Below, piece after piece: positions 1 to 64,000 of a stretch of 64,000 nucleotides of DNA. The notes beneath the pieces were generated by a model that was given only the letters and a program-made list of their open reading frames with translations, ran no database searches and had not been told where the DNA came from. The translations under genes and the position numbers were made by a program. Origin of the DNA: Maribacter sp. MJ134. GTDB lineage: Bacteria; Bacteroidota; Bacteroidia; Flavobacteriales; Flavobacteriaceae. Position 1 is the first letter of the stretch. Each line of letters opens with the position of its first letter. The stretch spans positions 868,001-932,000 of the forward strand of contig NZ_CP034570.1 of NCBI RefSeq assembly GCF_003970695.1. Direction: 5' to 3'.

Positions 1-582
1 CTGTCTAGCTACGGCTTTACCCTTAATAAAGTAGAGGTGCCAAAAACACTACGGGTAAGTGAGGCATTTTTAGTAGCAAACCCCCAACGACATAGCCAAA
101 TTAATGAACAAGAAGTAATCCCTCCTTTTTTAGGGAGTAGGTTTACTGGTTTTAAAGAGGCCTTGGCTTTTAAGGAATCTCAAGGTAATTATTTTGTAAT
201 AAATACCTACGGGTACTTGGGCAAATATCAATTTGGTATAAATACGCTCAATTTGGTAGGGGTATACAGTGGTAAGGAGTTTTTAAGTGATCCGCAGCTT
301 CAGGAAAAGGTTTTTGATATCAATCTTTCTAGGAACAAATGGATTTTAAGAAGGGATATCAAAAGGTTTCAGGGTAAATATATCGACGGAATAAAAATCA
401 CGGAATCCGGTATTTTGGCTGCGGCACACTTAGCAGGACCAGGAAACGTGCAGCGCTACTTACGTTCTTTTGGAAAAAAAGATGTGACCGATGGTTATGG
501 TACATCCATAGCCAACTACATTCATAAGTTTTCTGGATACGACACCTCAGTAGTCACAGCGGTAAGAAACCCAAGGATATAA
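1..582 (+). CDS. Peptidoglycan-binding/LysM-associated transglycosylase-like protein, 5' end cut off
   Basis: The reading frame is open from the first base of the window, so the gene starts outside it and only the last 193 codons are visible. The recognisable block runs from FKEALAFKESQGNY through GYLGKYQFG to ILAAAHLAGPG and ends near KFSGYDTS. This is the lysozyme-like core of a flavobacterial family usually labelled peptidoglycan-binding protein LysM; ESxG and AAAHLAGPG are its most conserved parts. A role in cell-wall turnover is inferred from the family. A GTG at base 37 could serve as a start but would cut off residues in the same open frame, so I treat the gene as partial. A clear terminator follows the stop. 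Confidence 0.75.
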   Translation: MSSYGFTLNKVEVPKTLRVSEAFLVANPQRHSQINEQEVIPPFLGSRFTGFKEALAFKESQGNYFVINTYGYLGKYQFGINTLNLVGVYSGKEFLSDPQLQEKVFDINLSRNKWILRRDIKRFQGKYIDGIKITESGILAAAHLAGPGNVQRYLRSFGKKDVTDGYGTSIANYIHKFSGYDTSVVTAVRNPRI

Positions 583-609
583 AAAGTTAAATTAGATATG
601 AAAATGGGG

Positions 610-640
610 AACCCTGGCATTAAGTTGTCAGGGTTTTTTA
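610..640 (+). terminator. Rho-independent terminator after the LysM-associated gene
   Basis: A 7-bp inverted repeat, AACCCTG at 610-616 with CAGGGTT at 629-635, is followed by a T run on the plus strand. It lies between the plus-strand gene ending at 582 and the convergent methyltransferase gene ending at 638. Confidence 0.75.
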
Positions 641-1351
641 TGCTTGAATAATAAAGATAGTGGGTCTTTTGTGTAAATCGATATGCTCGTGCTTCCATTG
701 AGCAATAGATTTAGTGGCAATATATTCTGTGGTCAAGGTAATATCGCAAGCTACACATACTATAGTGGAGGGAAGCAAGGTTTTCTGTAGTTCTTCTAAA
801 AGCTTGTTGTTGCGATAAGGGGTTTCTATAAAGAGTTGCGACTGTGCTTCTTCCCTGGATTTTTTCTCCAAGCGTTTAATTTCTTTTTTTCTATCCGAAC
901 TATCTATCGGTAGGTAGCCGTTAAAAGCAAAATTCTGTCCGTTAAGACCACTTGCCATCAAAGCAAGAAGGATAGAGGAGGGTCCTACCAAAGGAACTAC
1001 CTTAATATGCTTTTCGTGTGCTATTTTCACCACCGCAGCACCAGGGTCTGCCACCCCTGGGCAACCAGCTTCCGAAAGAATGCCCATATCGTAACCTTCT
1101 AGACAGGGGTCTAAAAAACTGGGTATTTCAGAGGCCTCGGTAAATTTATTGAGTGCAAATAACTTTAGGGATGGTTGGGATTTTCTTGGGCTAATTTTTT
1201 TTATGAAATGGCGTGCTGTCTTTTCGTTTTCAACAATATAGTGTTCAATTTCCTCAATAGCTCTCTTAATGGAAATGGGCAATACTTCCAATGGCGGTAT
1301 ATCTCCCAAAGTGGAAGGTATCAAATAAAGTTTTCCAAGTTTATCGGCCAT
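638..1351 (-). CDS. SAM-dependent methyltransferase, tetrapyrrole-methylase fold (RsmI paralogue)
   Basis: This 237-residue protein has the fold of RsmI, the 16S rRNA cytidine 2'-O-methyltransferase. The visible motifs are a DPG-type loop (SEAGCPGVADPG), the VPLVGPSS turn and the IETPYR segment. Flavobacteria often carry this shorter paralogue beside true RsmI, so rRNA methylation is only a family-level guess. I chose the ATG at 1351, giving MADKLGKLYLIPS, because the longer frame runs deep into the upstream phosphatase gene and adds no family sequence. With this start the two genes overlap by 11 bases, consistent with translational coupling downstream of the phosphatase. Confidence 0.8.
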   Translation of the reverse strand: MADKLGKLYLIPSTLGDIPPLEVLPISIKRAIEEIEHYIVENEKTARHFIKKISPRKSQPSLKLFALNKFTEASEIPSFLDPCLEGYDMGILSEAGCPGVADPGAAVVKIAHEKHIKVVPLVGPSSILLALMASGLNGQNFAFNGYLPIDSSDRKKEIKRLEKKSREEAQSQLFIETPYRNNKLLEELQKTLLPSTIVCVACDITLTTEYIATKSIAQWKHEHIDLHKRPTIFIIQA

Positions 1352-1808
1352 AATTTGTTTCAAGTTTTGCAGCAATTTTGGCACAGGCGCTATCAATAAG
1401 GTGATACACCATCTCAAAGCCATCATGTTCGCCATAATAGGGGTCGGGAACCTCCGTTTCAGCGTTGTCCGATTCCTCTAAAAGCAATTTTACTTTTGAT
1501 ATGTCATCCGCAGTTGTAGCTAGACGAACGATATTCTTATAGTTGCTTTCGTCCATAGCATAAATCATGTCAAAGCTATCAAAATCACTGGGTGTAAATT
1601 TCCGGCACCTTTGTTGGCTAATATCTATATCATATTTCTTGGCTACCGCAATAGACCTTGGGTCCGGCGCATTACCTATATGATAGCCCGCTGTACCCGC
1701 GGAATCTACAAAAACATTTGATGTATCCACTTTATTTTTGAGAATACCTTCCGCCAATGGTGACCTACAAATATTTCCTAGGCATACCATTAAAACACTC
1801 TTTTTCAT
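1341..1808 (-). CDS. Low-molecular-weight protein-tyrosine phosphatase
   Basis: The protein has 155 residues, the normal size for the LMW-PTP family. The phosphate-binding loop CxxxxxR is complete (Cys9 to Arg15, CLGNICRS) and the general-acid loop DPYYG lies in the C-terminal third. It should hydrolyse phosphotyrosine or small aryl phosphates in the cytoplasm, probably by a phosphocysteine intermediate as in the family. It sits 7 bases after the dnaA stop and overlaps the methyltransferase start, so dnaA, this gene and the methyltransferase look like one transcription unit. Its substrate cannot be told from context. Confidence 0.9.
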   Translation of the reverse strand: MKKSVLMVCLGNICRSPLAEGILKNKVDTSNVFVDSAGTAGYHIGNAPDPRSIAVAKKYDIDISQQRCRKFTPSDFDSFDMIYAMDESNYKNIVRLATTADDISKVKLLLEESDNAETEVPDPYYGEHDGFEMVYHLIDSACAKIAAKLETNYGR

Positions 1809-1815
1809 CTAAATT

Positions 1816-3240
1816 TTAGGAGAATTTCTTTGTCAGGTCATCAATATACTTACGAAACTGCTTATCTGTTTCAGCAAGATTATCTACTGTTTTACAGGCG
1901 TGTAGCACTGTGGCGTGGTCTCTTTTACCTATCTGTGAACCAATACTGGCGAGAGAGGCTTTCGTAAACTTCTTAGCAAAGAACATTGCCAGTTGCCTTG
2001 CTTGAACAATATGTCTTTTTCTAGTCTTGGACTGTAAAGTGGCCACATCCATTTCAAAGTAGTCGGACACCACTTTTTGAATGTAATCTATAGATACTTC
2101 TCGTTTGGTATTTTTTACGAATTTCTCAACTACCTGTTGTGCTAATTCTAAAGTAACCTCACGTTTATTCAGCGTGGACTGGGCTATTAGTGAAATTATG
2201 GCACCCTCTAACTCTCGGATATTCGTTTTTATGTGTTTGGCAACGTACTCGATAATGTCTTCGGGCATTTCAACGCCGTCACGGTATAGCTTATTCTTTA
2301 GAATAGAAATACGGGTTTCGTAATCCGGACTTTGCAATTCTGCGGATAAGCCCCATTTGAAACGGGATAGTAAGCGTTGTTCAATATCCTGCATGTCTAC
2401 AGGAGCTTTATCGGACGTGAGCACCACCTGTTTGCCGTTTTGATGTAGATGATTGAAGATGTGGAAGAAAACATCTTGAGTTCCCGACTTACCAGAAAGG
2501 AATTGGACATCATCAATAATCAATACGTCAATAAGCTGATAGAAATGAATGAAATCATTCCTGGTATTCTTTTTTACGGACTCTATATACTGTTGAGTGA
2601 ATTTCTCCGCAGAGATATACAGCACCGTACGTTCTGGATATTTATCTTTTATTTCAACCCCAATGGCGTGGGCTAAATGGGTTTTACCTAAACCAACACC
2701 TCCAAAAATCAATAAGGGATTAAAAGAAGTACCTCCCGGTTTGTTCGCAACCGCCATACCGGCAGAACGCGCAAGCCTATTGGAATCTCCTTCCAAGAAA
2801 TTATCAAAATTATAATTTGGGTTCAGTTGCGATTCTATCTTAATATTGCGGATACCTGGAATAACAAATGGATTCCGAAGTTCAGGATTTTTAGATTTAA
2901 TAGGAACATCCATTTCCTGCGGAGTCATGTTACCCCGATTTGAACTTGGTATTTTCTCCGTAAAGGGTTCCTTGTTGCCATACGTGTTTTCCATACGTAT
3001 GATATAGACCAATTTAGCAGTTTCACCTAGTTCCTTCGTAAGGGCTACTTTTAATAGTTTAACATAGTGCTCCTCTAACCACTCGTAAAAGAATTTACTA
3101 GGCACCTGAATGCTCAAAGCATTCTCTGTTAATTTGATAGGCTTAATGGGTTCAAACCAAGTTTTGAATGCCTGCGGTTGGATATTATCCTTGATAAATT
3201 CCAAACAATTTTCCCAAACGGAATTAGCAGTAACACTCAT
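1816..3240 (-). CDS. dnaA: Chromosomal replication initiator protein DnaA
   Basis: This 474-residue protein is a full-length DnaA. It shows the N-terminal helicase-loading domain, a variable linker around residues 95-130, the AAA+ domain with Walker A (GGVGLGKTHLAHA), Walker B (LIIDDVQFL) and sensor/Arg-finger segment (LLSRFKWGL), and the C-terminal DnaA-box-binding domain ending in the signature KRDHATVLHACKTV. It binds DnaA boxes and opens oriC. No cluster of DnaA boxes is evident beside the gene, which fits Bacteroidota, where oriC is often elsewhere. The 206-base region upstream is shared with a divergent thioesterase and holds an inverted repeat close to the start. Confidence 0.98.
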   Translation of the reverse strand: MSVTANSVWENCLEFIKDNIQPQAFKTWFEPIKPIKLTENALSIQVPSKFFYEWLEEHYVKLLKVALTKELGETAKLVYIIRMENTYGNKEPFTEKIPSSNRGNMTPQEMDVPIKSKNPELRNPFVIPGIRNIKIESQLNPNYNFDNFLEGDSNRLARSAGMAVANKPGGTSFNPLLIFGGVGLGKTHLAHAIGVEIKDKYPERTVLYISAEKFTQQYIESVKKNTRNDFIHFYQLIDVLIIDDVQFLSGKSGTQDVFFHIFNHLHQNGKQVVLTSDKAPVDMQDIEQRLLSRFKWGLSAELQSPDYETRISILKNKLYRDGVEMPEDIIEYVAKHIKTNIRELEGAIISLIAQSTLNKREVTLELAQQVVEKFVKNTKREVSIDYIQKVVSDYFEMDVATLQSKTRKRHIVQARQLAMFFAKKFTKASLASIGSQIGKRDHATVLHACKTVDNLAETDKQFRKYIDDLTKKFS

Positions 3241-3283
3241 AGTTGTAAACGTTCTCGTTTATTGGTTAGTTAATAGTTTGCTG

Positions 3284-3313
3284 GAGCATCAATTTCATAT
3301 AGATTTGATGCTC
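3284..3313. promoter_or_regulatory. Inverted repeat in the dnaA leader region
   Basis: GAGCATCAA at 3284-3292 is matched by its exact reverse complement TTGATGCTC at 3305-3313 with a 12-base spacer, 43-73 bases upstream of the dnaA ATG. No T run follows on either strand, so a terminator is unlikely. It could be an operator or a leader hairpin controlling dnaA. Confidence 0.4.
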
Positions 3314-3446
3314 TTATAAGGTAGGCAAATATGTGAACAAAAATTCTAAAAAAAAAATCAATTACTATTGAATTTGAGCTTTTTTTTTACCATGTTCGCT
3401 GCCCTAAAGGGGGAGCTTCTAAATATATACCTTTTACTTTAAAAAA

Positions 3447-3845
3447 ATGAAATGTAATACAATTTCTTTTCGCGTTAGGTATGGAGAAACAGACCAGATG
3501 GGTGTAGTTTATCACGGTAATTATGCTCAATATTTGGAGATGGGGAGAGTAGAGTGGCTCCGTAAACTGGGCATTTCTTATAAGGAAATGGAAGAAAATG
3601 GAATCATGCTACCTGTTATCAATCTCAATATCAAGTATTTAAAGTCGGCCTATTATGACGATCTAATTTTTGTAAAGACCATACTCAAAAAAACGCCCTC
3701 CGTGAGGATTGAGTTCAACTATATCATTACCAATGAGAAGGAAGAAGTTTTGGTAGAGGCGAACACCGTTTTAGCGTTCATGAACGTTAGTAAGAAAAGA
3801 CCTATAAAATGTCCAGATTTTATCTTAGACAGATTGGATTCTTGA
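3447..3845 (+). CDS. Acyl-CoA thioesterase, 4HBT/YbgC-like hot-dog fold
   Basis: The 132-residue protein has the standard length and layout of a 4HBT thioesterase. The active-site segment is RYGETDQMGVVYHGNYAQYLE near residues 11-31, with the DxxGxxxxxxY pattern of the family; the central hot-dog helix follows (EWLRKLGISY). It should hydrolyse short or medium acyl-CoA thioesters in the cytoplasm. It is transcribed away from dnaA and is followed by convergent genes, so it is probably monocistronic. The physiological substrate is unknown. Confidence 0.88.
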   Translation: MKCNTISFRVRYGETDQMGVVYHGNYAQYLEMGRVEWLRKLGISYKEMEENGIMLPVINLNIKYLKSAYYDDLIFVKTILKKTPSVRIEFNYIITNEKEEVLVEANTVLAFMNVSKKRPIKCPDFILDRLDS

Positions 3846-3875
3846 TCATACTTTTTGAAAAGGAAAGAATACCGT

Positions 3876-4487
3876 TCAGTCCATTGCGGATACTTCAATT
3901 TTATGCAGGGTTTTTAAATCATAGACTACCGATTTCATTTCGCTCTTGCGGACCGCTAAACGAATCTCACAATCCAAATTCAGTTTTTGTGAGCTTATTC
4001 GTAACTGCTTCTTTTTAATGAACCGCATCACTTGGTCCATCTCCGCATATTCAAATTTTAGGCATAGCTGTGCCTCAATGACCTTTTCAATAATAACAGC
4101 CTGTTCTAAGACAAGTTTAGCAGTTTCCCTGTAAGCACTGATTAAACCACCTACTCCCAGTTTGGTTCCACCAAAAACACGGACCACCGCAATAAGGATG
4201 TTTGTAACCTTAAAGGACTGTATTTGTCCATAAATGGGCATTCCTGCCGAATTATTGGGTTCTCCGTCATCATTTGCCCTGTAGGATGGATTTTGAACGC
4301 CTAGCTGCCAAGAATAACACACGTGATTCGCGGTTGGGAACCGTTTTCTAAGTTCTTCGGTGTACTGTTTAGCATCTTCTTCATTTTTAATAGGAAAGGC
4401 AAATCCGTAAAATTTGCTCTTCTTTTCTTTGAAAAGTACTTCTTCCGTAGCCTTGATAATTGTTTTGTACGTGTCCCTTTCTTCCAT
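3876..4487 (-). CDS. YigZ/IMPACT family protein
   Basis: The 203-residue protein carries the conserved N-terminal UPF0029/Impact domain: KSKFYGFAFP, then the NHVCYSWQLG and DDGEPNNSAGMPI segments and the VVRVFGGTKLGVGGL block, followed by a small ferredoxin-like C-terminal domain (DUF1949-like). In other organisms these proteins bind ribosomes or nucleic acid; a precise role here is not known. It starts 2 bases after the stop of the upstream transporter gene, so it is the last gene of the ribD-HAD-transporter-yigZ run. Confidence 0.88.
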   Translation of the reverse strand: MEERDTYKTIIKATEEVLFKEKKSKFYGFAFPIKNEEDAKQYTEELRKRFPTANHVCYSWQLGVQNPSYRANDDGEPNNSAGMPIYGQIQSFKVTNILIAVVRVFGGTKLGVGGLISAYRETAKLVLEQAVIIEKVIEAQLCLKFEYAEMDQVMRFIKKKQLRISSQKLNLDCEIRLAVRKSEMKSVVYDLKTLHKIEVSAMD

Positions 4488-4489
4488 AA

Positions 4490-5353
4490 TTAAGAAAATG
4501 CTACGAGTAGAATACTGATGATGGCAAGACCAATACCCAGCCAGTTTCTAGATTCAAGTTTTTCTTTGAACAACAAAATACCGAGAAAGGTAGATAGCAT
4601 TACAATGCCTACGTTGTTCAAGGTAAATATGGAAGCGCTGCTTAAACCTTTATAATCTAGGGCTTTTAAGAGAAAGTATATGGAAAAGAAATTAGGCACT
4701 CCTAAAAGAATACCTCCACCAATATTTCTAAAATTTACTTTTACTGGTTTTCTTCTACTGTTCGCTAGAATAAAAATAAGACCGACCACGGCCGCTGTCG
4801 CAAAAACGGTGGCAGAAAACAGGGCAAACTCATTTTCGGGAACATACAGCTCTTGAAAGAATTTAATGGCCGTGTCTATGGCCCCGGAACCTAAGAAAAC
4901 CAAGAAGGGAAGGGTCAACATGGATAGTTTAAAGACATCGCTATTTCTTTTAACAGAAACGAAGTACACCGCGAGAACGGCGATAATAATCCCGATTATC
5001 TTTACCGACCCGAGATATTCGTTATAGAGGAACACCCCTAGAAACGCAGGCAGCACAAAAGACATTTTAGTTGCTACCGAGGCTACGGAAACCCCTAGTT
5101 TTTGTGAGGTTGCGGCCATGATATTAAAAACAAGAATGAACAGGACTCCTAAGGCCATAGCCCCTAAAAACCAATTTTTTTGGGGGATACTGCTCAATTC
5201 CACTTTACCTTCATAGAACAATAGCCCTACGATACAGGCTACCACATAATTGGTGATGATGGCATAAAGGGTCTCTATTTTAAACCTGGTGTAAAGTTTA
5301 AAGATCACAAAAATAAAACTGGAAAAAAGTATACTCAGGAGAAGGTATTGCAT
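4490..5353 (-). CDS. DMT-superfamily (EamA-like) transporter
   Basis: The 287-residue protein is almost entirely hydrophobic with about ten predicted membrane segments and an internal repeat of two five-helix halves, the typical EamA layout. Short charged loops (SVKRNSD, NSRRKP) separate the halves. It is placed directly against the HAD gene, with the stop of that gene one base from this ATG. Members export or import small metabolites such as amino acids; the substrate is not predictable. Location in the ribD run suggests co-expression rather than a riboflavin role. Confidence 0.82.
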   Translation of the reverse strand: MQYLLLSILFSSFIFVIFKLYTRFKIETLYAIITNYVVACIVGLLFYEGKVELSSIPQKNWFLGAMALGVLFILVFNIMAATSQKLGVSVASVATKMSFVLPAFLGVFLYNEYLGSVKIIGIIIAVLAVYFVSVKRNSDVFKLSMLTLPFLVFLGSGAIDTAIKFFQELYVPENEFALFSATVFATAAVVGLIFILANSRRKPVKVNFRNIGGGILLGVPNFFSIYFLLKALDYKGLSSASIFTLNNVGIVMLSTFLGILLFKEKLESRNWLGIGLAIISILLVAFS

Positions 5354-5956
5354 CTAAATTCTTTTGGTTAATTCCGTAATATCTTCTTGTCCTACACTGA
5401 GGTTCCAAACCTTTATTCCCAATAACGATGCGCTATCCGTATTTTCTTTGGTATCGTCAATAAACAGGGTTTCAGTAGGGCGGAGTCCGTTTTGGGCTAA
5501 CACGTATTTGTAAATATCCGCATTTGGCTTGCGCATGTGTATTTCGTGAGACAGGTAAAATTTCTCAAAACAGTTTTTGAATCGGTTATAACGGTCTAAA
5601 CCCATGGTTTCCTTGACGTAGGTAATATGCAAATCATTCGTATTGCTCAATAAAAAGAGGCGGTACGTGTTTTGCTTTTTTAGTTTTTCGATAAAGTCCA
5701 AGCGGTGCTCTGGAAAATCAAGGATTATGGAATTCCATGCGCTGACGATGCGCTCTTTATCCGCCTGCGGAAAAATTTCATTCAGGGCTGTCACATAACT
5801 GTCCGAACTCATCAGGCCCATCTCGTAGTCCTTTGCCAAGATGTCCAATTCCGGTGTAAGTTCCGTGAACCCAAAAAGGGCCATATGTTTAAAAATCGCT
5901 GGTTTATCCAAGTTGATAAAGATATCCCCAAAGTCAAAAATTATATTCTTAATCAT
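5354..5956 (-). CDS. HAD-superfamily hydrolase, YihX/epoxide-hydrolase-N-like
   Basis: The 200-residue protein shows the HAD motifs in order. Motif I is IIFDFGDIFINLD near residues 5-17, with the second aspartate replaced by glycine (DFGDI), as is common in the alpha-phosphatase/YihX branch. Motif II is LLSNTN and motif IV is LFIDDTKEN. A helical cap lies between motifs I and II. It probably dephosphorylates a sugar phosphate or flavin-related phosphate. It overlaps ribD by 8 bases, and an unidentified HAD phosphatase is needed in the riboflavin pathway after RibD, so such a role is possible but unproven. Confidence 0.82.
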   Translation of the reverse strand: MIKNIIFDFGDIFINLDKPAIFKHMALFGFTELTPELDILAKDYEMGLMSSDSYVTALNEIFPQADKERIVSAWNSIILDFPEHRLDFIEKLKKQNTYRLFLLSNTNDLHITYVKETMGLDRYNRFKNCFEKFYLSHEIHMRKPNADIYKYVLAQNGLRPTETLFIDDTKENTDSASLLGIKVWNLSVGQEDITELTKRI

Positions 5957-7022
5957 TCTTTAGCACGGTTAATTGGTCGTTTTGAATCGTCTGCTGGGAA
6001 AGGATACGGCCTTTAATAACAGGAGCTGAGACACCATTTTCAAAAGAAACCACACCTGTAAATACGCGTGCTTCATCCCATAAATTAGTATCAATAAAGG
6101 TTTGTAGAGTCTGGGTACCTCCCTCTATAATGATACTTTGAAGTTGTAGCCGGTATAAGGCATCGCAGATTTCCTGGGCAATGTTTTCTGAACGAAGCAC
6201 TTCACAGCGAATACTGGCAGTGTCCGCGGGCGTATCCGTTTTTCTTGTAAAAACTATCGTTTTTTGACTTCCGTCCAATACATGATAATCATCTGTAATC
6301 TTTAAACTCGTATCAATAACAATCCTAACCGGAGATTTTCCTGTCCAGGACCGTACGTCTAACCTTGGGTTGTCTTCCAAGACGGTCGTTGTGCCCACCA
6401 AAATACCCTGTTCTTCACTACGCCATTTATGCACCCATTGCCTAGAAGCGGCCGTGGTAATCCAATATGGTTCAGGATTGGCCGCTCTACGTTCTTTACC
6501 CGGGGCAATAAAACCATCGATTGTCTGGGCCCACTTTAGTATAATAAAAGGGCGCTTTTTAAGGTGAAAGGTCAGAAAACGTTTGTGATGTGCAGCGCAG
6601 TTTTCTTCTAGAACGCCTGTAACCACCTCACAATTGGCCTGTAACAGTTTTTGTATTCCCTTGCCCGCTACTTTTTCGTGAGGGTCCCGCAGCCCAATGA
6701 CCACCCTTGGGATTTTATGTTTCACTATCAAATCCGCACATGGAGGTGTTTTTCCGTAGTGGGAGCAGGGTTCTAGGGTAACGTACAGACAGGCATTGGA
6801 AAGTAAAGACGTATCGTCCACCGAGTCAATAGCGTTCACTTCGGCGTGCGGACCACCAAAAGGACTGGTATATCCTTCACCGATGATTTTACCATTATGT
6901 ACGATAACAGCACCTACCATAGGATTCGGGGCCGTGGTACCCAATCCGTTTTTGGCAATTTCTAGGCAACGCAGCATGTAGCGTTCGTCTGTGGAAAGGC
7001 TGTTCTTCTTTTGGTAGGGCAT
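5949..7022 (-). CDS. ribD: Bifunctional riboflavin biosynthesis deaminase/reductase RibD
   Basis: RibD deaminates the pyrimidine product of GTP cyclohydrolase II and then reduces its ribosyl group. The N-terminal zinc deaminase domain shows HAE (His59) and the PCxxxGKTPPC motif (Cys86, Cys95). The C-terminal reductase domain shows KWAQTIDGF and the late IIEGGTQTL segment. At 357 residues it has the usual length. The longest frame begins at a TTG; I chose the ATG three codons later. It is followed by an overlapping HAD phosphatase. No FMN riboswitch-like structure is apparent in the roughly 100 bases upstream. Confidence 0.95.
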   Translation of the reverse strand: MPYQKKNSLSTDERYMLRCLEIAKNGLGTTAPNPMVGAVIVHNGKIIGEGYTSPFGGPHAEVNAIDSVDDTSLLSNACLYVTLEPCSHYGKTPPCADLIVKHKIPRVVIGLRDPHEKVAGKGIQKLLQANCEVVTGVLEENCAAHHKRFLTFHLKKRPFIILKWAQTIDGFIAPGKERRAANPEPYWITTAASRQWVHKWRSEEQGILVGTTTVLEDNPRLDVRSWTGKSPVRIVIDTSLKITDDYHVLDGSQKTIVFTRKTDTPADTASIRCEVLRSENIAQEICDALYRLQLQSIIIEGGTQTLQTFIDTNLWDEARVFTGVVSFENGVSAPVIKGRILSQQTIQNDQLTVLKND

Positions 7023-7129
7023 CGGTCGCAAGGGTTTATTTCTAGCGCTAAAAACTTTAGGATTATACGCAATTCACGTATCTTCACGCATCAAAAATAG
7101 TACATTAAAACCTATTGAAAAGCAATATT

Positions 7130-7618
7130 ATGGCAACTGCGCTAATCAGGGAAATAAAGAAATCGGACAACGCCCAAGTAGCTCGTGTAATTCGGAAAGT
7201 ATTGGTTGATCTTGGGGTTCCAAAAGTAGGTACTGCCTATGCCGATACCGCTCTAGACCACATGTACGAGAATTATGATGTACCCAGGGCCAATTATTAT
7301 GTGGTGGAGGAAGATGGCGAGATACTGGGTTGCGCTGGCATTGCCCAACTGGAGAACTATGAGGGTAACGTTTGTGAGCTACAGAAAATGTATTTTCTGG
7401 AAGAAGCCAGGGGAAAAGGATTGGGCGCACAAATGATGAGCATTTGCCTAAAAAAAGCTAGGGAACACGGCTTTGAGCAGTGCTATTTGGAAACCATGCC
7501 CTTCATGAAGGCAGCTCAAAAACTGTATCAGAAATCGGGATTTAATTATATTGATGCTCCTATGGGCAATACCGGGCATTTTTCCTGTCCCGTTTGGATG
7601 TTAAAAACGCTGGATTAA
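7130..7618 (+). CDS. GNAT family N-acetyltransferase
   Basis: This 162-residue protein is a single GNAT domain. The acetyl-CoA-binding motif A is clear (EEARGKGLGAQMM, an R/QxxGxG/A loop), preceded by the strand ELQKMYF and followed by CYLETMPFMKAAQKLYQKSGF. The first ATG giving MATALIREIKKSD was chosen over an upstream TTG. It is transcribed away from ribD and 95 bases before prmC. The acceptor is unknown; proteins of this type in flavobacteria are conserved but uncharacterised. Confidence 0.85.
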   Translation: MATALIREIKKSDNAQVARVIRKVLVDLGVPKVGTAYADTALDHMYENYDVPRANYYVVEEDGEILGCAGIAQLENYEGNVCELQKMYFLEEARGKGLGAQMMSICLKKAREHGFEQCYLETMPFMKAAQKLYQKSGFNYIDAPMGNTGHFSCPVWMLKTLD

Positions 7619-7713
7619 AATCGTCGAAGTGTGACTAAAGTTTTACGAAAACATCATAGTATAAATTTAACGGAGTCCTTTCCCGGTCAGGTTGAGGCTT
7701 TAGTAGAGGGGCT

Positions 7714-8565
7714 ATGCTGTTAAGCGAAATAAATAACATTTTCCATGAGGAATTGAATCCGCTTTATGGAGAACAGGAAGTTTCTAGCTTTTTTTACCTG
7801 TTAATTGACCATTACCTAGGACTGGAAAGATTTGTACTGGCCTTACAACCCAACCTTGTTTTGACCAAAACGGAGGAAGAGCCTCTTTTTTCAGGATTAA
7901 GTGAACTAAAACAACATAAACCCATACAGCATATTATAGGGTACACGGAGTTTATGGACATGAAATTCAAGGTGGGCCCGGAGGTGCTTATTCCACGACC
8001 GGAAACCGAAGAATTGGTTCGGTGGATTCTAGAGGATTGTAATACTCAAAAAGAGGAGCGGTTACAAATTCTGGATATGGGCACGGGAAGCGGTTGCATC
8101 CCCATTAGTCTGGCCAAGCATTTAGAGTCGGCCGTTGTACATGCCTTGGATGTTTCACCGAATGCTTTGCGTATCGCAAGGAAAAACGCAGCGATGAATG
8201 CAGTGGATGTACACTTTTTTGAGGCGGATATCTTTCAATTAGAGATCCAAGCTACATATGATATTATTATATCTAACCCGCCTTATGTCAGGGAGTTGGA
8301 GAAAAAGGAAATGAGTCCAAATGTTTTGGAATACGAGCCCGATGTAGCCCTGTTCGTTAGCGATAAAGACCCATTGGTATTTTATAGGGCGATTGTTAAT
8401 TTTGCAGCACAAAGTTTATCCGAAAAGGGTTGTCTGTATCTAGAAATAAATCAATATTTGGGCGAGGAGATGGTGCAGTTGCTAGCGACGCATAATTTTA
8501 AGCATATAGAACTAAGAAAAGATATGTTTGGAAATGACCGTATGATAAAAGGGGTGGTGAGTTGA
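7714..8565 (+). CDS. prmC: Peptide-chain release-factor N5-glutamine methyltransferase PrmC
   Basis: PrmC methylates the GGQ glutamine of release factors RF1 and RF2. The 283-residue protein has the helical N-terminal domain, the IPRPETEELV block (residues 93-102), the SAM-binding motif DMGTGSGCIP (121-130) and the catalytic NPPY motif (188-191, SNPPYVRE). Length and motif order match the family. It is probably co-transcribed with the GNAT gene upstream. A repeat-rich non-coding stretch follows. Confidence 0.95.
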   Translation: MLLSEINNIFHEELNPLYGEQEVSSFFYLLIDHYLGLERFVLALQPNLVLTKTEEEPLFSGLSELKQHKPIQHIIGYTEFMDMKFKVGPEVLIPRPETEELVRWILEDCNTQKEERLQILDMGTGSGCIPISLAKHLESAVVHALDVSPNALRIARKNAAMNAVDVHFFEADIFQLEIQATYDIIISNPPYVRELEKKEMSPNVLEYEPDVALFVSDKDPLVFYRAIVNFAAQSLSEKGCLYLEINQYLGEEMVQLLATHNFKHIELRKDMFGNDRMIKGVVS

Positions 8566-8570
8566 GAGCT

Positions 8571-8610
8571 GGGAGTAGGCGGTAGGCAGTTGACAGTGGG
8601 CAGTAGGTAG
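8571..8610. repeat. Degenerate short tandem repeat of a GTAGGCA-type unit
   Basis: Immediately after the prmC stop the sequence repeats variants of a 7-8 base unit (GAGTAGGC, GGTAGGCAG, TTGACAG, TGGGCAG, TAGGTAG). It is non-coding and G-rich on the plus strand. Similar short-unit tracts are common between flavobacterial genes; the function is not known. Confidence 0.6.
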
Positions 8611-8660
8611 TTTTAGTGAAAAGGAGTATCCCATATTTCACAGTTCAGCTTAATTTTGAA

Positions 8661-8702
8661 CTAACTACTAAGTACTGAATACTAGTTACCAAGTACTCAA
8701 TA
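8661..8702. repeat. Two tandem 21-bp repeats in the prmC-LOG intergenic region
   Basis: Copy one (8661-8681) and copy two (8682-8702) differ at four positions and share the core AAGTACT-AATA. A third partial copy (CTAATTAA) follows. The repeats sit about 40-80 bases upstream of the LOG-family gene and could be a binding array or a slipped-strand tract. Confidence 0.6.
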
Positions 8703-8743
8703 CTAATTAAGGAATATTTGATTTTAACCGTTATAGTGTCGTA

Positions 8744-11319
<2,576 letters not shown>

Positions 11320-11404
11320 TGGCTAAGCCACAATTATAAAATTAGACCATGTCTTTTCCGGGATAAAACCGGTATTTAGAGGAGCATGCTTTTAACATAA
11401 AACT

Positions 11405-12652
11405 ATGGATTACTTTATCATTGCCGCTGTACTCGTTTTTATATCCGCCATATTCGGCTATATCAATGTGCGCTTTCTAAAACTGCCCAATACCATTGGG
11501 CTTATGCTCATAACCATTGTGTTTACCCTTGCGGTCTTTGGTATCAGTTATTTTGATGATACGTTGCTTAATGCCGAACGGTATATCATCAGTCAAATCG
11601 ATTTTAAGACCGTTCTTTTGGATGTTATGCTGAGTTTTCTGCTTTTTGCAGGGGCCTTGCACACCAATTTTGAGCAGTTAAAAGTACAACGCTGGCCCAT
11701 ATTGGTATTTTCTACTTTGGGCGTGCTGGTCTCCACCTTCTTGGTCGGCACCATCATGTTCTATGTATTGCAGGCTTTTAGTTTGCAGGTAGATTTTATT
11801 TACTGCCTGCTTTTTGGCTCCCTGATTTCTCCGACGGACCCTATTGCCGTACTTGGAATTTTAAAGCAAGCGGGAGCACCAAAGAAACTGGAAACCAAGA
11901 TAGTAGGAGAATCCCTTTTTAACGATGGGGTGGGCGTCGTGGTATTCTTGACCATTTTTCAGATTGCCTCTTCCGGGATGGATGCCATTACCCCTTTGGA
12001 AATCGCCGAACTTTTTGGTGTGGAAGTCATTGGTGGTGTTGTCTTGGGATTGGTCATCGGATGGATTACCTACCGCCTCATGCGCTCCATAGACGATTAC
12101 GATATTGAGGTCATCATTACCCTTGCCGCCGTTATGATGGGCACCGTAGTAGCACAGAAATTCCACCTCTCCGCACCCTTGGCCATGGTTACGGCCGGTT
12201 TGGTGGTGGGGAACGATACCGTTCGTCATTCCGCCATGTCCAAAACTACGGAAACCTATGTAGATAAATTTTGGGAGCTGCTGGATATTCTGTTGAATAC
12301 GCTCTTGTTCGTATTGATAGGGATGGAAATGCTGGTCATCTCCTTTGAATTCAATTATGTCGTGGCCGGCTTGGTGGCCATACCCATCGTATTGGCCTGT
12401 CGTTATTTATCCTTGCTGTTACCCATTAAATTCTTTGAAGAAAAGCTGGACTTTGTACCCGGAACCAATCTCGTGATGACCTGGGGCGGACTCCGCGGCG
12501 GTATTTCCATTGCCCTGGCATTGGGCTTAACGCAAGACATGCACCGCGACCTCTTTTTGGTCATCACCTATGTCGTTGTGGTCTTCTCCATTATTGGTCA
12601 AGGGCTTACCGTAGGCAAACTAGTGAAAAAAGTAACCGCTGATGCTACCTAA
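11405..12652 (+). CDS. Na+/H+ antiporter, CPA1 (NhaP/NHE-like) family
   Basis: This 415-residue inner-membrane protein has about 11-12 membrane segments. The CPA1 core motifs are present: SPTDPIAVLGILK, GESLFNDGVGVV with the paired Asn-Asp of the ion site, and the late GGLRGGISIALAL segment. It should exchange cytoplasmic Na+ or K+ for protons, useful in a marine setting. There is no long cytoplasmic C-terminal domain. Its last codons overlap by 11 bases the start of the small broken gene that follows, which suggests that the two once formed an operon. Confidence 0.9.
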   Translation: MDYFIIAAVLVFISAIFGYINVRFLKLPNTIGLMLITIVFTLAVFGISYFDDTLLNAERYIISQIDFKTVLLDVMLSFLLFAGALHTNFEQLKVQRWPILVFSTLGVLVSTFLVGTIMFYVLQAFSLQVDFIYCLLFGSLISPTDPIAVLGILKQAGAPKKLETKIVGESLFNDGVGVVVFLTIFQIASSGMDAITPLEIAELFGVEVIGGVVLGLVIGWITYRLMRSIDDYDIEVIITLAAVMMGTVVAQKFHLSAPLAMVTAGLVVGNDTVRHSAMSKTTETYVDKFWELLDILLNTLLFVLIGMEMLVISFEFNYVVAGLVAIPIVLACRYLSLLLPIKFFEEKLDFVPGTNLVMTWGGLRGGISIALALGLTQDMHRDLFLVITYVVVVFSIIGQGLTVGKLVKKVTADAT

Positions 12653-12944
12653 GGATTATACCGAGTTTAAGGAAACACTTGAGCAATCAATACCACCTGT
12701 GGACTGGCCCTAAGCCCTCAAAGCCCTGTGGTTTGACGCCAAAGGCGACTGGGAAAGTTCCCATAACATTGCCCAGGACATGCATAACGAGCTAGGCAGC
12801 TGGATGCATGCCTACCTACACCGCAAAGAAGGTGACCGTTTTAATGCCGGGTACTGGTACCGCCAAGCAGGGAAAAGCTATCCTGAAATGAGTCTAGAAA
12901 CGGAATTAAAGAAAATGGTGGTGTTTGTTTTGGAGCGCTATTAG
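12642..12944 (+). pseudogene. Small conserved hypothetical gene broken by an in-frame TAA
   Basis: Read from an ATG overlapping the antiporter stop, the frame runs MLPKDYTEFKETLEQ, meets TAA at 12711-12713 (codon 24), then continues for 76 sense codons. The downstream part, ALKALWFDAKGDWESSHNIAQ to YWYRQAGKSYPEMS, is clearly coding-like and resembles a family of about 100-residue proteins of unknown function with the HNIAQD-HAYLHRKEGD pattern. Only one codon stands between an intact gene and this state, so the break is recent or a sequencing error. A second, partial copy of its 3' end lies at 14077-14163. Confidence 0.75.
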
Positions 12945-12970
12945 AATCGCTTGCATCGGTCTCGTATAAC
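12864..12970. repeat. Direct duplication, copy 1 (3' end of broken gene plus tail)
   Basis: This segment matches 14083-14189 in the same orientation. Over the 81 coding bases I count about 67 identities by hand, and the similarity continues past the stop codon (ATCGGTCTCGTATA versus ATCGGTCTTGTATA). The pair flanks the DUF4345/DUF1569 genes. Confidence 0.65.
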
Positions 12971-13055
12971 CGAAAATTACGGATTAATATGCATTAATTT
13001 TACCTTAGCATGATGTCCAGGATGTGTTACCTGCTGTCTTTTTTGAAGATTTAAT
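12945..13055. other. Non-coding gap after the broken gene
   Basis: Together with the broken gene this fills the 403 bases between the antiporter and the DUF4345 gene. Beyond the duplicated tail I see no gene, tRNA or terminator here. Confidence 0.5.
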
Positions 13056-13451
13056 CTATTCCATTGCATATTTTTTTAACTGATATAAGGAAAATAGTCC
13101 AATTAGCAGTTCCGCAAATATTCCAAAAATATATCCACCAGTTGGAAATCCATCCATTATCATACTCAACGCTCGCCCTGTTGCCAGCGTTAGCATAAAT
13201 AAAACATTCAGTTGAGTAGCAATTTTCCAATATTTTGATTTCCAGATTCCTAAAGCCCATATGAGCGATATTCCCAGATATAAACACATAATAGCTTTCA
13301 GCATATTTGAAAGGTCAACCGTATTTACTTCAATATCTAAATGTTCGGGCAATACTGAAGGTGAACCATAAATTATTGCTGTAGGAACTACTATGGATAA
13401 GGAAATGATAAGATGTAAACTTTTAAAAATCCACTTTAAATTGTTGTTCAT
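13056..13451 (-). CDS. DUF4345 family membrane protein
   Basis: The 131-residue protein has four hydrophobic segments: residues about 8-28, 48-68, 78-95 and 105-122. The internal pattern MLTLATGRALSMIMDG with the following glycine-rich helix is that of DUF4345 proteins, small inner-membrane proteins of unknown function. It lies 3 bases after the DUF1569 gene and is probably expressed with it. The pair is flanked by a direct duplication, and the base composition seems richer in A+T than the core genes nearby, so acquisition as a unit is likely. Confidence 0.75.
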   Translation of the reverse strand: MNNNLKWIFKSLHLIISLSIVVPTAIIYGSPSVLPEHLDIEVNTVDLSNMLKAIMCLYLGISLIWALGIWKSKYWKIATQLNVLFMLTLATGRALSMIMDGFPTGGYIFGIFAELLIGLFSLYQLKKYAME

Positions 13452-13454
13452 TCG

Positions 13455-13904
13455 TTAAGAATCAAATTGTCTTAAATGATGGTCAATATGTTTCCATTGC
13501 GCAATTGCCCATTCATTTGGTGTTAAATTACCGAAGAATGGGTGAGGTTGTTTTGTGCACTGTTCAGGTCCATTATCATAAAACTGCTTTATTAGCGACA
13601 TAGCTCTATTTTTTTCCTTTTCAAAGTCCTTTTCACCAGTAAAAATATAATTTTTACCCGTTGGTGAATTTTTAGAAAATTGTTTTTTACTTACATAGCG
13701 TTCTTTAAAAAACCTGCCTAAAATTTTTCCTATGAATATTCTTTCTTGGAAATTGATATTCAACGCGGTTTCAAGAAAAGCATTTAAGTGAGCTAGCATT
13801 TGAGCTGTATTCATTTTTCCCCACTTTCTTTCTGCATTTGGAGTTAGTTTTTCCAACCTTTCTATAATTCCGTTTACGTCGGATTGATTATATAAGTTAT
13901 TCAT
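13455..13904 (-). CDS. DUF1569 family protein (DinB-like)
   Basis: The 149-residue protein matches DUF1569, a branch of the DinB/YfiT four-helix metal-binding fold. Visible hallmarks are WGKMNTAQMLAHLN near residues 28-41, with the first histidine, and the C-terminal HPFFGNLTPNEWAIAQWKHIDHHLRQF with the HxxHH cluster. These histidines would bind a divalent metal. The substrate is unknown; related proteins are thiol transferases. It is the first gene of a two-gene unit and is preceded 39 bases upstream by repeat copy A. Confidence 0.82.
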   Translation of the reverse strand: MNNLYNQSDVNGIIERLEKLTPNAERKWGKMNTAQMLAHLNAFLETALNINFQERIFIGKILGRFFKERYVSKKQFSKNSPTGKNYIFTGEKDFEKEKNRAMSLIKQFYDNGPEQCTKQPHPFFGNLTPNEWAIAQWKHIDHHLRQFDS

Positions 13905-13942
13905 GATTTTTGCAGGTAAAACTTAGAAAAGTGAAGACTATA

Positions 13943-14035
13943 TTTCATTTATAGGTTTGTAACGAAGTTCGTTGATTCTTAACTGGTTTTCAAGTCTTAC
14001 TTAAAGTATTTACGCTCTAATAGTAAATTCTTAAC
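13943..14035. repeat. Intergenic repeat, copy A (divergent)
   Basis: The core at 13943-13994 reads TTTCATTTATAGGTTTGTAACG and continues through the palindrome AACGAAGTTCGTT to GGTTTTCAAG. It matches copies at 15960 and 17031. The outer part has drifted and only loosely follows the others. Confidence 0.6.
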
Positions 14036-14076
14036 GATACTGTTGTATATGTTTCTTTATGTAAACCGTTGCGAAC

Positions 14077-14163
14077 GAGCACCAAGCGGGTGCGAGCTAT
14101 CCCGAAATGAGTCTAGAAAAGGAATTACAGGAAATGGTGGTGTTTGTTTTGGGAAGCCACTAG
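14077..14163 (+). pseudogene. 3' fragment duplicating the broken gene at 12642-12944
   Basis: Twenty-eight sense codons and a stop (EHQAGASYPEMSLEKELQEM, then VVFVLGSH) match the last part of the broken gene. No start or upstream part of the gene is present. It is a remnant left beside the DUF4345/DUF1569 insertion. Confidence 0.7.
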
Positions 14164-14186
14164 AACCGTTCGTTATCGGTCTTGTA

Positions 14187-14289
14187 TATGCATAGCGCGG
14201 GATTAAAAAGCATTTCACTTTCAGTATTCCGTTATGTTTTTTTATGTTCAGTTACTTTAGATTTAGCACCAAAACCCGCAATACTCATA
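14187..14289. repeat. Long imperfect inverted repeat
   Basis: The left arm at 14187-14204 and the reverse complement of the right arm at 14272-14289 share TATGnnTAnnGCGGGnTT. The loop is about 67 bases. It lies just past the 3' end of the PLD-like gene, where such structures often mark the edge of accessory gene units in flavobacteria. Confidence 0.45.
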
Positions 14290-14317
14290 GCCGTTGTTGT
14301 AGTGTCGTATTTTATTT

Positions 14318-15889
14318 TCAAATTGGAAATCCTTCTCTCCTTAACTCACTTTTTTCTTGTTCGTTAAAGTTCTTTCTAATCAATTCCATTCTTGTTTTAT
14401 TTTCCCTTTTCTGTCTTATCCAAAAATACAAATTCCCGATTTTGGATTCGGTTAAAGACCAAATACCATCTGGATTAATCGACTTGTTATAGCGAAATGA
14501 TTTCCATTCTTCAGTTCTGTCTTTTTGACGAGTTCTAATTCTCCCCAATGGACGCTCTTCGTCAAATACTAAGTACCAAGCATCAACAATATCTTGTTTG
14601 ATTTCATCGGGAAGTTCATCTATTCTATCTCTTAAAGCACTATTAAACCTATTTTGAAAATTGGCTTTATTCGGATTTTCTCTTTCTAAAAGGTCGTTAA
14701 TAAATCTTGTGGCAGTATCTATTGGAGTTCTACTTTTTGAAGACAAATCGAGTATGTCATTTATTTTTTCCATAATATCTAACTTTTTGTCTGATTTGTT
14801 GGCTTTTTTTATTCCCTGAATCCAAGTACCAAGTCGTACGCCCTTATATTCATATCGTTGACTCAATCCAATATTTTCTCCTTCATCAACTGCTTCTTGG
14901 AGCAACTTTAATTTAGTTTCCGCTTTCCATTCTTGCCACAACTTATGGGCATCTCCAAAGTAAAAATGTTCCCGTTTTAGTTGTTCTTCGTGGTCTTGTG
15001 GTAGTATTTTATTTTTATGATAAATCTTTTGTTTCAAATACCAATTATAAAGAGAAGGGTTTTTGTAATCTCTTGGTACTGTTACACTATATTTTTCTCC
15101 TTTATCACGATTTTCCTTTTTAAACTCTTTAAATAATTGAAAGAAATCAGGCCAAGAGTTTAAATAGTCTTCAGTTATTGAAGGAATATAAGCTGAGTCA
15201 TTATTGTATGAAGGCGGTTTTGATTCAATTTTCCCTAATGAACCTTTGTCGAATTTTAGTTTTATTCTTTTGCCAAAAGCTTTCTTATTTGACTTTACAA
15301 ATTCATATTCTGCATTTGTCTTTGATTCAGGCCAAATAAATCCTGAACGTTCCAAGTCAACAAGAACTTCTGTTGTCAATTTTTGAACGTTTTTATCTAT
15401 TTCATTAAGAATTGGGGCAAAGTATTCTTCAAATTGTCTAACTAATTTTTTTCCTTGCTGATTAGACTTTGAAAACTCAAAAAATGTAGAGGCTTCTATA
15501 TTATCAAATAGCCCAAAACTTGTCAAGTTTGAAGAACCCGTAATAAAGCGATAATTGTGCTTGCCTTGAAAAAAATAGATTTTTGGGTGAAACATTATTT
15601 GGTCGCTTGTACAGAAAATCCAAGTGTCAATGTTATTATCGATTAAAAATTGAAGAGCTTCTCTCGAAGTTCCTTTTGGTACAATTCCAAGATAGAATTT
15701 TATTGATTTAAATTTTTTAGAAGCTTCGAGCAATTCTTTCTTAATTCGGTTTATTCCCGACATTTTCGTAAAAGCAGAGAACCCAACAAAAGAGTAGTAG
15801 TCATCATTTTTGAACGAATCAATCATATAGTGTCCAACCGTATTGGTATGGTCTTTATGTAGTCCGTGTCCTAAAAATTCAACTCTCAT
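14318..15889 (-). CDS. PLD-fold (HKD-type) nuclease-like protein, possible defence gene
   Basis: The 523-residue protein begins with a phospholipase-D-like domain of about 170 residues. It holds one catalytic half-motif, HPKIYFF (His101, Lys103), followed by GSSNLTSFG (118-126) and a conserved Asn130/Glu132. One HKD motif per chain implies a dimeric active site, as in NgoFVII/BfiI-like restriction nucleases and Nuc. The remaining 350 residues are charged, have no membrane segment and match nothing I recognise; the end has a WxxxR/RIR pattern like a helix-rich binding domain. It stands alone on the minus strand with repeats on both sides. A DNA-targeting or defence role is inference. Confidence 0.7.
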   Translation of the reverse strand: MRVEFLGHGLHKDHTNTVGHYMIDSFKNDDYYSFVGFSAFTKMSGINRIKKELLEASKKFKSIKFYLGIVPKGTSREALQFLIDNNIDTWIFCTSDQIMFHPKIYFFQGKHNYRFITGSSNLTSFGLFDNIEASTFFEFSKSNQQGKKLVRQFEEYFAPILNEIDKNVQKLTTEVLVDLERSGFIWPESKTNAEYEFVKSNKKAFGKRIKLKFDKGSLGKIESKPPSYNNDSAYIPSITEDYLNSWPDFFQLFKEFKKENRDKGEKYSVTVPRDYKNPSLYNWYLKQKIYHKNKILPQDHEEQLKREHFYFGDAHKLWQEWKAETKLKLLQEAVDEGENIGLSQRYEYKGVRLGTWIQGIKKANKSDKKLDIMEKINDILDLSSKSRTPIDTATRFINDLLERENPNKANFQNRFNSALRDRIDELPDEIKQDIVDAWYLVFDEERPLGRIRTRQKDRTEEWKSFRYNKSINPDGIWSLTESKIGNLYFWIRQKRENKTRMELIRKNFNEQEKSELRREGFPI

Positions 15890-15959
15890 TTAATTTTTTT
15901 ATATGCACCATAAGTCATAGATAAGTGGAGTTTCAATACGTCGGCAAGCTCAGCACAAG

Positions 15960-16052
15960 TTTCATTTATCGGTTGCTAACGAATTTCGTTGATTCTAAAT
16001 TAGTTTTCAAGTGTTTCTTACAGGACTTGTACGAAAGTTTTTAACAGGATAG
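15960..16052. repeat. Intergenic repeat, copy B
   Basis: This copy runs from TTTCATTTATCGGTTGCTAACG, through the near-palindrome AACGAATTTCGTT, to ACGAAAGTTTTTAACAGGATAG. It lies 71 bases upstream of the PLD-like gene and matches copy C over its whole length and copy A over the first half. Confidence 0.7.
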
Positions 16053-16111
16053 GCTTGGGTTTTGCTCATTTACAATGAGTATTAGTCCTAAAGGAGGGCC
16101 AATTGGGGTAC

Positions 16112-16990
16112 TTATTCTTCATCTTTTAAATTACTTTTTACAAAGTCCAAAGCATCTGACATTGAATTGGCCACACATGTTTTGTTATGCGCCCCATCAG
16201 TAACCCTAAATTCGTGTTCCACCTTCTTTTTATGGAACACTACATGCAGTTCGGCGTTAGGAAGGGAGTGAAAATCATTATCGCAGGTCTGGATATACCA
16301 CTTTTTGCGTTTCAGTATTTCCGCATCAATTTTTTCAGCAATGTAGCGTGGGTTGTTATTCATATAGACCTCATTGGTGCGTTCTGTTGGTCTTAGATTT
16401 TCGCCATACAAATGCGCATGAAAGCGTTGGTAATATTGTTCCAAATCTTCTACCATCTGCTTTTTGGTGCTTATTGCTCCCATAAAACTTACACAAATCC
16501 CGAACTCTTCTGGATTTAACATGGTAAATCGTAAAGCTCCGAATCCTCCCATGGACATTCCCATAACAATGGTATTTTGTACAGATTTGGTCACAGCATA
16601 TCGTTTTTTCATTTCAGGAATAAATTCTGAGATGAACATGGTCGCATATTTCTCTTTACCGGCATAGTCATCCATGTACCAAGATTTGCCGCCGTTGGGA
16701 AAGATTATGATGGTCTCCGGGAAATGTCCTTTACCAATTAAAGAATCAATTTTTCGGGAAATACCTTTGCTATGGTCGCTATTGTTATTTCCCCCGAATC
16801 CATGTAAGAAGTATAGGGTTGGATAGGTTTTTAAAGTATCGTAATTGGGAGGTAAATAGACGTTGTACTTCACTCCTCTGTTTAAAACTTCACTTTGCAC
16901 TGTTTGATTTTCAAAAAGTGTTCCTTCCTGACTAAAAATAGGGCTGTGTATACAGAGGACGAAAAATATTACAATGCATCTATAATTCAT
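16112..16990 (-). CDS. Secreted esterase, alpha/beta-hydrolase fold (esterase D/feruloyl-esterase type)
   Basis: The 292-residue protein starts with a signal peptide (MNYRCIVIFFVLCIHSPIFSQ), so it is exported. The hydrolase domain shows YNVYLPPNY, the oxyanion segment FLHGFGG (61-67), the nucleophile elbow GMSMGG (Ser146), an Asp in QTCDNDFHS and a C-terminal His in DGAHNK. This layout fits the putative-esterase family that cleaves acyl esters or S-formylglutathione. The longer frame would begin inside repeat copy C, so I chose the ATG that gives the signal peptide. Repeats B and C flank the gene, marking it as an accessory unit. Confidence 0.85.
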   Translation of the reverse strand: MNYRCIVIFFVLCIHSPIFSQEGTLFENQTVQSEVLNRGVKYNVYLPPNYDTLKTYPTLYFLHGFGGNNNSDHSKGISRKIDSLIGKGHFPETIIIFPNGGKSWYMDDYAGKEKYATMFISEFIPEMKKRYAVTKSVQNTIVMGMSMGGFGALRFTMLNPEEFGICVSFMGAISTKKQMVEDLEQYYQRFHAHLYGENLRPTERTNEVYMNNNPRYIAEKIDAEILKRKKWYIQTCDNDFHSLPNAELHVVFHKKKVEHEFRVTDGAHNKTCVANSMSDALDFVKSNLKDEE

Positions 16991-17030
16991 AAGCTGATAT
17001 AATGGAATAAAGTCGCACTTGAAGTAACTG

Positions 17031-17122
17031 CTCCATGTATCGGTCACCAACGAAGTTCGTTGATTCCAAGATAGTTATCAAGCGCTTTCTACATGATTTG
17101 CACGAAAGTTTTTAACAGGATA
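17031..17122. repeat. Intergenic repeat, copy C
   Basis: This copy contains the perfect palindrome AACGAAGTTCGTT and the shared end CACGAAAGTTTTTAACAGGATAG. It lies 41 bases upstream of the esterase gene. Confidence 0.7.
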
Positions 17123-17218
17123 GTTTGCGGTTCTGTGGTTTATCCTTTGGTACCCTTTATGGGGAGAAGTTTCCTTATCCTCTTATTATAGCCTTCTATG
17201 GTATCTCCTTATCGTCAT

Positions 17219-18337
17219 TTAGATACCAAAACGTTCCTTTAAGGCTTCCGTTAGTATGGCATAGCCTTTTAATAAATCTTTCTTTTCGGCACCGATTCCT
17301 ATTCTAAAATGCTTATCCATCCCATATACATCTCCCGCCAGAATAAATACGCCTTTTTCCAAACGTAACCAATCCGAAAGTTCGGTAGAATTAATCGGGA
17401 ATTTGTATTTAATAAATACCATACCTCCGGCTTTTGGTGGTACAAACTCAATAAGGTCTTTATATTGTTTGGCCCATTCCGTCGTAACTTTTAGGTTCTC
17501 GTTAAGCATGGTAATGTTACGGTTCAGTATCTTTTTACGCATTTCCGGTTGCAAGGCTATTTCTCCAATTTTATGACTTAAGATTCCTGCGGTTATGGAC
17601 GTGTAATCGTGATAGGCCCACGTATCTGCAATTAGCGCTTTAGGCCCTATTAACCAGCCTAAACGTAGACCTGGCAATGCATAGGCTTTAGATAAACCGC
17701 CGTTGACCATGACCTTATCGTACATTCCGTAAAAGCTAGGTCCTTCTACACCGTCTAAACCTGCTCCTTTGTACACTTCATCACAATAAATCCAAGCACC
17801 GTACTTTTTGGCTATAGCAACGATAGCTGCCATTTCTTCATCCGTAAGTACATAACCTGTTGGGTTGTTCGGGTTACACAAGGCTATCATCTTTGTTTTA
17901 GCACTCATTTGCGCTTCTAGTTCTTTTAAATCGGGCTGCCAGCCGTTTTCTTCAACCAGATGAAATTTCTTTGGCGTACATCCCATTTCTTCTACAATGC
18001 CCCAAATCTGCATGTAGTTGGGCACCATCATCACCACTTCGTCCCCTTTTTCTAGCAAGGTGTGGCAAGCAATGAAATTAGCTTCCGCAGAGCCATTGGT
18101 TACCAGCACATTGTCATCGTCTCCAATAGGGTAGAGGTTGGTAATGGCCTTACGCAGCGGAATGGAACCGTTCGTTTGTCCGTAACCTAAAACGGTGGTC
18201 GTTAGCATTTTTATTTGCTCTGCCGTAAGTAATTCTTCCAAGGTATACGGGTGAAAACCACTCTCCGTAAGGTTAATAGGTACGGTATTTTCATAAAGGG
18301 ATTGAATACGCTCTAAGTCAAAAGTTCTAATGTTCAT
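17219..18337 (-). CDS. PLP-dependent aminotransferase, class I/II
   Basis: The 372-residue protein has the fold-type I aminotransferase motifs: NGSAEAN (81-87), NPNNPTG (155-161), YCDEVYKG, the PLP lysine Lys217 in GGLSKAYALPG, and the arginine pair near the C-terminal GGMVFIKY. It transfers an amino group from an amino acid to a 2-oxo acid in the cytoplasm. It overlaps the upstream ketimine-reductase-like gene by 11 bases. The pair suggests a catabolic route in which an amino acid is turned into a cyclic imine and reduced, but the substrate is not evident. Confidence 0.88.
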   Translation of the reverse strand: MNIRTFDLERIQSLYENTVPINLTESGFHPYTLEELLTAEQIKMLTTTVLGYGQTNGSIPLRKAITNLYPIGDDDNVLVTNGSAEANFIACHTLLEKGDEVVMMVPNYMQIWGIVEEMGCTPKKFHLVEENGWQPDLKELEAQMSAKTKMIALCNPNNPTGYVLTDEEMAAIVAIAKKYGAWIYCDEVYKGAGLDGVEGPSFYGMYDKVMVNGGLSKAYALPGLRLGWLIGPKALIADTWAYHDYTSITAGILSHKIGEIALQPEMRKKILNRNITMLNENLKVTTEWAKQYKDLIEFVPPKAGGMVFIKYKFPINSTELSDWLRLEKGVFILAGDVYGMDKHFRIGIGAEKKDLLKGYAILTEALKERFGI

Positions 18338-19304
18338 CGGTTGTGTTTTTATAGGAATTATAGACGGCCGTAGCGATCATTATATCTTGAACAGCCACGC
18401 CAGTTAAATCCGCTACGGTTATTTGCTTATCGTTTACTCTACCTAAAGCGGGGTTTTGAATCAGGTTGCCTAATTCAACAAGTTTAGTTTCGTCTAGGTA
18501 CTGCTGTTGTCTTGCCCTGAAAATTTCCCCTCTTGTTTTGGACTGTGCAATACTGTCCGAAATGATGATATCCGCTTTTTGGATAATAGCCGTATCCAGT
18601 TCTATTTTTTCTGAAGTATCGGAACCAATAGCTGTAATATGCGTGCCTTTTTTTATTTCAGAAGCTTGTAACAAAGGAGTGGTAGCTGGTGTTGTGGTAA
18701 TGATGACATTACATTTTTTGGCTAGCTCCGCTATGGAATTTGCTATCTGAATCTGATAATCACTGTCTTTAAAGTGCTCTTTAAATGCATTCGTTTTTTC
18801 CGGATTCCGCCCCCAAACTACGATGTTTTTACAGGCAGTAACCTTAGGTAAATAATCTAATTGAAGTTTGGCCTGCGTTCCTGTTCCAATAATTCCAATG
18901 GCTTTGATGGCTTTTGGTGCTAGGTGTTTAATGGTAATTATACTGGCAATGACCGTGCGTATGTCCGTTAACCGACCTTCATCTAAAAGTACCGCTAGTA
19001 ATTGCCCCGTGTGTTTAGAGAACAATAGCATAACGCCTTGGCTAGAAGAAATGCCCAAAGTAGGGTTATCATAAAAGCCGGAAGCGATTTTGATCACATA
19101 GTAATCCTGTTCTTTTATATAACCGTATTTAATATGTGCTTCGCCTGGCGGGTCATCAAAAAGCAACTCGCCAACGGGCGGTACTACGGCTTTTGATAAG
19201 GATAAATCCACAAAGCCTTGTTCAATAGCGGAAACTAAATCTAACTGTGGCAGATGACTCAGAATTTCGGGAAGTGTAAGTATTACGGGTGTTTGTGGTA
19301 TCAT
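18327..19304 (-). CDS. Ornithine cyclodeaminase/mu-crystallin family protein
   Basis: The 325-residue NAD(P)-binding protein has the family layout: an N-terminal catalytic part (GYIKEQDYYVIKIASGF, GLLF-like LLFSKHTG), the dinucleotide-binding loop GIIGTGTQA, the ITTTPATTPLL segment and AIGSDTSEKIELD. Relatives convert ornithine to proline or reduce cyclic ketimines such as piperideine-2-carboxylate. Key residues separating these activities cannot be judged without alignment. A perfect 12-bp inverted repeat sits directly before the start codon. The gene overlaps the aminotransferase by 11 bases, so the two are co-expressed. Confidence 0.85.
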   Translation of the reverse strand: MIPQTPVILTLPEILSHLPQLDLVSAIEQGFVDLSLSKAVVPPVGELLFDDPPGEAHIKYGYIKEQDYYVIKIASGFYDNPTLGISSSQGVMLLFSKHTGQLLAVLLDEGRLTDIRTVIASIITIKHLAPKAIKAIGIIGTGTQAKLQLDYLPKVTACKNIVVWGRNPEKTNAFKEHFKDSDYQIQIANSIAELAKKCNVIITTTPATTPLLQASEIKKGTHITAIGSDTSEKIELDTAIIQKADIIISDSIAQSKTRGEIFRARQQQYLDETKLVELGNLIQNPALGRVNDKQITVADLTGVAVQDIMIATAVYNSYKNTTDEH

Positions 19305-19306
19305 AT

Positions 19307-19335
19307 CTAATAAAAATATCCATTATTTTTATTAG
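19307..19335. promoter_or_regulatory. Perfect 12-bp inverted repeat before the cyclodeaminase-like gene
   Basis: CTAATAAAAATA (19307-19318) is matched exactly by TATTTTTATTAG (19324-19335) around a 5-base centre. It ends 3 bases before the ATG of the minus-strand gene. It could be an operator or a leader hairpin controlling translation. Confidence 0.5.
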
Positions 19336-19550
19336 AGTAGCGCAGTATCGGCGCAAGAACGAAACTTATTTCCCAAAAACCTTCTCTAATGTTAGAAATA
19401 AGCACAACACATGATTTCGTGTCTAAAGTTCTCCTGAGGTAAATATAATATCTTTTATTGGCAGCGCCAAAGGGGGTACTATCCCGAGTCTTACCTCTAA
19501 ATGAAGTGTTTAATTCCTAAGAATGCCCAACGAGCTTGCCCTGGAGAAGT

Positions 19551-19964
19551 CTACTTAAATTTTCGCTCTTGTTCCGTAATGACCAAATCATTGATGCTAG
19601 CGAATCTTTTTTTCATTAATCCATCAGCATCAAACTCCCAATTTTCGTTTCCGTAGGCTCTAAACCATTGTCCTTCTTGGGTTTGGTATTCATATTCGAA
19701 CCTAACTGCGATACGGTTGTCCGTATGGGCCCAATATTCTTTTTTAAGCTTGTAGTTGCGTTCTTTCTCCCACTTGCCGGTTAAAAAATCAACTATTTCT
19801 TCCCGCCCGTTTATGAAGGTATCTCTATTTCTCCATTCGCTATCCTTAGAATAGGCCTTGGAGATTTTTTCAGGGTTCCTACTATTCCAGGCATCTTCTG
19901 CCTTTTGTATTTTTTCAATAGCATCTTCTAAGCTAAAAGGGGGAAGTGGAAATTTTTGTTCCAT
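19551..19964 (-). CDS. DUF1348/SnoaL-like (NTF2 fold) protein
   Basis: The 137-residue protein matches DUF1348: [21 protein letters not shown], then [41 protein letters not shown] and KRFASINDL. Most family members continue after the last block with HWPLGRRPDDHP-like residues, whereas this one stops after EQERKFK. I looked for the missing tail in the other frames downstream and did not find it, so the end is genuinely short or lost. The fold binds small hydrophobic ligands; function is unknown. Confidence 0.82.
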
Positions 19965-20059
19965 GTGTCGTGTTTTATCCTTTTTGGGCTGTCTTAGTCG
20001 TATAGAGATGCCATTAAATTACATGAATTAACTACTATTATGTTATTTACATGGACGTA

Positions 20060-21928
20060 CTAAATCGTTGCAACAAAATCCAAAAAGACTTTTTTATGAA
20101 GTTCAAGGTCCATATCGGGTGAAAGTGCCACACGTGCAATATAGTCCTTATCACCTTCCTTGGTGGTTCCTTGGGTAGACGTTGCCGGTATGGTCCAATA
20201 ACATCCTTTTAATTGGCCATAACTTACGCAGTATTTACTTTCATGCGGTATTTTTGTAATCATTAAATGAATCAACTTATGGTTCAAGGCTCTTTTGTAG
20301 GATTCTTTTTCTTCGGCCGTATTTCCTTTTGTGGGGAGGTCCAATGAAAACACGGATGGCGTAAATCCTTTCGCTGCCAATTCCTTTGAGACAAAATTTA
20401 TTTTCGCTTCGGGTAAGGTCTCCTTGATAAAATCAACAAAGGCACGTGTATTTTGATACGCATCTTCAATCCTTTGATTCATAGAAGGTAACTGCGTTGC
20501 CAGTATTTCTTGTTGAAGCGCTGTAGCCTCATTATCACATAATTTTAGATGTAATGCTATTTTCTCCATATAGCGTTCTGCCTTTTTATTGGAAGTGCAA
20601 TAACCAGCCGTACATTTGCCCCCACTTGGGAATTTGGACCCACTTACATAGGCAATCGTATTAACGTTCGATAGGACTTCGCCTTCGCCTAAAAAATTGG
20701 TGTTGGGACAAAAGGTTTGGTCTAATATAAAAACAGGTTCAATTGCGAGCTTACCCCTTGGTGTTTTTCGTACTTTGGTTAACGCCGCTTTTAGTTTTTG
20801 CATATACGGAACTTCCACCCGAGGGTTGGTCGGTATTTCGGCGATGATATAGGGGATGGCATCTTGGTTGGCGATTTCATCTAGAATACGGTCAATACTT
20901 TGGGCCATATCGTTATCACCATCAACCGGTAAGTCCACCACTTCCACGTTAGAGACACTAGCGGCCACACGTCTGGCTTGGTCATTTGTACCGCCATAAC
21001 AATTTGGCGGAACAAGGATTTTAATGGCCTTTCCCTTGTGATTGTCCAGCGCATGATGAATTAAACCCATTACAACGGCATATTGTATGGAAAGTCCGCT
21101 TGAGCCTACAACCGCCTTTACATCGGTATCCGTAATTTCTTCAATAGCATCCAAGACAAGCTTATTCGTATCGCTTAGCGCTACACTGGTACTATGTGAG
21201 TCATTATTGGGGCTAGCATCACTATCCGAAGTTTCCGTTAACCTTTGTAAGGCAATAAGAGCGTTCGCCGGGGTCATGGCAATGCTCTCCCTTCTTCTTA
21301 CATGCTGAATGGCTGCGATGTAGGGTTGGTTCTGTGCTCCGTTTACCGCAATAATGCTTCCAAGCTTAGGGTAAAGGCCTATGAAAAAATCAATATTTGG
21401 ATTAAGATTAAAATCACCTATCGTGTCTTCTTGGGAAATAAAAATAGTACTACCATTGAACGTTGCAATCGCTGATACATCATCAACTTGCTTTACATCA
21501 AAATCATAACCATATATGCGTCGCACTACATCAGCATCAAAGCCTTCTGGGAGTTCCCCTTTATAAATAATTTGTGTGTCTCTGCCTTCCAATGCGTTTT
21601 TTCTCAATACGGCTAAAATAGGCATCGTCTTTGAGGAAAAACTGATTACATTTTCAGCTTTTAACCTGTTCTGTTCGGCAATTGCCCATTCTAGTACAGA
21701 GGATAAGGGATGGCCCAATCGTATATAGTCATACGCCGTGGGTAAGTCATTAAGTGCTGCTGTTGTTGTGTTATTGTCTTGATATAGCTTTTCAAACTGG
21801 GATAAAAACTGAGTTTTAGCCAGTTCTTCTTCGTAGATATCCAGTCGATGCGTTGTTAAATTTAACCAGTCCGGCGGTAGATTTTCTAACACACCTTCAA
21901 TATACTTTACTGTTTTGTTTGGCTCCAT
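20060..21928 (-). CDS. Large PLP-dependent Cys/Met-metabolism-like enzyme
   Basis: The 622-residue protein carries a fold-type I PLP domain in its C-terminal two thirds, with GSSGLS (phosphate loop), ILDQTFCPN and the PLP lysine at about residue 432 in SGSKFPSGG. It resembles cystathionine synthase/lyase enzymes, but has about 240 extra N-terminal residues and a lysine context unlike the usual SATKY. A Ser/Asp/Asn-rich linker (SDSDASPNNDSHS) separates the parts. The longest frame begins at GTG; I chose the ATG eight codons later. Substrate is unknown. It stands alone between DUF1348 and a monooxygenase gene. Confidence 0.75.
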   Translation of the reverse strand: MEPNKTVKYIEGVLENLPPDWLNLTTHRLDIYEEELAKTQFLSQFEKLYQDNNTTTAALNDLPTAYDYIRLGHPLSSVLEWAIAEQNRLKAENVISFSSKTMPILAVLRKNALEGRDTQIIYKGELPEGFDADVVRRIYGYDFDVKQVDDVSAIATFNGSTIFISQEDTIGDFNLNPNIDFFIGLYPKLGSIIAVNGAQNQPYIAAIQHVRRRESIAMTPANALIALQRLTETSDSDASPNNDSHSTSVALSDTNKLVLDAIEEITDTDVKAVVGSSGLSIQYAVVMGLIHHALDNHKGKAIKILVPPNCYGGTNDQARRVAASVSNVEVVDLPVDGDNDMAQSIDRILDEIANQDAIPYIIAEIPTNPRVEVPYMQKLKAALTKVRKTPRGKLAIEPVFILDQTFCPNTNFLGEGEVLSNVNTIAYVSGSKFPSGGKCTAGYCTSNKKAERYMEKIALHLKLCDNEATALQQEILATQLPSMNQRIEDAYQNTRAFVDFIKETLPEAKINFVSKELAAKGFTPSVFSLDLPTKGNTAEEKESYKRALNHKLIHLMITKIPHESKYCVSYGQLKGCYWTIPATSTQGTTKEGDKDYIARVALSPDMDLELHKKVFLDFVATI

Positions 21929-22104
21929 AATTGCTGAGGTTAACGAGGTCACGAAGATATTAATAAGGATGATGTATACGTCGCACCACCCTTGATTAAA
22001 TTACAGTAAACTACTAGTGTTCTTTTACCTGTGTTTGGGCACTTTGTTAGAATGGCCTAGGATTATCCTAAACCATTCTCGTTTAAAGACCTTAAATATT
22101 GATT

Positions 22105-22401
22105 TTATCCAATATGGGTCATCTCGTTCAAGGAAAAGTCGGCTATGGCTCCCTCGGTTGCCTGTAAATAATCGGCCAAATGGTCATTGGCCATATGGGT
22201 TTGCCATAAAGCCCTCGTTTCCCAGATTTCATAAAAGAGAAACCTGTTTTCATCTTCATTGTCCTGGTGTAGGTCGTAGGTAATACAACCTTTTTCAGCT
22301 CTAGTTTTATCGATGAGTTTCAGTAGTTCTGCTTTAACCAGTTCCTTCTTTTCAGGTTTGGCTACGATAGTCGCTATAATTGTCAAATTTTGATGCTCCA
22401 T
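22105..22401 (-). CDS. Putative quinol monooxygenase (ABM domain)
   Basis: The 98-residue protein is a single antibiotic-biosynthesis-monooxygenase domain, a ferredoxin-like fold similar to YgiN. The family pattern is present: an opening beta strand (TIIATIVAKP), then GCITYDLHQD, FLFYEIWE and HMANDHLADY. YgiN-type members oxidise quinols without a cofactor; others degrade heme. The residues here fit the YgiN side better. It appears monocistronic, with about 150 non-coding bases on each side. Confidence 0.85.
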   Translation of the reverse strand: MEHQNLTIIATIVAKPEKKELVKAELLKLIDKTRAEKGCITYDLHQDNEDENRFLFYEIWETRALWQTHMANDHLADYLQATEGAIADFSLNEMTHIG

Positions 22402-22551
22402 GGGTATGATTCTAAATCTTTACTCTAATTTTTGGCAAAACTACGCTAGATTTTGGGTTTTCCATAGGCTAGGCCAAAACTTCTTCATAGGTTGGTGAAT
22501 TACGCAACTCCGAATGATTTTAGTGGGAAGTGCGATTTCGTTTCAGGTCGA

Positions 22552-23850
22552 CTAGGGTTGCAAGGCACTATAAACTATTTCCTCCAATTTAGAATTGATA
22601 TCATTGTTGTGAGCGGATTGTAAAACCTGACGCAGTTGTATCACGATGAGTTCGTTCTCAGGGTCTATCCAGAAAACGGTACTAAAAGCACCGCTCCAAC
22701 TATAGGTGCCATCGGCTCTATGTGGGTGATTTTTTGCCACGTCAAATCCAAATCCAAATCGGGCGGTTCCCCAGGGATAGGAAAGAGTATCAATCTGGTC
22801 TTTGTGCATCGCTTGTGCGGTTTCGGACTTTAAAATGCGGGTGTCTCCCAGTATTCCGTCGTTAAGAAGCGCTTGGCAGAACAGAAAATAATCGCGTGCC
22901 GTACCCGTCATTCCGCTGCCTCCGGACAAGTAGGTCTTGGCACCCTGAGTGGGATAGTTGGCCATATAGAATTTACCCATGACCATAGGAGCTTGTCTAA
23001 TTGTTCCGTTTTGGTCAGGTATAAAAATTTTGCTAAGGTCATTGGTAAGCGAATCATTGAAATAGAAGCTAAGCTTTTCAATTCCCAAAGGTGTCGTAAT
23101 GTGCTCTTGAACATACTCGTCCAGCGCCTGACCGGAAGCTACCTCTACCACACGCCCTAGGACATCTGTATTAAGACCGTACATCCATTGAGCACCCGGT
23201 TCGTGTATAAGGGGAAGGTCTCCCAGCTTGCTTGCCGTTTCTTCAATGGTAATGGGCAAATGCGTACTTAAATCCGGAATGCCGTGCTTTGCCAGAATGG
23301 CACCGTTCACTGGCGGATTCACAAAACCATAGGGAACTCCTGCGGATTGCGTAAGCAATTGACGCACGGTAGGGGTGTTGTTCGTAGGTACGCTGGTCCA
23401 CGTGGTGTCTGCGACATTAAAACTGGTTAGCACTTCCGTTTTTTTAAATGAGGGGATGAATTTTCCCACGGGGTCGTCCAAGGTCATTTTTCCGTTCTCT
23501 ATCAATTGCATGGCCGCAACCGAAACGATAGGCTTGGTCATTGAAGCCATTCGGAACAAGTGGTCTTTTCGGTAAGGTTCGGTTTTTGAGGAGTCTGACC
23601 ACCCCACTTCGGATTCATAGATGATCTTACCATTTTTAGCAATCAAGGTAACCGCACCTGGATACTTCTTGGCCTCTACAAAATCCATGACCATTTGGTC
23701 GATTTGTTTTAAGCTGTCAGTAATCATCCCTACCTCTTCCGGTGTGGCCAACTGGTATTTTTCGGGTGGAACATTAGTTTTGGTCTCCGTTCTGCAGGCA
23801 CTAAGAAGGATAAGGAAGATAATAGAAAGGATAAGACTATAAATTTTCAT
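22552..23850 (-). CDS. Serine hydrolase lipoprotein, class C beta-lactamase fold
   Basis: The 432-residue protein starts with a lipoprotein signal ending in LLSAC (Cys19), so it is anchored in a membrane and faces the periplasm or outside. The beta-lactamase-fold motifs are SMTK (Ser103 to Lys106) and YGLN as the YxN motif. HRADGTYSWSGAFSTVFW near the end takes the place of the KTG-like strand. Such proteins are usually esterases or D-Ala-peptidases rather than resistance enzymes. The ATG at 23850 was chosen because the longer frame puts a non-signal sequence before the lipoprotein leader. Confidence 0.88.
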   Translation of the reverse strand: MKIYSLILSIIFLILLSACRTETKTNVPPEKYQLATPEEVGMITDSLKQIDQMVMDFVEAKKYPGAVTLIAKNGKIIYESEVGWSDSSKTEPYRKDHLFRMASMTKPIVSVAAMQLIENGKMTLDDPVGKFIPSFKKTEVLTSFNVADTTWTSVPTNNTPTVRQLLTQSAGVPYGFVNPPVNGAILAKHGIPDLSTHLPITIEETASKLGDLPLIHEPGAQWMYGLNTDVLGRVVEVASGQALDEYVQEHITTPLGIEKLSFYFNDSLTNDLSKIFIPDQNGTIRQAPMVMGKFYMANYPTQGAKTYLSGGSGMTGTARDYFLFCQALLNDGILGDTRILKSETAQAMHKDQIDTLSYPWGTARFGFGFDVAKNHPHRADGTYSWSGAFSTVFWIDPENELIVIQLRQVLQSAHNNDINSKLEEIVYSALQP

Positions 23851-24027
23851 AGGAGTCGGTTTATGCTTCTTTGGAAAGTTCGTTAATCTTGGCAAGAGTA
23901 CCAAGAAAAATACCTTGTATACAACTACAATTTTTAATAATGGACCAACTTATAATACAGGAATTTTTTGATGGTTTTTCGGCTATTTTTTCGTAAATTT
24001 AAAAGACGAACTTAAAATCCATTTATC

Positions 24028-24387
24028 ATGAAAAAATTTGTGTTATTTGTTTTTTTTATAAGCTTATCTTTAGTCACTAGTAAGGCTCAAAGCTCAGATT
24101 ATCCGGTGGAAATCGGAGCTGTTTTCATTATCGGTGAAGCCTCTTCCAATACCTACAAACACATACATTTCCCCAGACCGAATTTCATCATTAAACGGGG
24201 CGGAATAGCATCGTTTAAAAATCTACAAGGGAAAAAAGTAACCGTTACGAGGGTAACCAAGGATGCTAAGGGACAATCCGTAGCTACCATTACCTTGGTA
24301 TCCGGAAGGTATTTTTTTGGCAGTCACAAGTATGTGAAAGTCGCCATCGATGAGGCTATCGCCGCCGAGGAGCTTTTAAAAGCTTAA
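24028..24387 (+). CDS. Small secreted protein of unknown function
   Basis: I do not recognise a family. The 119-residue protein opens with a signal peptide (MKKFVLFVFFISLSLVTSKAQ), so the mature part of about 98 residues is exported. It contains alternating beta-like segments (VEIGAVFIIG, FIIKRGGIASF, KVTVTRVTKD, ATITLVSGRYFFG) and ends in a short helix. There are no cysteines. It converges with the GNAT gene and overlaps it by four bases at the stop codons. Confidence 0.7.
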   Translation: MKKFVLFVFFISLSLVTSKAQSSDYPVEIGAVFIIGEASSNTYKHIHFPRPNFIIKRGGIASFKNLQGKKVTVTRVTKDAKGQSVATITLVSGRYFFGSHKYVKVAIDEAIAAEELLKA

Positions 24388-24833
24388 AGCACTTTTCTAA
24401 AACATACGCTATTGGCTACGCCTTCATAGGGTGGGTAATTAGGAATAATGTTGTATTTGTTCTTCTTGTAGAGTGCAATGGCTTCTGGTTGGCGTAAACC
24501 GGTTTCTAAAACACATTGTTCGTAGCCGAGTTCTTTGGCCCAATTTTCCAGTGCTACAAGCAGGAGGGAAGCAATACCTTTTCCCCGTACTTCTGGGTTT
24601 ACGAACATTCGTTTTACTTCCATGCTATTCGCATCAAAACTTTTCAGTGCGCCACAACCCAGAGCAATTCCGTTTTTATAGTAGACCACACAGTGTTTTA
24701 AAACGGCAATACCGTTAAATTGGGCGTAAAAGGCATTGTCTTCCCCATCGCGTAGTGCTAAATCTTCATCCAGCAAGGCCACTAAGGCTCTAAAATCGGT
24801 ATTTGACGAATCCGTTCGTAGTATCCGACCCAT
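24384..24833 (-). CDS. GNAT family N-acetyltransferase
   Basis: The 149-residue protein is a single GNAT domain. Motif A is MFVNPEVRGKGIASLLLVALE with the R-G-K-G-I-A acetyl-CoA loop; ETGLRQPEAIALYKKNKY follows as motif B. The acceptor is unknown. Its C-terminal codons overlap those of the convergent secreted-protein gene by four bases. It starts 12 bases after the stop of the metallophosphatase gene and may be the third gene of that operon. Confidence 0.85.
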   Translation of the reverse strand: MGRILRTDSSNTDFRALVALLDEDLALRDGEDNAFYAQFNGIAVLKHCVVYYKNGIALGCGALKSFDANSMEVKRMFVNPEVRGKGIASLLLVALENWAKELGYEQCVLETGLRQPEAIALYKKNKYNIIPNYPPYEGVANSVCFRKVL

Positions 24834-24845
24834 AGTAATGTTTTA

Positions 24846-25754
24846 TCAGACCGTAATGGAAACCCCGTTTGAAGTAATACCGTTCGTATCAAAATAAAAA
24901 TCGATACGGCCTAAATTAACGCCGTAGCATCCTACTTGATTCACTAGAACCTCCTTGTCCATAGCATTCTTAACTATACTGGGTTTATCCAGAAAGGTAT
25001 GGGTATGTCCGCCGATGATGAGGTCCGTATGCTTCGTTTTTGTGGCTAATTTCATATCATCCGGTTTATTTTCGTCCTCATAGCTATAACCTAAATGGGA
25101 CAGGCAAATGACCAGATCACATTTTTCCTCATCTTTTAGGCGTTGTTCCAAATCATTGGCAATCTCGTAGGGGTCTAAATACCGTGTTTCTTTGTACAGT
25201 GTTTTGGTCACTAATCCCTTTAGTTGAATTCCCAGGCCGTATACTCCAATTTTAATACCATCCCGCTCATAAGTCTGAAAAGGCTTGGTAAAACCAGCTA
25301 AAACCGTATTGCTAAAATCATAATTGGAAGAAACAAAGTCGAACTTACCATAGGGAATCTGTGCCAGTAGGCCTTCAATCCCATTATCAAAATCGTGATT
25401 ACCTATTGTGGCAGCATCGTACTTTAGCATTGTCATTAGTTTCATCTCCAACTCCCCACCGTAGAAATTAAAATACGGAGTTCCCTGGAAAATATCGCCG
25501 GCATCGAACAACAAGGTATTGGGATTCTCCTTGCGAATAGCGTTTACCAATCCCGCTCTCCGCGCCAGGCCTCCTAAACCTGCAAAACTGGAGTGGTCTT
25601 TTGGAAAAGCATCGATATGGCTATGTACATCATTGGTATGTAAAATAGTAATATGGCTGGTCTTAGCACCCGAGCAGGAGCTTAAACTTAGTCCACCAGC
25701 TCCTATGTATGAAGCTGAGGCTACGGTATGCTGAATAAACTTTCTTCTTTTCAT
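24846..25754 (-). CDS. 5'-nucleotidase-like metallophosphatase subunit (N-terminal half)
   Basis: The 302-residue protein is the calcineurin-like catalytic half of a UshA-type 5'-nucleotidase. The metal motifs are HTNDVHSH, DAGDIFQGTPYF, GNHDFDNG and GGHTHTF. The N terminus MKRRKFIQ followed by a hydrophobic stretch and LSLSSC looks like a twin-arginine lipoprotein signal. The ATG at 25754 was preferred to an upstream non-ATG start overlapping the previous gene. The substrate-specificity half is encoded by the gene one base upstream. Together they should hydrolyse nucleotides or related phosphoesters outside the cytoplasm. Confidence 0.9.
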   Translation of the reverse strand: MKRRKFIQHTVASASYIGAGGLSLSSCSGAKTSHITILHTNDVHSHIDAFPKDHSSFAGLGGLARRAGLVNAIRKENPNTLLFDAGDIFQGTPYFNFYGGELEMKLMTMLKYDAATIGNHDFDNGIEGLLAQIPYGKFDFVSSNYDFSNTVLAGFTKPFQTYERDGIKIGVYGLGIQLKGLVTKTLYKETRYLDPYEIANDLEQRLKDEEKCDLVICLSHLGYSYEDENKPDDMKLATKTKHTDLIIGGHTHTFLDKPSIVKNAMDKEVLVNQVGCYGVNLGRIDFYFDTNGITSNGVSITV

Positions 25755-25755
25755 G

Positions 25756-26541
25756 CTACTTTTTTTTGTAAAAACGGTCATCCACAGTTGCGGCCAAAGT
25801 ATCGACCTTTGAAAAATAATCGATCATGGCATTTCTAATCTTGTAATCCGTATCGGTAATGGTCAGGGCATTTTTGAAAAACACCATATCGTCTCCGCCG
25901 CTAACCAAATAATCGGAGGTAGCTATGAAATAGTGTTGGTCAACATCAAATGGTTGGCCTTGTATTTTTATGGTCTTGATGCTCTCGTCCCTGTTGAGCA
26001 CAACTTGGATACCGCTTAAAGCGTGCGCTCTTTTAGATTTAATGATATAGCCTATCATTTGTAAGACTGCTTTACCGTCTAGCTCCACCACGGAAATATT
26101 GTTCTCAAAGGGCATTACCTCATAAGCCGTTCTGGCAGATACATTGCCTTTGGAAATAGCGGCACGTATACCTCCATGGTTCATAAGCGCAAAATCGATG
26201 GACTTACCAGTTCTTTCTTGAAATATGGGGTTCGCCTCCAAAAGCATAATATCCGCCATAAGATTGCCGGCCGAGCTATTGTACCTCCCGTCCATTTTGG
26301 AGATTTCAGCAGGGGCATAGGCCAAGGTACTGTCCAGCATTTGATTGACTCGGTCGTGATAGGGCTTTATAAAATCTTTTACGGCTTGGGATTCTTCGTG
26401 CATATGGTCCACTGCAATGCGTTCTGCGGTGATACGATGCAGCGTTCTAGCATCTTCCTTACAAGAGTTGAAACCTAGTATTGTTACAAATAAAACAAAA
26501 TGTTTTATTTTTAAAATCCCAAAGTGTTTTAACTTCGCCAT
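25756..26541 (-). CDS. 5'-nucleotidase C-terminal-domain lipoprotein
   Basis: The 261-residue protein is the substrate-binding half of a UshA-type nucleotidase, with NSSAGNLMADIM, the conserved NHGGIRA, PFENNISVVEL and SGGDDMVFF. The lipoprotein signal ends in LGFNSC (Cys27). In enterobacteria this domain is fused behind the metallophosphatase domain; here it is a separate gene placed first, one base before its partner. The start faces a divergent gene across a 45-base region with a perfect palindrome. Confidence 0.9.
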   Translation of the reverse strand: MAKLKHFGILKIKHFVLFVTILGFNSCKEDARTLHRITAERIAVDHMHEESQAVKDFIKPYHDRVNQMLDSTLAYAPAEISKMDGRYNSSAGNLMADIMLLEANPIFQERTGKSIDFALMNHGGIRAAISKGNVSARTAYEVMPFENNISVVELDGKAVLQMIGYIIKSKRAHALSGIQVVLNRDESIKTIKIQGQPFDVDQHYFIATSDYLVSGGDDMVFFKNALTITDTDYKIRNAMIDYFSKVDTLAATVDDRFYKKK

Positions 26542-26560
26542 AGAGTTGAACGGATATTAT

Positions 26561-26580
26561 TTACATTTGTGTAAATGTAA
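26561..26580. promoter_or_regulatory. 8-4-8 palindrome between divergent genes
   Basis: TTACATTT (26561-26568) and AAATGTAA (26573-26580) form a perfect inverted repeat with a 4-base centre, midway between the divergent nucleotidase and DUF6913 genes. TACATTTG at 26562-26569 fits the Bacteroidota -7 box TAnnTTTG for the plus-strand gene. An operator overlapping a promoter is likely. Confidence 0.55.
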
Positions 26581-26586
26581 AAATAC

Positions 26587-27120
26587 ATGTTTTTAAAAGG
26601 AATTAAGGACAAGTTTAAACAGAAATCCGGGCGTAAATTTATTAAGCAAGCCTTAGAGAAAGGTGCTTCCGAAACCACGAGGTCCAAAGGAATCACAAAA
26701 CTAGGTTGCATAGTGGATTTGGATAAATTTCAAAATGCTGATTTGTTCTATCAGTTTTTGGAAGATTTTAAATTGAAGCCCAATGCGGTGAAAATTATAG
26801 GGTATAAGAGTTATTACGATAAAAATTCGCCTTATGCTACACCGGTTTTTTCTGATAAGGACTTGGGGTGGAACGGAGCTATCGAGAATAGCTACGCATT
26901 AGAGTTTCTAAGTAGGGAATATGATTTATTGGTCAATTATTACAATGAGGATAACCTACTCTTAAATTTAATGTCCGTACAGACGAAGGCTCGCTTAAAA
27001 GTGGGTTTTAAGGAGGTGGACCCCAGTTTCAATGACCTGATATTGGACACACCGATGTCCGATTTTAAAACGTTCAAAGCTGAATTAAAAAAATATTTAG
27101 GCGTTTTTAAAGAGATTTAA
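26587..27120 (+). CDS. DUF6913 family protein
   Basis: The 177-residue cytoplasmic protein belongs to DUF6913, a family conserved immediately upstream of dapA in flavobacteria. Visible conserved segments are LGCIVDLDKF, KIIGYKSYYD, FSDKDLGWNGAI, DLLVNYYNED and LNLMSVQTKARLKVGF. No catalytic motif is evident. It ends one base before the dapA start and is surely co-transcribed with it. Its function is unknown, and linkage to dapA may reflect only shared expression. Confidence 0.8.
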   Translation: MFLKGIKDKFKQKSGRKFIKQALEKGASETTRSKGITKLGCIVDLDKFQNADLFYQFLEDFKLKPNAVKIIGYKSYYDKNSPYATPVFSDKDLGWNGAIENSYALEFLSREYDLLVNYYNEDNLLLNLMSVQTKARLKVGFKEVDPSFNDLILDTPMSDFKTFKAELKKYLGVFKEI

Positions 27121-27121
27121 T

Positions 27122-28012
27122 ATGGAAGCATTAAGAGGTACTGGAGTAGCATTGATAACACCCTTTCGAGAAGATGGCGGTGTTGATGTGAAGGCCCTTA
27201 TTGATATTGTATCGTTCTGCAAGCAAGGCGGAATAGATTATTTAGTGGCTTTGGGAACCACGGCAGAATCAGTTACGTTGAGTAAAACTGAAAAACAACT
27301 GGTATTGGATACCATAGTTAGTGCCAATGATGGAGTGCTGCCTCTAGTCGTAGGAATCGGAGGAAACCATACCACCGCAGTAGTCCAGGAACTAAAGACG
27401 TTGGACTTGTCCAGTTTTGATGCTATTCTTTCCGTTTCTCCCTACTATAACAAACCTACCCAGGAAGGCATCTACAGGCATTTTGAAGCACTGGCCGTGG
27501 CCTCGCCAAAACCTATTATTATGTATAACGTTCCCGGTAGAACCGGTAGTAATATGCTGCCGTCTACCACGGTTAGGCTCGCAAAGGATTTCGATAATAT
27601 CATCGGGATAAAGGAAGCCTGCGGAGATATGGTACAGATTATGGAAATCATAGCTTCTAAGCCTCAAGACTTTTTACTACTCTCAGGAGATGATTTAACG
27701 GCCTTACCTACCATACTGGCAGGAGGAGACGGTGTTATTTCTGTCCTAGGTCAGGGCATACCTACAGAATTTTCAACAATGGTTCGTTTAGGACTACAGG
27801 GAAACGTCAAGGAAGCCTATGTCTACCATTATAGGCTACAAGATGGCATGCAGTTGATATTTGAAGAAGGGAATCCCGCGGGTATTAAAGCCATTTTTGA
27901 AGTATTGGGCCTGGCAAGAGCTTCCGTAAGGTTACCACTTGTAGCTGCCAGTGGCGCCCTAAAATCTAAACTTACTGATTTTATAGCATCAATGTCCAAG
28001 GTTACAGCTTAA
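27122..28012 (+). CDS. dapA: 4-hydroxy-tetrahydrodipicolinate synthase DapA
   Basis: DapA condenses pyruvate with aspartate semialdehyde, the first step of the lysine and diaminopimelate branch. The 296-residue TIM-barrel protein shows GTTAES (45-50), the YNVPGRTG block with catalytic Tyr135, the Schiff-base lysine Lys164 in GIKEACGD, and the GGDGVISV segment. Length matches the family. The gene follows DUF6913 directly, and the diaminopimelate product feeds the cell wall. A separate promoter for bamD follows. Confidence 0.96.
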   Translation: MEALRGTGVALITPFREDGGVDVKALIDIVSFCKQGGIDYLVALGTTAESVTLSKTEKQLVLDTIVSANDGVLPLVVGIGGNHTTAVVQELKTLDLSSFDAILSVSPYYNKPTQEGIYRHFEALAVASPKPIIMYNVPGRTGSNMLPSTTVRLAKDFDNIIGIKEACGDMVQIMEIIASKPQDFLLLSGDDLTALPTILAGGDGVISVLGQGIPTEFSTMVRLGLQGNVKEAYVYHYRLQDGMQLIFEEGNPAGIKAIFEVLGLARASVRLPLVAASGALKSKLTDFIASMSKVTA

Positions 28013-28111
28013 TTTATTTTTAGTTAAAACTTACCCAAAGGACCTTATTTGAAAGGAAAATGATCCTATTTTAGTGGATTAAAAATGTTTTTTAAATCCA
28101 TTGATAATCAT

Positions 28112-28119
28112 TAATTTTG
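28112..28119 (+). promoter_or_regulatory. Candidate -7 box of the bamD promoter
   Basis: TAATTTTG fits TAnnTTTG exactly and ends only five bases before the bamD ATG. A T-rich stretch around 28088-28093 stands where a -33 element would be. If used, the mRNA would have almost no leader. Confidence 0.45.
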
Positions 28120-28123
28120 CAAA

Positions 28124-28960
28124 ATGTTTTTTAGAATAAGGCACATTTTTCTTTTAGGTTGTTTACTTATAGCATTTCAATCCTGTAACGAGTACCAAAA
28201 AGTACTTAAGAACGAGGATGTAAAGGCTAAGTACGATATGGCCGAAAAATACTATGAGGAGGGCGATTTCAAGAGAGCTAATCGTTTGTTGGAGCAAATT
28301 GCACCAAAGTACATAGGTAAGCCACAGGGAGAACGCGTAATGTTCTTTTTGGCCAATACGTATTTTGAGCGTGAGGATTACAATATGGCGGGATATCAAT
28401 TTGAGCGTTTTATCAAGTCCTATCCCAAAAGTGATAAAATAGCGGAAGCATCATTCTTGGGTGCCAAAAGTTATTTTATGCTATCCCCGAAGTATTCTTT
28501 GGACCAAACGGATACGGATAAGGCCCTGTTGAAATTACAGAATTTTATCAACGCCTATTCAGAATCTGAATTTTTTGCCGAATCCAATGTTATGGCAAAG
28601 GAACTCACTACAAAAAAGGAGAAAAAGGCTTTTGAGATAATGAAGCAATACAATAAACTGGGAGAATTCAACTTTGATATGTTGAAATCTGCGGTAGAGG
28701 CTTCGGAAAATTTTGTTTCAGATTTTCCAGGGTCCGTTTATAGAGAGGAGGCAATGCTAGTAAAAGTGGACGCTTTGACCAATATGGCCCTGAACAGTTT
28801 TGAAAGTTTACAAGAAGAACGTTTGCTGAATGCTAAAACGGCCTATTTATCGTTTAAGAAAAAGTATCCTGAAACCGCTTTTGAAAAAGAAGCTTCAAGG
28901 TTGATGGAAACATTAGAAAGAGAATTACAAAAATTCAATACAGAATCAGAATCCAAATAA
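28124..28960 (+). CDS. bamD: Outer-membrane assembly lipoprotein BamD
   Basis: BamD is the TPR lipoprotein partner of BamA in outer-membrane beta-barrel insertion. The 278-residue protein has a lipoprotein signal ending in Cys21 (LIAFQSCNEY) and five TPR-like helical pairs, including AEKYYEEGDFKRANRLLEQI and VMFFLANTYFEREDYNMAGYQFERFI. The length is typical for Bacteroidota BamD. Its place before rpoZ and coaBC is conserved in flavobacteria. Confidence 0.93.
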   Translation: MFFRIRHIFLLGCLLIAFQSCNEYQKVLKNEDVKAKYDMAEKYYEEGDFKRANRLLEQIAPKYIGKPQGERVMFFLANTYFEREDYNMAGYQFERFIKSYPKSDKIAEASFLGAKSYFMLSPKYSLDQTDTDKALLKLQNFINAYSESEFFAESNVMAKELTTKKEKKAFEIMKQYNKLGEFNFDMLKSAVEASENFVSDFPGSVYREEAMLVKVDALTNMALNSFESLQEERLLNAKTAYLSFKKKYPETAFEKEASRLMETLERELQKFNTESESK

Positions 28961-28972
28961 ATAGTTTCAATT

Positions 28973-29305
28973 ATGAACATGAACGATTTAAAAACTTCTA
29001 AAGCTGCGGTTTCTACGGTAACCCACAATAAGAACGAATTTGATGCCAAGACGCAGAATATTTATGAAGCTATTTCCATCACGGCAAAGAGAGCTGTTCA
29101 AATTAATTCTGAGATTAAGAAAGAGCTTTTAGAGAAATTAGAAGAATTTGCGACCTACAGCGATAGCTTAGAAGAGGTTTTTGAAAACAAAGAGCAAATA
29201 GAAGTTTCTAAGTTCTATGAGAAATTACCTAAACCACATGCTCTAGCGGTAGAAGAGTGGTTAATGGATAAAATATACCACAGAAATACAGAGAAAGACG
29301 CATAG
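28973..29305 (+). CDS. rpoZ: RNA polymerase omega-subunit-like protein (Rpb6 family)
   Basis: The 110-residue protein belongs to the Bacteroidota omega/Rpb6-like group. It shows the KTQNIYEAISITAKRAVQIN segment that corresponds to the omega helix with its arginine, followed by a longer acidic C-terminal tail than proteobacterial omega has. It would help RNA polymerase assembly. Two in-frame ATGs lie two codons apart (28973 and 28979); either may be used. Spacing to bamD is 12 bases and to coaBC 4 bases, so the three form an operon. Confidence 0.88.
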   Translation: MNMNDLKTSKAAVSTVTHNKNEFDAKTQNIYEAISITAKRAVQINSEIKKELLEKLEEFATYSDSLEEVFENKEQIEVSKFYEKLPKPHALAVEEWLMDKIYHRNTEKDA

Positions 29306-29309
29306 GTCT

Positions 29310-30515
29310 ATGTTGAACGGCAAAAATATCCTTTTAGGCATTACCGGAGGAATTGCTGCTTATAAAACTACATTCCTAGTCCGACTCTTCATAAAAGCTG
29401 GAGCTAACGTTAAGATTATACTTACCGATAGTGCCAGCTCTTTTGTTTCTCCGCTTACACTTGCCACCCTCTCAAAAAACCCCGTTGTTACCGATTTCGT
29501 CAAATCTGATGCCACCACGGTCGATTGGAATAACCATGTGGAACTGGGACTTTGGGCAGATTTAATGTTAATTGCTCCTGCCACGGCCAACACCATGTCT
29601 AAAATGGCCTCCGGTGGTTGCGATAACTTACTCTTAGCTAGTTACCTATCCGCAAAATGCCCTGTTTTCTTTGCTCCGGCAATGGACTTGGATATGTACA
29701 AGCATCCTAGTACAGTGGCAACCTTAACTAAACTGCAGTCCTTTGGAAATGTAATGATTCCGGCAACCTCCGGAGAATTGGCCAGCGGCCTGCACGGAGA
29801 AGGTAGAATGGCAGAACCTGAGGATATCCTCCGATTTATCGAAAATCATTTATCTGATGGACTGCCCTTGCATGGTAAAAAAGTCCTGATTACCGCCGGA
29901 CCAACCTATGAGGCCATAGACCCGGTACGTTTTATAGGGAACCATTCCTCAGGGCTCATGGGTTTTGAATTGGCACATGCAGCGGCTAATCTTGGTGCAA
30001 AAGTGGTTCTCGTTTCCGGCCCCTCGCGCTTCACCGTTAAAAACCACGCTATTTCTTTGGTGCCGGTCGTTAGCGCGGATGATATGTACGCAAGTGCGCA
30101 TGATCACTATCCCGAATCCGACGTTGTTATCTGTGCAGCAGCAGTTGCGGACTATAAGCCCAAGACGATGGCCACGCAGAAAATAAAGAAATCCGATGAA
30201 GCGTTGAACATCGCTCTGGTAAAGAATAAGGATATTCTCCTTTCTCTTGGGAAAGCTAAGAAAGACCAGTACTTGGTAGGCTTTGCCCTAGAGACGGAAA
30301 ACGAGGTTGAAAATGCCAAAGGAAAACTACAGCGCAAGAACCTGGATGCTATTGTGTTAAATTCATTGAACGATAAGGGAGCCGGTTTTGGCGGGACCAC
30401 CAATAAAATTAGCTTCATAGATACCAATTTGGAAATACTAACGTTTGAATTGAAGACCAAGGCAGCAGTGGCCAAGGATATTTTGAACGAAATTATTAAA
30501 AGACGCTATGCGTAA
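29310..30515 (+). CDS. coaBC: Bifunctional phosphopantothenoylcysteine decarboxylase/synthetase CoaBC
   Basis: This enzyme makes phosphopantetheine from phosphopantothenate, cysteine and CTP, in coenzyme A synthesis. The N-terminal flavin decarboxylase domain shows GITGGIAAYKT, the catalytic NNHVEL histidine, LIAPATANTM and FAPAMDLDM. The C-terminal synthetase domain begins near residue 190 with KKVLITAGPTYEAIDPVR and carries ISNRSSG-like IGNHSSGLMG and AAVADYKPK. The 401-residue length is normal. It overlaps the following porD-like gene by 8 bases. A second coenzyme A gene, coaE, lies 5.5 kb downstream. Confidence 0.96.
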   Translation: MLNGKNILLGITGGIAAYKTTFLVRLFIKAGANVKIILTDSASSFVSPLTLATLSKNPVVTDFVKSDATTVDWNNHVELGLWADLMLIAPATANTMSKMASGGCDNLLLASYLSAKCPVFFAPAMDLDMYKHPSTVATLTKLQSFGNVMIPATSGELASGLHGEGRMAEPEDILRFIENHLSDGLPLHGKKVLITAGPTYEAIDPVRFIGNHSSGLMGFELAHAAANLGAKVVLVSGPSRFTVKNHAISLVPVVSADDMYASAHDHYPESDVVICAAAVADYKPKTMATQKIKKSDEALNIALVKNKDILLSLGKAKKDQYLVGFALETENEVENAKGKLQRKNLDAIVLNSLNDKGAGFGGTTNKISFIDTNLEILTFELKTKAAVAKDILNEIIKRRYA

Positions 30516-31395
30516 ACTGGTATTTTTTATTGCTCTTTTCTTCATAAGCCTGAGTATTAAGGCACAGGAGTTAAATTGTACCATTACCGTAAACTCGGAT
30601 CAAGTATCGCAGACCAATCAGCAAATTTTTCAGACGCTAGAGCGCTCCCTGAACGATTTTGTGAACAAGAACAAATGGACGAACAGGGTCTATAAAGAAA
30701 ATGAACGGGTCAATGCTCAGATGTTCATAACGATAACAGAGTATGAATCCGACAGGTTTAAAGGAAATATTCAGATTCAGTCCTCTAGGCCGGTTTATAA
30801 TACTTCCTACGAGAGCCCCATATTTAATTATAAGGACAACCAGTTCAACTTTCAGTATATAGAGTTTCAACCGTTGGTATTCAATGAAAATGTTTTTGAA
30901 TCTAATCTGGTGGGCGTTGTTTCTTATTACATCTATATTATGCTAGGCTTGGATGCGGATACCTTTAGTTTAGAAGGTGGTACGGATCACTTTAGAAAAG
31001 CGCAGAATATCGTCACCCAAGCTCAGGGAAAAGGATTTAAGGATTGGGGACAGTCCAGCGACCGTAGTAGATTTGAGCTGGTAGACAATTTACTTTCCAA
31101 CACCTTCCGTGAGTATAGAGTGGCCATGTATAATTACCACAGAAAGGGGATGGATATCATGGGCGATAATAATAGCACCGGAAAACAAGTCGTTGCAGGG
31201 ACCATGAAACTTTTCGAAACCATGATCAAGAGGCGTCCCAATGCTTTTTTGATACAAACTTTTTTTGATGCGAAGTCAGAAGAGATTCAGAATATTTTCT
31301 CCGACGGTCCTAAAGTTGATATCGTAAAACTTAAAGAAACACTGAATAACATTGCCCCTCTATATTCCAGTACCTGGAACGATATAAAATACTGA
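30508..31395 (+). CDS. porD: DUF4835 protein, type IX secretion-associated PorD
   Basis: The 295-residue protein has a signal peptide (MRKLVFFIALFFISLSIKAQ) and the DUF4835 pattern: ELNCTITVNSDQVSQTN, then FQPLVFNENVFESNLVGVVSYY, YIMLGLDADTFS and the C-terminal PNAFLIQTFFDAKSEE. In Porphyromonas gingivalis the corresponding gene was named porD in screens for type IX secretion genes; its mechanism is not defined. It overlaps coaBC by eight bases and precedes recN, the order common in flavobacteria. Location is periplasmic or outer membrane. Confidence 0.85.
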   Translation: MRKLVFFIALFFISLSIKAQELNCTITVNSDQVSQTNQQIFQTLERSLNDFVNKNKWTNRVYKENERVNAQMFITITEYESDRFKGNIQIQSSRPVYNTSYESPIFNYKDNQFNFQYIEFQPLVFNENVFESNLVGVVSYYIYIMLGLDADTFSLEGGTDHFRKAQNIVTQAQGKGFKDWGQSSDRSRFELVDNLLSNTFREYRVAMYNYHRKGMDIMGDNNSTGKQVVAGTMKLFETMIKRRPNAFLIQTFFDAKSEEIQNIFSDGPKVDIVKLKETLNNIAPLYSSTWNDIKY

Positions 31396-31421
31396 TTCTT
31401 TTTTCAAATCATAATATAGAT

Positions 31422-31429
31422 TACCTTTG
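31422..31429 (+). promoter_or_regulatory. Candidate -7 box of the recN promoter
   Basis: TACCTTTG is an exact TAnnTTTG match, 20 bases before the recN TTG start. No clear -33 TTTG is visible, only a T-rich tract near 31398-31404. Confidence 0.5.
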
Positions 31430-31449
31430 CTTTACTAAAAGCAAAAGTA

Positions 31450-33102
31450 TTGTTAGCTCATCTTTCCATTGAAAATTATGCATTAATCGACAGCCTTAAA
31501 GTTGGGTTTGATAGCGGTTTTACGGTAATTACTGGTGAAACGGGAGCTGGAAAATCAATTCTTTTGGGAGGTCTTTCACTTGTCTTAGGCAATCGTGCGG
31601 ATTTATCATCACTTCGTAACAAGGAAAAAAAATGTATTATAGAAGCCGATTTTACCATCGCGGACTATAAGTTGAAATCTTTTTTCTCTAAGGCCGATTT
31701 GGACTATGAAGATGTAACGGTCATAAGACGTGAAATTTTACCGAGCGGTAAATCCAGAGCTTTTATAAACGATACACCCGTTACTTTGGATGTATTGTCC
31801 AAACTGGGCTCTCGGCTAATAGACGTTCACTCGCAGCATCAAACTTTAGAACTAACGGAGAACGATTTTCAGTTTAAGCTGATAGACGCTTTCGCAAATA
31901 ACACCAAGCGTTTGCTTGCATACACCGAGGAATTACAAAAATTTAGAACTACGGAGAAGGAACTCCAAGATTTGGTCCTATTTCAAAGTAATGCCACAAA
32001 GGAACAAGACTACAATTCGTTTTTACTTACGGAGCTAGAGTCCGCCCCATTAAAGGAAGGAATTCTAGAGGAGCTAGAAGAACAATACGAGCAATTGAAC
32101 AATGTAGAGCTTATTATGGAAGGGCTTTCCAAAGGTGAACAGTTGTTCAACGATGAACAGGCAGGCGTACTGTCCTTGATGACAGCGATTAGAGCAACAT
32201 TCACTAAACTTGCGGGTTTTGGCAATCAATATCAAGAGCTAAACGAACGTGTGCAATCGGCCTTTATAGAGTTGGATGACATCAACACAGAACTGCAAGG
32301 TTTTCAAGAGCGTGTGGAGTCCAATCCTTCGCTTTTGGAAGAGGTGAACACCAAACTGCAATTGTTATATAATCTTCAGAAAAAGCATAATGCTAGTGAG
32401 ATTTCCGAATTGATCCGTATTAAGAACGATTTGGCGGATAAGGTATTTGAAACTGCCCATCTGGATGAGAAAATTGCATTAAAAACCAAGGAATTACAGG
32501 AATTAAGGTCATCCTTAGAGGAGCAGGCACTTTTGATTAGGGAAAAGCGGAATAGTGTAATACCCAATCTAAAGAAACAACTGGAATTCAATTTAGGGCT
32601 TTTAGGCATGCCAAGTGCTTCTTTTGACATTTCATTATTGCCATCCGATAGTTTTAAACCCAATGGCATGGACGAGTTGTCATTTCTGTTCACGGCGAAT
32701 AAGGGTAGTAATTATGGTTTACTGAAGAAAGTGGCCTCTGGTGGTGAATTGTCCAGAATTATGTTAGTGATTAAATCCATCTTGGCAAAATATGAAAAAC
32801 TGCCTACAATTATGTTCGATGAAATAGATACCGGTGTATCAGGAGAAATCTCGAACCGTATGGCAGATATCATGAAAGAAATGAGCGGTGCAATGCAGGT
32901 ATTTTCCATAACCCACCTGCCACAAGTTGCCTCAAAGGGTAACCATCACTTTAAGGTCTTTAAGAAAGATACGGCAGATAGAACGGAAACGAATATGAGG
33001 AAGCTATCCAATGATGAGAGAGTGGTAGAACTTGCACAAATGCTAGGCGGGAAGGAACTGTCCGATTCGGCGCTAGCACATGCCAAACAATTATTGAATT
33101 AA
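31450..33102 (+). CDS. recN: DNA repair protein RecN
   Basis: RecN is an SMC-like ATPase in double-strand-break repair. The 550-residue protein has Walker A GETGAGKS (29-36), a QHQTLEL Q-loop region, a long coiled coil (about 150-370), the ABC signature VASGGELSRIML, Walker B TIMFDEIDTGVSG and the final SITHLPQVA. The start appears to be TTG, since the conserved N terminus (LAHLSIENYALID) begins right there and no ATG lies in frame upstream. A TAnnTTTG box stands 20 bases before it. Confidence 0.95.
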   Translation: MLAHLSIENYALIDSLKVGFDSGFTVITGETGAGKSILLGGLSLVLGNRADLSSLRNKEKKCIIEADFTIADYKLKSFFSKADLDYEDVTVIRREILPSGKSRAFINDTPVTLDVLSKLGSRLIDVHSQHQTLELTENDFQFKLIDAFANNTKRLLAYTEELQKFRTTEKELQDLVLFQSNATKEQDYNSFLLTELESAPLKEGILEELEEQYEQLNNVELIMEGLSKGEQLFNDEQAGVLSLMTAIRATFTKLAGFGNQYQELNERVQSAFIELDDINTELQGFQERVESNPSLLEEVNTKLQLLYNLQKKHNASEISELIRIKNDLADKVFETAHLDEKIALKTKELQELRSSLEEQALLIREKRNSVIPNLKKQLEFNLGLLGMPSASFDISLLPSDSFKPNGMDELSFLFTANKGSNYGLLKKVASGGELSRIMLVIKSILAKYEKLPTIMFDEIDTGVSGEISNRMADIMKEMSGAMQVFSITHLPQVASKGNHHFKVFKKDTADRTETNMRKLSNDERVVELAQMLGGKELSDSALAHAKQLLN

Positions 33103-33140
33103 TAAGGCGAACATTAAAATAACGATTGATATATTTTAAA

Positions 33141-33148
33141 TATCTTTG
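33141..33148 (+). promoter_or_regulatory. Candidate -7 box of the fabI promoter
   Basis: TATCTTTG matches TAnnTTTG, about 33 bases before the fabI ATG, leaving a leader of roughly 25 bases. A TTG lies upstream but with spacing shorter than usual. Confidence 0.5.
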
Positions 33149-33181
33149 ATTTATAAATTTTAAACACTAGAACCAACGAAC

Positions 33182-33988
33182 ATGGCTTACAATTTATTAA
33201 AAGGTAAAAAAGGAATCATATTTGGCGCATTGGACGAGAATTCCATTGCTTGGAAAACTGCGCAAAGTATACACGATGAAGGAGGAACCTTTGTGTTGAC
33301 AAATGCCCCTATTGCCATGAGAATGGGTCAGATTAAGGATTTGGCCGAGAAAACGGGTTCTGAAATCATTCCTGCGGATGCCACCAATGCAGAAGATTTG
33401 GACAATCTGGTAACCAAATCCATGGAAATCTTGGGAGGAAAATTAGATTTTGTCCTTCACTCCATCGGGATGTCCGTAAACGTGCGGAAAGGTCGCGCCT
33501 ACACGGACGAGAATTATGATTTTACCGCAAAAGGGTGGGATGTATCCGCATTGTCTTTTCACAAAGTAATGCAATCCCTGTACAAGCATGATGCCATGAA
33601 CGAATGGGGAAGTATAGTTGCCTTGACCTACATGGCCGCACAACGTACTTTTCCGGACTATAACGATATGGCGGATAATAAAGCCTATTTAGAATCCGTA
33701 GCCCGTAGTTTTGGATACTTCTTTGGGAAAGAGAAGAAAGTAAGGGTAAATACGATTTCACAGTCTCCGACAGCTACAACGGCCGGACAGGGAATTAAAG
33801 GTTTTGACGGATTTATCAATTACGCTGAAAAAATGTCCCCTTTGGGCAATGCTACAGCCCAAGATTGTGCAGATTACACCATGACCCTATTTTCTGACCT
33901 AACCCGAAAAGTTACCATGCAGAACTTGTTTCATGATGGTGGTTTTTCCAATACAGGCGTTAGTCAAGAGGTCATCGACAAGTTTTAA
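33182..33988 (+). CDS. fabI: Enoyl-[acyl-carrier-protein] reductase [NADH] FabI
   Basis: FabI reduces enoyl-ACP in each cycle of fatty-acid elongation and is the triclosan target. The 268-residue SDR protein has the divergent glycine loop GALDENSIAW, SIGMS, ALTYMAA and the catalytic YNDMADNK (Tyr-x6-Lys) typical of FabI, then SQSPTATTAGQGI, the substrate loop. It has its own promoter-like box, and the next gene follows 63 bases later. Confidence 0.95.
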   Translation: MAYNLLKGKKGIIFGALDENSIAWKTAQSIHDEGGTFVLTNAPIAMRMGQIKDLAEKTGSEIIPADATNAEDLDNLVTKSMEILGGKLDFVLHSIGMSVNVRKGRAYTDENYDFTAKGWDVSALSFHKVMQSLYKHDAMNEWGSIVALTYMAAQRTFPDYNDMADNKAYLESVARSFGYFFGKEKKVRVNTISQSPTATTAGQGIKGFDGFINYAEKMSPLGNATAQDCADYTMTLFSDLTRKVTMQNLFHDGGFSNTGVSQEVIDKF

Positions 33989-34051
33989 AAACCCTTTCTC
34001 ATTAAACCTGGTCGGTTGTAGAATGGCTTTCAGGGTTAAAGTATAATAAAA

Positions 34052-35062
34052 ATGGAGCTGTCCTTTTCCTTTATTATCCCAGTTTATAATAGACCAAATG
34101 AAGTTCAAGAGCTTTTAGAAAGTCTCTTGGAGCAAACGTATACTAAGGATTTTGAGATAGTCATTGTTGAGGACGGGTCTACCCAATCTTCGGAGAAGGT
34201 GATAGAAAACTTTAAGGAAAGCCTTAATATTACCTATTATCAGAAGCCAAACTCAGGCCCTGGTGATTCTAGGAATTATGGAATGCGCCGGGCCAAGGGG
34301 AATTACTTTATTGTATTGGATTCTGACTGTATTCTACCTCCGCAATATTTGGTTGAGGCGGAAAAAAGTCTTACTCATGCTTTTGTGCATTGTTATGGCG
34401 GACCGGATGCTGCCCATGAATCTTTTAGTAGGGTTCAAAAGGCCATTAATTATGCCATGACCTCATTCTTAACCACTGGTGGGATAAGAGGCGGCAAGAA
34501 GGCCGTAGATAAATTTCAGCCTAGAAGTTTTAATATGGGTATATCTAAAGAGGCTTTTGAGAATGTTGGGGGATACGGTAACATACACCCTGGTGAAGAC
34601 CCGGATTTGACCATACGAATTTGGAACGCAGGTTATGAAACCAAGCTGATACCGGAAGCGTACGTTTATCATAAAAGAAGGATAGACTGGAACAAATTTT
34701 ATATTCAGGTAAATAAATTTGGTATGGTCCGGCCTATACTTAATAAGTGGCATCCGTCTACCGCAAAATTAACCTATTGGTTTCCAACACTGTTTTGCTG
34801 CGGATTTTTGTTAGCACTTGTAGCATTATTCGCTGGTTTCCCTTTACCATTTTATCTTTTCGTTTTTTATTTTGTTCTTTTGTTTACAGATGCGTTTTTA
34901 AGGACTAGAAATTTAGCGGTTTCCTTAATGGCACTCTTTGCCACAGTTGTTCAGTTCGTTGGTTATGGAATTGGTTTTTTGAAGTCAACGATTTACACTA
35001 CTTTTAGTAAAAGGAGTCCTGAGGAGATTTTCCCCAAGTTATTTTTTAAGAATAATCAATGA
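34052..35062 (+). CDS. Family 2 glycosyltransferase, membrane-anchored
   Basis: The 336-residue protein has a GT2 catalytic domain over residues 1-230: FIIPVYNRPNEV, EIVIVEDGS, the metal-binding LDSDCILP (DxD-like) and GEDPDLTIR (the ED acceptor-side motif). Three hydrophobic segments follow at about 245-320, anchoring it in the inner membrane. It likely transfers a sugar in envelope polysaccharide or glycolipid synthesis. It overlaps the YbbR gene by four bases (ATGA). Confidence 0.88.
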   Translation: MELSFSFIIPVYNRPNEVQELLESLLEQTYTKDFEIVIVEDGSTQSSEKVIENFKESLNITYYQKPNSGPGDSRNYGMRRAKGNYFIVLDSDCILPPQYLVEAEKSLTHAFVHCYGGPDAAHESFSRVQKAINYAMTSFLTTGGIRGGKKAVDKFQPRSFNMGISKEAFENVGGYGNIHPGEDPDLTIRIWNAGYETKLIPEAYVYHKRRIDWNKFYIQVNKFGMVRPILNKWHPSTAKLTYWFPTLFCCGFLLALVALFAGFPLPFYLFVFYFVLLFTDAFLRTRNLAVSLMALFATVVQFVGYGIGFLKSTIYTTFSKRSPEEIFPKLFFKNNQ

Positions 35063-36021
35063 TTTTAGAGCGAATAAAAATAGGTGTAAAGAAACGTAAA
35101 TTCAGGGTGTTTCTAGTATTTCTGTTTTTTTCGACTTTGGCTTGGCTTATTAATAATCTCTCACAATCATTTGTCAGCACAACAAATTTTGATATCGAAT
35201 ACGTAAATATTCCTGATGCCTTTTTACTATCGGAAATTCCAAAAAGTCAGTTAGATGTAAAGTTGAAGGCAGTGGGTTTTCAATTTTTGGGATTTGGTAT
35301 AAAAAAAAAGGTCGTACAACTAGATTTATCTAAGGCAAATAAAAAAGGAGCACTATACTATATAGCTCAAGAGACGTATAGAAGACAAATTGAGAATCAG
35401 CTTCCCAAAACAATGACTTTATTAGAATTGGAGACGGATACCATTTTTTTAGACTTCACTAAAGTGATTACGAAAGAAGTACCCGTTGTTCCCAGGATTA
35501 ATTTTAGCCTTGCCAAGAATTATATGTTGGAGGATAAGATAACGGTTAGTCCTTCGACCATAAAAATAAAAGGACCTAAAGAACAAATTGACACGATAGC
35601 TCAAGTAAGAACGGCATATCTGGACATGCCCAATGTAGATGAAGATTTTACGGTTACCACGGTAGTCCTTAAATCACGTGAGCTGAACAAAACTACCTTT
35701 GTGCCTAATGCTGTGGAGGTATCGGGAAAGGTATATCGTTTTGCGGAAAAGGAGATTTCAGTTCCGGTTACCATGGTCAACGTACCAGAGGGCACCAAGG
35801 TTAGGATGTTTCCCGATGCCGTCATCATTTTGTGTCAGGGTAAGATTGAGGATTTAAAGAGCTTGGATCCTACTGATTTTATTGTGACGGCAGATTATCT
35901 GAATCTAAAAGGAAATAATCAGAGTAGACTTCCAATTGCACTCACAGCTGCACCTGAGGGAATCAGTAATGCATCACTTTCAACGGACGAGATAGAATTT
36001 ATTTTAAGGGTAGAAGAATGA
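35059..36021 (+). CDS. YbbR-like domain protein
   Basis: The 320-residue protein has one N-terminal membrane helix (VFLVFLFFSTLAWLINNL) followed by YbbR-type extracytoplasmic repeats; VPVVPRINFSLAKNYMLEDKI and SPSTIKIKGPKEQIDTI are characteristic. In Firmicutes a YbbR protein (CdaR) regulates the cyclic-di-AMP cyclase CdaA; here no cyclase gene is beside it, so that link is inference only. It overlaps genes on both sides by four bases, in an operon of glycosyltransferase, YbbR and CoaE. Confidence 0.82.
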   Translation: MILERIKIGVKKRKFRVFLVFLFFSTLAWLINNLSQSFVSTTNFDIEYVNIPDAFLLSEIPKSQLDVKLKAVGFQFLGFGIKKKVVQLDLSKANKKGALYYIAQETYRRQIENQLPKTMTLLELETDTIFLDFTKVITKEVPVVPRINFSLAKNYMLEDKITVSPSTIKIKGPKEQIDTIAQVRTAYLDMPNVDEDFTVTTVVLKSRELNKTTFVPNAVEVSGKVYRFAEKEISVPVTMVNVPEGTKVRMFPDAVIILCQGKIEDLKSLDPTDFIVTADYLNLKGNNQSRLPIALTAAPEGISNASLSTDEIEFILRVEE

Positions 36022-36599
36022 TTGTTGGTTTAACTGGAGGCATAGGTAGTGGCAAATCTACGGTAGCAAAGTTTCTAAGGACATTGGGCGTACCTGTTTA
36101 TGATTCTGATGCACAGGCAAAACGTCTAATGGAATCTTCTAAGAAAATTAGAAATAAGATTATTGCCCTTTTGGGGGAGGAAGCCTATGATGGAGAATCA
36201 CTGAATAGACCCTTTATAGCTAAAGCAGTGTTTGCTGATAAAGATTTATTGGAGAAACTGAACGGAATCGTTCATCCGGCAGTTAGAAAGCATTTCATCA
36301 AATGGTCGGAGAAGCAAAATCACCCCTACGTGGTGCAAGAGACAGCGCTCTTATTCGAAAATAAAGCCGATTATTTGTACGATAAGATTATTCTGGTAAC
36401 GGCGCCAAAAAAGATGAGGGTGGCGCGTGTTATGAACCGAGATAAGAGTTCGGAGAAACAAGTATTGTCCCGGATTGAAAATCAATTGGAGGACAAGGTC
36501 AAAATTGCGCGTTCCGATTATATTATTGAAAACATAGATTTAGAAGAAACTAAGGATAAAGTAATTGCCCTTCATACGGCTCTGCTTGAATATTGCTAG
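36018..36599 (+). CDS. coaE: Dephospho-CoA kinase CoaE
   Basis: CoaE phosphorylates dephospho-CoA in the last step of coenzyme A synthesis. The 193-residue protein has the P-loop GLTGGIGSGKST, the conserved VYDSDAQAKRLM, the VHPAVRKHF block and DYIIEN near the end, all in family order. It starts within the ybbR stop (ATGA overlap). A histidine kinase gene follows after 83 bases. Confidence 0.95.
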   Translation: MIVGLTGGIGSGKSTVAKFLRTLGVPVYDSDAQAKRLMESSKKIRNKIIALLGEEAYDGESLNRPFIAKAVFADKDLLEKLNGIVHPAVRKHFIKWSEKQNHPYVVQETALLFENKADYLYDKIILVTAPKKMRVARVMNRDKSSEKQVLSRIENQLEDKVKIARSDYIIENIDLEETKDKVIALHTALLEYC

Positions 36600-36682
36600 G
36601 AATCCCGCAATTTTAACATTTGTGTTAAGGTTAGGTTAAACGTACTATTGACCTCCTGTTAAATCTTTAATTTTAACACTAA

Positions 36683-38263
36683 ATGAACAAGAGGTTATTT
36701 GTGCTCTTAGTAGTTCTAATGAGCTTATCCCTTATTGGATTAATATTTGTTCAAAGTTTTTGGATAAAGAAGTCCGTTGAGGATAAAGAGGATCAGTTTT
36801 CTAATATGGTTTCGGAAGCACTCAACAGTGTTACGGACAAGATTTCTAAACGTGAGTATAAAAATTATTCCGATAGATATCTCCAAGTTAAGGATAGTGT
36901 AGGGGAGCTGAAAGAGGCACAATTCAAAAATTTCTTTTTTATTGACCGAGATGTCAATTCCAACGAAATACTGCTTTACGAACATGGTATTTTAGAAGAG
37001 GACTACGGCATTTCTTCCACGTTCTTTGATAATGCTGACGGTAGTGATACCACAGTAATACGAAATTATACGAGCAAAAGAACCACATCTATATTTAAAG
37101 AAGATTACGATTTAGATGGGAAGGGTTATCGGCTAACACCCATACAGCGTATTGAGAAAATCGGTGGTCTTTCCAAAATAGACAAAGTGGCCATGGAGGA
37201 AATGTTCAACACTTTTGCCCAAAGAGTACCCATTCATGAGCGGGTGTCTACTCAGGAGATAGAATTGTTAGTGCAGCGAGAATTAGAGAATAGGGGAGTT
37301 GACATTGATTTTGAATATGGAGTTTTTAGTAATGGGTTTCCCACCAAGGTAAAATCTAAAAAATTCAAGTATTCTGAAAAGAATATTTATAAATCGGCAA
37401 TGTTCGCTGATTTCGAGGGAAATTCAAATTTTGACCTGCTCGTTTCCTTTCCGAAAAAAAAGCGCTTTTTGGTGCAATCCATTCTTGGGTTGGCCTTATT
37501 GTCTTTATTGTTCACTTTGATTATAGTTGTCGCCTATTCCGGAGCTATTTATCAGTTGATAAGGCAAAAACAGATTTCGGAGATAAAAACCGATTTCATT
37601 AACAATATGACGCATGAATTCAAAACGCCTATAGCAACTATAAATCTTGCGATAGAGGCGATACGAAATCCAAAGATAATCGCTGATGAAGAAAAGGTGA
37701 AGCGTTATTTGCAGATGATACGGGATGAGAATAAACGAATGCATGCGCAGGTAGAGAACGTACTTAGGATATCCAAGTTAGAAAAGAATCAGTTAGACAT
37801 TAGTAAGGATAGGGTAGACGCACACGACATAATTGAGGATGCCATTACGCATGTGGAATTAATTGTGGCCGATAAAGGAGGTTACATAAAAACACATTTG
37901 GAGGCAGAACGCTCCGAAGTTTTGGCGAACGAAATGCACTTTACCAACGTCATCGTAAATATGTTGGATAACGCAGTGAAATATTCGGTAGAGCCCCCGA
38001 AAATAGACGTGTACACAGAGAAAGTAAAGAATTATATCATTATAAAGGTTAAGGACCAAGGCGCGGGAATGAGCAAGGCGGTCGTAAAAAGGGTTTTTGA
38101 AAAGTTCTACAGAGAACATACAGGAGATATACATAATGTAAAGGGACATGGTTTAGGCCTGTCCTACGTAAAAAAAATAATAGACGATCACCAAGGTGAT
38201 GTATATGCAGAAAGTGAAAAAGGCAAAGGCAGCACATTCTTCATTAAATTACCTCTAATTTAA
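36683..38263 (+). CDS. Two-component sensor histidine kinase
   Basis: The 526-residue protein has an N-terminal membrane helix (7-26), a periplasmic sensor region of about 235 residues, a second helix (about 262-285), HisKA with the phospho-acceptor in NNMTHEFKTP, and HATPase_c with NMLDNAVKYS, DQGAGM and GHGLGLSYV. It is a class I kinase. The next gene, six bases on, is its OmpR-type response regulator. The pair resembles RprX/RprY of Bacteroides in layout and regulator sequence, but that equivalence is inference; the signal is unknown. Confidence 0.92.
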   Translation: MNKRLFVLLVVLMSLSLIGLIFVQSFWIKKSVEDKEDQFSNMVSEALNSVTDKISKREYKNYSDRYLQVKDSVGELKEAQFKNFFFIDRDVNSNEILLYEHGILEEDYGISSTFFDNADGSDTTVIRNYTSKRTTSIFKEDYDLDGKGYRLTPIQRIEKIGGLSKIDKVAMEEMFNTFAQRVPIHERVSTQEIELLVQRELENRGVDIDFEYGVFSNGFPTKVKSKKFKYSEKNIYKSAMFADFEGNSNFDLLVSFPKKKRFLVQSILGLALLSLLFTLIIVVAYSGAIYQLIRQKQISEIKTDFINNMTHEFKTPIATINLAIEAIRNPKIIADEEKVKRYLQMIRDENKRMHAQVENVLRISKLEKNQLDISKDRVDAHDIIEDAITHVELIVADKGGYIKTHLEAERSEVLANEMHFTNVIVNMLDNAVKYSVEPPKIDVYTEKVKNYIIIKVKDQGAGMSKAVVKRVFEKFYREHTGDIHNVKGHGLGLSYVKKIIDDHQGDVYAESEKGKGSTFFIKLPLI

Positions 38264-38269
38264 CAAGTT

Positions 38270-38980
38270 ATGGAAACAATTAATAAGAAGATACTTTTAG
38301 TAGAGGATGACCCGAATTTCGGAATCGTTCTGAAGGACTATTTGTCAATGAACGATTTTGATGTAACCTTGGCCAAGAACGGTATGGAAGGTTTTGAAAA
38401 GTTCAAAAAGGACAATTACGACATCTGTATTTTAGATGTCATGATGCCTTACAAGGACGGATTTACCCTTGCTAAAGAAATCAGGGAGAAGAATGAAAAT
38501 GTTCCCATCGTTTTCTTGACGGCCAAAACCATGAAAGAAGATGTTCTTAAAGGTTATAAGGCTGGTGCCGATGATTATTTGAACAAACCTTTTGATTCGG
38601 AGGTACTTCTTATGAAACTTAAAGCAATTCTTCAAAGAAAAGCTTCTAATAGCTTAGCGGACAGTAAGAAATTTGAATTTACGATAGGTGGTTTTCATCT
38701 TAATTCCAAACTAAGATTTTTAAAGTATAAAGAGGAAGAGGCCATTAAGTTATCACCAAAGGAAAACGAACTTTTGAGACTACTGGCACTTCATGAAAAT
38801 GATCTGATGCCTAGAGAATTAGCCTTGACCAAGATTTGGAGAGACGATAATTACTTTACTTCAAGAAGTATGGATGTATATATTGCCAAGCTTCGTAAGT
38901 ATTTGAAAAGAGACGATACTGTAGAAATTTTGAATATTCATGGAGAAGGTTTCCGTTTGGTCATAAAGACGAACGAATAA
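38270..38980 (+). CDS. OmpR-family response regulator
   Basis: The 236-residue protein has a receiver domain (acid pair in LLVEDDPNFG, phospho-acceptor in ILDVMMP, Thr in VFLTAKT, Lys in NKPFDSE) and a C-terminal winged helix ending in YIAKLRKYLKRDDTVEILNIHGEGFRL. It should bind DNA when phosphorylated by the kinase encoded just upstream. A bidirectional terminator closes the operon. Confidence 0.94.
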   Translation: METINKKILLVEDDPNFGIVLKDYLSMNDFDVTLAKNGMEGFEKFKKDNYDICILDVMMPYKDGFTLAKEIREKNENVPIVFLTAKTMKEDVLKGYKAGADDYLNKPFDSEVLLMKLKAILQRKASNSLADSKKFEFTIGGFHLNSKLRFLKYKEEEAIKLSPKENELLRLLALHENDLMPRELALTKIWRDDNYFTSRSMDVYIAKLRKYLKRDDTVEILNIHGEGFRLVIKTNE

Positions 38981-39005
38981 TAATTCTTCTTTCCATAAAT
39001 GAAAC

Positions 39006-39033
39006 AAAAAGCACCTTGAAAGAGGTGCTTTTT
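39006..39033. terminator. Bidirectional terminator between response regulator and gluconokinase
   Basis: AAAAAGCACCT (39006-39016) and AGGTGCTTTTT (39023-39033) form an 11-bp stem with a 6-base loop, with T runs on both strands. It ends both the plus-strand regulator operon and the minus-strand gntK operon. Confidence 0.85.
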
Positions 39034-39526
39034 AGTTTTTTAGAGATTCTAGGGCAAGCGCTACTATTTTATCTGGACTATTGGTAATGTTTATGGTTAT
39101 GGCATTCTCTGGAACTTCCAAGGCTTCAAATTGTGATTGAAGTAGTTCTTTTGGCATAAAGTGATTATTACGCTGATTAAGCCGGGAACTGATGGTTTCA
39201 AAGCTTCCCTCTAAAAACAAAAAGGTGCAGCACGTATCAAGTCCAGTTTTGAGGATAGCCCTATATTTTTCTTTCAGTGCAGAGCACACGATGACCGCTC
39301 CGGTATCCATATTATCATGTGCTAAACGATTTAAGCTTTCTAGCCAACCCATTCTGTCGTCATCGTTAAGGGGTTTTCCATGGGACATTTTTTCAATATT
39401 GGACTTAGGATGATAATCATCGCCATCATAAAACGGGTAGCCTAATTCTTTGGACAGCATAGTCCCAATAGTAGATTTTCCCGAGCCTGAAACGCCCATA
39501 ATATAAATTATCTGCTTAGTATACAT
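39032..39526 (-). CDS. gntK: Gluconokinase-like P-loop kinase
   Basis: The 164-residue protein has the P-loop GVSGSGKST and the gluconokinase pattern FYDGDDYHPKSNIEKMSHGKPLNDDDRMGWL, with VIVCSALKEKYR and the FLEG segment. GntK phosphorylates gluconate to 6-phosphogluconate. Length matches the family. It is the last gene of a minus-strand run and overlaps miaA by 11 bases. No gluconate transporter or other gluconate gene is nearby. Confidence 0.88.
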   Translation of the reverse strand: MYTKQIIYIMGVSGSGKSTIGTMLSKELGYPFYDGDDYHPKSNIEKMSHGKPLNDDDRMGWLESLNRLAHDNMDTGAVIVCSALKEKYRAILKTGLDTCCTFLFLEGSFETISSRLNQRNNHFMPKELLQSQFEALEVPENAITINITNSPDKIVALALESLKN

Positions 39527-40439
39527 GTTGCAAACGGGTTAGTTCTGTTTTTGCCAATTCAAAAATGGTGTCTTTGTCATAATCATGTGGAATCCATTTA
39601 ATACCCTCTGTTTTCTTGAACCACGTAAGTTGTCGTTTGGCAAATCTACGGGTGTTTTTTTTGATTTCAGATACGGCGAATTCCAAATCCCAGTTCTCAT
39701 CTAAATACTGAAAGAGCTCCTTATAACCTACCGTCTGTAAGGCGTTCATTGCTTTATAGGGTTCTAAACGAGTAACTTCGTTCAGAAGTCCTTCTTCTAT
39801 CATTACATCCACTCTTGCGTTTATACGTTCATAGATAACACTGCGTTCTGCGTTAATACCAATGGAAAGAACTTTGAAATCCCTTTGCTTTGAGGATGAT
39901 TTTAAAAAGCTAGAGTATGGCTTTCCTGAGCTTATGCAAACCTCAAGGGCACGTATAATTCTATGTGGATTTTCAATGGCTACCTTGCTATAATATTCAG
40001 GGTCTAAGGCTTTTAATTTAGTTTGAAGATGCCCTAGTCCTAATGTTTCTAGCTCTTTATTCAAGTCGGTTCTAATGCCTTCTGCAATCTTTGGAAATTC
40101 ATCCAAACCTTTGGTTACTGCATTGACGTAGAGTCCGCTTCCACCGACCATGACTACAACGGCTTTTTTTTGAAACAGTTCCTTAAGTTTCTGCAGTGCT
40201 TCCTTTTCAAAGTCGCCCACGGAATAGAATTCCTTAATACTTTTGTTTTGAATAAAATGATGGGGAACAGCAGCTAGTTCTTCGTCGGAAGGTACAGCTG
40301 TACCAATACTCATTTCCTTGAAAAACTGCCTGGAATCAGCGGAAATAATTTCCGTTTGAAAATATTCCGCTAGAAGAATAGCCAATTTGGTCTTTCCTAT
40401 TGCGGTAGGGCCGACGACTGATATTAAAACCTTATTCAT
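39516..40439 (-). CDS. miaA: tRNA dimethylallyltransferase MiaA
   Basis: MiaA adds the dimethylallyl group to A37 of tRNAs reading UNN codons. The 307-residue protein shows the P-loop GPTAIGKTKLA, ISADSRQFFKEMSIGTA, the GGSGLYVNAV block and the C-terminal QTVGYKELFQYLD and TRRFAKRQLTWFKK. It overlaps the ion-channel gene upstream by eight bases and gntK downstream by eleven. Confidence 0.96.
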   Translation of the reverse strand: MNKVLISVVGPTAIGKTKLAILLAEYFQTEIISADSRQFFKEMSIGTAVPSDEELAAVPHHFIQNKSIKEFYSVGDFEKEALQKLKELFQKKAVVVMVGGSGLYVNAVTKGLDEFPKIAEGIRTDLNKELETLGLGHLQTKLKALDPEYYSKVAIENPHRIIRALEVCISSGKPYSSFLKSSSKQRDFKVLSIGINAERSVIYERINARVDVMIEEGLLNEVTRLEPYKAMNALQTVGYKELFQYLDENWDLEFAVSEIKKNTRRFAKRQLTWFKKTEGIKWIPHDYDKDTIFELAKTELTRLQHVY

Positions 40440-41298
40440 TTAACAGATTACCACAATTATAACAGTGTTTTGCGTCATCTCTATGGCGTTCCTTTGCGCA
40501 GTAGGGACAGGCTTGGGTATTAAGATGTACATCAAAATTATCCGAAGCAACTGGTTTGTCTTCTTCTTTATCCGAGTTGTTTTTGGAAAACTCCACGGTA
40601 ACGATGCCGGTGGGCACCGCGATAATTCCATAACCTAAAATCATAATGATGGTAGCAATGAACTGGCCCAGATTGGTTTGGGGTGCGATATCACCATAAC
40701 CTACCGTAGTTAGCGTTACTATGGTCCAATAAATACTTCTGGGAATACTAGTGAAACCAGCTTCATCACTTTCTATAAGGTACATAATGGTGCCCATGAT
40801 TACGGAGAGAATCAATACCACGTAGATGAAGACTGCTATTTTGGTTCTACTTGCTTTAAGCGCTTTTTTAAGTTGTGAAGCCTCCCCGATAAATTGCACG
40901 AGCTTAAGAATCCGGAAAATACGAAGCATTCTAAATATTCTAAACGCTAGAAGTACTTGAGAACCTGCAAATATGTAGGATAGATATAATGGAATGGTGG
41001 AAATAAAGTCGATGATACCATAGAAACTAAAAATATATTTGAAAGGTCGCTTTATGGATATTATCCTTGCGATATATTCGATGGTAAAAAAGATAGTTAC
41101 TATCCACTCTAGTATAAGAAGGGTACGATGGTATTCCACATCAATTTCCTTGACGCTTTCTAGTAATATCAAAAGAACGCTTAGAAGGATGAGAAAGATA
41201 AGAACTAAATCAAACCATTTGCCCATGGGGGTATCGGCCTCATAAATAATTTCATGAAGTCTGTTTTTCCAATTGCTCTGGTGCTTTTCTTCTTTCAA
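40432..41298 (-). CDS. Voltage-gated potassium-channel-like protein with zinc ribbon tail
   Basis: The 288-residue protein has six membrane segments. Helix S4 carries regular arginines (FRIFRMLRIFRILKLV) and the pore shows the K+ filter TLTTVGYGD. After the last helix a cytoplasmic tail ends in a zinc-ribbon pattern, CPYCAK then CYNCGN, near residues 262-283. Full voltage gating is plausible from the arginines. The zinc tail is not a standard channel part and may sense redox or hold the tetramer. The gene overlaps those on both sides by 4-8 bases. Confidence 0.88.
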   Translation of the reverse strand: MKEEKHQSNWKNRLHEIIYEADTPMGKWFDLVLIFLILLSVLLILLESVKEIDVEYHRTLLILEWIVTIFFTIEYIARIISIKRPFKYIFSFYGIIDFISTIPLYLSYIFAGSQVLLAFRIFRMLRIFRILKLVQFIGEASQLKKALKASRTKIAVFIYVVLILSVIMGTIMYLIESDEAGFTSIPRSIYWTIVTLTTVGYGDIAPQTNLGQFIATIIMILGYGIIAVPTGIVTVEFSKNNSDKEEDKPVASDNFDVHLNTQACPYCAKERHRDDAKHCYNCGNLLNE

Positions 41299-42668
41299 TT
41301 CTTGGTCGTAATAGGTATAGTCTTCAGAATACGTTTCTTTCTTAGATAGGATTCAATAATAAAATTAGCATTAGCAGTTCCGTTCATCGGCGTTATAATA
41401 CTTTCTAATATATGAATATTATTTATTTGATGGTTTAAATTGTAATATCCTGTCCCAACTAAGGAACCGTTTCTTATCAGGATGGCACTATTTTCGCCCA
41501 CTTCTCGGCCTTTATCCACTAAGATGATATCATCCGTTGGTAAACTATATTTTTTTAGGCCCTCCTCCAGTCTTTGGTTGTATTCAGTTGGACTCTCTTT
41601 TTGAACGCAGGCGCCGTAACACTCCCTATCATTGTATTTAGCGCAGTTTTTTTTGGCATCACTGAATCCATTGAGCTTGTCACAAAGGTTAAACTCTTTG
41701 GTTATTTTGAATAGATGGTTCTTTGCGCTGAAAACCCCGTTAAAGAGACCTACCTCACTTTTACAGTTAGATACGTTTGAAACTACTAGCTGAAAATATC
41801 CGTTTTCGTTTTTGGTTTTACACAAGGCGTGAGAAAACATTCGCTTACGGGGAAGACTACTATACTTTGGTTTGTTTTTAAGTAATTCCTGATGTTCTTT
41901 AAGGAGGGCCACCAATTCGCTTCCGGTTTTCTCAAAGGTCACTTTTTTGGTGTCCTTCGCCAGTTTTCTAGACCTCGTGCCGCTCTTAGTGAAAAGTTGA
42001 TTCACTTTCTTCTTTATATCCGTGCTCTTGCTCAGATAAATGATTTCTCCATCTTTGTTATGCATATAGAATACCCCTGTTTCATTGGGCAGACTTTGCA
42101 CCATATCCAGTTGTTTTTCAGATAACTCTCCATGAGCTTCTTTTCGTATAACGTCCTGGATGATGGTCTTCTCGGTGTCTTTGGCTAGTAACAGTTTAAA
42201 TAGTTGCACCGTGGCAAGCGCGTCACCATTTGCACGGTGTCTATCGCTTACAGGAATACCTAAAGAACGAACGAGCTTACCCAAACTGTAAGATTCTGCA
42301 TCCGGCAGAAGTTTTTTGGATAAGTCTACAGTGCACAGCGTTTTGCGTTCAAAATTATAGCCCAATCTTCTAAATTCTGTGCGTAGAATACGATAATCAA
42401 ATTGCGCATTATGCGCGACGATTACAGCATCTTGGGTTATTTCTACAATACGTTTGGCAACCTCATGAAATTTAGGGGCTGTCCTTAGCATTTTATTGTT
42501 AATACCCGTTAGGTTTACCACAAAAGGTTGAATTTCTTTCTCGGGATTAACCAAGCTAATAAAAGTGTCCACCACCTCGTGTCCGTTAAACTTGTGGATT
42601 GCAATTTCCGTAATACCTTCCTCATTGAATTTGCCTCCGGTCGTTTCAATATCCAGTATTACGTACAT
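41295..42668 (-). CDS. DnaQ-type exonuclease fused to a GIY-YIG-like domain
   Basis: The 457-residue protein begins with a DEDDh exonuclease domain (DIETTGG with the first two acids, AHNAQFDYR, and HRANGDA for the histidine) over residues 1-165. A GIY-YIG-like region follows near 190-280, with GVFYMHNKDGEIIYLSKS and the Glu of LLKEHQELLKNKPKY. The classic YIG is altered to YLS, and the usual Arg after it is not obvious, so cleavage by this domain is doubtful. The last 170 residues include several cysteines (CNxxD..C..YNDRECYGAC). Such fusions occur in Bacteroidota and actinobacteria as epsilon/UvrC-like repair proteins. Confidence 0.85.
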   Translation of the reverse strand: MYVILDIETTGGKFNEEGITEIAIHKFNGHEVVDTFISLVNPEKEIQPFVVNLTGINNKMLRTAPKFHEVAKRIVEITQDAVIVAHNAQFDYRILRTEFRRLGYNFERKTLCTVDLSKKLLPDAESYSLGKLVRSLGIPVSDRHRANGDALATVQLFKLLLAKDTEKTIIQDVIRKEAHGELSEKQLDMVQSLPNETGVFYMHNKDGEIIYLSKSTDIKKKVNQLFTKSGTRSRKLAKDTKKVTFEKTGSELVALLKEHQELLKNKPKYSSLPRKRMFSHALCKTKNENGYFQLVVSNVSNCKSEVGLFNGVFSAKNHLFKITKEFNLCDKLNGFSDAKKNCAKYNDRECYGACVQKESPTEYNQRLEEGLKKYSLPTDDIILVDKGREVGENSAILIRNGSLVGTGYYNLNHQINNIHILESIITPMNGTANANFIIESYLRKKRILKTIPITTKN

Positions 42669-42706
42669 GTATTTATTTAATGATTATAAGAAGAAAAGTT
42701 GAAAAC

Positions 42707-43366
42707 TTATGCATAGTTTCTAGCCCCAAAGATACTACTTCCTATGCGTACCATGGTGCTACCTTCTTCAATAGCAATTTGGTAGTCTCCACTCATACCC
42801 GTGGACAGAATTTCAAGTCCGTCTAGATTTGTCTTTAATCTTTGGAACAGCGTATTGAGGGATTTAAACTCTCTTCGTATTTGATTTTTATCATCGGTAA
42901 AAGTGGCCATACCCATAAGGCCTTTGATTTCAACATGGTCTAATTCTAAAAACGCCTTGTCCTGAACCAGTTCCAGAAGTTCCTTTTCATCAAACCCAAA
43001 CTTCGTATTTTCTTCGGCTATATGTATCTGCAATAAACAAGGTATTTTTCTATGGTTCTTTTTTCCCTGTTTGTTTATTTCCTTTAATAACTTAAAGCTG
43101 TCTACTCCATGAATTAAGGAAACAAAACTGGCCATGTATTTCACTTTATTCCGCTGCACATGACCAATCATGTGCCATTGAATATCCTTTGGCAGTTCTT
43201 TCCATTTACGGGTCATTTCCTGAACCTTGTTTTCACCGAAAATGCGCTGACCGGCATCATAAGCCTCCTGCAAATCCTCGTTTGGTTTTGTTTTGGAAAC
43301 CGCAACCAGCGTCACATGGGCTGGAATACTTTCTTTTAGTGCTACTATTTTTTTTTCAATCGACAT
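42707..43366 (-). CDS. YggS-family pyridoxal-phosphate homeostasis protein
   Basis: The 219-residue protein is a single TIM-barrel PLP-binding domain. The PLP lysine is in VAVSKTKP, followed by FGENKVQEM, WHMIGHVQRNK and the C-terminal LSTGMSGDYQIAIEEGSTMVRIGS. It binds PLP without known catalysis and controls vitamin B6 pools. It sits nine bases after the DUF1015 gene. Confidence 0.93.
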   Translation of the reverse strand: MSIEKKIVALKESIPAHVTLVAVSKTKPNEDLQEAYDAGQRIFGENKVQEMTRKWKELPKDIQWHMIGHVQRNKVKYMASFVSLIHGVDSFKLLKEINKQGKKNHRKIPCLLQIHIAEENTKFGFDEKELLELVQDKAFLELDHVEIKGLMGMATFTDDKNQIRREFKSLNTLFQRLKTNLDGLEILSTGMSGDYQIAIEEGSTMVRIGSSIFGARNYA

Positions 43367-43375
43367 ATATGGGTA

Positions 43376-44605
43376 TTATAATTCGTAAATGGCCATGCCA
43401 CTTCTTAGTTTGGGCTCAATATAGGTACTCTTTGGGGGCATAACGAGACCCGCATCTGCAATTTCCTTTATTTCTGATATGGTCACGGGCAACATGCTAA
43501 AGCCAACCTTGTATTTAAGCGCATCAATTTCGTCTTTCATGCGGATAATGTTGTGTTTTCCATACCCATATGTAATACGTTCATCGTTACGCAAATCCGA
43601 AATACCTAGAATAGGCTGTAATACGGTCTTGTAAAGAATCTGGGTATCCAAGGCACTGAGCGGGTCTGTAAATTCGTAAACTTTCTTTCGCAAGTAGAGC
43701 GAATAGAACTCACCGTCCAAATACATACTAAAATGATGTTTTTTGGTTGGTCTGTACAGCATTGCGCCCTTATTTTCGATTCTAAAATAGGTATCCAAAC
43801 GAATAAGAAACTCCTCTTTGGAGAGTCCGTTCAAGTCTTTGACCATTCTATTGAATTCAAAAATCTGTATTTCGGACTCTGGGATGAGATAACTCATAAA
43901 ATAGTCCGAAGCTTTATCATCTCCTTCCTTCTTATCGTCCATCATCTTGGATAATAAATAGGAAGAGGCACTTCTATGATGCCCGTCAGCGATATATAAG
44001 GTATCTACCTCTTCAAAATAGTCCTGTATTTGGGCTGTGATTTTTTTATCAGCAATCACCCAAAGCTTATGCGTTGCCTTATCGGTTGTGGTAAAATGAT
44101 ATTCTGGCGTTTTTTCCTTTTCTCGCATTAACAAGTTGCTTAGGGCCTCTTTATCCTCATAAGTCATTAAAACGGGTTCCGCATTAAACTTTACTGTATT
44201 TAGATAGTTTGCAAACAATTGTTCCCTTCTTTTAATGGTATCCTCGTGCTTCTTAATGATGTCATTCTCGTAATCCGCTACAGAGGTAGCGCAAAACAAG
44301 CCACTACATTTTAATCCGTTCTGTTCAATTTCGTACAGATAAAAACCAGGGGTATTGTCTTTTTTAAGAATAGCATCCTCTAAAAACTCTAGATATCGAT
44401 TGTAGACTAAGGAAAAACGTTCGGTACCAGTCACTTCCTTATCAAACTTATAGCCCGGATTTATAATGTGCAAAAAGGAAAACGGATTGAATTTTAGATT
44501 GGCGTTCAATTCTTTTTTTGAATATTCTTGGTATGATCTAGAAACTACAAAAGGGGCCTTGTCTTTTGTAGGTCGTATGGCTTTAAAAGGTTTTACGGTA
44601 GCCAT
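43376..44605 (-). CDS. DUF1015 family protein
   Basis: The 409-residue protein shows the DUF1015 pattern: an opening AIRPTKDKAPFV with VVSRSY, FLHIINPG, the central IADGHHRSASSYL motif, LIPESEIQIFEFNR and the end VMPPKSTYIEPKLRSG. The DGHHR motif is shared with the ParB-like SerK/SbnI serine kinases, some of which use ADP or ATP to phosphorylate free serine; whether this protein does so is unknown. It starts directly at the end of the hydroxyacyl-CoA dehydrogenase gene. Confidence 0.88.
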   Translation of the reverse strand: MATVKPFKAIRPTKDKAPFVVSRSYQEYSKKELNANLKFNPFSFLHIINPGYKFDKEVTGTERFSLVYNRYLEFLEDAILKKDNTPGFYLYEIEQNGLKCSGLFCATSVADYENDIIKKHEDTIKRREQLFANYLNTVKFNAEPVLMTYEDKEALSNLLMREKEKTPEYHFTTTDKATHKLWVIADKKITAQIQDYFEEVDTLYIADGHHRSASSYLLSKMMDDKKEGDDKASDYFMSYLIPESEIQIFEFNRMVKDLNGLSKEEFLIRLDTYFRIENKGAMLYRPTKKHHFSMYLDGEFYSLYLRKKVYEFTDPLSALDTQILYKTVLQPILGISDLRNDERITYGYGKHNIIRMKDEIDALKYKVGFSMLPVTISEIKEIADAGLVMPPKSTYIEPKLRSGMAIYEL

Positions 44606-45499
44606 TTATTTTTTGTCGAACTGATTGGAAACTACTTCGGCTTTTCTGTTAGTGCTGTAATCATAGAAACCTTCTCCAGATTTTACACCTAATTTGCCTG
44701 CCGTTACCATATTTACCAATAGGGGAGATGGTGCATATTTCGGATTCTTAAAGCCGTCGTACATCACATTTAATATTGATAGACAAACATCCAATCCAAT
44801 AAAATCTGCAAGTTGCAGGGGACCCATGGGGTGGGCCATACCCAATTTCATTACCGTATCAATTTCAGAAACTCCCGCCACGCCATGATGTAGGGTTTCT
44901 ATTGCCTCATTTATCGTGGGCATTAAAATTCGATTGGCAACAAATCCGGGGTAGTCGTTTACCTCGGTCGGGGTTTTTCCTAATTTTTCGGAAAGCGCCA
45001 TTACGGTATTCGTGGTCTCGTCAGAAGTGGTATAGCCCCTTATGATTTCTACTAATTTCATTATCGGTACCGGATTCATAAAGTGCATCCCTATTACGGA
45101 TTCAGGTCTATTGGTAACCGCTGCAATCTGTGTGATGGAGATAGACGACGTATTGGTCGCTAAAATGGTACCCTCCCCACTATGTTTATCCAATTCCCTA
45201 AAAATTTTAAGCTTAAGGTCAATATTTTCCGTTGCAGCCTCTACGACCAAATCGGTATGTTGCACGCCTTCCTCTAAAGCCGTAAACAGTGTAATGTTTT
45301 CTAAGGTTTTTAACTTGTCCGCCTCAGTAATTTTTTCCTTGGTCACCATCCTATCCAAATTCCTTGAAATGGTAGCGAGACCTTTATCTAAAGCTTCCTG
45401 CGAGACATCTATAAGATGCACACTAAAGTTCTTCTGTGCAAAAACATGGGCGATTCCATTCCCCATGGTACCGGCGCCTATGACAGCTATATTTTTCAT
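44606..45499 (-). CDS. 3-hydroxyacyl/3-hydroxybutyryl-CoA dehydrogenase
   Basis: The 297-residue protein is a stand-alone L-3-hydroxyacyl-CoA dehydrogenase. The NAD-binding loop is GAGTMGNGIAHVFA; TNTSSISIT and the catalytic HFMNPVPIMKLVEII follow, then a C-terminal helical domain (GFVANRILMPTINEA, KLGMAHPMGPLQLADFIGLD). It oxidises 3-hydroxyacyl-CoA in fatty-acid or polyester metabolism. It overlaps the oxidoreductase gene upstream by four bases. Confidence 0.93.
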   Translation of the reverse strand: MKNIAVIGAGTMGNGIAHVFAQKNFSVHLIDVSQEALDKGLATISRNLDRMVTKEKITEADKLKTLENITLFTALEEGVQHTDLVVEAATENIDLKLKIFRELDKHSGEGTILATNTSSISITQIAAVTNRPESVIGMHFMNPVPIMKLVEIIRGYTTSDETTNTVMALSEKLGKTPTEVNDYPGFVANRILMPTINEAIETLHHGVAGVSEIDTVMKLGMAHPMGPLQLADFIGLDVCLSILNVMYDGFKNPKYAPSPLLVNMVTAGKLGVKSGEGFYDYSTNRKAEVVSNQFDKK

Positions 45500-46470
45500 A
45501 TTTCCTTGGTGTCAAAAGATTCAATAATCTGTAAAGCTACTTTTAAGGCCTGTGTTCCTTGTTCAAGGCTTACCACGGGAGTTGTGTTATTGTTAATAGC
45601 ATCTGCAAAAGATTCCAGTTCGTCCAATATGGCGTTATTTGCCTCAATTTTAGGATTCTCAAAATAAATCTGCTTTTTTAAACCCTCGGCATTCTGCAAC
45701 ACCATATCAAATTCTCCAGGTGCTTCCGGGGCGTCTTTCATTTTAACTACTTCTACCTTTTTTTCTAGAAAGTCCACTGAGATATAGGCATCTTTTTGAA
45801 AGAAACGTGATTTACGCATATTCTTCAAGGAAATTCTACTCGCCGTTAGGTTGGCAACACAACCGTTTTGAAACTCTAATCTGGCATTCGCAATATCGGG
45901 GGATTTACTGATGACGGATACACCGCTGGCGTTTATTTGTTTAACATCCGAGTTTACTACGCTTAAAATGGCATCTATATCGTGAATCATTAAATCTAGT
46001 ACAACCGGCACATCGGTTCCCCTAGGATTAAACTCCGCCAAACGATGCGTTTCAATAAACATAGGTTCGTGAATGGCATCCTTGACCGCGGTAAACGCCG
46101 GATTAAAACGCTCTACATGACCTACCTGACCTTTAATGTGATGTTCTTTTTCAAGCGCTAACAAATGCTCAGCTTCCTTGTAAGTGGTGGTAATCGGTTT
46201 CTCGATAAAGATATGTTTTCCTTTTTCTATCGCCTTTTTGGCGCAGTCATAATGCGAAAGTGTAGGGGTGACGATATCGATTACATCAACCGCGTCCATT
46301 AAATCGTTCATGTCCTTGAAATATGTATAACCAAATTCCTCGGCTACGGCCGTTCCGTTCATGACGTCCGCGTCGTAAAAACCTACCAATTCATATTCTT
46401 TAGACTCATTTAGCAAACGAAGGTGAATTTTACCTAAATGTCCCGCTCCTAAAACACCAACTTTCAGCAT
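45496..46470 (-). CDS. Gfo/Idh/MocA family oxidoreductase
   Basis: The 324-residue protein has an NAD(P)-binding Rossmann domain (VGVLGAGHLGKIH), the EKPITTT motif and the C-terminal alpha/beta domain with DLMIHDIDAIL, where the histidine and aspartate stand. It probably acts on a sugar or sugar-like substrate. It is the first gene of an eight-gene minus-strand run; a TAnnTTTG box lies 17-24 bases upstream. Confidence 0.88.
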   Translation of the reverse strand: MLKVGVLGAGHLGKIHLRLLNESKEYELVGFYDADVMNGTAVAEEFGYTYFKDMNDLMDAVDVIDIVTPTLSHYDCAKKAIEKGKHIFIEKPITTTYKEAEHLLALEKEHHIKGQVGHVERFNPAFTAVKDAIHEPMFIETHRLAEFNPRGTDVPVVLDLMIHDIDAILSVVNSDVKQINASGVSVISKSPDIANARLEFQNGCVANLTASRISLKNMRKSRFFQKDAYISVDFLEKKVEVVKMKDAPEAPGEFDMVLQNAEGLKKQIYFENPKIEANNAILDELESFADAINNNTTPVVSLEQGTQALKVALQIIESFDTKEI

Positions 46471-46486
46471 AGTTTTTCCTTTTTAT

Positions 46487-46494
46487 CAAAAATA
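46487..46494 (-). promoter_or_regulatory. Candidate -7 box for the Gfo/Idh operon
   Basis: On the minus strand this reads TATTTTTG, an exact TAnnTTTG match, 17 bases from the start codon. No clear -33 motif is seen. Confidence 0.45.
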
Positions 46495-46590
46495 AGCATA
46501 CTTTGATAAGATGTCTTTAATAGTCTTTTCAAATTTGCGGATAGCTTGCAAATTTTTTAAAACTTCTTCTTTAAGAAAAAGGAACTTTCC

Positions 46591-46598
46591 TAACTTTG
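46591..46598 (+). promoter_or_regulatory. Candidate -7 box of the pcm promoter
   Basis: TAACTTTG matches TAnnTTTG, with CTTTA 18 bases further upstream as a weak -33 element. It is 20 bases before the likely TTG start. Confidence 0.5.
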
Positions 46599-46617
46599 GT
46601 TTCCAAACCAACTACCA

Positions 46618-47259
46618 TTGAAAGATACCTTAAAACATAGGGGAATGCGAAATCAGCTCGCGGAAGTGTTGATATCCAAAGGAATAGCCGATAAGGTTGT
46701 TCTACATGCCATACGAGATATACCAAGACATCTGTTCATGGATAGCAGTTTTGAAGGACATGCTTACCAAGACAAAGCTTTTCCCATAGCAGCTAACCAA
46801 ACCATTTCCCAGCCATACACGGTTGCTTTTCAAACTGAACTCTTGGAGTTGAAACCCAATGAGACCGTTTTGGAAATAGGGACAGGGAGTGGTTACCAGA
46901 CCGCAGTCCTTTTAAAGTGTAAAGCTAAGGTCTATACCATTGAACGGCAATTAGAACTGTTCAAAAAAACCAGTCTTTTCTTTAAGAAAATGGGCTATAG
47001 GCCCAAAAAATTTATTTTTGGTGATGGTTATAAGGGACTACCTGAAAATGCACCTTTTGATAAGATTATTGTAACTGCCGGGGCTCCAGAAGTGCCCAAA
47101 GCGCTGCTTTCACAATTGAAAGTAGGGGGCAGATTGGTAATACCGGTGGGTTTTGAGGAGCAAATAATGACGCTATACACACGTACGACTGCTAAGGAAT
47201 TTGAGAAGAGTACCTATGGTTCTTTCAAATTTGTGCCCTTACTAGAGGATAAGAATTAA
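46618..47259 (+). CDS. pcm: Protein-L-isoaspartate O-methyltransferase
   Basis: The enzyme methylates isoaspartyl residues for repair. The 213-residue protein shows the family block AIRDIPRHLFM, ISQPYTVAFQTELL, the SAM loop VLEIGTGSGYQTAVL and IIVTAGAPEVPKALLSQLKVGGRLVIP. The conserved N terminus begins at a TTG (MKDTLKHRGMRNQL), with no better ATG in frame. It is divergent from the Gfo/Idh operon and convergent with smpB, whose stop is two bases away. Confidence 0.93.
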   Translation: MKDTLKHRGMRNQLAEVLISKGIADKVVLHAIRDIPRHLFMDSSFEGHAYQDKAFPIAANQTISQPYTVAFQTELLELKPNETVLEIGTGSGYQTAVLLKCKAKVYTIERQLELFKKTSLFFKKMGYRPKKFIFGDGYKGLPENAPFDKIIVTAGAPEVPKALLSQLKVGGRLVIPVGFEEQIMTLYTRTTAKEFEKSTYGSFKFVPLLEDKN

Positions 47260-47261
47260 AA

Positions 47262-47723
47262 TCAGTTGTTGAAGCTTTTCTTAATACGTGCTAAATCTCT
47301 CTTGTTATCACGATCCTTTATAGACTCCCTTTTGTCATAAAGCTTTTTACCTTTTGCTAGGGCTATCTGTATCTTGGCCAGACCGCGGTCGTTAAGGAAT
47401 AAATTTAATGGCACTATAGTAAGTCCCGAAGCTTTGACTTCTTTATGCAGTTTTTTTAATTCTCTTTTTTGAAGCAATAATTTTCGCTCAGCTTTTGGTT
47501 TGTGATTAAAATGCGATGCATGGGAATATTCATCAATTTGCATATTGATGACGAAAAGTTCACCACGCTCATTAAATTCACAAAAACTCTCGGAAATTGA
47601 AGCTTTTCCATATCTGATGGATTTAATTTCCGTACCGGCTAAGACAATACCTGCGGTATACTTATCTAGAAGCTCGTATTCAAAACGTGCTTTTTTATTC
47701 TTTATGTTGATGTTCTTCTGCAT
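47262..47723 (-). CDS. smpB: SsrA-binding protein SmpB
   Basis: SmpB binds tmRNA and brings it to stalled ribosomes. The 153-residue protein shows [40 protein letters not shown]-like [13 protein letters not shown], and the basic tail [21 protein letters not shown] chose the internal ATG giving [14 protein letters not shown], as the upstream extension is not family-like. A TAnnTTTG box lies only six bases upstream of this ATG. The tmRNA gene is not in this window. Confidence 0.95.
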
Positions 47724-47729
47724 TGTGGA

Positions 47730-47737
47730 CAAAAATA
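47730..47737 (-). promoter_or_regulatory. Candidate -7 box of the smpB promoter
   Basis: On the minus strand this reads TATTTTTG, an exact match to TAnnTTTG. It ends six bases before the chosen ATG, so the transcript would be nearly leaderless. Confidence 0.4.
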
Positions 47738-47799
47738 GGAACAATTATATAATCGGCTTTGATTTTAAAAGGAATTAAAATGTTTCCTTTGTATACTGA

Positions 47800-47807
47800 T
47801 AAATTTG
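47800..47807 (+). promoter_or_regulatory. Candidate -7 box of the DUF6503 gene
   Basis: TAAATTTG matches TAnnTTTG, 28 bases before the ATG. TTTCC about 17-20 bases upstream is a weak -33 candidate. Confidence 0.45.
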
Positions 47808-47835
47808 ATGTTGTTCCTAACTAAAGTCTTTATTC

Positions 47836-48585
47836 ATGTATAGAATCCTTCTTCTCACGGGTATCGTATTATTTATTGGTTGTAAAGAAGCTAAAATTGA
47901 ACCTACCGCTCAAGAAATTGTCGACAGAAGTATTGAGATATGCGGAGGTGAAAACTATTTGTATAATACCATTTCATTTGATTTTAGGGGTAAGAAATAT
48001 CAATCCATTCCTCAAGGAAAACAAAAGATTCTTCAAAGAAAAATTTTGACGGATTCTACGGAAATTCTTGATGTCCGGTCTCCAAACGGATTTGAACGTT
48101 TCGTGAACGATTCTCTCGTAATACTTCCCGATACGCTGGCCACGGCCTATTCGAACGCTGTCAACTCCGTTCATTATTTTGCTTATTTACCTTACGGACT
48201 TAATGATAAGGCCGTGCAAAAAAGATTTCTTGGCATGGCTACAATTGGTGCCACAGAATATTATGAAATAGAAGTTACGTTCAATGAAAATGGGGGTGGA
48301 GACGATTTTGATGATATCTATATCTATTGGTTCAACACTAAAACATATAAGCCAGATTATTTAGCATATGAATTTCATTTTGATGGGGGAGGACAACGCT
48401 TCAGGGTTGCTTATAACGAAAGAATAGTTAAGGGAATACGCTTTGTAGACTATAAAAATCACAAAAGCCCAAACACAGCTACACCCATTTCCAGTATTGA
48501 TAGTCTTTACACTAATGAAGGCTTGGAGTTGCTCTCAGAAATTAAATTGGAAGATATAAAGGTTACTCAGGACAGTTACAATTAA
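47836..48585 (+). CDS. DUF6503 family lipoprotein
   Basis: The 249-residue protein has a lipoprotein signal (MYRILLLTGIVLFIGC, Cys16) and the DUF6503 pattern: AQEIVDRSIEICGGENYL, ISFDFRGKKYQ, NSVHYFAYLPYGLND, YYEIEVTFNENGGGDDFDD and YIYWFNTKTYKPDYLAYEFH. This resembles LolA/LolB-like or outer-membrane carrier folds, but no function is known. Members are sometimes mislabelled deoxyribose-phosphate aldolase. The last 23 bases overlap the convergent phosphatase gene. Confidence 0.8.
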   Translation: MYRILLLTGIVLFIGCKEAKIEPTAQEIVDRSIEICGGENYLYNTISFDFRGKKYQSIPQGKQKILQRKILTDSTEILDVRSPNGFERFVNDSLVILPDTLATAYSNAVNSVHYFAYLPYGLNDKAVQKRFLGMATIGATEYYEIEVTFNENGGGDDFDDIYIYWFNTKTYKPDYLAYEFHFDGGGQRFRVAYNERIVKGIRFVDYKNHKSPNTATPISSIDSLYTNEGLELLSEIKLEDIKVTQDSYN

Positions 48586-49105
48586 AATTAAGTTTGGAAT
48601 CCGTTGCAATATCATTCACTAATTGCACGATGTACAGATTACCGTTTTCACTATCGTCTATCTGACCATGTTTCTCCTCTCCAATGAGTTTGTTGACAAA
48701 ATCTGGCGTAGTATTACTATGACCTACTACAAGTACTTTTTTTCCTAGATTGTCCATTTTAAATTGCGCTATGTCAATTGTTCTAGGGTCATAGTACTGC
48801 ATATCAATATTCTTTTTAACCGACGTGGGAGCTGCCGTCATAGATGTCCTATTAAAGTCGGTCGTGTAAATCGCATCAAGATCAACTTCATCAAGTATTT
48901 CTGCCCAGTGCATAGCTCGGCCCAATCCTTTTTGGGTTAGTTCAGGATCTGCGTTTTCTGCGTCACTTCTGTCCTTTTCAGCATGTCTTATCAGATAGAA
49001 CGTACTTATCGTTACGGGTTCCTGTTCGTTGTTTGCTGGCTTATCTTCCTTGCAGGATAGAAAAAGTAGTACAAAGCTTATGGTTAATATCTGAATTGTT
49101 TTCAT
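48563..49105 (-). CDS. Histidine phosphatase family (SixA-like) lipoprotein
   Basis: The 180-residue protein has a lipoprotein signal ending in LLFLSC (Cys18) and a phosphoglycerate-mutase-like domain. The catalytic motif is FYLIRHAEKDRSD, followed by LTQKGLGRAMHWAEIL, IYTTDFNRTSMTA and VVGHSNTTPDFVN, which carry the other phosphate-pocket residues. An exported small member like this may act on extracellular phosphoesters. It converges on and overlaps the DUF6503 gene by 23 bases. Confidence 0.87.
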   Translation of the reverse strand: MKTIQILTISFVLLFLSCKEDKPANNEQEPVTISTFYLIRHAEKDRSDAENADPELTQKGLGRAMHWAEILDEVDLDAIYTTDFNRTSMTAAPTSVKKNIDMQYYDPRTIDIAQFKMDNLGKKVLVVGHSNTTPDFVNKLIGEEKHGQIDDSENGNLYIVQLVNDIATDSKLNFNCNCPE

Positions 49106-49190
49106 CGGTATATTTTGAAATGGTAATTATTAAAACTAAAATTACAGGAAAATAGTACTATAAATAGGCTATTTTTTGTTTTTTTTGCAT

Positions 49191-50861
49191 ATGAAAAATT
49201 TTTGTGGGGCACTTCTTATTCTGTTTGTAGTTCTTGGTATTCATGCCCAGGAGCCATCGTTACCTGGGGATTTTAGGCAACAGAATCTTACTGATTATAA
49301 TTCAAGCTTGTTAAATCCTGCGTATTCTTTAGACCGGAACAATCCATCTTCTATAGCATTTTGGTCTCGATGGCAATGGCAAACAATAGATGCGGACCCT
49401 ACCTCACTTTTTTTGAATTATACGACACGGATAAATCCTGCCTCCTCTGCGGCCGCAGGCTTTTTTCAACATAATACCGGTATATTTCTTAATACTGGTG
49501 CCGCTTTGAACTATGCCTACCAGATAGAACTTAGTCCTAAGATGACGCTTGGAGTAGGTCTAAATTTATTTGGATACCAGCAAGAACTCGCGGATCAACG
49601 TTTTATTCAACCAAATCCGTTTCAGAGAACGCCTACTAACGATTTTATTTTACAGCTGGCTCCGGGAATCAACCTAAGAGTGGATAAATTTAGCGTTGGT
49701 TTCGTTTCAGAGAACCTCTTCGATTATAATTTTACGACCAACGAAAGAAATACCAGCCCTGACGATAGAATGTTTTTTGGACTTGCCAGTTATGATATTC
49801 CCGTAGGTATTTTAAATGCCGATGGCAATTCCTTTTTACGTCCGGCGGTTTATTTTAAAACGATTCCGGGACTTGATACTCAAATAGGATTTAATTCCGT
49901 GCTGTCTACCAGTAAATTTTGGGCCCAAGGAGGTTATAATAGCTTCTATGGTGTATCAGGTGGTGCTGGTGGTCGTTTCTTTAAACGATTGTCAATCGGA
50001 GCGATTGTTGAGTTTGGTATCGGTTCTGAACTGGACGGTAAAGACCCGTCCTTTGAAATAGTTACTGCGTATAAATTAGGTAAAATAGAAACTGCCGCAG
50101 AGAAGAAGGAAGAAGAATTGATTGCCGCTGAAACTGAAAAAGAAAAGGAGCTTAAAGAAGAATTGTCCAAAGCGGAAGCATTGGCACAAAAAGAAAAACT
50201 TCAGGAGCAAAGACGTCTGGATAGGGAACAAAAGCGCCTTGACAAGGAAATAACAAGACAAATGAACGATTCTATTCAAGTTGCGAATAGAAATGCCGAA
50301 ACCTCTGCTAATGAATCTAGAAGAGAACTAAAAAGGAAAACGGATTCTATAAACGCTGCTAAAACCGCACAGGCCCTAGCTGAAAGGGAAGCCATTGCGC
50401 AACAGCGAAAAACGGATTCCATCCAAGCGGCTAAAAAAGCTGAAGAAACGGCCCTTGCGTTGGCCAGACAAAAACGTAAGGATTCTATAGCGCAAGCTCA
50501 ATTGGCCGCAGCTGAAGCAGCAGAGAAGAAAGCAGAACTAGAACGCTTAGCGCGTCAAAAGGAAGTGGTTACACCAGAAGCAGGTGAAAAATATGAAGAA
50601 GTGGTAACAGAGGGATTATTGGAACCTGGTTATTATTTGATAGCGAATGTCTTTGGTACCAAACGCTATTTCTACGCCTTTATGGCCGACTTAAAAAAGA
50701 AGGGCTTGGCACCCAAATCATTCTACAGAGAATTGAATAAATATAATTACGTCTACCTAAAAAGATACGATTCAATTAATGAAGCAAGAAAAGCTAGGGA
50801 TTCTAAATTTAATGGACAGTACTCCGAAAAGACTTGGATTTTTAGAGTGGTAGGGGAATAG
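49191..50861 (+). CDS. PorP/SprF-type outer-membrane protein with coiled coil and C-terminal SPOR-like domain
   Basis: The 556-residue protein is about twice the usual PorP/SprF length. Residues 1-19 are a signal peptide (MKNFCGALLILFVVLGIHAQ). The next 280 form the PorP/SprF beta-barrel region (NSSLLNPAYS, LGVGLNLFGYQQELADQRF). Residues about 305-465 are extremely rich in Glu, Lys, Ala and Gln (a long coiled coil with repeated KRKTDSI units). The last 80 (YLIANVFGTKRYFYAF, FYRELNKYNYVYLKRYDS) resemble a SPOR-like peptidoglycan-binding fold. The ATG at 49191 was chosen over an upstream TTG. Link between outer membrane and cell wall in type IX secretion or gliding is inference. Confidence 0.8.
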   Translation: MKNFCGALLILFVVLGIHAQEPSLPGDFRQQNLTDYNSSLLNPAYSLDRNNPSSIAFWSRWQWQTIDADPTSLFLNYTTRINPASSAAAGFFQHNTGIFLNTGAALNYAYQIELSPKMTLGVGLNLFGYQQELADQRFIQPNPFQRTPTNDFILQLAPGINLRVDKFSVGFVSENLFDYNFTTNERNTSPDDRMFFGLASYDIPVGILNADGNSFLRPAVYFKTIPGLDTQIGFNSVLSTSKFWAQGGYNSFYGVSGGAGGRFFKRLSIGAIVEFGIGSELDGKDPSFEIVTAYKLGKIETAAEKKEEELIAAETEKEKELKEELSKAEALAQKEKLQEQRRLDREQKRLDKEITRQMNDSIQVANRNAETSANESRRELKRKTDSINAAKTAQALAEREAIAQQRKTDSIQAAKKAEETALALARQKRKDSIAQAQLAAAEAAEKKAELERLARQKEVVTPEAGEKYEEVVTEGLLEPGYYLIANVFGTKRYFYAFMADLKKKGLAPKSFYRELNKYNYVYLKRYDSINEARKARDSKFNGQYSEKTWIFRVVGE

Positions 50862-50930
50862 TGCCGTATGGTTCAACGAGCTTATTCGCCACGAAGAAAT
50901 CAATAGGAATAACAAAAGATTTTGACGGGT

Positions 50931-51527
50931 TCAGTTCTTCAACTCTCGTTTAATCAAGACCTCGAGATAAGTCACCGTATTATGCAAATATTTTCGGTCT
51001 TTTGTGATGGTGGCCATTGCTATTGCTCCTTGCAACATGGTTATGAGTTGCTTTGCGAATTGCAGCGGAGTTACTGGAATCTTGAATTCACCTGCATTAA
51101 TGCCATTTTCCAGAACAAGAGCCAGTTTGCCCTCAATTTCCTTTAGGGTCTCCCTTGAAGCTGCGGCCAGTAAACTATTATTATGTTGGGCGTCCACACC
51201 TACATTGAGTATGGGGCATCCTCCCATATCTAAGGTGAAAATATCATATTTTTTATAAAAATCGGTCAGACTAAAGACCTTGTCCAAAGCGTTACCGGGA
51301 TGATTCAGTTGTTCATCGATAGCTGCCAACAGAATTTTACTGTTGTATTCGAAGGCAGAAAGGGCCAAGGCCTCCTTGTTCTCAAAATTTCCGTACAAGG
51401 CTCCTTTAGTGAGTCCCGTAGCTTCCGTTAAATCGCTCATGCTCGTGCCTACATAACCATGCTTATTAAAAACGGGTGCCACTGTTTTGATAATGTAGGC
51501 GGTAGTTCTTTCGGCTTTGGTAGACAT
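50931..51527 (-). CDS. TetR/AcrR family transcriptional regulator
   Basis: The 198-residue protein has an N-terminal helix-turn-helix (IIKTVAPVFNKHGYVGTSMSDLTEATGLTKGALYGNFENKEAL), the hallmark of TetR proteins, followed by a helical ligand-binding domain with a conserved SLTDFYKKYDIFTLDMGGCPILN segment seen in AcrR/YxaF-like repressors. The cysteine there could sense electrophiles. A palindrome upstream probably is its operator, which suggests autoregulation. No efflux pump gene is adjacent, so its targets lie elsewhere. Confidence 0.9.
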   Translation of the reverse strand: MSTKAERTTAYIIKTVAPVFNKHGYVGTSMSDLTEATGLTKGALYGNFENKEALALSAFEYNSKILLAAIDEQLNHPGNALDKVFSLTDFYKKYDIFTLDMGGCPILNVGVDAQHNNSLLAAASRETLKEIEGKLALVLENGINAGEFKIPVTPLQFAKQLITMLQGAIAMATITKDRKYLHNTVTYLEVLIKRELKN

Positions 51528-51558
51528 GTTTGGTCGTTTTCTACGAAGATAGAAAATC

Positions 51559-51574
51559 TATACTGTATGGTATA
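51559..51574. promoter_or_regulatory. Palindrome upstream of tetR, likely operator
   Basis: TATAC and GTATA at the two ends of a 16-base segment (TATACTGTATGGTATA) form an inverted repeat with a 6-base centre, 32 bases upstream of the tetR ATG. This spacing and form are typical of TetR operators. Confidence 0.5.
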
Positions 51575-51581
51575 TATTGTT

Positions 51582-51618
51582 TATAAAAAAAAACGTCCTT
51601 TCCAACTGGAAAGGACGT
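51582..51618 (-). terminator. Terminator of clpB
   Basis: ACGTCCTTTCC (51593-51603) and GGAAAGGACGT (51608-51618) form an 11-bp stem with a 4-base loop. On the minus strand a run of nine T follows (A run at 51585-51593). It lies 22 bases after the clpB stop. Confidence 0.9.
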
Positions 51619-51639
51619 TCGTTCTTAATATGTTCTCCC

Positions 51640-54240
51640 TTAAACGACAAGGTCATTCTGATTGCGAAACACCAAACTGTTATCAAAAGAGTCTAGAAGA
51701 ATGATACTATCTGATTTGATATCACCACTTAAAAGTCCTTTGGATAAATTGTTCAGTACCTCTTTTTGCAAGGTTCTCTTTACGGGTCTTGCCCCGTATT
51801 GCGGGTCGAACCCTTTTTTAGAGAGATAAGCAATGGCATCTTCCGTGGCATCCAAGGTAATTTGTTGTTTCTCCAGCATTTTTTTCAATGCCTCTAGTTG
51901 GAGCCTTACAATGTCCTTGATATTATCCTCGTTAAGAGGGGTGAACATAACCATATCATCTATTCTGTTCAAGAATTCAGGACGAATCAGTTTTTTAAGA
52001 AGACCAAGAACCTCTATTCTAGCCGCTTCAGTTGCACTAAAGATATCCTTAGAATTTTCAAACTTTTCTTGAATGATTTCACTACCCATATTGCTGGTCA
52101 TGATAATAATGGTATTTTTAAAATCCGCTACTCTTCCTTTATTATCCGTAAGTCTACCTTCGTCCAGTACCTGTAAAAGAATATTAAAGGTGTCCGGATG
52201 TGCTTTTTCTATTTCATCCAAGAGTACCACGGAATAAGGACGTCTTCTAACAGCTTCAGTCAATTGACCTCCTTCATCGTACCCCACGTAACCTGGAGGG
52301 GCTCCTACCAATCTACTCACGGAATGCCTTTCCTGATATTCGCTCATATCAATTCTGGTCATGGCACTCTCATCATCAAAGAGATATGATGCTAATGTCT
52401 TGGCTAATTCTGTCTTTCCTACCCCCGTTGTACCAAGGAACAAGAAAGAACCAATAGGTCTCTTGCTATCCTGCAAACCGGCCCTACTTCTCCTAATGGC
52501 ATCGGAGACCGCCTCAATGGCCTCATCCTGTCCAATGACCCGTTTGTGGAGTACATCCTCTAGGTTCAATAGTTTCTCACGTTCGCTTTGAAGCATTTTG
52601 GTAACCGGTATTCCGGTCCATTTTGCTACTACCTCGGCTATATCCTCGTTGGTAACCTCTTCTTTTATCAATGTGCCAGATTGCTGCTGTTCCTGTAACT
52701 CCTTATGGTACGTAGCAAGACTTTCCTCTGCTTGCTTTATTTTTCCATAACGTAATTCTGCAACTTTTCCGTAGTCTCCATTACGCTCTGCCCGTTCCGC
52801 TTCAACTTTCAGGTCCTCAATTTCTTTTTTGGTTTTCTGAATATGGTCCACTACCGACTTTTCACTGTCCCATTGTGCAAAAATTTCATTTCGCTCCTCC
52901 TTTATATTTGCCAGTTCTAGATTTAAAATTTGCAATTTTGGCTTATCATTCTCTCTTTTGATAGCCTCGATTTCAATTTCCAATTGCATAATTTTTCTGT
53001 CCAAGACATCGAGTTCCTCTGGCTTAGAATTGATTTCCATTCGCAATTTGGAAGCGGCCTCGTCCATGAGGTCTATCGCCTTGTCCGGCAGAAAACGGTT
53101 GGTAATATATCGTTGGGATAATTCCACTGCGGCGATGACTGCCTCATCCTTAATTCGCACTTTGTGGTGGGATTCATATTTTTCCTTAATCCCTCTAAGA
53201 ATGGAGATTGCACTTTCTGTATCCGGCTGGTCTACTACAATTTTCTGAAAACGCCTTTCTAGTGCCTTGTCCTTTTCAAAATACTTTTGATATTCATCCA
53301 AGGTAGTAGCACCAATAGCTCTTAATTCACCTCTTGCCAAGGCAGGCTTCAGAATATTGGCCGCATCCATAGCACCTTCACCACCGCCAGCACCCACAAG
53401 CGTATGTATCTCGTCGATAAACAATATGATTTCTCCCTCGGCATCGGTAACTTCTTTAATGACGGCTTTGAGACGTTCCTCAAATTCGCCTTTATATTTG
53501 GCTCCAGCGATTAGAGCACCCATATCTAGGGAGAAAAGTACTTTGTCTTTCAAATTCTCCGGAATATCCCCTTGAACGATTCGGTGCGCTAGACCTTCCG
53601 CTATAGCCGTTTTACCAACACCGGGTTCGCCAACTAACATTGGATTGTTTTTAGTTCTACGCGATAATATTTGAAGTACCCGTCTTATCTCTTCATCTCT
53701 GCCAATAACAGGATCTAGCTTTCCACTATCTGCAAGTGCATTCAAGTTTTTGGCATACTTGTTTAAAGAATTGTAGGTTTCTTCGGCACTTTGGGAAGTG
53801 ACGTTGGCTCCTTTTCGTAATTCTTTTATGGCCGCATCAATATTTTTCTCTGTTACTCCTTGATCCTTTAGGATTTGTGCGATTTTACTTTTTGATTTAA
53901 ACAGTGCTAAAAGCAGATGCTCGATGGACACGTACTCATCCTCCATTTTCTTGGCGATGATGGTAGCTTCGTTCAAGGTTTTACCTGCCTCTTTGGAAAG
54001 CATTATGTCCCCACCTTCTACCTTTGGAAAGCTGAGCATCTCCCTATCGAGAATTTGTTGGATTAAATGAAGGTTGAGTCCCAGTTTCTTAATGATAAAT
54101 GGAATAACATTTTCTTCCACTTGGGACATTGCCTTAAAAATATGTTCATTCTCAATTTGCTGATGCTGCATGGATTGCGCCAATAGTTGCGCTTGCTGTA
54201 TCGCTTCTTGCGATTTTATAGTGAAATTATTAAAGTTCAT
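51640..54240 (-). CDS. clpB: ATP-dependent disaggregase ClpB
   Basis: ClpB threads aggregated proteins with DnaK after heat stress. The 866-residue protein has the N-terminal repeat domain (1-145), NBD1 with Walker [18 protein letters not shown] and Walker [17 protein letters not shown], a middle coiled coil at about 400-525, and NBD2 with [28 protein letters not shown] and [10 protein letters not shown]. No P-loop ClpP-binding tripeptide is visible, fitting ClpB rather than ClpA. A strong terminator follows. The divergent upstream region of 161 bases could contain a minus-strand promoter. Confidence 0.97.
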
Positions 54241-54287
54241 TATATGTATTTTTAAATTGAATCTTATTTTTGATGTTGAAATGGCAA

Positions 54288-54317
54288 CAACTCTACCAAT
54301 TAAACATTAAAGACAAA
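54288..54317 (-). promoter_or_regulatory. Weak candidate promoter of clpB
   Basis: On the minus strand TTTG (54314-54317) is followed after 18 bases by TAGAGTTG (54288-54295), one mismatch from TAnnTTTG. The spacing is right for Bacteroidota sigma-A. Confidence 0.3.
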
Positions 54318-54401
54318 ATGTCATTATAATCGGTATTTAACAAGACATTTAGTCATTTTTGTAAGGTTGACTAAAGTTGCAGACCAAAAGGAAAAACAAT
54401 T

Positions 54402-54797
54402 ATGGGATTATTTGGAGGTATTTTTGGAAAGGGAGATGGCGAGGGTAAGAAAAGCAAGCCTGAAATACCGTGGATTGCTCTGACGAGTATTGAACAATTG
54501 GACGAAATAGTAGCCAAATCTTCCGGAAAGCCACAATTTATTTTTAAACATTCTACTACCTGTGGTATTAGTAGAATGGTACTGAATATGTTTACCTCTG
54601 GCTACTCCTTAGAATCGAATCAGGCAGATTTTTATTTTTTGGACCTACATGCGCACCGAGAGGTCTCTAACGGTGTAGCACAAAAATTTCAAGTGATGCA
54701 TCAATCACCGCAATTACTGGTTGTTAAGAATGGAGTAGTTGTAGCCCATAGTTCCCATGGTGCTATATCAGAAATTGCTTTGGAACAATATATATAA
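54402..54797 (+). CDS. ytxJ: Bacillithiol system redox protein YtxJ
   Basis: The 131-residue protein has a thioredoxin-like domain after a short glycine/lysine-rich leader. The pattern FIFKHSTTCGISRMVLNMF carries the single cysteine (CGIS) of the YtxJ family, followed by FYFLDLHAHREVSNGVAQKF and HQSPQLLVVKNGVVV. It probably reduces bacillithiol-protein mixed disulfides; Bacteroidota make this thiol. It is divergent from clpB and ends at a bidirectional terminator. Confidence 0.9.
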   Translation: MGLFGGIFGKGDGEGKKSKPEIPWIALTSIEQLDEIVAKSSGKPQFIFKHSTTCGISRMVLNMFTSGYSLESNQADFYFLDLHAHREVSNGVAQKFQVMHQSPQLLVVKNGVVVAHSSHGAISEIALEQYI

Positions 54798-54798
54798 A

Positions 54799-54823
54799 AA
54801 GGCTCCCGAGAGGGAGCCTTTTA
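54799..54823. terminator. Bidirectional terminator after ytxJ
   Basis: AAGGCTCCC (54799-54807) and GGGAGCCTT (54812-54820) form a 9-bp stem with a GAGA loop, flanked by A and T runs on both sides. It lies between the convergent ytxJ and lipoprotein genes. Confidence 0.85.
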
Positions 54824-56008
54824 TCAATTAAACCGCTGTCTTTGCAGTATATTTTTAAGATTATTTTTTAAATCTTCACCCGCGTCGTAGACCATTTGTT
54901 CATTACTAGGAAAAGGCACCCGTGCCAATTGCAAGAGTGATATCAAATCATTATCCAAAGCTCGTTTATCGCCATCATAGTTCGCATATACATGTTCAAA
55001 GACGAATTCACTAGCTAAGGGGTATTGGTTTATTTGTTGCTGCTTTCTTAAATCGGTAAAGCTAACAACACCTGTGACCTGAGCACTTTTGAATTGGGTG
55101 AACTGGTAAAAATCCGCTTTTACGGTCTTAAAGTTATCTATCTTTATTTTATTGCCAAGACTATCTTTCACCACATTTCCATTTTGGTCTCGTGCATATT
55201 TGAAACCATCTTTTATCTGCTTTTCTTTGATAATCTGCCTTTCATTGATTTGTTCAGGAGAAATATTGATATCTTGAAACGCAACCTCCATTACATAATC
55301 ATATTCTTGGTCGGTAATCTTATTGGTATGATATTCCGTCCACAAATCGTTCAATCCAAAAGTGTTAAGGTTTAGCAGTTCTTCTTCTAATCTAACGGGG
55401 ATTACCTTGTCCGTGGTATTGTTCATTTCTACCATTACGTAATCAATCCCTTTTCTATAAGCGATATCCATTTTTTGAACCGCGTCCTTAAAATTGGGAT
55501 TAAGCTCCTCTAAATATTTTAGGTCCTGGTAGGCCTTTCTGTAATCTGCTTTATAGACGGCATTATCCAAGAGCGATACAGCATTATTGTAAAGATAAAC
55601 CGATAGCTTATCCTTGGCAGCAAGCAAATTATTATCATAATCCTTAAAAGTGAACTGAGCAGTCCTGTTTTCATCGAATAATTGCAAAGGTAATAAGGGT
55701 CTGATCTGTTGTTGAATAGATCTTAACCTGGAATAGGTTGTATAAATTTCCTCAAAATTTGCAGGATTACCGTCCTTTTTTAAAAATTTGATATGTTGAA
55801 GCTCCCTATCCGTATTTTTCTTATAGGCTTCCTCTAGCATGGCTATGAAGGGCTGGTTGCCCTTTTTGTTTTTATTTTCCGCAATATTATCAATCGCCCT
55901 TTGAATAGCCCTATCATAGTTTCCCGTATTCAGGGCCTCCTGCGTTCTTTTCACTCCATTACAGGAACATAAAAGAACTAATACGCTGTAAAGTAGAATT
56001 TTTTTCAT
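54824..56008 (-). CDS. Lipoprotein of unknown function with TPR-like repeats
   Basis: I do not recognise a named family. The 394-residue protein has a lipoprotein signal (KKILLYSVLVLLCSC, Cys16); the ATG at 56008 was preferred to a longer frame without signal sequence. The first part is TPR-like (RTQEALNTGNYDRAIQRAIDNI, LLDNAVYKADYRKAYQDLKYLEELNP). A region with YVMVEMNNTTDKVIPVRLEEEL follows, and the end is rich in basic and aromatic residues (EFVFEHVYANYDGDKRALDND). This suggests an extracytoplasmic scaffold. It stands alone between terminator and glyA. Confidence 0.75.
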   Translation of the reverse strand: MKKILLYSVLVLLCSCNGVKRTQEALNTGNYDRAIQRAIDNIAENKNKKGNQPFIAMLEEAYKKNTDRELQHIKFLKKDGNPANFEEIYTTYSRLRSIQQQIRPLLPLQLFDENRTAQFTFKDYDNNLLAAKDKLSVYLYNNAVSLLDNAVYKADYRKAYQDLKYLEELNPNFKDAVQKMDIAYRKGIDYVMVEMNNTTDKVIPVRLEEELLNLNTFGLNDLWTEYHTNKITDQEYDYVMEVAFQDINISPEQINERQIIKEKQIKDGFKYARDQNGNVVKDSLGNKIKIDNFKTVKADFYQFTQFKSAQVTGVVSFTDLRKQQQINQYPLASEFVFEHVYANYDGDKRALDNDLISLLQLARVPFPSNEQMVYDAGEDLKNNLKNILQRQRFN

Positions 56009-56256
56009 GGCTATAATATTTAAAGTTTCAAAGCATATTTCAATAGCTATGCCATAATTGGTTTTTGCTATAACGCAAAAGGATGAAGAATAGTACAAAC
56101 TCGTTTAAATACGTAAGTAGGCGTTTTTTACCTAATCCCACATATACGTTTAGTTGTTAACTTTTGTTTGATAAATTATTTCTCAAAAAGCGTAATTTTT
56201 CCAATTAACCAATAGGTATTTGTATTTTTATACTTTATTAATAATTACAAAAAGAC

Positions 56257-57543
56257 ATGCAAAGGGATAATCGCATTTTTGATTTAATCGAAGAAGAAAG
56301 ACAACGTCAAATAGAAGGTATTGAGTTAATTGCCTCGGAAAATTTTACGAGCCCACAAGTAATGGAGGCTTCTGGTTCCGTGCTAACGAACAAATATGCC
56401 GAAGGATATCCTGGCAAAAGATATTACGGAGGTTGCGAGGTTGTAGATAAAGTAGAGCAGTTGGCTATAGACAGGGCAAAGGAGTTGTTCGGAGCGGCTT
56501 ATGCCAATGTTCAGCCGCATTCCGGTTCACAGGCCAATGCCGCGGTTTATCATGCTTGCCTTAAGCCGGGAGATACTATTTTAGGATTTGATTTGTCGCA
56601 TGGCGGACACCTAACGCATGGGTCACCGGTCAATTTTTCAGGTAGACTGTACAATCCCGTTTTTTATGGCGTGGACGAAGCCACAGGATTACTTAACTAT
56701 GATAAAATTCAGGAAATTGCTTTAAAAGAACGACCTAAATTGATTATCGCAGGTGCGTCCGCATATTCAAGGGATATGGACTTTAAAAAGTTCAGGGAAA
56801 TAGCCGATAGCGTTGACGCACTGTTATTAGCGGATATTTCGCATCCTGCAGGCCTTATAGCTAAAGGATTATTGAATAATCCTTTGCCACATTGCCACAT
56901 TGTAACTACAACTACACATAAAACGCTAAGAGGACCAAGAGGAGGACTCATTTTAATGGGCGCTGATTTTGAAAATCCTTTCGGAATTAAATTGAAGAAC
57001 GGAAACTTGAGAAAAATGTCCGCTTTATTGGACTTGGCAGTATTTCCGGGAAACCAAGGAGGTCCATTAGAACATATCATTGCAGCCAAAGCAGTAGCTT
57101 TTGGCGAAGCGCTCACGCCTGAATTTGGTCAGTATATGGAACAGGTGAAAAAAAATGCCGATGCTATGGCGAAAGCCTTTGTTGATAAGGATTATCATAT
57201 CATATCAGGAGGTACGGACAACCACATGATGCTTATTGATTTGCGGAACAAGAATATTTCAGGAAAAGATGCTGAGAAGGCCCTAGTACTGGCTGATATT
57301 ACGGCGAACAAGAATATGGTTCCTTTCGATGATAAATCACCATTTGTTACTTCAGGTATTAGATTTGGAACACCTGCTATAACCACTAGAGGACTCTTAG
57401 AGAGCGATATGGAGATTATTGTCTCCTTAATAGATAAGGTAATTACGAATCCAGAAGATAGTGCCGTAATCAATACTGTTAAGAAAGAGGTTAACGCCAT
57501 GATGGGAGAAAGACCTATTTTCAATATACTTCAAAACGCGTAA
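56257..57543 (+). CDS. glyA: Serine hydroxymethyltransferase GlyA
   Basis: GlyA interconverts serine and glycine with tetrahydrofolate. The 428-residue fold-type I PLP enzyme shows [39 protein letters not shown], the PLP lysine in [14 protein letters not shown], and [13 protein letters not shown] near the end. Length matches the family. The stop is 11 bases from the convergent gene of unknown function. No folate riboswitch-like structure is visible upstream. Confidence 0.97.
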
Positions 57544-57554
57544 GGAAAGCAATC

Positions 57555-58199
57555 CTAGTGCATAGATAAGTCCAAATCAGCGGGGATGAACGTATTCCTG
57601 TTTAAATCATAGATCAGGGCATCCTCCTGAGTTTCTAGATAAATACCCCAAAAGTCAAAATAACTTTGGGGTGTTTTGTTCGGTGTATCTAATTGTGGAT
57701 TGTCAATATTATCTTCGAATACCGGAATAAAAATTTCATACGGTTTTTCGGTTAGCCCTCTGGTAAAATAGACATAGTGGTTAGCAAGTTCTGTAATAAT
57801 AGCATTAAACTGTTGCACTATACTTTTTTCTGATGTGCGCTTTATGATGATACTGGTGTCATTTAGAAAAAGTGTTAGTTCTTCAATATCTAAATCGATT
57901 GACGGATTATCTTCTGCCAGATGATTTAAACCCTTAAGAAGTGGAGAATCTGATAAGTTGTTACTTTTACCCCATCTGTTCTTATTAAAATGAGCAAGCA
58001 TTTCTAACAAATCTATGCTACAAGTCATGTCTAGTGCCATGTCTATGCCTTTCTCATGGATATTGTAATTTCTAAGTGAGATTTCAGAAAAATAGTGATA
58101 CCCAAGAAACTTTAAGTAGTCGTCCAGACCGTTGATTTCAAAATTGACATTGGGACGTAAAAAATTTGAGGAACTTTGGTTATTTAAGTTTGCCGACAT
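57555..58199 (-). CDS. Protein of unknown function in the signalling locus
   Basis: No family is recognised. The 214-residue protein has no signal peptide or membrane helix. It contains a helical middle part (DLLEMLAHFNKNRWG), an acidic segment (DIEELTLFLNDTS) and a C-terminal half with many aromatic and acidic residues (HYVYFTRGLTEKPYEIFIPVFEDN, SYFDFWGIYLETQEDALIYD). The last gene of a minus-strand run, it has upstream a 50-bp sequence shared with the LytTR regulator gene. It may belong to their regulon; function is unknown. Confidence 0.65.
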   Translation of the reverse strand: MSANLNNQSSSNFLRPNVNFEINGLDDYLKFLGYHYFSEISLRNYNIHEKGIDMALDMTCSIDLLEMLAHFNKNRWGKSNNLSDSPLLKGLNHLAEDNPSIDLDIEELTLFLNDTSIIIKRTSEKSIVQQFNAIITELANHYVYFTRGLTEKPYEIFIPVFEDNIDNPQLDTPNKTPQSYFDFWGIYLETQEDALIYDLNRNTFIPADLDLSMH

Positions 58200-58257
58200 A
58201 AACGAATGAAATTATTTAATATCCTATTATAAAGGTAGGTTTAATTAAATTTCGTTC

Positions 58258-58307
58258 GACCTAGGAAAACCTTAGATTTTCGGAGGATATTATGATAAAA
58301 TGCCTTG
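58258..58307. promoter_or_regulatory. Shared 50-bp upstream element, copy 1
   Basis: This segment aligns without gaps to 62330-62379 at about 40 of 50 bases. Conserved blocks are AGGAAAACCTTA, GGAGGATATT and ATAAAATGC. It lies 59-108 bases upstream of the unknown gene starting at 58199. Confidence 0.65.
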
Positions 58308-58360
58308 CGATATCAAAAAATAAAGAATTAGACTACAATACAGATGGAATTCACCTGCAA

Positions 58361-59029
58361 TTATAAAAACCCTCTTTTTCTGGCTTCTTCAATAAGCGCC
58401 AAATCATTACCGTTTTTAACACCGAATATGGCCTTCAATTGTCGTTTTCTTGCCTCTACGGTCGTATTTGCTGAAGAAATCAAGGGTCCAATATCTCTTG
58501 TATTCACACCCAACGATAGATGATAAAGTATTTTCTGGTCTTGATTATCGATGACAATATCGTTGGCCATCTTTTTTCTGATTGCTACCAACGCACTAGA
58601 CGTATAATACGGTGGATTACGAAGAACGGTCTCCACCATGGTTTTCAATGACAGTTCGTCAATTTCTGATTTCACCATATACCCGTCTGGGTTTACAGTA
58701 ACGAATATATTATTTATTCTATAATTGTCGCTAAAGGACGACATGAATACTATTTTAGATGTAGGGACACTATTTCTGGCTATAACCCCTAAATCTACCC
58801 CGGTCCTTGGGTCTTTTGAGCCCGCTGGAAATAGTTGAATGTCCAATAATATAATATCGTAGGGAAGAGCCTTTGCGGAGAGTTCAATTTTTTCCTTTGC
58901 CTTGTCAAAACTTTTTGCGATCTCTACCTTAACTGAAAAATTATCAAATTTCTGCTCCTCAAGGATATACTTGTATCCCAAAGTCGTCATCTCATGGTCA
59001 TCTACCGCTAATATTCGTATGGTATCCAT
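58361..59029 (-). CDS. NarL/LuxR-type response regulator
   Basis: The 222-residue protein has a full receiver domain (acid pair in AVDDHEMT, phospho-acceptor Asp in IILLDIQLFP, Ser in VFMSSFS, Lys in YMVKSE) and a C-terminal helix-turn-helix (LSLGVNTRDIGPLISSANTTVEARKRQLKAIFGV). The receiver has a small insert (PAGSKDPRTGVD) after the phosphorylation site. It is paired with the TPR-histidine kinase encoded 24 bases upstream. Its phosphorylation residues are intact, in contrast to the LytTR protein nearby. Confidence 0.9.
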   Translation of the reverse strand: MDTIRILAVDDHEMTTLGYKYILEEQKFDNFSVKVEIAKSFDKAKEKIELSAKALPYDIILLDIQLFPAGSKDPRTGVDLGVIARNSVPTSKIVFMSSFSDNYRINNIFVTVNPDGYMVKSEIDELSLKTMVETVLRNPPYYTSSALVAIRKKMANDIVIDNQDQKILYHLSLGVNTRDIGPLISSANTTVEARKRQLKAIFGVKNGNDLALIEEARKRGFL

Positions 59030-59052
59030 TTTATAATCGTACTAGTACAGGT

Positions 59053-61167
59053 TTAAACGTCCTGTAATTGATTTTTAGTATTGTCCTTTAGTGACGAATT
59101 CGGCTTTAAAGGAATCTGGACCTGAATAGTGGTTCCATTTCCGGGCTTTGAGCTTATTTTCCAATTGCCGTTCAGCTTATTGACCCTGGACCTTATATTA
59201 CGCATGCCAATACCTTTTTTCTCCTTTTCAAATTTAAAACCTTTGCCATCATCCCTCATGGTAACGACAAATTCGTTATCTATTCTTTCAAAGTTAACAA
59301 AGAAATTTTTACAGACTGCATGTTTTACCGCGTTTTGTAAAGTTTCTTGTATAATGCGATAAACATTGATTTTTACATCTCCTACCAAGCTGTCCCAATC
59401 TTCATTCTCATCGTAGTTAAAGATGGTATTTATATTGTTGTTCCCTTTCGCCGATTGTAATAATGCCTCTATGGAATTTACGAAATTATGGATTCTGGTA
59501 TAAGCGGAATGACTAAGCTCGTGAGAAATAGATCGAATTTCATTTTCAACATCCTTTAAGGCTACGATTGCAGAAGAGCGCTCCTTTATAGCCTCGGAAT
59601 CCGTTTTTTTGTTCAAACCTGTCAAAACCATCCGTGCTCCTAGCATTTTTCCCAACACCCCGTCGTGCAATTCCTCTGAGATACGCTTCTGTTCCATTCG
59701 TTTCACCTCATTTACCTTCTGTTTTTGGGCAAGCATAAGATTAAAAATCTCCTCATTATTTTCTTGCTGTTGTTGTAGAAAACGTAATTTTTGATTTTTC
59801 GCTCTTTGGTTGATGATAATATACACGGAGAGCCCCAGCAAAAAGAAGCCCAAGGCAATCCCCGTCCACATTTGTTTCTGCTGGCTAAGCACTTCCTTTT
59901 CTTCGGCAAGTTCCTCATTTTCTGCAATAAACTCGTCCGTTTCAAAGCGGATACGTGCAAATTTGTTACGTATTTTCCTTTCTTCTAATTGAAGACTATC
60001 GGTAAGTGCAATATAGTGTTGCGCATAGTCCGAGGCTTTTTCGGCATCAATTCTGGCCAAAAATGCAAGGTTTTCCAAGATGCGCTTATTGTTCTCATTT
60101 TTCTGGGCCAATAGTAAGGATTTCTCTGCCCATTCAATACTAGCACTGGTGTCTTTCTGTAAAAGCCTTAACTCCGCCATGCTATAATAGGAGGAGACCA
60201 AGCTACCTGATTCCAAACTATCGTTCAGTACTATGGACCGCTTTATTTTACTTTCGACATCTATGGTATCACCGATACGGATTTTACAAAGTGCTAAGTT
60301 GTTCAAGGTTTTTGCGAACAAACTGATGTTTATTTTATTTGCATCTGGCGTTCCTAATACCTCTTCGAATTTCTCGATTGCTTTTTTATAGTCGCCACTC
60401 TCCCTATATACAATACCTAGGTTATTTTTAAGTCTAAGTAGATAGGAGGTGTCATTGTCCAATTTGTCTAGATAGGTACGTGCTTGATTGAAGTAAGCGA
60501 TAGCTTTGGAATACTGCTTTAGGTCTTCAGATACAACTCCTAAATCATTGTAGGTCTCAAATAAATCTCTATAACTATCCGTTTGCTTCAAGCGTTCAAT
60601 AGCTAAAATGAGATTCGTTTCGGCACCCACATAGTCTTTGACACTTTCCTGGATGTTTGCAATGTACAATAGTAATTTCCCGGAATTTAAATAATTTTCT
60701 TTTAAATCATATATTTTCTGAGCTTCGTAGTAATGAAAATATGCACTGTCCAATACGGCCCTTCTCTTAAAGAATACCGCTAAATCCCAGTGAGCTTCCG
60801 CTAGTATTACCGAATCATTTGCAATACGCCCCAATCTTATGGCATCGTGATTTATCCTTCGAAACAAAGCCGTGTCCTTTGTACGAATGCTTTTAAAGGA
60901 AAGTTTGGAAACTAGTTTTAGTTTTAGTTGTTCATCACTCAAAGATTTTGCATAAGTATAGGCTTGGTCTAACCAGGCAAATTCATCTTCCGGTTCGGAA
61001 ACTTTATTTTGAAATGATTGGACAAGTCTATTTACGCTATCATTGGTAATTTCGGTTTGATTTAAATTTTTCTTTTGTCCTAAGGTGAACTGCCCAAATA
61101 TGATAACTAAGGTTACTAAAAAAAACCTTAACCTTTTATTTCGCTTAATTAGTTTAGCTTTCAACAT
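59053..61167 (-). CDS. TPR-containing sensor histidine kinase (HisKA_3)
   Basis: The 704-residue protein has an N-terminal signal/anchor (FFLVTLVIIFGQFTLG), a TPR-repeat sensor of about 360 residues (for example YNDLGVVSEDLKQYSKAIAYFNQA and NNLGIVYRESGDYKKAIEKFEEVL), a coiled coil, one membrane helix (WTGIALGFFLLGLSVYIII), HisKA_3 with phospho-acceptor His in RISEELHDGVLGK, and HATPase with ETLQNAVKHA, DDGKGF and GIGMRNIRSRV. It phosphorylates the NarL-type regulator next to it. I chose the ATG at 61167 over an upstream TTG. The start is only 14 bases from the terminator of the small peptide gene. Confidence 0.92.
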   Translation of the reverse strand: MLKAKLIKRNKRLRFFLVTLVIIFGQFTLGQKKNLNQTEITNDSVNRLVQSFQNKVSEPEDEFAWLDQAYTYAKSLSDEQLKLKLVSKLSFKSIRTKDTALFRRINHDAIRLGRIANDSVILAEAHWDLAVFFKRRAVLDSAYFHYYEAQKIYDLKENYLNSGKLLLYIANIQESVKDYVGAETNLILAIERLKQTDSYRDLFETYNDLGVVSEDLKQYSKAIAYFNQARTYLDKLDNDTSYLLRLKNNLGIVYRESGDYKKAIEKFEEVLGTPDANKINISLFAKTLNNLALCKIRIGDTIDVESKIKRSIVLNDSLESGSLVSSYYSMAELRLLQKDTSASIEWAEKSLLLAQKNENNKRILENLAFLARIDAEKASDYAQHYIALTDSLQLEERKIRNKFARIRFETDEFIAENEELAEEKEVLSQQKQMWTGIALGFFLLGLSVYIIINQRAKNQKLRFLQQQQENNEEIFNLMLAQKQKVNEVKRMEQKRISEELHDGVLGKMLGARMVLTGLNKKTDSEAIKERSSAIVALKDVENEIRSISHELSHSAYTRIHNFVNSIEALLQSAKGNNNINTIFNYDENEDWDSLVGDVKINVYRIIQETLQNAVKHAVCKNFFVNFERIDNEFVVTMRDDGKGFKFEKEKKGIGMRNIRSRVNKLNGNWKISSKPGNGTTIQVQIPLKPNSSLKDNTKNQLQDV

Positions 61168-61180
61168 TAAGTACAAGATA

Positions 61181-61211
61181 AAAAAAAGCCTTGAAGTACA
61201 ACTTCAAGGCT
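61181..61211 (-). terminator. Terminator after the small peptide gene
   Basis: AGCCTTGAAGT (61187-61197) and ACTTCAAGGCT (61201-61211) form a perfect 11-bp stem with a 3-base loop. On the minus strand a run of seven T follows. It separates the peptide gene from the kinase gene, so kinase expression needs read-through or a promoter inside this short gap. Confidence 0.88.
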
Positions 61212-61236
61212 CAACATATTATTATCAACTGGAGAA

Positions 61237-61413
61237 CTACGCGTTATTATTACCATTACCTCGATCATCCTCGGATTTAGAACAATCATCACAAGCTATC
61301 ATACTACTAATATCATCTAAAAAATTAAATTCGTTTGAGTTGCTATCCACTACAAAAGTAGTTACTCCAAATGCCATTGCTGCTACTGCGAAAATGCTGA
61401 TTACCTTTTTCAT
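61237..61413 (-). CDS. Small secreted peptide, 58 residues, CxxC-like
   Basis: The gene is short and easily missed. Its product opens with a classical signal sequence (MKKVISIFAVAAMAFGVTTF), then VVDSNSNEFNFLDDISSMIACDDC in outline, with Cys41 and Cys44, an acidic KSEDDRGNG stretch and ends in NNNA. The mature part would be about 35-40 residues. It has its own strong terminator and about 138 bases of non-coding sequence upstream, which supports a real, well-expressed gene. It resembles in form the short NVEALA-type Bacteroidota peptides but lacks that motif. It lies between a LytTR regulator and a sensor kinase, so a signal or sensed peptide is possible. Confidence 0.7.
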   Translation of the reverse strand: MKKVISIFAVAAMAFGVTTFVVDSNSNEFNFLDDISSMIACDDCSKSEDDRGNGNNNA

Positions 61414-61508
61414 GTTTATTTATTTTTTAGTTTGTATACGTTTATTATACTGCCAAGGTAATAAGCATGACAGGGTGAATACTATTTTAGAGCCTATAAC
61501 TAGTGGTT

Positions 61509-61521
61509 GTAGATGGTCTAC
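61509..61521. promoter_or_regulatory. Small inverted repeat between LytTR gene and peptide gene
   Basis: GTAGA and TCTAC flank TGG. It lies about 100 bases upstream of the peptide ATG and 31 bases past the stop of the LytTR gene. It may be an operator; evidence is only the symmetry. Confidence 0.25.
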
Positions 61522-61551
61522 GAGTATTTGGCCTAGTTTTGAGAGAATTCG

Positions 61552-62283
61552 TTAATTTAAGTTGGAAACGGAGTTTTGGGAAAGGATTTTTTTAAGATTA
61601 TCCATATTCTCTCGGTAAGTTTTAGAAAAAGGAAGACTTTTATTATTTTTCTTTAAGGCGCAGATAGACTTCCCAAAGTTTATTCTAGAAACATAGTCCG
61701 TATTAACGATATAACTTTGATGTATACGTACAAAGTTTTTTGGAAGCTGCTTTTCAAAAGTTTTTAATGTCTTATATGCATGGGTAACGTTGCCGCCTAT
61801 CATATGAAATTCGGTAGTGTTGTTATCCGCTTGTAGGTACAGAATATCCGTGGTGTCCAGATATTGAAAATCATTATAAGATTTTAGACAAATGGTTTGT
61901 GGTGCAGCTTCCTTTGGAAGCTTTTTCCTTAGTTTTAGCAAGGATTTTCTAATGTCGAACTCATTATACGGTAGCAACCAATAATCGAAGAAATTATTTT
62001 TTATCGCTTCGTAAGCATGCTCTTTTGTTTTGGATATACCGATGACCAAGGGAACGGTGGTGACATACTGATGCAATTCCACAACCATTTGAAATAGGGC
62101 AGAAGCCTTATCGTTTAAATTAACAAAAATAATATCTGGAGTGTACTTGAGAATATTGTTCAGACCATCGGACGGACTCTTTAGGTTTCCTACACAGCTA
62201 AAGTCGCCATACTCGTCCAAAAATGCCTGTAACTGCAAATTTGAGACCGCATCGGAGTCTATTATACTGTAATTGTATTCCAA
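61552..62283 (-). CDS. LytTR-family regulator with degenerate receiver domain
   Basis: The 243-residue protein has a receiver-like N-terminal half and a LytTR DNA-binding domain (about 130-235: TICLKSYNDFQYLDTTDILYLQADNN, FVRIHQSYIVNTDYV). The phospho-acceptor Asp is replaced by Asn55 (IIFVNLND) and the conserved Lys of the KP motif by Leu104 (DYWLLPY); one of the acidic pair remains (IIDSD). The receiver thus cannot be phosphorylated in the normal way. It must respond to another signal or act constitutively. It has a copy of the 50-bp shared element upstream. Confidence 0.88.
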   Translation of the reverse strand: MEYNYSIIDSDAVSNLQLQAFLDEYGDFSCVGNLKSPSDGLNNILKYTPDIIFVNLNDKASALFQMVVELHQYVTTVPLVIGISKTKEHAYEAIKNNFFDYWLLPYNEFDIRKSLLKLRKKLPKEAAPQTICLKSYNDFQYLDTTDILYLQADNNTTEFHMIGGNVTHAYKTLKTFEKQLPKNFVRIHQSYIVNTDYVSRINFGKSICALKKNNKSLPFSKTYRENMDNLKKILSQNSVSNLN

Positions 62284-62329
62284 AATAAATAGTGTTCTAC
62301 AGCAAGTTAATAATTGTAAATACCAAACT

Positions 62330-62379
62330 GACCGAGGAAAACCTTATAAAAGTGGAGGATATTGTTATAAAATGCGTTG
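62330..62379. promoter_or_regulatory. Shared 50-bp upstream element, copy 2
   Basis: This is the partner of 58258-58307, in the same orientation, 47-96 bases upstream of the LytTR start codon. The conserved blocks are AGGAAAACCTTA, GGAGGATATT and ATAAAATGC. Confidence 0.65.
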
Positions 62380-62415
62380 AAGCTCCCTATTTGAAAGAAA
62401 AAACTTTCAATAAAA

Positions 62416-63969
62416 TTAGTCTTCTTCCTTATCACGAGCTTGGTAGGCACCCAAATCTGGATTAGATGTTCTGTTAATGCCGAGAATATCTAGCGGTACT
62501 TCTGCGGAGAAAATTGGATTTCCCTGATTGATTACCTCAGCATCAAGTCCAATTCTATAATCATTCCTATTGGTCCTAAAAAAGTCTAAATCTCCCTCTA
62601 GAATGACGCTTTCATAATTGGAATTATTTTCAAAGTCGTACAAAGGGTCGGTTTGAAAACTATTGGAAATATCATCGAACTTTATATAGCAATTGGAGAA
62701 ATTAAAGTTAAAATCGTTTTCATCATTTGATGTTAAGGAAAGCTCTGTAAATCCATTTCCAGCAATGATACAATTCTTAAAATCGGCCTTTACCAGATGA
62801 GCACTATTAGCATTATTGTCAAGATTAGGTATGAAATTATCAATTTCTAAAGCGGCATCAACTCTAAAACCATTGCTCCAATAGTTGGCAATAGTACTGT
62901 GGATAAAGGAATAATTACCTCCAAGACTACAATATAGGGAAGAGGAACCCGACGAACCTAAAACTACGTTCTGCGCTTCTATATAAGCTGTCTCCGCCCA
63001 AATATTGTGGCTAGCGTTGTTATAGAGTTGACTGTTTTCAATGGTTAAGGTAGGCGTATCAAGGACGCCGTCACCTTCTATAAATAAACCGACCGTTGCA
63101 TTTTTGATGGTGGTATAAGAAATTACATTCGAAATACTACCCCTTGCTATCCATATGCCCGACCATTGTCCTGGGATATCAGAAAAACTGGGTTCTAAAC
63201 GGTCGCCTTCAAAAATAACCTCATTTTCCAGAAGTTCTCTATTCTCACTTAACGCACCGTTAATGGTTATGGTAGCACCTTCTTTTATCAGCAAACCGGA
63301 ATCTTTATGAAAGTGTATTCTTGCTCCCGGGTCTATTAGTAGTTCTTTACCTTCGGGCACTACGGCAAAACCGTAGATGACGTAAGGTTTCTCACCGGTA
63401 AAATTCAATTCCGCGTCCGAGAGCTCAAAACCTTCTACTTGTATTTGATTGCCCTCGGCATCAAAGTCCAAGGTTATCATTTCGGTTTCTCCACTGGCAT
63501 CCGTTTCGGGGAATAAGAATATGGCATCTTTAACTAAAGTTACTAACTGTACTTCTTGTATGTTACTACCAGCATCAAATTGGATGGCATCCGTATAGAG
63601 TAATGTATTCAAATCATTATCGGAAATATCCACCGTGGTTTCAATGAAGATAAATAGGCTGTCTTGGGCATTTAGGGGTATGTTTTGAAAGGTCTTGCCC
63701 GCAATTCCATCCACATTTAATCGGTAAGCGCTGGTTGGGCCGTTCTGTAACCCAATGGATGGGATGATTACATCGTCCCTAGTAGGATTATATACTTTAA
63801 GGCTATAGGTGCTGCTGCCAATGTTGCTGAAAATAGTATCTAAGTAAACGGTGTCCTTGGAAAAGGAAAGGTTACCCGCACTAGGAGCATATTCAAAATC
63901 TTTTCTACACGAGCTGAACCAAACGAATAGCCCTGTTATAAGAAAAACTAGTAAAACCTTAATCCGCAC
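62416..63969 (-). CDS. Right-handed beta-helix lipoprotein
   Basis: The 517-residue protein starts at GTG and has a lipoprotein signal (VFLITGLFVWFSSC, Cys21). The first part is Ig-like (SFSKDTVYLDTIFSNIGSSTYSLKVYNP), followed by a beta-helix of many short strands (YVIYGFAVVPEGKELLIDPGARIHFH, ENSQLYNNASHNIWAE, ADFKNCIIAGNG). It ends with a DLGAYQ motif, seen in bacterial polysaccharide-lyase-like and choice-of-anchor proteins. No catalytic site is evident. It probably is a surface protein, perhaps binding or sensing polysaccharide. The start is near the window edge; no ATG lies in frame upstream before a stop codon. Confidence 0.85.
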   Translation of the reverse strand: MRIKVLLVFLITGLFVWFSSCRKDFEYAPSAGNLSFSKDTVYLDTIFSNIGSSTYSLKVYNPTRDDVIIPSIGLQNGPTSAYRLNVDGIAGKTFQNIPLNAQDSLFIFIETTVDISDNDLNTLLYTDAIQFDAGSNIQEVQLVTLVKDAIFLFPETDASGETEMITLDFDAEGNQIQVEGFELSDAELNFTGEKPYVIYGFAVVPEGKELLIDPGARIHFHKDSGLLIKEGATITINGALSENRELLENEVIFEGDRLEPSFSDIPGQWSGIWIARGSISNVISYTTIKNATVGLFIEGDGVLDTPTLTIENSQLYNNASHNIWAETAYIEAQNVVLGSSGSSSLYCSLGGNYSFIHSTIANYWSNGFRVDAALEIDNFIPNLDNNANSAHLVKADFKNCIIAGNGFTELSLTSNDENDFNFNFSNCYIKFDDISNSFQTDPLYDFENNSNYESVILEGDLDFFRTNRNDYRIGLDAEVINQGNPIFSAEVPLDILGINRTSNPDLGAYQARDKEED

Positions 63970-64000
63970 GTATTTAAATATTTAGGAAAATATTGCCTTG

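Follow-up and report, generated by a model that had tools for sequence, protein, structure and literature searches.

Gene row and its distribution

Do five neighbouring genes of Maribacter sp. MJ134 form one signalling module, or do separate genes merely happen to lie in a row? They encode a LytTR protein, a small exported peptide, a histidine kinase, a response regulator and a protein without known function (P1unk). As a sequence-only reading of this DNA had claimed, all five are present on the minus strand of the window, i.e., the 64,000-nt stretch of NZ_CP034570.1 (868,001–932,000) in which all positions given here are counted.

Among 36 Maribacter genomes the LytTR gene was detected in 34, the peptide gene in 33 and the last gene, P1unk, in 34; the outcome that would have refuted the sequence-only reading, in which the peptide or LytTR gene is missing or located elsewhere in most relatives, was thus not observed. 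The test it had set, a conserved order in several genera, was passed: the order LytTR–kinase–regulator–last gene occurs in 57/66 named loci, which represent roughly a dozen genera. In the other nine some genes of the row remained unmatched, for several of them because a contig edge ends the stretch early. Across the family, the LytTR profile matched 120/397 Flavobacteriaceae genomes (81/237 genera), and 100 new places were fetched from these matches, with truncated, partial and the weakest ones excluded. Altogether 206 stretches were analysed (40 + 66 + 100), 205 of which contain LytTR. Kinase and regulator follow it in 193/205 loci, an exported-peptide frame lies between LytTR and kinase in 192/205, and a kinase match ahead of LytTR was found in none of the stretches analysed. 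In three loci (L277, L282 and L289) LytTR and regulator are present, and the stretch fetched shows neither a kinase match nor a peptide frame. The row also persists where its neighbours (glyA, P1unk) differ.

Removal of repeats (same LytTR and kinase tail) reduced the 192 full loci to 154 unique ones. Because a locus was defined by a kinase behind LytTR, and the peptide was looked for only between the two, the LytTR–peptide–kinase order in these 154 is partly a matter of construction.

In a draw from the phylum (296 genomes, many of them Flavobacteriaceae), LytTR matches at E ≤ 1e-30 were obtained in 22 genomes: 21 belong to Flavobacteriaceae, and one weaker match falls within the same taxonomic order, outside the family (G727). 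The best LytTR match in 39 same-order genomes outside Flavobacteriaceae was 6.6e-22. Some matches within the family, in genus g151, span only the DNA-binding half. An Rfam search of the locus returned a single sub-threshold match (NsiR1, 21.2 bits against the 39 needed).

Peptide precursor

The small gene (61237..61413, minus strand) encodes a precursor of 58 residues with an ACDDC core. The gene of the exported peptide described in the sequence-only reading is thereby confirmed, with its Sec-like signal judged by eye; no Pfam match was found in the window peptide. A signal-like frame of at least 28 aa occupies the gap in 192/193 loci with LytTR, kinase and regulator; in the sole exception, L288, the reading frame is broken after a lipobox start. 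Frames of at least 45 aa were found in 151/154 unique loci, which had been selected for having a peptide frame, versus 26/770 dinucleotide shuffles and 13/154 reverse strands. The peptide frame is not a product of chance.

The C-terminal core is either of the CxxC or of the acidic (DGDD) type. It stands in tandem in 19/154 unique precursors, reaching 14 copies, while shuffled tails gave 0/154; this multiplication is found in several clades and in both core types, and the window precursor carries a single copy. From the tandem C-terminal core, the small gene looks like the gene of a signal precursor. A strict lipobox pattern was met by 88/154 precursors; another 22 fit neither signal pattern, most of them showing a lipobox-like signal by eye. 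CxxC precursors mostly lack the lipobox, both features being combined in only 7/51. The lipidated look of many precursors implies that diffusion would be hindered unless the core is released. The sequence fits the propeptide form of the RRNPPA type (an export signal and a C-terminal, sometimes repeated core), while pheromone activity is only inferred.

LytTR protein, kinase and response regulator

The first protein (61552..62283, minus strand, TTG start) contains a Pfam LytTR domain (PF04397, 5.6e-19). Pfam finds no receiver domain in it; NCBIfam regulator models cover its receiver-like half, with BtsR reaching 1.1e-18, below its cut-off. The phospho-site is occupied by Asn 55, and Leu 104 replaces the usual Lys. 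Among 152 loci (two kinases under 560 aa were excluded from the 154), the phospho-site is Asn in 125 and Asp in only 12, and the Lys is present in 34. This upholds the claim that the protein cannot be phosphorylated in the normal way. Judged by these residues, the phosphorylatable receiver of classical LytTR regulators (AgrA, ComE) appears to be absent here, and the LytTR DNA-binding domain present.

The kinase of 704 aa (59053..61167, minus strand, ATG start) comprises an N-terminal hydrophobic segment, a TPR ectodomain, a TM segment (436–452), HisKA_3 and HATPase; the ORF listing begins it at a TTG at 61176 instead. The large TPR region noted earlier was borne out by Pfam, with TPR and HATPase_c above cut-off and HisKA_3 just below it. 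The phospho-acceptor His, the N-box Asn and a TM segment ahead of the H-box are each present in 152/152 kinases and the N-terminal hydrophobic segment in 132/152; a further TM-like stretch inside the TPR part occurs in 4/152. The TPR part would therefore lie outside the cytoplasm, unlike the cytoplasmic receptor of RRNPPA systems, as far as predicted topology alone can tell. The ectodomain was modelled as a TPR superhelix (pLDDT 86.5), whose structural neighbours are headed by the peptide-binding TPR protein LGN and include Rap-Phr* (6t46), Rap-CSF (4gyo) and NprR (5dbk) at ranks 29–35.

The response regulator (58361..59029, minus strand) has intact Asp10/Asp11, Asp63 and Lys120, and the receiver Asp and Lys are each kept in 152/152 loci. 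Pfam Response_reg matches it below threshold. As to a GerE-type HTH, there is no Pfam HTH match, and full-length models of the NarL type match below cut-off; the NarL-type regulator proposed earlier is present as a gene, its type resting on sub-cut-off models alone. By their residues (His, ATP-binding N box, receiver Asp and Lys), kinase and regulator meet what is expected of a putative two-component pair.

Putative regulatory sites and the probable output gene

An upstream element shared by the first and last genes had been reported, and we located it at 62330..62362 upstream of LytTR (operator 1A) and at 58258..58290 upstream of P1unk (operator 1B), both on the minus strand; these are the two matches in the window, where none is expected. 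Each is followed 20 nt further, on the same strand, by a promoter box that by sequence pattern is of the −7 type (TAACTTGC at 62302..62309 and TACCTTTA at 58230..58237). TAnnTTTG is the Bacteroidetes −7 box, and TAnnTT stands at a fixed place after operator 1 in 34/34 aligned Maribacter sites (34 of the 64 found). In some genera operator 1 resembles a terminator or a hairpin in RNA, with CCCC..GGGG ahead of a run of T; this interpretation was set aside because the promoter-like box lies 20 nt away at both window genes and its place is constant in 34/34.

A pattern search of the 4.0-Mb genome returned both copies and one more with three mismatches. With a 68-position model (150/3524 first-look candidates scored) the two copies reached 54.0 and 48.8 bits and the next match 19.8 bits. 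The idea that operator 1 serves a larger regulon here was rejected, as the third match among the candidates scored, at 19.8 bits, sits inside a coding frame. Transferability was assessed on 80 loci that were not among the 34 Maribacter loci used for training, a few of the 80 being MAGs or strains that NCBI names Maribacter (L160, L170, L178, L190, L191). The top match of operator 1 plus box in the whole locus lies upstream of LytTR or P1unk in 75/80, and the two top operator 1 matches are exactly the LytTR and P1unk sites in 61/80. One miss, L124, was read as operator 1B before a broken P1unk and left uncorrected in the count. In loci without P1unk, the Maribacter matrix puts the LytTR site first in only 4/41. 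The shared element looks like a conserved operator-promoter of the LytTR and P1unk genes, for which binding data are lacking.

P1unk itself (57555..58199, minus strand; alpha/beta model) is the probable output. The last protein was described as unknown and remains so, with no Pfam match in the window protein. Among 53 members Pfam gave 11 families, each matching 1/53 at E ≥ 0.02; the model has no PDB fold match at E ≤ 0.001, and the best hit of a PDB sequence profile search reached only E = 0.018. LytTR is present in 70/73 genomes with P1unk, and 41/154 full loci keep the peptide with no P1unk match in the stretch.

Upstream of the peptide gene lies a second, putative operator (61496..61549, minus strand), consisting of three direct half-sites with a 21-bp period, the third being the weakest here. 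In each of three sets (33, 80 and 41 loci) the sequence behind LytTR shows 21 as the most prominent of periods 10–44. A search of this genome with a pattern built on half-sites 1 and 2 gave no copy beyond the one at this locus. A promoter-like box TACCTTGG follows at 61453..61460 on the same strand, recognised by sequence pattern, and the strict box pattern occurs at this place in 73/113 loci with P1unk. Between the peptide and kinase genes the sequence predicts an intrinsic terminator (61186..61212, minus strand), with terminator-like sites in this gap in 132/147 loci versus 3/147 shuffled ones; the gap sets of this analysis comprised 147 and 150 gaps of 25–400 nt. This terminator should favour the peptide over the kinase.

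Test for co-variation of core and TPR region

In 111 loci with P1unk, the partial Mantel correlation between core and TPR was r 0.038 (p 0.07); it was r 0.131 (p 0.026) in the CxxC subset (50 of the 111), r −0.027 (p 0.66) in the acidic subset (61 of the 111) and r 0.164 (p 0.025) in 41 loci without P1unk. Within the same 111 loci LytTR (0.096) and the regulator (0.195) track the core better than TPR does. Changes of core type number 7 on the TPR tree, 9 on each of the LytTR and kinase-core trees and 8 on the regulator tree, a gap too small to count. These data do not show that core and TPR vary together more than descent would explain.

Proposed circuit and alternative explanations

We consider it probable that the locus is a self-contained, autoregulated peptide-signalling circuit with sensing outside the cytoplasm. 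The small gene would give an exported precursor (with a Sec signal or lipobox) whose C-terminal core is the signal; free or membrane-tethered, this core would be read by the kinase's TPR ectodomain outside the cytoplasm. The kinase would phosphorylate the NarL-like regulator, which may activate operator 1 at the LytTR and P1unk promoters. LytTR, unphosphorylated in most members, would serve as a relay whose amount sets its activity, binding the 21-bp direct repeats of operator 2 and raising the peptide promoter. Some transcripts may read through the terminator behind the peptide gene and supply kinase and regulator; this would close a positive loop in which peptide is plentiful and receptor scarce. 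The loop looks local in this genome: apart from LytTR, only P1unk has a strong operator 1.

The circuit is assembled from established parts: the genes and their order, tandem cores, kept or lost catalytic residues, conserved sites with their spacing, and the terminator. Regulator–operator pairing, the sign of regulation, peptide maturation and the role of P1unk are our inference, as is the peptide being the ligand of the kinase. All evidence is computational, without expression, binding or phenotype data; peptide sensing is an inference, favoured by the tandem cores, by the terminator and by the TPR ectodomain.

Three other explanations compete with peptide sensing. A coincidental row of unrelated genes, which the sequence-only reading had left possible, can practically be dismissed: promoter-like sites of their own and a terminator within the row would suit it, but 192/205 loci with LytTR keep the row, even next to different neighbours. 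The order conserved across genera and the shared element, a conserved operator-promoter-like site, support the module which that reading had suggested. We regard it as unlikely that the small protein is a cis-acting co-sensor, lipoprotein or periplasmic, from which the kinase reads the state of maturation, of transport or of binding (metal, disulphide), in parallel to NlpE and RcsF, which report the envelope state. The lipobox-like signals in 88/154 precursors, and by eye in most of the 22 pattern-less ones, are in line with such a role, as are acidic (DGDD) or CxxC cores that could bind metal or form a disulphide and a conserved row without protease or exporter. However, up to 14 core copies, in several clades and both core types, fit a released signal better, most CxxC precursors have no lipobox (both in 7/51), and the terminator should favour the peptide over the kinase.

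The peptide could also be an effector (a bacteriocin, modified peptide or extracellular binder) controlled by the two-component system, with P1unk for immunity or as an accessory, and we give this little credence. Multi-core precursors are also known among modified peptides, P1unk is accompanied by LytTR in 70/73 genomes, and by our own reading natural product-like genes stand behind the regulator in some loci (NusG-like and AMP-ligase-like genes in L269, L274 and L287, a radical SAM start in L293). Yet the conserved row has no modification or immunity gene, 41/154 full loci keep the peptide without a P1unk match in the stretch, and the peptide accompanies kinase and regulator in 192/193 loci.

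If the peptide-sensing circuit is extended to the whole family, one may envisage a Gram-negative pheromone language, in which TPR kinases read 1–14 tandem cores outside the inner membrane, phosphorylation-dead LytTR proteins act as gain control, and lineages use their own dialects (CxxC, DGDD); the cores would be cut from secreted or lipidated precursors, and the kinases would be the counterpart, on the outside, of the RRNPPA receptors in Firmicutes. We see the chances of this broader proposal as evenly balanced. The module is a testable candidate for peptide signalling that spans dozens of genera within a large family; it offers the cores as candidate signals, together with a receptor, operator-like sites of two kinds and a single output gene. 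If the module works as proposed, TPR repeats serve peptide signalling outside the cytoplasm, and a LytTR with a pseudo-receiver is retained as a relay.

Comparison with known systems

To our knowledge, no peptide-pheromone system has been described in Bacteroidota, and among the open-licence literature matches listed there is no description of this module or of any such system in this phylum. In ComQXPA of Bacillus, precursor, HisKA_3-type kinase and NarL-type regulator follow in order, ComP is a multi-TM sensor, and ComX, a pheromone with Trp, is isoprenylated by ComQ. The same precursor–kinase–regulator order is found here; the locus differs in its TPR sensor, extra LytTR and tandem cores, with no further gene, such as one for ComQ, in the conserved row and no Trp in the window peptide. 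In Agr and ComCDE the LytTR regulator is the phosphorylated partner of the kinase. These systems share with ours a LytTR regulator, direct-repeat sites of ~21–22 bp and a precursor gene beside the regulatory genes, whereas here LytTR is mostly without the phospho-Asp, and the kinase has its intact partner in a distinct NarL-like regulator.

RiPP clusters of Bacteroidales, as far as the accessible part of PMC10352776 goes, likewise show, in Bacteroidota, small peptide genes close to genes of TPR or kinase/regulator type; the modification enzymes and peptidase-transporters described there are not in the conserved row here, and LytTR is not mentioned in that portion of the text. The RRNPPA systems of Firmicutes (Rap/NprR/PlcR/PrgX/Rgg/AimR) also combine an exported propeptide with a TPR receptor, and propeptides that hold several mature copies are common with AimR, NprR, Rap and PlcR, according to the portion of PMC9765709 available. 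There is no sign of shared descent beyond the TPR repeats, and the ectodomain model resembles the folds of Rap and NprR, among others. While the receptors of RRNPPA systems lie in the cytoplasm and bind peptide that has been reimported (PMC9765709, same portion), the TPR repeats here form the sensor region of a histidine kinase in the membrane, and the bacteria are Gram-negative.

Gene Content and Conservation of the Row

The five minus-strand genes described in the sequence-only reading (LytTR, an exported peptide precursor, a TPR histidine kinase, a NarL-like regulator and P1unk, a protein of unknown function encoded at 57555..58199 (-)) are all present where it placed them, and the shared upstream element that it claimed indeed occurs twice in the window. 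Pfam and NCBIfam returned LytTR, TPR and HATPase matches, HisKA_3 in the kinase scoring slightly below the cut-off and the receiver/NarL-like match of the regulator also remaining sub-cut-off; neither database had a match for the peptide or P1unk. LytTR begins with the codon TTG (62281-62283), which most Maribacter relatives share at the aligned position.

Within Maribacter, identified by the named scan as the genus of the window, the peptide is matched in 33 of 36 genomes, P1unk in 34 and a LytTR orthologue also in 34 (one cut by a contig end, one broken, one a short fragment). The two genomes with none of these three genes, G021 and G032, are assemblies in about 530 and 360 contigs, respectively. 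All five genes occur in 33 of 34 fetched Maribacter loci, a count that includes L132, whose LytTR and kinase are broken. The broken frames in these two genes of Maribacter litopenaei (L132/L197) are possibly sequencing errors.

The alternative that the row is a coincidental series of separate genes had been left standing, and gene order in other genera was proposed as the check. The named scan extended to Eudoraea, Poritiphilus, Kriegella, Muriicola, Aurantibacter, Saonia, Cerina, Croceitalea and others, and the order LytTR–kinase–regulator–P1unk was found in 57 of its 66 loci; most named-scan and genus loci are framed by the upstream gene UP517 and a convergent glyA. Some matches are missing in the other nine: the fetched stretches of L153, L166, L175, L192, L194 and L195 end early, L157 is interrupted within the kinase, and L198 and L199 have a distant LytTR only. 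By eye, a transposase-like sequence lies near the break in L157. Taken together, the five genes form a genuine module that has been conserved.

Spread and Variation in Flavobacteriaceae

A profile built from 14 LytTR proteins (E <= 1e-30) matched 120 of 397 Flavobacteriaceae genomes, representing 81 of 237 genera, a few of these matches being confined to the DNA-binding half of LytTR. In the genus g151 (G200, G389 and others), frames of 271-324 aa show similarity limited to this half. P1unk was found in 73 of the 397 genomes, 70 of which also have LytTR. Beyond the family, a single weaker match turned up when 296 genomes were sampled from the phylum.

With 100 additional places fetched from the family search, 205 loci have LytTR, 197 of them with the kinase behind it, 193 with the regulator too and 192 also with a peptide frame. 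Removal of repeats left 154 full loci, with P1unk in 113 and without it in 41. In loci of the latter kind (L267-L309) variable genes follow the regulator, by our own reading 800-aa outer-membrane-like proteins, NusG-like and AMP-ligase-like genes, a radical SAM start and GLPGLI-type proteins, as though differing outputs were plugged in.

Other arrangements also occur. A second TPR histidine kinase stands in tandem between kinase and regulator in L160, L162 (only in pieces) and L251, which represents receptor duplication. In L255 (G106) LytTR is present twice, the copies lying about 1.1 kb from each other (contig positions 3236945-3237658 and 3238048-3238785). L277, L282 and L289 have LytTR and the regulator with no kinase match or peptide frame within the stretch, and their next genes resemble, in our reading, pseudopilins and a type II secretion F protein.

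Peptide Precursor

The 154 unique loci were preselected for a peptide frame of at least 28 aa; in 151 of them the gap is occupied by a signal-like frame reaching 45 aa or more, compared with 26 of 770 dinucleotide-shuffled sequences and 13 of 154 when the reverse strand is read. One type of precursor, in Maribacter and some others, is of the Sec type with a CDxC core; the second has a lipobox and an acidic core, (A)TDGDDxP..R or ATGDD; one Saonia precursor combines the lipobox with CDTC. A strict script detected tandem core units in 19 of the 154 tails and in none of 154 after shuffling; it overlooks some double cores visible by eye (L168, L184, L189). The counted repeats include 3 x CDNC (L104), 5 and 7 x TDGDD (L169 and L231), 6 x TDGDH (L240), 8 and 6 x CDDC (L247 and L255) and 14 near-identical ATDGD in 34-aa units of a 507-aa precursor (L253, G445). 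In L262 (G468) the array, viewed by eye, seems to switch reading frame midway, the repeat continuing in the second frame to its end.

Behind the peptide gene, 132 of 147 gaps contain a terminator-like site (3 of 147 when shuffled); between LytTR and the peptide gene, such a site occurs in 7 of 150 gaps versus 2 shuffled.

Two Putative Operators

Operator 1, the shared element before LytTR and P1unk with its promoter box, was scanned as a 68-position model through the 4,016,247-base genome (150 of 3524 first-look candidates scored), giving two strong sites of 54.0 and 48.8 bits; the third-best match, at 19.8 bits, lies within an 851-aa coding frame. Of 64 Maribacter sites, 34 were aligned, and in these the box shows no variation at T58, A59, T62 and T63. 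For a matrix trained on 64 Maribacter sites, the best whole-locus match in the 80 other loci with P1unk lies upstream of LytTR or P1unk in 75, and the two best are exactly these two sites in 61; among the 41 loci without P1unk, the LytTR site comes first in only 4, although in several of these 41 similar sites are readable by eye, both before the LytTR gene and past the regulator gene. Read by eye, the Maribacter form of the element is CCTCC-N7-TAAGG-N5-CCT; some other genera have CCCC..GGGG, and certain loci lacking P1unk show CCTTA..TAAGG..CCTTA or CCGCA..TGCGG..CCGCA. Judged from these motifs, the half-sites of the element seem to change in concert.

Operator 2, between the LytTR and peptide genes (61496..61549 (-)), comprises three direct half-sites, and a period of 21 is the most prominent among periods 10-44 in three separate sets (33, 80 and 41 loci). 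Just 55 of the 113 loci with P1unk fit a regular expression covering half-sites 1 and 2, in every case at identical spacing, and a strict promoter box stands at the expected position in 73 of the 113. LytTR sites are usually direct repeats of about 21-22 bp, which suggests, without binding data, that LytTR acts on operator 2 and the regulator on operator 1.

Kinase, Proposed Circuit and Relation to Known Systems

Alignment of 152 loci shows no substitution of the His or the N-box Asn in the kinase, nor of the Asp or the Lys in the regulator, whereas the LytTR phospho-site most often carries Asn (125 loci), with Asp in 12, His in 6 and Glu in 4. The TPR part is the most variable, with a mean pairwise identity of 0.36 versus 0.46 for the kinase core, 0.50 for the regulator and 0.54 for LytTR. 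A hydrophobic segment precedes the H-box in all 152 kinases, another is N-terminal in 132, and an additional one lies within the TPR part in 4; by inference from this topology, the TPR part would be located outside the cytoplasm.

We suggest that a signal would act through the TPR kinase on the regulator, which would switch on LytTR and P1unk from operator 1, and that LytTR may in turn drive the peptide gene from operator 2, kinase and regulator being reached by read-through. The parts are observed and compatible with such a loop; the arrows between them are inferred. Co-variation of peptide core and TPR part beyond shared descent is weakly positive in two subsets and not seen in a third; within the largest set, the core correlates better with LytTR and the regulator than with the TPR part. 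The function we consider most likely, as probable rather than settled, is peptide signalling in which the precursor is autoregulated and sensing takes place outside the cytoplasm.

No description of the module was seen among the matches listed when open-licence full texts were searched for TPR kinases, LytTR, peptide signalling, tandem precursors and Flavobacteriia/Bacteroidota, a scope that excludes bioRxiv preprints altogether and the majority of subscription journals. Structure prediction gives the ectodomain the form of a TPR superhelix (pLDDT 86.5). LGN heads its structural neighbours, among which Rap-Phr*, Rap-CSF and NprR occupy ranks 29-35; this predicted resemblance is a general TPR likeness and no proof of ligand type. 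For the AimR, NprR, Rap and PlcR systems, PMC9765709 describes propeptides that contain repeats of the mature pheromone. The module is a variant within peptide/two-component signalling and not a wholly new kind.
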